DNA from: JBFLYE01 sp040756715 [NCBI: bacterium] | Lineage (GTDB): Bacteria > UBA9089 > UBA9088 | DNA: 15,371 bases | Direction of reading: 5' to 3' | Assembly: GCA_040756715.1 (NCBI GenBank) | Contig: JBFLYE010000019.1 | Location: 1 to 15,371, forward strand | In this document: in pieces, positions 1 through 15,371 of the stretch | How the letters are laid out: the number at the start of each line of letters is the position of its first letter | Numbering within the stretch: the stretch's first letter is position 1 | Made by a program: the position numbers and the translations under genes | Notes under the pieces: generated by a model | Told to the model about the DNA's origin: nothing | The model's input: only the letters and a program-made list of their open reading frames with translations | The model's database searches: none

Positions 1-16
1 TATAAAACTTAAACCT

Positions 17-52
17 TCAATTCAAAATTCAAAATTTAGAATTCAAAATTTC
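17..52. repeat. AT-word tandem repeat at the left edge
   Basis: The first 50 bases hold several close copies of the word TTCAAAAT, such as TTCAAAATTCAAAATTT and then ATTCAAAATTTC. The same word closes the right end of the window and recurs at 1118-1150. It runs straight into the inverted repeat that starts at 39. Nothing here looks coding. Confidence 0.75.
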
Positions 53-128
53 TTAAAAGGTGGATGAATTTTTAACAGATAAACACACCCTATCTATTTT
101 TGCACTAAGTAATGGAAGATACTATAAT
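39..128 (+). repeat. Left arm of a 90-bp inverted repeat
   Basis: Bases 39-128 match the reverse complement of 15281-15371 over the whole length. The only difference seen is one indel (CACACCC here, CACAACCC in the complement of the right arm). The arm begins GAATTCAAAATTT and ends GGAAGATACTATAAT. The inner edge coincides with the point where the DUF5618-like reading frame stops looking like its family, so the arm looks like inserted DNA. The arm also contains TTGCAC, 17 bases and TATAAT (100-128), a possible promoter firing inward. No transposase is visible, so the element type is unknown. Confidence 0.9.
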
Positions 129-209
129 ATCTGTATAATTATTATCCTCAATCGGAGCATTTCTTAATATTTCCTTTGCATTGTTTAAATACCTTAATGG
201 CTCTTTCAT
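105..209 (-). pseudogene. 5' stub of a DUF5618-like gene, cut by the inverted repeat
   Basis: A short leftward frame starts with ATG at 207-209 and reads MKEPLRYLNNAKEILRNAPI, then EDNNYTD, then seven residues and TAG. The first 27 residues resemble the start of small helical DUF5618-type proteins (recalled from memory), a roughly 90-residue family of unknown role. Such proteins would normally continue with a second helix. Here residue 27 is encoded right at base 129, and the last seven residues come from the inverted repeat. This is therefore best read as a truncated gene, not a functional 34-residue peptide. No clear ribosome-binding site was found. The family call is moderate; the coincidence with the repeat edge is directly visible. 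Confidence 0.55.
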
Positions 210-290
210 CAAAGAAATTCTAAACAACAAAGACCTTTTTGTCAGCATTTTTGAAACCTGTGTTATCATTCTCATCCAAAATGGCTATCT

Positions 291-330
291 TTAAGCTTTA
301 TCCCGCCAATGTCAATGCTTAAGTTTCATA
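291..330. repeat. 40-bp direct repeat, copy A
   Basis: This stretch matches 932-971 at 37 of 40 positions, in the same orientation, and weaker similarity continues leftward for about 25 bases. It contains TTAAGC and GCTTAA arms that could pair around a 20-base loop, conserved in both copies. The two copies bracket the DUF2283/DUF4258 gene pair. On the minus strand both begin ATGAAACTTAAGC, followed in a shifted frame by codons for IDIG-IKLK. Confidence 0.85.
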
Positions 331-350
331 TTAAAGTTTCTAAGGCAAGG

Positions 351-566
351 TTATCCTACACCAACATTTTCAAGCTCTATCTTCGGATTTTCCTTTTTAA
401 AGCCAAGATGTAAAGATGCATCCAGAATTTCAATACCTACTATCTCTTCATTAACCCCAAGGTCTATAGCAACATCTTCTGATAGACGGATTGTAGTTAC
501 TTGGGTAGGTTCTTTTTTAAAGGATATGTAGGCTGCATCAACCTCTTTGTCGTAGCTTATCTTCAT
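351..566 (-). CDS. DUF2283 family protein, putative antitoxin partner
   Basis: This 71-residue protein has the DUF2283 pattern. It opens with MKISYDKEVDAAYISF, matching the family's start of the type MK-x-x-YD-x-x-xDA-x-Y-I. It continues with an acidic stretch (RLSEDVAIDLG) and ends the domain with VGIEILDAS. The family is small and its biochemistry is not settled. It often sits beside small toxin-like proteins, which suggests an antitoxin-type role here. Its ATG overlaps the TGA of the upstream DUF4258 gene (ATGA), and a good GGAGG lies just before the start inside that gene, so the two are translated together. The module is read leftward from the promoter at 979-1006. The domain call is firm; the function is inference. 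Confidence 0.85.
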   Translation of the reverse strand: MKISYDKEVDAAYISFKKEPTQVTTIRLSEDVAIDLGVNEEIVGIEILDASLHLGFKKENPKIELENVGVG

Positions 567-850
567 CCCATACCTCCAATAAAAAATACATATACAGTTA
601 CAACCATAAGCCTATTGGGTTCTTCAACTACAATAGGCATTACCTGCTTAACATTATAAAATCTGCCTTTCCACATATCATTATAGCTAAAATTCTTACG
701 GAAAGCAATCCTTCCTTTTTTAGCAGGAAAGGACTCTCCATTCATTATTGCTAATTCCACCTCTTCTCTTGTTGCTCCTCGATCAACCATATTATCAAGG
801 CTATGCTGGGAGAATTTTATAGGTTTTCCAAAATAATCTTGATTTCCCAT
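563..850 (-). CDS. DUF4258 family protein, putative toxin partner
   Basis: This 95-residue protein carries the DUF4258 layout. An early histidine helix (KFSQHSLDNMVDRGATREEV, residues 12-31) has the typical H-x-x-x-x-M-x-x-RG-x-x-x-x-x-V pattern. A basic middle follows, and then the closing strand MVVTVYVFF. The family is compact and resembles small RelE-like or nuclease-like toxins in size and context; no catalytic activity can be proved from sequence. It is the first gene of the pair and overlaps DUF2283 by four bases. The ATG at 848-850 is preceded only by a weak AAGAAAAG. Toxin before antitoxin is the reverse of the commonest order but is known in other systems. Family call good, role inferred. 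Confidence 0.82.
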   Translation of the reverse strand: MGNQDYFGKPIKFSQHSLDNMVDRGATREEVELAIMNGESFPAKKGRIAFRKNFSYNDMWKGRFYNVKQVMPIVVEEPNRLMVVTVYVFFIGGMG

Positions 851-931
851 CTTTTCTTAAGAGTATCAAGCTCTTGTTGTAAAAGGATATGGTATGCCTT
901 TATGCCTTATTTCCACCCAACAGGGCAACTT

Positions 932-971
932 TTAAGCTTTATTCTGCCAATATCAATGCTTAAGTTTCATA
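932..971. repeat. 40-bp direct repeat, copy B
   Basis: This is the second copy of the repeat at 291-330, with three mismatches, two of them in ATTCTGCC versus ATCCCGCC. It lies just downstream of the leftward promoter at 979-1006, so the predicted transcript starts almost at its ATG (968-970). That ATG opens only a five-codon frame before TGA. Confidence 0.85.
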
Positions 972-978
972 TCATAAT

Positions 979-1006
979 AATATATAATTTAATCTTTGTT
1001 TGACAA
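979..1006 (-). promoter_or_regulatory. Sigma-70-type promoter for the DUF4258/DUF2283 pair
   Basis: On the minus strand TTGTCA (1006-1001), a 16-base spacer and TATATT (984-979) each match consensus at five of six positions. Transcription would begin near 972 and read through repeat copy B into the DUF4258 gene. Confidence 0.6.
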
Positions 1007-1054
1007 GTGGTTATTTGGGAAAAAATAAAGGTTTTGGGTTTTGATATCCTTGCT

Positions 1055-1120
1055 TTATTCAGTTAATTCTTTCTGAGCAATCTTTAGTAATTCTTGAGCG
1101 AGATTAAATTTTAACCGAAA
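1055..1120 (-). pseudogene. Possible 3' remnant of an unidentified gene
   Basis: A leftward frame ending in TAA at 1055-1057 encodes RLKFNLAQELLKIAQKELTE, a plausible amphipathic helical C-terminus. Upstream it dissolves into AATTTTGAATTTCGG word repeats, which supply the only nearby start codon. It may be the tail of a gene whose body was lost. No family is recognised and it may be chance. The rest of 851-1170 holds copy B of the direct repeat and the module's promoter. Confidence 0.25.
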
Positions 1121-1183
1121 TTCAAAATTCAACATTCAAAATTCATAATTTTATAAAGCCTTCCTAAATCCTAAATTTCTATA
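1118..1183. repeat. AT-word repeats at the 3' end of the FapA gene
   Basis: Two word types follow each other: ATTCAAAATTCAACATTCAAAATTC (plus strand, from 1120) and TCCTAAATCCTAAATTTCT (1163-1181). The second overlaps the FapA stop codon, which on the minus strand is read as ATTTAGGATTTAGG with TAG as the stop. No hairpin-type terminator was found. Confidence 0.7.
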
Positions 1184-4100
1184 ACAATCCTCCCATTTTT
1201 TAATCTAATGGTGCAATTTCTCTTTTCTTCTAAGACAAAAAAGCTTGATTTTAATATATCTATCTCTGTTCCTTCAGAGATTGTATTTTTGACCCTTACA
1301 AATGCACCTTCATTTTTTTCTTTTGTCTCTAAATCCCTAATCTTCTCTATAGCTTCAAAAAGAAGCTTCCTTTTTCTTTCTATTTCCTCTTTAAGCAATT
1401 CTTTTCTGTGGGATGATAAAAGATCAATATGCGCAATATCAAGCAATAATCTTTCGTATTCTACCTTCGCTTCTTTAAGCGATTTTGTAAGCTCTTCAAT
1501 TTGGAGTATTATTTCAGGCTCCCTTCCAAGATAAAGGGATGTTTTTCCTTTTATCTCGTCTGCCTCTATACTATTTTTTGCAAATATCCTTCCTCCCATG
1601 ATTTTCTTTGCCTTTATATTAAAAGTAAGGATATCAGAGTGAAGAATTGCCCCTTTTACCGCTACATCCTCACAAGAAATATAGGAGTTTTCAATAAAGC
1701 TTGCTGTAATTGTCTTTCCAGCCACATTTCCTTTTCTTATCCCTCCTTGCACCTCAATCTTTCCACCTGCCTTTATTATGCCACCATCTATTGCATCTTT
1801 TATAAAAACATCGGCCTCTGCGCTAACCACAAACCCAGGAAGCACAGAACCAGAAATAATAACGCTTCCTGAAAAATGGATATTGCCTGTTTGAAGGCAA
1901 ACATCGCCCCTTACCTCGTATAATGGCTCTAGATCAATCTTTTTCTCTTTAAATATTACCTTACCATCAATATCTGCTATAAGAAATAGCCCATCATCCG
2001 ATATTTTTGTATTCTTTCCAACTGGCAGAGGGATATCCTTGGGAGGAGGAGGAAGAATCTCCTCTCCGCTTATCTTTTTCCCTGGCTTTCCAGGGATAGG
2101 GGGATGCTTTACCACCAGAATATCTCCCTTTTTAACAGAGACAATAAGGGATGTTTCTTTAAAATCAACCCTTCCAGATACATCAGGAGAAAGAGAAATT
2201 CCCTCCTTTTCCTTTACCTTATATTCAAGTAAGGCATCCTTTCCCTGTATGGGAGGAATAGGAGAGGCAATAACAATAGGCTCTTTAAACCTTTCATTAA
2301 CCAATGCATCCTTTATTGCATTATGGTCTATTCCGGCGATTATCCCCTCATTGTTTATGAATTTCATAACCTCATCCATATCAATGAGCATACCACCTAT
2401 CATTGGTGGGTAAAAAATAGCCTCTGCTTTTTCATCCTCTGTTATTTTTATTTTAATAATCTTTGAAACATCAGAGAGATATTGCCTCTCTCCTATCTTT
2501 ATTGCCCTCTCTTTCCTCTCCTTTTTCTCCTCAATCTCCTTAAATAAATTACTTATTCCTACATAATCAATCCCTACAAAACCCTCTTTTTTAATTCCCT
2601 GCAAAACATCATTATGAACAACCCATCTTCCTTCACCATGGGGAGGATGGATTACAAGATATAGCCCATCTGCACGGTTATCAAAGCTAAACCTGGCATC
2701 CCTATCCTCTCCATATGTTGCATCCCAATCTTCACTCCAGGGACCAAACATCCCTGCGGGAAATATCCTTATTGTCTTATTTGGTTTTTCCTCAAGTAAG
2801 AGGGAAAATTCAGCCTTTTCCTCAGGGATTTTAAGAAAATGTGCTCCCCTTGCGATGGCATCAAGGAGGTTTTGATCTGTTATGACAATAGAAGCCGGTG
2901 GTTCAAACCTCATCTTTTTTGAAACAATCTCCTTTTTTGTCATCTCAATAGGAGAAGACTCGTAAGGGCTTTCTTTAATCTGGCCATCTTTGAGCTTAAA
3001 TGTAAGCCCAATCAATGGCTTTGTTATCCTTAAGGTTTTTATTCCTATTTTAATCTTTGAATTTGGAAATATTGTTCCCGAGATAGATACAATGCCTTTT
3101 TCACCTACCTCCACCTCTGTCTCTGTCATCTCTGAAGAACCCATCTCCTCTGTATCAACAAGCTCTTCGGCAAATATTTTAGCACCTTCAAATGTCTTTT
3201 TTCCTTTTGCAATAACCACAGGGAGGGTAAATATGGGTGGAGGAACCTCTCCCTTTGTCATAATTATCCCCCTTCTTCCCTGGATAAATACCCTTTTTGC
3301 CTTAACTATGCCATCCAGAAATATCCGAACAATGAGAATTCCATCTGTAGATATATTTGTCATTTCGCAGGATTCACAAACTATATCACCGCTTGCCTTA
3401 AGGAATACCTCCTCTTTCTTTTTCCCCACCACATTTTTATCAATATATATACTCCCGTTTGATGTAAGATTTGCTCCCATCTCAACCATCCCTTTCACTA
3501 CAATATCCCCCTTTGCAATAATATTTGTTCTCTTTTCTACATTACCTGAGATTATAACCTTTCCAGGAAAATCTACATCCTCTTTACAATCACCCTCTAT
3601 TCTTAAAACCTTTTCCACATCGCATCTATTTTCCTTCCAATGAGCCTCTCCCCTTTCATGGCTATATAGAATTCTTCCCTCGGCCGAAAGATAAGTACCT
3701 GCCCCAGGGATTATTTCAATATCGTCTCCTATAATTCCTTCTATTTCCTCTCCAAATATATCAATCCCTTTCTCTCCTATCTTTGAAGGCTCTTTTATAG
3801 CTAAAATTTGTCCCTCGATGACCTCAAGGCAATCCTCCCTTTTTATTTCTTTTCCCTCTACTATTCCAAATTGATAGATAAGGTAAGCATCTTTTCCTTT
3901 GCTTGGCATTTTTGCCTTTGCAAAGGGAATTTCTTTGTTGTATACAGGGTTTTTAAGAAGGCTTGCAATTGCATTTTTATCTATTCCAAATGTTATATTG
4001 TTTTTTTCAATCTCCCTCAAGACTATCCTTCCCCTTATTGGTTTTCCTAAATGTGGATGTGGAGGGGTTAAGCCTATATAAGCCTCTTTGTTTTCATTTG

Positions 4101-5691
4101 TTCTTATTACTACCTTTCCGTCAAGTTCGGGGATATATTGCCGAGGGCCTATTTTTACCGGCTTTGAAGACATTTCCTCAATTGTAATTTTTAAGGTATT
4201 TTCATTGTAATCATAAAATTCCTTTAGCTTTTCCTTTGCATCTTCTAATGTTACCGGATTTCCCCTCCTCCCGGGTGGCTTAATTACAACAAACAAGCCA
4301 TCCTCCTGGTTTAAAATTTCTATCTCTCCATCCCTTTCTTCTTCTTTTCTCCTTTCCTCTTTTTTCTCTTCCCTTATTTTCTCCCAAGCTCCCTTTCTTT
4401 GCCTTTCAAAACAGAGAAACCAATTTTTCAAGGGAATATAATCTATATCAGCTATTCCCAAAAGCCTTTTTCCCTCCTCAATGTTTTTGACAAGGATAGA
4501 TGGTTCTGATTCTGGCTTTCTTTGTTCATACTCCTTTGTTTTAAGCTTTACCTCTTTTTGTTGATATGGAAATTGAAGGATTCCTCCCCTTTCTTCCTTT
4601 AGGGTTAAAGATTCCATCGCCTTTTTTACCTCAAGGCTTGTTTTACCAATCGTAATCTTTGTTTTTGGATATATAGACATTGAGGAAACAAAACCCCCTT
4701 GGTCTACTATTATTTCTGTCTTTTCGTAAGAAACAGAGCCTATTGTTTCTGCGCTTACAGAGTTTTTCCCTTGAATTACCCCACCAATAATTCCTTGCAC
4801 CCCTTTTGCCATAGCAATGGGAAGGGAGAATATCTCAGAAGGTATGTCTTTGAATGTCATAATTATGGCCTTCCTTCCTATAACAACACAGTTTTCTGCC
4901 CTTGTATTTGAATGCAAAAGCCCTGTTTTCATAACAATAGAACCACCTGCCTCTATATCAGAGTAGCTTGCTGAATTTGCCAGGCAATCACATTCTGCTT
5001 TTATACTTACCCTTTTTTCTTCGCTTCCCATTATGTCTTTCTCTACCTCAATTGTTCCCCTTGAGACAATAGATACACCATTTTTTATCTCCCCTCCTAC
5101 CTTTATATCCTCTGCCTTAAGAGATACATCAGGAGATATATTGCCAGAGATAATTACCATTCCATCAAAGTCCACATCTTCAGCTAAATCACCATCTATC
5201 CTCAATACCTTTAAAACATCAGCCCTATTTTCCTTCCAAAATACCTTCCCTTTACCTGTTGAATATAAAATTTTTCCATCCTCTGAAAGGTATGTATTTT
5301 TCCCTGGAATTATCTGAAAATCATCTCCAGAAATGCCTGGAATTTCTTTACCAAAAACAGAAATCCCTGGCTCTCCTAATCTTGCCTCTTCTTTTATGGC
5401 AAGGATTTGTCCATCTATTACCTCTATTTCTTCTTCATATTTATAGATATACGAAGCATCTATCCCTTTTGTTGGCTTTTTTGCCTTTGCAACAACAATA
5501 ACTTTATTGTATTCCTTTTTTAAGATAGCAGAGTCTATTACCTTCTCATCTACTCCATAAATTATACCCTTTTCCTTTAATGTGCTAATGACATCCTCTC
5601 TCCTTGGAGGTTTCCCTTTTTCCTTTGGCGGAATCAATCTTATCTTTGCCTCTAATCCTTCCATTTTGGCAATTTTATCCAATTTAAGCAT
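1171..5691 (-). CDS. fapA: Giant triplicated FapA/DUF342 flagellar assembly protein
   Basis: FapA proteins are cytoplasmic beta-helix proteins linked to flagellar placement, and in Vibrio to polar targeting; the usual length is about 450-700 residues. This one is about 1500. Counting from a TTG at 5700, three units are visible. Each has the N-terminal module (YGVDEKVID at 49, FGIDKNAIA at 571, AGIDHNAIK at 1122), then KG-x-DA (79, 602, 1153), then a beta-helix start (VIISGN or VIISGS at 182, 715, 1280). Two further N-module copies lie between units (DGLFVVIKPP at 467, DGLYLVIHPP at 1011). Only unit 3 has the normal C-terminus: a coiled coil at about 1395-1465 and a final beta segment. A charged KEERRKEEE stretch lies near 446-456. 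ATG at 5691 is preferred to TTG at 5700; neither has a good ribosome-binding site. It is divergent from the gene at 5803. Confidence 0.88.
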   Translation of the reverse strand: MLKLDKIAKMEGLEAKIRLIPPKEKGKPPRREDVISTLKEKGIIYGVDEKVIDSAILKKEYNKVIVVAKAKKPTKGIDASYIYKYEEEIEVIDGQILAIKEEARLGEPGISVFGKEIPGISGDDFQIIPGKNTYLSEDGKILYSTGKGKVFWKENRADVLKVLRIDGDLAEDVDFDGMVIISGNISPDVSLKAEDIKVGGEIKNGVSIVSRGTIEVEKDIMGSEEKRVSIKAECDCLANSASYSDIEAGGSIVMKTGLLHSNTRAENCVVIGRKAIIMTFKDIPSEIFSLPIAMAKGVQGIIGGVIQGKNSVSAETIGSVSYEKTEIIVDQGGFVSSMSIYPKTKITIGKTSLEVKKAMESLTLKEERGGILQFPYQQKEVKLKTKEYEQRKPESEPSILVKNIEEGKRLLGIADIDYIPLKNWFLCFERQRKGAWEKIREEKKEERRKEEERDGEIEILNQEDGLFVVIKPPGRRGNPVTLEDAKEKLKEFYDYNENTLKITIEEMSSKPVKIGPRQYIPELDGKVVIRTNENKEAYIGLTPPHPHLGKPIRGRIVLREIEKNNITFGIDKNAIASLLKNPVYNKEIPFAKAKMPSKGKDAYLIYQFGIVEGKEIKREDCLEVIEGQILAIKEPSKIGEKGIDIFGEEIEGIIGDDIEIIPGAGTYLSAEGRILYSHERGEAHWKENRCDVEKVLRIEGDCKEDVDFPGKVIISGNVEKRTNIIAKGDIVVKGMVEMGANLTSNGSIYIDKNVVGKKKEEVFLKASGDIVCESCEMTNISTDGILIVRIFLDGIVKAKRVFIQGRRGIIMTKGEVPPPIFTLPVVIAKGKKTFEGAKIFAEELVDTEEMGSSEMTETEVEVGEKGIVSISGTIFPNSKIKIGIKTLRITKPLIGLTFKLKDGQIKESPYESSPIEMTKKEIVSKKMRFEPPASIVITDQNLLDAIARGAHFLKIPEEKAEFSLLLEEKPNKTIRIFPAGMFGPWSEDWDATYGEDRDARFSFDNRADGLYLVIHPPHGEGRWVVHNDVLQGIKKEGFVGIDYVGISNLFKEIEEKKERKERAIKIGERQYLSDVSKIIKIKITEDEKAEAIFYPPMIGGMLIDMDEVMKFINNEGIIAGIDHNAIKDALVNERFKEPIVIASPIPPIQGKDALLEYKVKEKEGISLSPDVSGRVDFKETSLIVSVKKGDILVVKHPPIPGKPGKKISGEEILPPPPKDIPLPVGKNTKISDDGLFLIADIDGKVIFKEKKIDLEPLYEVRGDVCLQTGNIHFSGSVIISGSVLPGFVVSAEADVFIKDAIDGGIIKAGGKIEVQGGIRKGNVAGKTITASFIENSYISCEDVAVKGAILHSDILTFNIKAKKIMGGRIFAKNSIEADEIKGKTSLYLGREPEIILQIEELTKSLKEAKVEYERLLLDIAHIDLLSSHRKELLKEEIERKRKLLFEAIEKIRDLETKEKNEGAFVRVKNTISEGTEIDILKSSFFVLEEKRNCTIRLKNGRIVIEI

Positions 5692-5716
5692 AAAAATCAA
5701 GTAATGTGTTTTTAAC

Positions 5717-5745
5717 TTGACAAAGTAGAGATTTTAAAGTATACT
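5717..5745 (+). promoter_or_regulatory. Near-consensus sigma-70-type promoter for the gene at 5803
   Basis: A perfect TTGACA (5717-5722) is followed by 17 bases and TATACT (5740-5745). Transcription would start near 5752, about 50 bases before the ATG at 5803. The -10 lies in the perfect palindrome AAGTATACTT (5737-5746), so it could also serve, or bind a protein for, the divergent FapA gene. A good minus-strand -35 was not found. Confidence 0.75.
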
Positions 5746-5802
5746 TAATTTTATAATTTCTCACGCTTAAGTTTAAAAGTGGGAGAAAAGGAGGTAAAGA
5801 AG

Positions 5803-6504
5803 ATGGAAAAGCTTCGAGAGATGTATGAGAGATTGAGGGAAGGGAAAGGGTATTCTATAAAAAAGGTGGCTTCTGATTTGAAGATTAACGAACTCACATT
5901 TAAAAGCTACCTTTATAAAGGGGGAAAGTCAAGGAATCCAAAGATATGGAAAAGGATGATGAGCTATTTTGAAAAAGAGCTCGCATCCTGTCCAGAAAAA
6001 ACCATTCCTGAAAAGAAAGAGCTAACAGGAATAAGGAAAGGCCTTAGAGACCTTCTTCTTGAGGTGGGAAAGGGTGATCTGGTTGGGGCGGTTAGAAATA
6101 TAAAAAGGGATTTAAACCTTCCCAATTCAAGCTTTAATAACTGGTATTGGCAAGGTATAAAGCCAAAGCAGGGCAACCTAAAGAGGCTTACAGACTACTT
6201 CACAAAGAAGCTTCAAAGGCCTATTACCCCTGAATGTGTTCTTGGAGAGGAAATAAAAAAGGAAGAAAAGCCCAAATTAGTAGAGGAAAAACCAAAAGAG
6301 AAACCAAAACCAATAGAGGAAAAACCAAAAGAGAAATTAAAGCCAGAGGATATAGAGAACTTAATAGAAGGGCTTAAATCCTTACAATCTGAGCTTAAAG
6401 AGAAAAAAGAAACCCCCCTTTCTGAGGAAGAGGAGGAATTGATTGCTAAATTTAGAAAGCTCTCTCCACCTGCAAAGCAAGGGCTTATGATGTTTTTAAA
6501 GTAG
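5803..6504 (+). CDS. Putative regulator with two HTH-like domains
   Basis: From the ATG at 5803 the protein has 233 residues. A GTG at 5779 is in frame, but AAGGAGG at 5788-5794 sits eight bases before 5803 and decides the start. Residues 17-60 (SIKKVASDLKINELTFKSYL and a following helix) and 90-136 (VRNIKRDLNLPNSSFNNWYW and a following helix) look like two copies of one helix-turn-helix-type unit. Residues 150-182 form a charged E/K/P linker with an 11-residue repeat. The C-terminus (LSEEEEELIAKFRKLSPPAK, 206-225) resembles the tail seen in some XRE-type repressors. A DNA-binding role is therefore likely but unproved. It is divergent from the giant FapA gene and its stop directly abuts the next frame, so control of the neighbours is plausible. 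No exact family is recognised. Confidence 0.75.
   Translation: MEKLREMYERLREGKGYSIKKVASDLKINELTFKSYLYKGGKSRNPKIWKRMMSYFEKELASCPEKTIPEKKELTGIRKGLRDLLLEVGKGDLVGAVRNIKRDLNLPNSSFNNWYWQGIKPKQGNLKRLTDYFTKKLQRPITPECVLGEEIKKEEKPKLVEEKPKEKPKPIEEKPKEKLKPEDIENLIEGLKSLQSELKEKKETPLSEEEEELIAKFRKLSPPAKQGLMMFLK
6280..6345 (+). repeat. Two-copy 33-bp in-frame tandem repeat
   Basis: Codons 160-170 and 171-181 of the HTH protein encode VEEKPKEKPKP and IEEKPKEKLKP. The DNA is nearly identical between copies (GAGGAAAAACCAAAAGAGAAA in both). It makes a charged linker and could change in copy number by slippage. Confidence 0.85.
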
Positions 6505-6654
6505 GTGGAGCAAAGAATAAAAACATTTTTGGAAAGGGAGGTTAAACCAATCTTGGCAAGCCATGGAGGAGGGTGCGAGTTTGTCAAATTAACAAAAGGG
6601 TATGTGTTTAGCTTTATAAAAAGGGAAGAAAAACCACGAATGGGCAGGGATTGA
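6505..6654 (+). pseudogene. Truncated NifU-like iron-sulfur scaffold domain
   Basis: Starting at a GTG that directly abuts the upstream TAG, the frame reads VEQRIKTFLEREVKPILASH, then GGGCEFVKLTKGYVFSF. This matches the first half of a NifU C-terminal domain (helix, then HGG-x-x-E, then a beta hairpin). That domain assembles iron-sulfur clusters on a later C-x-x-C motif. Here the family match stops after VFSF and the frame ends 13 codons later inside the palindromic repeat at 6632-6703, so the C-x-x-C motif is missing. It appears to be a broken gene, cut by the repeat. A 49-residue peptide could still be made by translational coupling, but it could not hold a cluster in the known way. Confidence 0.6.
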
Positions 6655-6703
6655 CACAAATTACAAAAAAATTATTCGTGTTTATTAGTGTTAATTCGTG
6701 GTT
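6632..6703. repeat. Palindromic CCACGAAT-type repeat element
   Basis: Inverted arms AACCACGAAT (6632-6641) and ATTCGTGGTT (6694-6703) enclose degenerate inner copies of the same words (ATTCGTGTTTATTAGTG, then TTAATTCGTGG). This is the look of a small non-coding dispersed repeat. It replaces the second half of the NifU-like domain. Its first arm is read as part of that frame (EEKPRMG). Confidence 0.75.
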
Positions 6704-6728
6704 AATTAAAGGGTTCTAAAAAGGGTTA

Positions 6729-6745
6729 TTCCTTTAACAAAGGAA
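6729..6745. other. Short perfect inverted repeat before the kinase gene
   Basis: TTCCTTT, a three-base loop and AAAGGAA form a perfect 7-bp stem about 60 bases before the kinase ATG. No T-run follows, so it is not a typical terminator; it could be an operator. No further evidence is visible. Confidence 0.3.
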
Positions 6746-6781
6746 CTGAACACATACTAAGATTTAAAACAATTCAATTAG

Positions 6782-6796
6782 GGAAGATACTATAAA
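6782..6796 (+). promoter_or_regulatory. Possible -10 region for a near-leaderless kinase mRNA
   Basis: TATAAA at 6791-6796 lies ten bases before the kinase ATG at 6806, so a transcript would have almost no leader. This fits the absence of a ribosome-binding site near the start. No clear -35 is seen. The 14-mer GGAAGATACTATAA (6782-6795) is identical to the inner end of both terminal inverted-repeat arms. Confidence 0.35.
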
Positions 6797-6805
6797 TCCA
6801 TATCT

Positions 6806-8515
6806 ATGACAAAACAGAAATTTAGCATTCAAGCAAAGATTTTGTTCTTGATGCTTGCCTTAATTATCCTTTCTACCTCTATCCTTATCTGGTTTCTCAT
6901 CAAGGAGGAAAGGGATTTTCTTCTTGCACGAGGAATAGCTCCTCTTGAGATAGAAATATTTGTAACAAGAATAAGGGAAAAGCTTATATTTGTCTTTTCC
7001 CTTTTTGTCCTTTTCTCCCTTTTTGTCCTTTTTGTTTTCATAAAGAAAATCCTCTCGTCCCTTCTTAATCTCTCACAAGCAACAAGGACTATTGTCTCAG
7101 GTGATCTTGATTATCCTGTAAGTGTAGAAACAAAGGATGAAATAGGAGAGATTGCAAAAGATTTTAAGGTTTTGGAAAAAAGCCTTAAGGCAACAATAAG
7201 GGATTTAAGAAAAAGAAATAAGGAGATGGAGGTTCTTTTAAAAGCTTCTACAAATATGGCATCTAAGCTTTCCTCTCAGGAGATATTAAAGTTGGTGATG
7301 GAATATATCATTTCCCTTCTTGATTATGATTATGTCTTTATAAGTCGGCTTTCAGAGGATAAAAAAGAAGCATTAGACCATATCTTTTCAGGGGAGAAAG
7401 AGATAAGACACACAATAGAAGATATACTTGAAGTGCCCATTTCAAGCATAAGGTCACCAATTGCAGAGCTTCCATTTATAAATGAGCTACTTACTGGAAA
7501 AATTGTGGTTAGAAAAAACCTTGAAGAGTTTATGGGAAAGGTAATCTCTAAAGCTTGCTGTGATGCCATCCAGGTTCTAATAGGAGCAAAGAACTTTATA
7601 GGGGTTCCCTTATTAATTAAAGAGAATATAGCCTATTTTGTTTTAATCTGCTCATCTAAAGAGGAGATAACGAAACAAGACGAGGCTTTTCTTTCTATTT
7701 TTGTCCATTATGCAGGTCTTGCCCTAGAAAATGCAAAATTCTATGAGGAAAAGAAAAGATTTGCAGAAGAACTTGAAAAAACATTAGAGCAAAAAACAAA
7801 AGAGCTTGAGGGTATGCATAAAAAGCTTGCCCATCAAGAGAAAATGGTAGCCCTGGGAACAATGGCATCAAGAATTGGCCATGAGCTAAAAAATCCTTTG
7901 GCTATTATAAAGAGCAATGTCTATTTTTTAAAGAAAAGGCTTCCTGAGGAGTTTATAAAATACTTGGAGATGATTGGAAGGGCAGAGGAAAGGGCAAATA
8001 TTGTGGTGGAGGAAACAATGGGGTTTGTAAAGGGGGTTTTCTTAAGAAGTAATTTGGTAAATATCAACCGTATTATTGAAGAGGCATTAAGAAGCCTTTC
8101 TAATGAATTAACAAAGGTTGATGTTCTTAAGGAGCTATCAGCTGATATTCCATCTATTCCATTAGATTCTCATTGGATACATAATCTCTTTGCCAATATT
8201 ATAGTAAATGCAGTTCAAGCTATGGAAGGAGAGGGTGTTTTCCACCCAAATTTAGAAAAGATTGGAAGGATAAAAATAAAATCACAGGTTTTAGATAATA
8301 ATATTGAGGTTTCTATATCCGATAGCGGACCTGGTGTTCCCCAAGAAATAAGAAATAAGATATTTGAGCCATTCTTTGGAACAAAGATAAGGGGAACAGG
8401 CTTAGGTCTTGCTATATCCAAAGAGATTGTAGAGAAACATAATGGCACAATTTCGGTTTCCGAGAGCGAAGATAAAGGAGCTTGTTTTACTGTTAGAATT
8501 CCTATAGAAGCGTGA
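6806..8515 (+). CDS. Membrane histidine kinase, HAMP-GAF-HisKA-HATPase
   Basis: This 569-residue sensor kinase has a first membrane segment at about 11-32, a short outer loop and a second segment at about 59-79. A HAMP linker covers about 80-132 and a GAF-type sensor domain about 145-310. A coiled coil follows, then the phosphoacceptor box RIGHELKNPL with His359. ATP-binding motifs are the N box NIIVNAVQA (464-472), DSGPG (506-510), FEPFFGTK (520-527) and GTGLGLA (530-536), all intact. The outer loop is only about 25 residues, so sensing may be internal, through GAF or the membrane. No response regulator lies in the window. The gene overlaps the acylphosphatase start by four bases. Codons near 7000-7035 contain a tandem DNA repeat that encodes FVLFSLFVLF in the second membrane segment. 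The signal is unknown. Confidence 0.93.
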   Translation: MTKQKFSIQAKILFLMLALIILSTSILIWFLIKEERDFLLARGIAPLEIEIFVTRIREKLIFVFSLFVLFSLFVLFVFIKKILSSLLNLSQATRTIVSGDLDYPVSVETKDEIGEIAKDFKVLEKSLKATIRDLRKRNKEMEVLLKASTNMASKLSSQEILKLVMEYIISLLDYDYVFISRLSEDKKEALDHIFSGEKEIRHTIEDILEVPISSIRSPIAELPFINELLTGKIVVRKNLEEFMGKVISKACCDAIQVLIGAKNFIGVPLLIKENIAYFVLICSSKEEITKQDEAFLSIFVHYAGLALENAKFYEEKKRFAEELEKTLEQKTKELEGMHKKLAHQEKMVALGTMASRIGHELKNPLAIIKSNVYFLKKRLPEEFIKYLEMIGRAEERANIVVEETMGFVKGVFLRSNLVNINRIIEEALRSLSNELTKVDVLKELSADIPSIPLDSHWIHNLFANIIVNAVQAMEGEGVFHPNLEKIGRIKIKSQVLDNNIEVSISDSGPGVPQEIRNKIFEPFFGTKIRGTGLGLAISKEIVEKHNGTISVSESEDKGACFTVRIPIEA

Positions 8516-8787
8516 AAGTGTCTTGTCATCTCCTTATTTCAGGCTCTGTCCAGGGTGTATTCTTTCGGGCAAATACAAGGGATATTGCAAATTCCCTTTT
8601 TCTTTCTGGATGGGTAAAAAATCTTTCTGATGGAAGGGTTGAGGTTTGGGCAGAGGGAGAAAAGGAGGATATTGAAAGACTTATAGAATGGTGCAAAAAA
8701 GGACCAAGGGGTGCTTTTGTTTCTAGTGTTGAAATAGAATATGGAGATTTTACCGGTGAATTTAAGGGGTTTTCTATACGCTATTAG
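8512..8787 (+). CDS. acyP: Acylphosphatase
   Basis: This 91-residue protein is a full-length acylphosphatase, a small alpha/beta enzyme that hydrolyses acyl-phosphates to a carboxylate and phosphate. The signature GSVQGVFFRANT holds the phosphate-binding loop with catalytic Arg19, and GWVKNLSDGRVEV holds the catalytic Asn37. GTG at 8512 is used; it overlaps the kinase TGA (GTGA), so translation is probably coupled. Its stop TAG (8785-8787) overlaps the ftsX stop from the other strand, leaving no room for a terminator between the converging genes. Whether it acts on the kinase pathway, for example on acyl-phosphate donors, is only an idea from the coupling. Confidence 0.93.
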   Translation: MKVSCHLLISGSVQGVFFRANTRDIANSLFLSGWVKNLSDGRVEVWAEGEKEDIERLIEWCKKGPRGAFVSSVEIEYGDFTGEFKGFSIRY

Positions 8788-9572
8788 AGAAAAAAGAGGG
8801 TAGGGATTTTTGTAATAAATCCAAGAAGGATTCCTATCCCCGCAAGGCTTAATATAATATCAAAGGAGAAGAAAGATATTTCAAAGGAAGGAGAAATCCC
8901 TTTATGGACAAAAAGTGTCCATCCTATAAAAAGAAAAACAAAGGCAATTAGAGAGCTAAAAAGCCCATCAATCATAGAAGATATAAGGGAAGAAAGAACA
9001 AGAGACCATTTTGTTCTTCCAGAAAGGTATAAAATTTCCCTCTCCTCTTTATAGAGCTTTGCATCCATTAAGGAAAGAAGGATGAGAATAATAATTATAA
9101 AGGAAGAACAAATTCCACAAATCCAAAGGAAGGCTTTTAAAAACCCATGTTTTATCTTTGACAAAAACTTAAGGGCTTCTTTTGAATAGCTTATCTTCTC
9201 AATATCTTTCATAGAGGAAAGGAAAGAGATAAACTTGTCAAAATCATTTTCTTCTATCTTTCCAAAGAGCCTTATCTTGAATGAAGAACAAAGGGGATTT
9301 TTATCCAGAATATTGACTACCTCAGCGGGAACAAGCCCTTTTAATGCATCTTCCTTTGATTGGTATCTAATCTCAATTCCTTTCCTTTCCTGGTTTATCC
9401 TTTTCATAAGAGCCTCAAGGGAGGAAAAGGGAATCCCCTCTTTTAAATAAGCGGTTATTTCTATCTTGTGGTAAAGAAAGCTTATAAAAGGAGAAATATT
9501 AAATAAACAAAGGAGTAAGAAGAAAAGAAAAAGGAACAATATGCTTTGGATCAAAATGTGGCACAATCTCAT
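8784..9572 (-). CDS. ftsX: FtsX-like membrane protein
   Basis: This 262-residue protein has the FtsX layout: one membrane helix at about 8-28, an outer domain at about 35-140, then three helices at about 148-168, 192-220 and 236-257. REEREILYLSGRTKW (about 175-189) corresponds to the family's EI-x-x-L-x-G-A-T stretch after helix 2. FtsX normally pairs with the ATPase FtsE to control cell-wall hydrolases at division. No FtsE gene is adjacent; the upstream partner is flhG. The protein lacks the N-terminal cytoplasmic segment of typical FtsX (about 290-300 residues). The start ATG at 9570-9572 follows flhG by 21 bases without an evident ribosome-binding site. It is the last gene of the flhB operon. 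Confidence 0.82.
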   Translation of the reverse strand: MRLCHILIQSILFLFLFFLLLCLFNISPFISFLYHKIEITAYLKEGIPFSSLEALMKRINQERKGIEIRYQSKEDALKGLVPAEVVNILDKNPLCSSFKIRLFGKIEENDFDKFISFLSSMKDIEKISYSKEALKFLSKIKHGFLKAFLWICGICSSFIIIILILLSLMDAKLYKEEREILYLSGRTKWSLVLSSLISSMIDGLFSSLIAFVFLFIGWTLFVHKGISPSFEISFFSFDIILSLAGIGILLGFITKIPTLFFL

Positions 9573-9593
9573 TTGTAAAACGCATCAAGCAAA

Positions 9594-10472
9594 TTAGCCT
9601 TCCTCCTTGGCAAACTCCATATGCTCTGTTTTAAAGAGCCTTTTTAGGAAACTACTTATTCCTCCATTTTCAGGAAAGGGGATATTTGCCATTGCATTCC
9701 TTATGTTGTAAATACATTGGGTTGCCTTTGCCTTTGGATGGGTAAGAAAGAATGGAGATTGCTCCCTCACAGATTCCTCAACCGCCCTGTCATCAAGGAG
9801 AACACCGATTTTTTTAACCTGCATTCCCAAAAACTGACCTGCTATCTCCATTATCCTATTGGCTACCCTCTCTCCCTCCTCCAGTGTCTTTGCCCGATTG
9901 ACAATAAGCCTTATATCTAAGTCCTTTGTCCTGAAGGATACAGCCTTTATTATTCCATATGCATCTGCAATGGCAGTTGGTTCTGGTGTTGTAACAAGCA
10001 AGACCTTGTCTGCGGCAAGAACAAATGAAAGCACCCTTCCAGAAAGACCGGCTGAGGTATCAATAAAAATAAGGTCAGCGATACTAGACATGCCTGACAA
10101 TTGCTCAATTAACTCATCCCTTTTCTTGGGAGAAAGGTTCGCCAGGGTTGATATACCAATTGCCCCGGTTACTATCTTTATTCCACAAGGACCTTCTGCT
10201 ACAACCTCCTCAATTTTCTTCTCTCCTTTGATAACATGGAAAAGGTTATACCTTGGCGGTGGAACAACACCTGCTACAATATTTACATTGGAAAGCCCAA
10301 GGTCTGCGTCAATCACAAGAACCCTTCTTCCTGCCAGGGCAAATGATATTCCAAGATTAACCGAGATATTTGTCTTTCCCACACCGCCCTTTCCAGAGGT
10401 TACTGTTACTATCTCAACCGAATCCCTCTTTCTTTCCTTTACTAGCTCTCTTAATCTCTCCGCTTGATCCAT
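9594..10472 (-). CDS. flhG: FlhG, MinD-like ATPase controlling flagellar number
   Basis: This 292-residue protein is a MinD/ParA-type ATPase. It starts MDQAERLRELV, the D-Q-A-x-x-L-R motif by which FlhG stimulates the FlhF GTPase. The deviant Walker A is SGKGGVGKTN (26-35) with the signature Lys28. The switch I segment is DADLGLSNVNI (55-65), and Walker B/switch II lies in LIFIDTSAGLS near 133-144. The C-terminus SSFLKRLFK resembles the membrane-targeting amphipathic helix of MinD. It lies directly downstream of flhF, the usual order, so the two are co-expressed. The 24-base spacer is pure word repeat with no visible ribosome-binding site. All key residues look intact. Confidence 0.94.
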   Translation of the reverse strand: MDQAERLRELVKERKRDSVEIVTVTSGKGGVGKTNISVNLGISFALAGRRVLVIDADLGLSNVNIVAGVVPPPRYNLFHVIKGEKKIEEVVAEGPCGIKIVTGAIGISTLANLSPKKRDELIEQLSGMSSIADLIFIDTSAGLSGRVLSFVLAADKVLLVTTPEPTAIADAYGIIKAVSFRTKDLDIRLIVNRAKTLEEGERVANRIMEIAGQFLGMQVKKIGVLLDDRAVEESVREQSPFFLTHPKAKATQCIYNIRNAMANIPFPENGGISSFLKRLFKTEHMEFAKEEG

Positions 10473-10499
10473 TTTAAAAAATCTTAAATCTTAAATTCA
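10473..10499 (-). repeat. Word-repeat spacer between flhF and flhG
   Basis: On the coding strand the flhF stop is followed at once by ATTTAAGATTTAAGATTTTTT. The unit ATTTAAG is repeated beginning at the stop codon, and the spacer then ends at the flhG ATG. Confidence 0.7.
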
Positions 10500-11690
10500 T
10501 ATTGTTCCAAAGACCATTTTTGCAAGCTTTGTTGGATTTGCCTGCTCTATATCCTCAGGAACATTTTGTCCTGTGGTAATGTATATAATGGGCTGTTCTA
10601 TTTTAGAGCTCAATGAGAGAATTCCTCCAAAACAAACAGCCTCGTCTGTTTTTGTAAATATTACCTTATGGAATGATACCCTTTTAAAATTATCAGCAAT
10701 ATCAAGAAGCTCCTTATATTTTGTGGTTGAGGAAAGGATAAGGCAATTCTCTAAGTTATAGCCTGCTTGGGAGATAAATGCCTTAAGCTCTGCCATCTGA
10801 ATAGAATTTCTTTGACTTCTCCCTGCTGTATCAATAAGGATGAGGTCAGAGGAAGAATGGGTTTCTATTGCCTTCTTAAATTCTGATGGAAAATAAACAA
10901 CCTCAAGGGGAATACCCAATATGTCTGTATATGTCTTAAGTTGTTCAGCGGCTGCAATCCTATATGTATCAACGGTTATAACCGATACCTTCTTATGCTT
11001 TTCAAAGGCAAAGTCTGCGGCTATTTTTGCCAGGGTGGTTGTTTTTCCAACCCCGGTTGGACCAATCAATGTGATAATCTTTGGATTGCCATTATCAAGG
11101 CTTAGCTCTTCTGTTTTAATTATGCCTGCTATATATTTTAGAACCCTTGATTCAACAAATGCCTCATCTTCCAGTATATTTGGTGGTGCCTCAGCTACTA
11201 TCTGTTTAATTATTTTCTCGGCAACCTCCTTTTCAACATCATTGTTAATGAGCCTCATATATGCTTCCTGTGACTTTCCTGGAAATTTTATAATGCTTCT
11301 TTCCTCCATAATGGTGGTCATTTTCTGTTTTATCTCGGAAAGCTCCTTTTGAATCATTCCTATTATATCTGGCTGAATTTGGGGCTGTGGCTGGATATTC
11401 GGGTTTCGGGGTTCGGGAATGGGAATTTGGGGTTGATCACTTTCAACCTGTGGCTGGTAAGGAGGAGTTTGTGGCTGTAATGGTTGAACTTGGGGTTTTT
11501 CTGGCTTCGGTTTTGATGTAAAGGGAAGGGCTGCGGTTACTTCAATCATCTTCTTTCCAAAGATTCCAAATATGCCGCCCTTTCTAACATTTCTGTGGCT
11601 TACCAGAAGGGCATCCTTGCCCAGGTCAAGGGCCATTTGCAATAAAGCCCTCTGTAGGGTGGGAGCCACATATGTCTTATATTTCATCAT
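10497..11690 (-). CDS. flhF: FlhF, SRP-type GTPase for flagellar placement
   Basis: This 397-residue protein has the three FlhF parts. The basic N-terminal domain is at 1-55, including SHRNVRKGGIFGIFGKKMIEV. A proline/glutamine-rich linker spans about 58-108. The N and G domains follow from about 110. GTPase motifs are G1 GPTGVGKTTT (210-219), the insertion-box motif DTYRIAAAEQL (241-251), G3 DTAGR (287-291), G4 TKTD (346-349) and the final ITTGQ (371-375). FlhF dimerises on GTP, recruits early flagellar parts to the right place, and is switched off by FlhG, encoded next. The start is one of two adjacent ATGs (11685-11690) with AAAGGTAAG just before. The linker DNA carries CCCGAACCCCGAAACCCGAA words like those of non-coding repeats. 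Confidence 0.94.
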   Translation of the reverse strand: MMKYKTYVAPTLQRALLQMALDLGKDALLVSHRNVRKGGIFGIFGKKMIEVTAALPFTSKPKPEKPQVQPLQPQTPPYQPQVESDQPQIPIPEPRNPNIQPQPQIQPDIIGMIQKELSEIKQKMTTIMEERSIIKFPGKSQEAYMRLINNDVEKEVAEKIIKQIVAEAPPNILEDEAFVESRVLKYIAGIIKTEELSLDNGNPKIITLIGPTGVGKTTTLAKIAADFAFEKHKKVSVITVDTYRIAAAEQLKTYTDILGIPLEVVYFPSEFKKAIETHSSSDLILIDTAGRSQRNSIQMAELKAFISQAGYNLENCLILSSTTKYKELLDIADNFKRVSFHKVIFTKTDEAVCFGGILSLSSKIEQPIIYITTGQNVPEDIEQANPTKLAKMVFGTI

Positions 11691-11800
11691 CTTACCTTTA
11701 TTTTACCATTTAAAATTACAATTTGCAATTTGTATATGTTTATTTTTTTATTTTTCCCTTATAATAAAATCCTAAATCTTAAATTTCTAAATCCTAAATC
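11691..11800 (-). repeat. Word-repeat spacer between flhA and flhF
   Basis: From the flhA TGA the coding strand reads GATTTAGGATTTAG, then GATTTAGGATTTT, then further on CAAATTGCAAATTG. Two different word families are thus stacked in about 100 bases. Near the flhF end, TTGCAA, 17 bases and TAAAAT could act as an internal promoter; this is weak evidence. Confidence 0.65.
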
Positions 11801-13853
11801 ATATACTCACCATCCCAATTGAGGTAACCTTAACCCCAACCTCTATCTCATCATAAGAAAGCACAGAAATAAATGGAATATATGGTGCTATAATATTCCT
11901 AAAGCATCTTCTTATCCTTGACGATGTAAGGAGGACAGGCTGATATGCACCCTCTTTACCTATTGCCTCTTGAATGGATTTTAATAGAGCATTTGTCTCT
12001 TGTGGTGAAAGATTAGCCTTCTCTCCATCCTCTGTTTTTATAATGGATGCAGCTATTCTCTCCTCAAGTTTTGGCTCAATTGTAATCACCAAAAGCCTTC
12101 CATCTGGTGTCTGGTGCTGATGGGTTATCTGCCTTGAAAGAGCTTGCCTTGTCTTCTCTGTAAGAAAGCCGATATCCTTTGTCTTACCTGCCCAATCAGC
12201 CAATGTCTCAAGGATGGTTACCATATCCCTTATTCCTACCCTCTCAGAAAGGAGGCTATGCAAAACCTTTTGAAGCTCACCAAGGCTTAATGGCTCTGGA
12301 ATAAGCTCATCTACCAGGCTTGGGTATTTCTCCTTTACATTATCCACCAGGCTCTTTACCTCCTGCCTTCCAAGCAGGGTTGTGGAATGCCTTCTTATCA
12401 TCTCAGTTAAATGTGTAGCCATAACCGAGGCAGGGTCAACAATGGTAAAACCCTGCTCTTCAGCAAGCTCTTTATTTTCTCCCTTTATCCATTTGCAGGG
12501 CATACCAAAGGTTGGCTCAAATCCTTCCTCTCCTTCTATTTTACTCATATCCCTATCTCCCATAATAAGGAAGTGTTCTGGCTTAAGAGAGCCCCTTCCT
12601 ACCTCTGTTCCCCTTATTTTAATAATGTATTCATTCTTTGGAATTTGGATATTATCCCTAATCCTTATAGGAGGAACAACAATTCCAAGCTCCAATGCAG
12701 CCTGCCTCCTGATCATGGTTATCCTATCCAGAAAATCGCCTCCCGCTTCAGGGTCAACAAAGGGAATTAAGCTATAGCCTATCTCAAGCTCCATTGGATC
12801 AACCAAAAGAAGCGATGTAACCGCCTCTGGCTTTTTCACCTTCTCAAGCTCTTGCTTTTTCTTTTGCAATTCCTCCTCCTTTTTCTTTTTTACCTCCTTT
12901 CTTGTCATTATATACCCTAATAAGGCACAAAAGCAAGCAAGGGTAAGGAGAGGAATCCTTGGAAGGGGTGTAAAGGAGAGAAGGAATAATGCACCCCCGG
13001 TAATCCACAAAGCCTGCCTCTGGGATGTAATCTGCCTTATTACATCAGAGCCAAGTGAGAATTCAGATGATGTTCTTGAGACAAGGATGCCTGTAGCGGT
13101 TGAGATAAGAAATGCAGGGATTTGGGCAGAAAGCCCACAGCCAATGGTATATGTGGTATATGCTTTAACCGCATCACCTAAAGGCTCATGCCTTACAATA
13201 ACGCCAATTATCAACCCGCCGATGATGTTTATTATTATAATTACAATAGCGGCGATAACATCGCCCTGGACAAATTTTGCCGCACCATCCATCGCACCAT
13301 AGAAATCTGCCTCCTTTCTTATCTCCTGCCTCCTCTTTATTGCCTCATCCTCTGTAATGTATCCTGCATTTAAGTCTGCATCTATTGCCATCTGCTTTCC
13401 TGGCATAGAATCCAGGGTGAACCTTGCGGCAACCTCAGAAACCCTGGTTGTTCCTCTTACAATAACAAGGAGCTGGACTACGGTAAGGATAGCAAATATA
13501 ATTATCCCAACAATGTAGTTTCCTCCCACCACGAATGAGCCAAATGCCTTTACTATGCCTATATCCCCACCTTGACCTAAAAGGATAAGCCTTGATGTTG
13601 AGACCTCAAGGGCAAGCCGATATATGGTTGCCATAAGAAGGAGGGATGGAAATACAGAAAAGTCTATTGCCTTTGCGATATACATTACCGTCAAGATAAC
13701 CATTATGGAAAGCATAATGTTTCCTGCAATTAGAATATCAATAAGCAATGGTGGAAGGGGGATAACCATCATCGCAATGATGCAAAGGATAAATACAGCA
13801 ACCAGCAAATCCATCCTCTGTGTCCAGTTGGTTTGACCTCCTATTTTTTCCAT
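11799..13853 (-). CDS. flhA: FlhA, flagellar type III export gate protein
   Basis: This 684-residue protein has normal FlhA length. About eight membrane helices fill residues 15-320. They are interrupted by the conserved cytoplasmic loop RVSEVAARFTLDSMPGKQMA and the continuing IDADLNAG (137-164), the family signature, which couples proton flow to export. A lysine-rich linker (about 318-342) leads to the cytoplasmic domain (about 345-684), which forms a nonameric ring and receives chaperone-substrate complexes. It follows flhB and precedes flhF, a standard order. No ribosome-binding site precedes the ATG at 13853. An AGGAGGT lies inside codons 4-6, but the next in-frame ATG (codon 14) is too far away, so the first ATG is kept. 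It appears intact. Confidence 0.96.
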   Translation of the reverse strand: MEKIGGQTNWTQRMDLLVAVFILCIIAMMVIPLPPLLIDILIAGNIMLSIMVILTVMYIAKAIDFSVFPSLLLMATIYRLALEVSTSRLILLGQGGDIGIVKAFGSFVVGGNYIVGIIIFAILTVVQLLVIVRGTTRVSEVAARFTLDSMPGKQMAIDADLNAGYITEDEAIKRRQEIRKEADFYGAMDGAAKFVQGDVIAAIVIIIINIIGGLIIGVIVRHEPLGDAVKAYTTYTIGCGLSAQIPAFLISTATGILVSRTSSEFSLGSDVIRQITSQRQALWITGGALFLLSFTPLPRIPLLTLACFCALLGYIMTRKEVKKKKEEELQKKKQELEKVKKPEAVTSLLLVDPMELEIGYSLIPFVDPEAGGDFLDRITMIRRQAALELGIVVPPIRIRDNIQIPKNEYIIKIRGTEVGRGSLKPEHFLIMGDRDMSKIEGEEGFEPTFGMPCKWIKGENKELAEEQGFTIVDPASVMATHLTEMIRRHSTTLLGRQEVKSLVDNVKEKYPSLVDELIPEPLSLGELQKVLHSLLSERVGIRDMVTILETLADWAGKTKDIGFLTEKTRQALSRQITHQHQTPDGRLLVITIEPKLEERIAASIIKTEDGEKANLSPQETNALLKSIQEAIGKEGAYQPVLLTSSRIRRCFRNIIAPYIPFISVLSYDEIEVGVKVTSIGMVSI

Positions 13854-13896
13854 CTAAAAAACTTAAAAAATCCGCAATTTGCAATCCGCAATTGCA
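13854..13896 (-). repeat. Word-repeat spacer between flhB and flhA
   Basis: Two bases after the flhB TGA the coding strand reads ATTGCGGATT, GCAA, ATTGCGGATT: a 10-bp direct repeat with a 4-base gap. The spacer is 43 bases long and ends at the flhA ATG. Confidence 0.7.
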
Positions 13897-14988
13897 TCAT
13901 TTCTTCTTCAGTTTCCAAACAAAGGCTAAGACCTCGGCTACTGCCTGGTAAAACTCTGCGCCCACCTCAGCTCCTATTTGAACAGCCCTATAAAGTGCCT
14001 CAGCCAATGGTTTATTCTCAACAATTGGGACATTATGTTCTTTTGCTATTGCTACAATCTTCTCTGCAATAAAGCTCTCACCTTTTGCAACAACCATTGG
14101 TGCGGACATAGAACTTGCATCATATCTAATGGCAATGGCAATATGGGTTGGGTTTGTTATTACCACATCAGCCTTCTTTACCTCCTCCATCATCCTCCTT
14201 GCTGCCATTTGCCTCTGACGCTCGCGAATTCTTGCCCTCACCAATGGGTCTCCCTCCATCTGTTTTATTTCATCCTTTAGCTCATACCTTGTCATTTTCA
14301 GCTGCCTTTTGTATTCATGCCTCTGATATAGGTAATCAAGAACAGCCATAATGGCAAGAAAGATTGCAGATTTTATCATAATCTCATAAGAGAGCCTGGT
14401 GATTAAGAAAAAGCTTGAGAATATCTCGCCTGACATAGTAAAAATTATCTCCTCATAATGGGAGCTTATTGTTTTCCAGGCAAAATATGAAATAACACAA
14501 ATCTTAAATATTGCCTTTGCATATTCAATGAGTGTCTTTGCAGAGGGAACAATCCTTTGCCATATCCTTCCAAGATTAATGCCTATCTTTGATAGATCAA
14601 AGGATAATGCTTGATAAGAAAAATAAAGCCCTGTTTGCAAAACTTCAGAAAAAATGGAGACAAAGAATGCACAAGCCATAATGGGAATTGTAATCTTTAA
14701 AAAGTCTACACCCATTCCAATAAAGAGCAAATAAAGCCTTTCTGGGTTAAGGTTGTCTGAATTTATTGTTGCAATTGAGGAATACAGAAATTGCAATAAT
14801 GATGAGAATATCCACAAGCCGATGAATAATAAAAGAATAGCTGTAGCAAGGGTTATAATGGTTGGAGAAAACTCGGCTGTCCTTGCAACCTGACCCCTCC
14901 TTCTTGCCCTTTCTAATCTTCGGTGTGTTGGCTCTTCTGTTCTGCCTTCATCCTCCGGGCTTGCAAATAGCTGAAGGTCTATATCCAT
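13897..14988 (-). CDS. flhB: FlhB, flagellar export switch protein
   Basis: This 363-residue protein has the FlhB layout. The N-terminus (DEGRTEEPTHRRLERARRRG, 13-32) is the family signature. Four membrane helices lie within about 43-220, and a cytoplasmic domain follows. That domain carries NPTH (279-282), the self-cleavage site between Asn and Pro by which FlhB switches export from rod/hook proteins to filament proteins. It is first in the operon, 28 bases downstream of a near-consensus -10. No strong ribosome-binding site precedes the ATG at 14988. All key residues are present. Confidence 0.96.
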   Translation of the reverse strand: MDIDLQLFASPEDEGRTEEPTHRRLERARRRGQVARTAEFSPTIITLATAILLLFIGLWIFSSLLQFLYSSIATINSDNLNPERLYLLFIGMGVDFLKITIPIMACAFFVSIFSEVLQTGLYFSYQALSFDLSKIGINLGRIWQRIVPSAKTLIEYAKAIFKICVISYFAWKTISSHYEEIIFTMSGEIFSSFFLITRLSYEIMIKSAIFLAIMAVLDYLYQRHEYKRQLKMTRYELKDEIKQMEGDPLVRARIRERQRQMAARRMMEEVKKADVVITNPTHIAIAIRYDASSMSAPMVVAKGESFIAEKIVAIAKEHNVPIVENKPLAEALYRAVQIGAEVGAEFYQAVAEVLAFVWKLKKK

Positions 14989-15016
14989 ATAATAATTTTA
15001 GCCTTTATATCCCCTA

Positions 15017-15044
15017 ATTTTATCATTTTATAAAGATTTGTCAA
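15017..15044 (-). promoter_or_regulatory. Sigma-70-type promoter of the flhB-flhA-flhF-flhG-ftsX operon
   Basis: On the minus strand a perfect TTGACA (15044-15039), a 16-base spacer and TAAAAT (15022-15017) precede flhB. The predicted start near 15010 gives a leader of about 20 bases. No flagellar sigma-28 or sigma-54 motif was seen here. Confidence 0.7.
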
Positions 15045-15078
15045 TAGTTTTTTTCAGAAACCTACCCATAAGTCTGTA

Positions 15079-15103
15079 AAGGCAAGTCCTGCCTTAAGTT
15101 TTT
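15079..15103 (+). terminator. Weak terminator-like hairpin
   Basis: AAGGCA, a 5-base loop and TGCCTT form a 6-bp stem (15079-15095) followed by AAGTTTTT on the plus strand. No plus-strand gene lies upstream, so its role is unclear. It may be part of the unexplained right-edge sequence. Confidence 0.25.
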
Positions 15104-15280
15104 GGCTTCATTATCAAACCTCTTAATAAAAATAATTGCCCAAGAACAAAGGGATTAAGCTTAAGAGAAGCCACCCAGGATTGCGGGAAGGTGTTCGGTA
15201 TTTGCCAAGACCGATATGATTTACCTCCGGTAGGGGGATTTAAAAATTTTCCTTGACGAAAAAAAGATGGTTGAGATAGA
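15100..15280. other. Right-edge region of unknown content
   Basis: Nothing here is a recognised gene. The plus strand is open for about 50 codons up to TGA near 15255, reading KVFGICQDRYDLPPVGGFKN near its end, but has no good start in view. The minus strand is also open for 67 codons. GC is higher than in the other intergenic stretches. It could be the 3' end of a lost gene, part of a dispersed repeat, or a structured RNA. Confidence 0.3.
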
Positions 15281-15282
15281 AT
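15253..15282 (+). promoter_or_regulatory. Possible outward promoter at the right inverted repeat
   Basis: TTGACG (15253-15258), an 18-base spacer and TAGAAT (15277-15282) point rightward into the inverted repeat and out of the window. Each box is one base from consensus. Confidence 0.4.
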
Positions 15283-15371
15283 TATAGTATCTTCCATTAC
15301 TTAGTGCAAAAATAGATAGGGTTGTGTTTATCTGTTAAAAATTCATCCACCTTTTAAGAAATTTTGAATTC
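15281..15371 (-). repeat. Right arm of the terminal inverted repeat
   Basis: The last 91 bases are the reverse complement of 39-128 apart from a single extra base. The window ends inside the TTTTGAATTC word that begins the left arm. Read inward (leftward), the arm offers TTGCAC, 17 bases and TATAAT, which could add to transcription of the flhB operon. Confidence 0.9.

What the first reader, a model, noticed from the sequence alone, without database searches (positions are those of the whole stretch)
1171..5691. FapA protein tripled to about 1500 residues
FapA usually has one N-terminal module, one beta-helix and one coiled coil. Here three FapA units follow each other and two extra N-module copies lie in the linkers, making five N modules and three beta-helices. 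Only the last unit keeps the coiled coil. The units are well diverged, so the triplication is old and has been kept, which suggests a real scaffold function.
Basis: partly seen in the sequence, partly recalled or inferred. Interest (0 to 1): 0.75.

Follow-up and report, generated by a model that had tools for sequence, protein, structure and literature searches.

The report
Giant three-unit FapA flagellar protein
A bacterium of a little-known phylum carries an intact, unusually long version of a flagellum-assembly protein, made of three copies joined end to end, and its relatives carry two to four copies, some of them in genomes where no gene for the usual flagellar filament protein was found.

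Summary
Window 1171-5691 (-) is one open 1506-aa frame with three FapA units; AlphaFold folds all three alike, and only the third has a helical hairpin. One point is wrong: the "two extra N modules" are the normal first N module of ordinary FapA (8 of 10 complete single-unit FapAs examined have two). The linkers also hold a Jag_N-like mini-domain. So this is a chain of whole FapA proteins whose first copy lost its front end. It is not unique: all 19 genomes of the phylum (Ca. Desantisbacteria) have multi-unit FapA, three of four order relatives have four-unit forms (2028-2093 aa), and the own genome has a second, 1618-aa three-unit paralog without hairpin. In one pairwise comparison all units show purifying selection. 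Unexpectedly, the 13 genomes with such a paralog show no flagellin-domain or FliD gene, keep motor and export genes, and 11 of 13 have a complete ~1500-aa FlgE; they are probably one clade, hence one event. Function is inferred: a multi-headed scaffold for flagellar placement. A MinC-like beta-helix binding FlhG is a weakly supported idea.

The parts
1171..5691 (-). Whole gene: three-unit FapA (type I), 1506 aa plus stop
   Evidence: open frame; Pfam FapA_N 7.9e-92, FapA 7.6e-79
5464..5652 (-). Unit 1, N module of second type (residues 14-76); first-type N module missing
5203..5493 (-). Unit 1, middle module M (residues 67-163)
4795..5220 (-). Unit 1, beta-helix core (residues 158-299), no coiled coil; closing strands run to about residue 375
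   Evidence: pLDDT mostly 87-95, apart from a loop at about residues 271-300
4333..4551 (-). Linker 1 (residues 381-453) with a mini-domain like Jag_N, degenerate
   Evidence: strand-helix-strand-strand-helix; linker profile; no Pfam hit of its own
4114..4332 (-).
3892..4101 (-). Unit 2, second-type N module (residues 531-600)
3604..3921 (-). Unit 2, middle module M (residues 591-696)
3196..3624 (-). Unit 2, beta-helix core (residues 690-832), no coiled coil
2701..2946 (-). Linker 2 (residues 916-997) with a mini-domain like Jag_N, degenerate
   Evidence: no Pfam hit of its own
2476..2700 (-).
2239..2454 (-). Unit 3, second-type N module (residues 1080-1151)
1915..2271 (-). Unit 3, middle module M (residues 1141-1259)
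1543..1938 (-). Unit 3, beta-helix core (residues 1252-1383)
1327..1518 (-). Unit 3, helical hairpin (coiled coil; helices at residues 1392-1420 and 1427-1455)
1174..1302 (-). Unit 3, closing strands (residues 1464-1506)
9594..10472 (-). FlhG-like MinD-family ATPase, proposed (not shown) partner
   Evidence: MinD families below their NCBIfam cut-offs; KGGVGKT motif read in the sequence; place next to flhF and flhA
10497..11690 (-). FlhF
   Evidence: TIGR03499 over cut-off
11799..13853 (-). FlhA
   Evidence: TIGR01398 over cut-off
13897..14988 (-). FlhB
   Evidence: TIGR00328 over cut-off

Best explanation
Shown: this is an intact giant relative of FapA (DUF342), a head-to-tail chain of three FapA units. 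The last unit is an ordinary full FapA with its helical hairpin. The two upstream units lack the hairpin, and the first also lacks the front end. It belongs to a phylum-wide set of multi-unit FapA proteins whose unit number changes, and in the one pairwise comparison made every unit shows purifying selection. Inferred: it is a cytoplasmic scaffold of flagellar placement and assembly, in which the last unit does the normal FapA job and the upstream beta-helices are additional binding heads on the same chain, so that one molecule gathers several partners at the flagellar base or pole. A further, weaker inference is that the beta-helix heads bind the MinD-like ATPase FlhG in the way the MinC beta-helix binds MinD.
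For: Domains. Structure. Jag_N-like linker: Pfam Jag_N at the front of two single-unit FapAs of other phyla (E 4.7e-14, 3.9e-12) and, below cut-off (16.6 bits against 25, E 0.011), in one of four linkers tested, the two window linkers giving no hit; a profile of 63 linkers finds the same two FapA front ends (E 2.9e-6 and 1.9e-4) in a search of only 7 sequences. Phylum-wide: multi-unit FapA in 19 of 19 genomes. Positional orthology of units. Selection. Flagellar genes in the same genomes: FlhA 18 of 19, FliF 18 of 19, MotB 17 of 19, rod/hook C-terminal domain 19 of 19. In Vibrio vulnificus FapA is recruited to the cell pole by HubP (passage in PMC12918733) and binds only dephosphorylated EIIAGlc (passage in PMC6877527); in Borrelia fapA is bb0267 and flhG bb0269, one gene apart (PMC11607428 passages). 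MinC link: weak MinC_C hit E 0.001, weak MinC hit 5.7e-4, MinC beta-helices 4v02, 1hf2 and 6riq at rmsd 1.9-2.2 A over 91-98 residues, Z 8.7-9.3, E. coli MinC C-domain 95 of 111 residues at 1.9 A, Z 8.9; MinC_N in 0 of 19 genomes.
Against: No experiment on any multi-unit FapA was found or done. In the window fapA is separated from the flagellar genes by an FtsX-like gene and three genes on the other strand, and none of the window's other genes had a BLAST neighbour (E 1e-6) among the flanking ORFs of the 29 other fapA loci clustered with it (flanks of a few kb, type II loci included). MinC matches do not stand above unrelated beta-helices in the same lists (Z up to 13.7 and 13.3), no Foldseek match reached E 0.001, and the MinC sequence hits are below curated cut-offs. 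Relative placement of the units is uncertain (pTM 0.45 and 0.50).
Confidence: 0.5

Rival explanations
1. The extra units are passive: tandem gene fusion and unequal recombination lengthened a tolerant protein, and selection now only preserves folding, with no added function (constructive neutral growth or a spacer).
For: Copy number of the first unit changes: units 1 and 2 of G002 are each other's nearest (100/99), units 1 and 2 of G003 and G004 form one group (100/99), and 3 against probably 4 units within one genus; the protein diverges faster than FlhA (68-81% against 97.5% aa identity between the same two genomes).
Against: Unit 2 has kept its position in all five genomes of the order; dN/dS of units 1 and 2 is not higher than that of the canonical unit 3; 19 of 19 genomes of the phylum have multi-unit forms.
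Confidence: 0.25
2. The giant FapA is a cytoplasmic scaffold not dedicated to flagella (polarity, cell shape or another machine), recruited from a flagellar family.
For: Variable neighbourhoods: an FtsW/RodA-family gene beside it in G002, ribosomal protein S2 and a spermidine synthase near it in one family; in two flagellin-bearing genomes it is the single-unit FapA, not the giant, that shares a contig with flhA (G005 C19, G010 C220).
Against: All 19 genomes with it have at least rod/hook genes. No single-unit FapA was found in the window genome (one search lists 6 FapA matches there, as many as the units of its two giants), so a giant would have to do the flagellar job or nothing does.
Confidence: 0.2
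3. Artefact: chimeric or collapsed assembly, or a fused pair of genes.
For: Draft assembly of 218 contigs; both ends of the contig carry an inverted repeat.
Against: One open frame with diverged units (27-42% identity); the same-genus genome matches residues 195-1505 at 75% in one piece (G001:C103); assemblies of three other species show colinear 4-unit genes.
Confidence: 0.02

Closest known systems
FapA / DUF342 (Pfam PF20250 FapA_N + PF03961 FapA), single-unit; most frames listed are about 400-740 aa
   Same: Same N modules, M module, beta-helix and, in unit 3, the helical hairpin before the closing strands
   Different: Three units in one chain; hairpin absent in units 1 and 2; first unit without the Jag_N-like domain and first N module
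Two-beta-helix FapA of other phyla (G036, G047; B-N-N-M-B, 1105-1201 aa; frames over 1100 aa also listed in G151, G194, G288)
   Same: Two FapA beta-helices in one ORF
   Different: Only a beta-helix is recognised in front of a full unit; among the listed matches outside the phylum no frame exceeds 1281 aa (list cut)
MinC C-terminal domain (binds MinD)
   Same: Beta-helix superposing at about 2 A over 91-98 residues; weak profile hits
   Different: No MinC_N, no confident match; other beta-helices score as high or higher

Membership tests
FapA (DUF342) | FapA_N region (Pfam PF20250) over the curated cut-off | tested here: met
   305.9 bits against 27, three stretches
FapA (DUF342) | FapA beta-solenoid (PF03961) over the cut-off | tested here: met
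   265.6 bits against 31; models
FapA (DUF342) | Helical hairpin near the end of the beta-helix | tested here: met
   Met in unit 3 only; absent in units 1 and 2
FapA (DUF342) | One unit per polypeptide (the usual form, not part of the family's definition) | tested here: not met
   Three units; hence a variant rather than an ordinary member
FapA (DUF342) | Place at the flagellated pole and role in flagellar assembly (reported in Vibrio) | not testable with these tools
   Passages seen in PMC12918733 and PMC6877527
MinC | MinC_N domain | tested here: not met
   Not among the hits in the protein (E up to 0.1); 0 of 19 genomes
MinC | MinC_C-like beta-helix | tested here: inconclusive
   Below cut-offs; Z 8.7-9.3 not above unrelated beta-helices
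MinC | Binding to a MinD-family ATPase | not testable with these tools
   FlhG-like gene present at 9594-10472

The most novel reading that the evidence does not exclude
A clade of Desantisbacteria runs a flagellin-free rotary appendage whose outer tube is built from a ~1500-aa hook protein, and its flagellar base is organised by a pair of giant multi-headed FapA scaffolds (this protein and the hairpin-less 1618-aa paralog), the second of which arose together with the loss of flagellin; the FapA beta-helices act as MinC-like heads for FlhG.
Probability: 0.15. Interest if true: 0.8.

Novelty: new variant of a known kind. Interest (0 to 1): 0.5.

Why it matters
FapA is widespread and poorly understood. 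Natural proteins with one to four units, with and without the hairpin, are a ready-made series for asking what each part does. The link to a clade without detectable flagellin that keeps motor, export gate, hook and FapA helps to separate a filament-related role of FapA from a basal-body or placement role: FapA persists, and has its longest forms, where no flagellin was found, which points to the latter.

Tried and rejected
Extra N modules: rejected, they are the normal first N module. Assembly artefact: rejected. Conserved neighbourhood with flhBAFG: not found in the relatives' flanks. Known structure of the family: no PDB sequence match at E up to 1 and no Foldseek match at E 0.001; MinC is only the best sensible lead. 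Type II FapA and missing flagellin as independent evidence: rejected, because on the FlhA tree 11 of the 12 flagellin-less rows are one clade (100/99); the twelfth, G018, is a long-branch outlier copy, and one clade for all 12 is not rejected (p-AU 0.163; G015 has no FlhA match and is not in that tree). Polyhook by loss of the hook ruler: not supported, a FliK-type Flg_hook match is found in 11 of 13 flagellin-less genomes, one of them below the cut-off. FlgL was not searched by a model of its own; its absence is inferred from the absence of both flagellin domains, which FlgL normally shares (recalled). Literature: searches showed no paper on multi-unit FapA or on flagellin loss in this phylum in the titles and abstract beginnings listed; most subscription papers are not held, so this is no proof of absence. 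The Vibrio FapA papers themselves were not seen, only passages citing them and their titles.

Caveats on counts: six of 97 units had no recognised M module and were left out of the unit tree. The open_frame_aa column of the genome search was wrong for G000:C218:3237-4745 (2665 given; the real ORF is 1618 aa and ends in TAA) and inflated by masked bases in G007, so lengths were taken from fetched DNA except those outside the phylum quoted. In one search at most 8 candidates per genome were scored and the match list was cut. ORF lengths use the first possible start codon. The neighbours of the C218 paralog were not scanned against any library.

Full report
What is there. The minus strand holds one ORF from ATG 5691 to the stop at 1171-1173, 1506 aa. 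Pfam finds only FapA_N and FapA above their cut-offs. Profiles that I built from the sequence set (N, M and B modules) give N-M-B-N-N-M-B-N-N-M-B followed by a coiled coil. Two AlphaFold models cover the protein with an overlap: residues 1-1080, mean pLDDT 83.8, and residues 440-1506, mean pLDDT 84.9. Each unit folds as an N-terminal alpha/beta part, the M part and a beta-helix. A helical hairpin (residues 1392-1420 and 1427-1455) is seen in unit 3 alone; the other two have a short, poorly predicted loop in the beta-helix. Relative placement of the units is not resolved (pTM 0.45 and 0.50).

Of 10 complete single-unit FapA proteins examined, inside and outside the phylum, 8 carry two N modules; L079 shows one and L078 reads M-N-M-B. 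Profiles of the first and second N modules of those 8 type the five modules of this protein as second, first, second, first, second. The linkers in front of the first-type modules hold a small conserved domain. In two single-unit FapAs of other phyla the same place is a Pfam Jag_N domain (E 4.7e-14 and 3.9e-12); one of four linkers tested gives a Jag_N hit below cut-off (E 0.011), the two window linkers none; a profile of 63 linkers finds those two front ends, in a search of 7 sequences. So the downstream units look like whole FapA proteins, front end included, and the first unit has lost its front end. A start with a single N module is shared by the type I proteins of the phylum whose start could be read; its type was printed for this protein and G002's only.

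How widespread. The protein was searched in its own genome and 60 others: all 19 genomes of the phylum match, and 10 of the other 42. Reading the fetched loci, all 19 genomes of the phylum have at least one FapA protein with two or more beta-helices. Three of the four order relatives have four-unit orthologs (2028, 2093, 2080 aa). The same-genus genome has its copy on two contig ends whose overlapping parts are only 79.5% identical in DNA, which fits four units. Outside the order, three units were seen only in G006, in a gene with one in-frame TAA. The other families have mostly two-unit forms; one genome has a 1775-aa protein with five N-M pairs in a row (L053). In 290 genomes, 85 have a FapA match over the cut-off; outside the phylum the longest frame in the cut list is 1281 aa.

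Name of the phylum. One of 12 contigs found by the named-genome scan is from Candidatus Desantisbacteria CG2_30_40_21 (L120; phylum name). The window genome itself is unnamed. Records labelled Nitrospira and Marinifilum have the contig lengths of G017:C41 and G013:C3 and are probably mislabelled bins; a twelfth, weak match (E 9e-6) is from a bin labelled Gemmatimonadetes; the other eight are labelled only 'bacterium'.

History. In a tree of 91 units the last units of the 20 type I proteins present in it group together (99/94). Upstream units, with the units of the second paralog, form another group of 58 (90/99). Unit 2 of this protein groups with unit 3 of the four-unit proteins (100/99), and unit 3 with their last unit (100/99). 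First units cluster by genome or family, which means repeated duplication, loss or gene conversion of the first unit. NG86 dN/dS against G001 is 0.21, 0.22 and 0.29 for units 1-3 and 0.16-0.17 for the linkers with their N module; FlhA gives 0.08.

The second paralog. The own genome has a 1618-aa protein on contig C218 (L004:3228-8081), N-M-B-N-N-M-B-N-N-M-B-N, without a final hairpin unit, ending in a first-type N module and a TAA stop. Genes of this kind (type II, ending in N modules) occur in 13 of 19 genomes: G000-G004, G009, G012-G018 (in G004 as two contig fragments).

Flagellin. Flagellin_N and Flagellin_C are each found in the same 6 of 19 genomes, and FliD_N in the same 6. The 13 genomes without them are exactly the 13 with type II FapA. 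In the 6, an intact type II gene was not found; G006 has the stop-interrupted gene mentioned above, whose open part also ends in N modules. The 13 keep MotB (13 of 13), FliF (13 of 13), FlhA (12 of 13) and mostly a FliK-type Flg_hook (11 of 13, one below cut-off). Their FlgE is very long: 1495-1522 aa in 11 of 13, a 1160-aa fragment at a contig end in G015, none found in G001; in flagellin-bearing genomes it is 575-1070 aa in the five that could be read. In the 1522-aa protein of the own genome NCBIfam's FlgE/F/G subfamily passes its cut-off and FlgE models match both ends below theirs, with about 1080 aa between. On the FlhA tree the flagellin-less genomes form one clade (100/99) apart from an outlier copy of G018. 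So these traits may have changed together once; the match of 13 to 13 is not independent evidence of a functional link. These are draft genomes, 78-100% complete.

How it may work. In Vibrio vulnificus FapA is recruited to the cell pole by HubP and binds dephosphorylated EIIAGlc (passages in PMC12918733 and PMC6877527). In Borrelia fapA (bb0267), flgV, flhG (bb0269) and flhB (bb0272) lie in one operon region (PMC11607428 passages). FapA remains, and has its longest forms, in genomes without detectable flagellin, which fits a role at the basal body or in placement more than in filament assembly. The beta-helix superposes on the MinC C-domain at about 2 A, weak MinC profile hits fall on the beta-helix of unit 2, MinC_N was found in none of the 19 genomes, and a MinD-like FlhG gene is in the window. 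I therefore propose that FapA beta-helices are MinC-like heads for FlhG and that the giant form is several heads on one chain. This step is an inference with little support: other beta-helices score as well or better.

Verdict. My odds: architecture about 0.95, scaffold role 0.5, FlhG-binding step about 0.2.

Noticed in passing
L123:1337-5902 and L124-L134 (FlgE); genomes G000-G004, G009, G012-G018: A probable clade of 13 genomes shows no flagellin-domain or FliD gene but keeps motor, export and rod genes, and 11 of 13 have a complete 1495-1522 aa hook-type protein FlgE. Possibly a flagellin-free flagellum.
   Followed up: partly
L004:3228-8081 (-): Second giant FapA paralog of the own genome, 1618 aa, three units without helical hairpin, ending in a first-type N module, complementary to the module missing at the start of the window protein; may reflect an old fission.
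   Followed up: partly
L127:2962-10794: In G009 the type II FapA gene lies next to and convergent with the giant flgE gene; in G012 and G013 the two were found on different contigs.
   Followed up: partly
L044:2944-7716 (-): A three-unit FapA homolog in another family is interrupted by a single in-frame TAA.
   Followed up: partly
L053:1052-6376 (-): A 1775-aa FapA with five N-M pairs in a row: a second way of lengthening the protein.
   Followed up: no
window 39-128 and 15281-15371: 91-bp inverted repeat, 98.9% identical, at both contig ends; perhaps a dispersed repeat that broke the assembly.
   Followed up: no
window 5779-6504 (+): 241-aa protein divergent from fapA, with one weak HTH hit (E 0.053); by eye two HTH-like halves and a K/E/P-rich stretch; no BLAST neighbour among the flanks compared.
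   Followed up: no
L159 (G018:C3): The FlhA copy of G018 on C3 is a long-branch outlier among its relatives, perhaps contamination or a second system; two further FlhA pieces of G018 were listed and not used.
   Followed up: no
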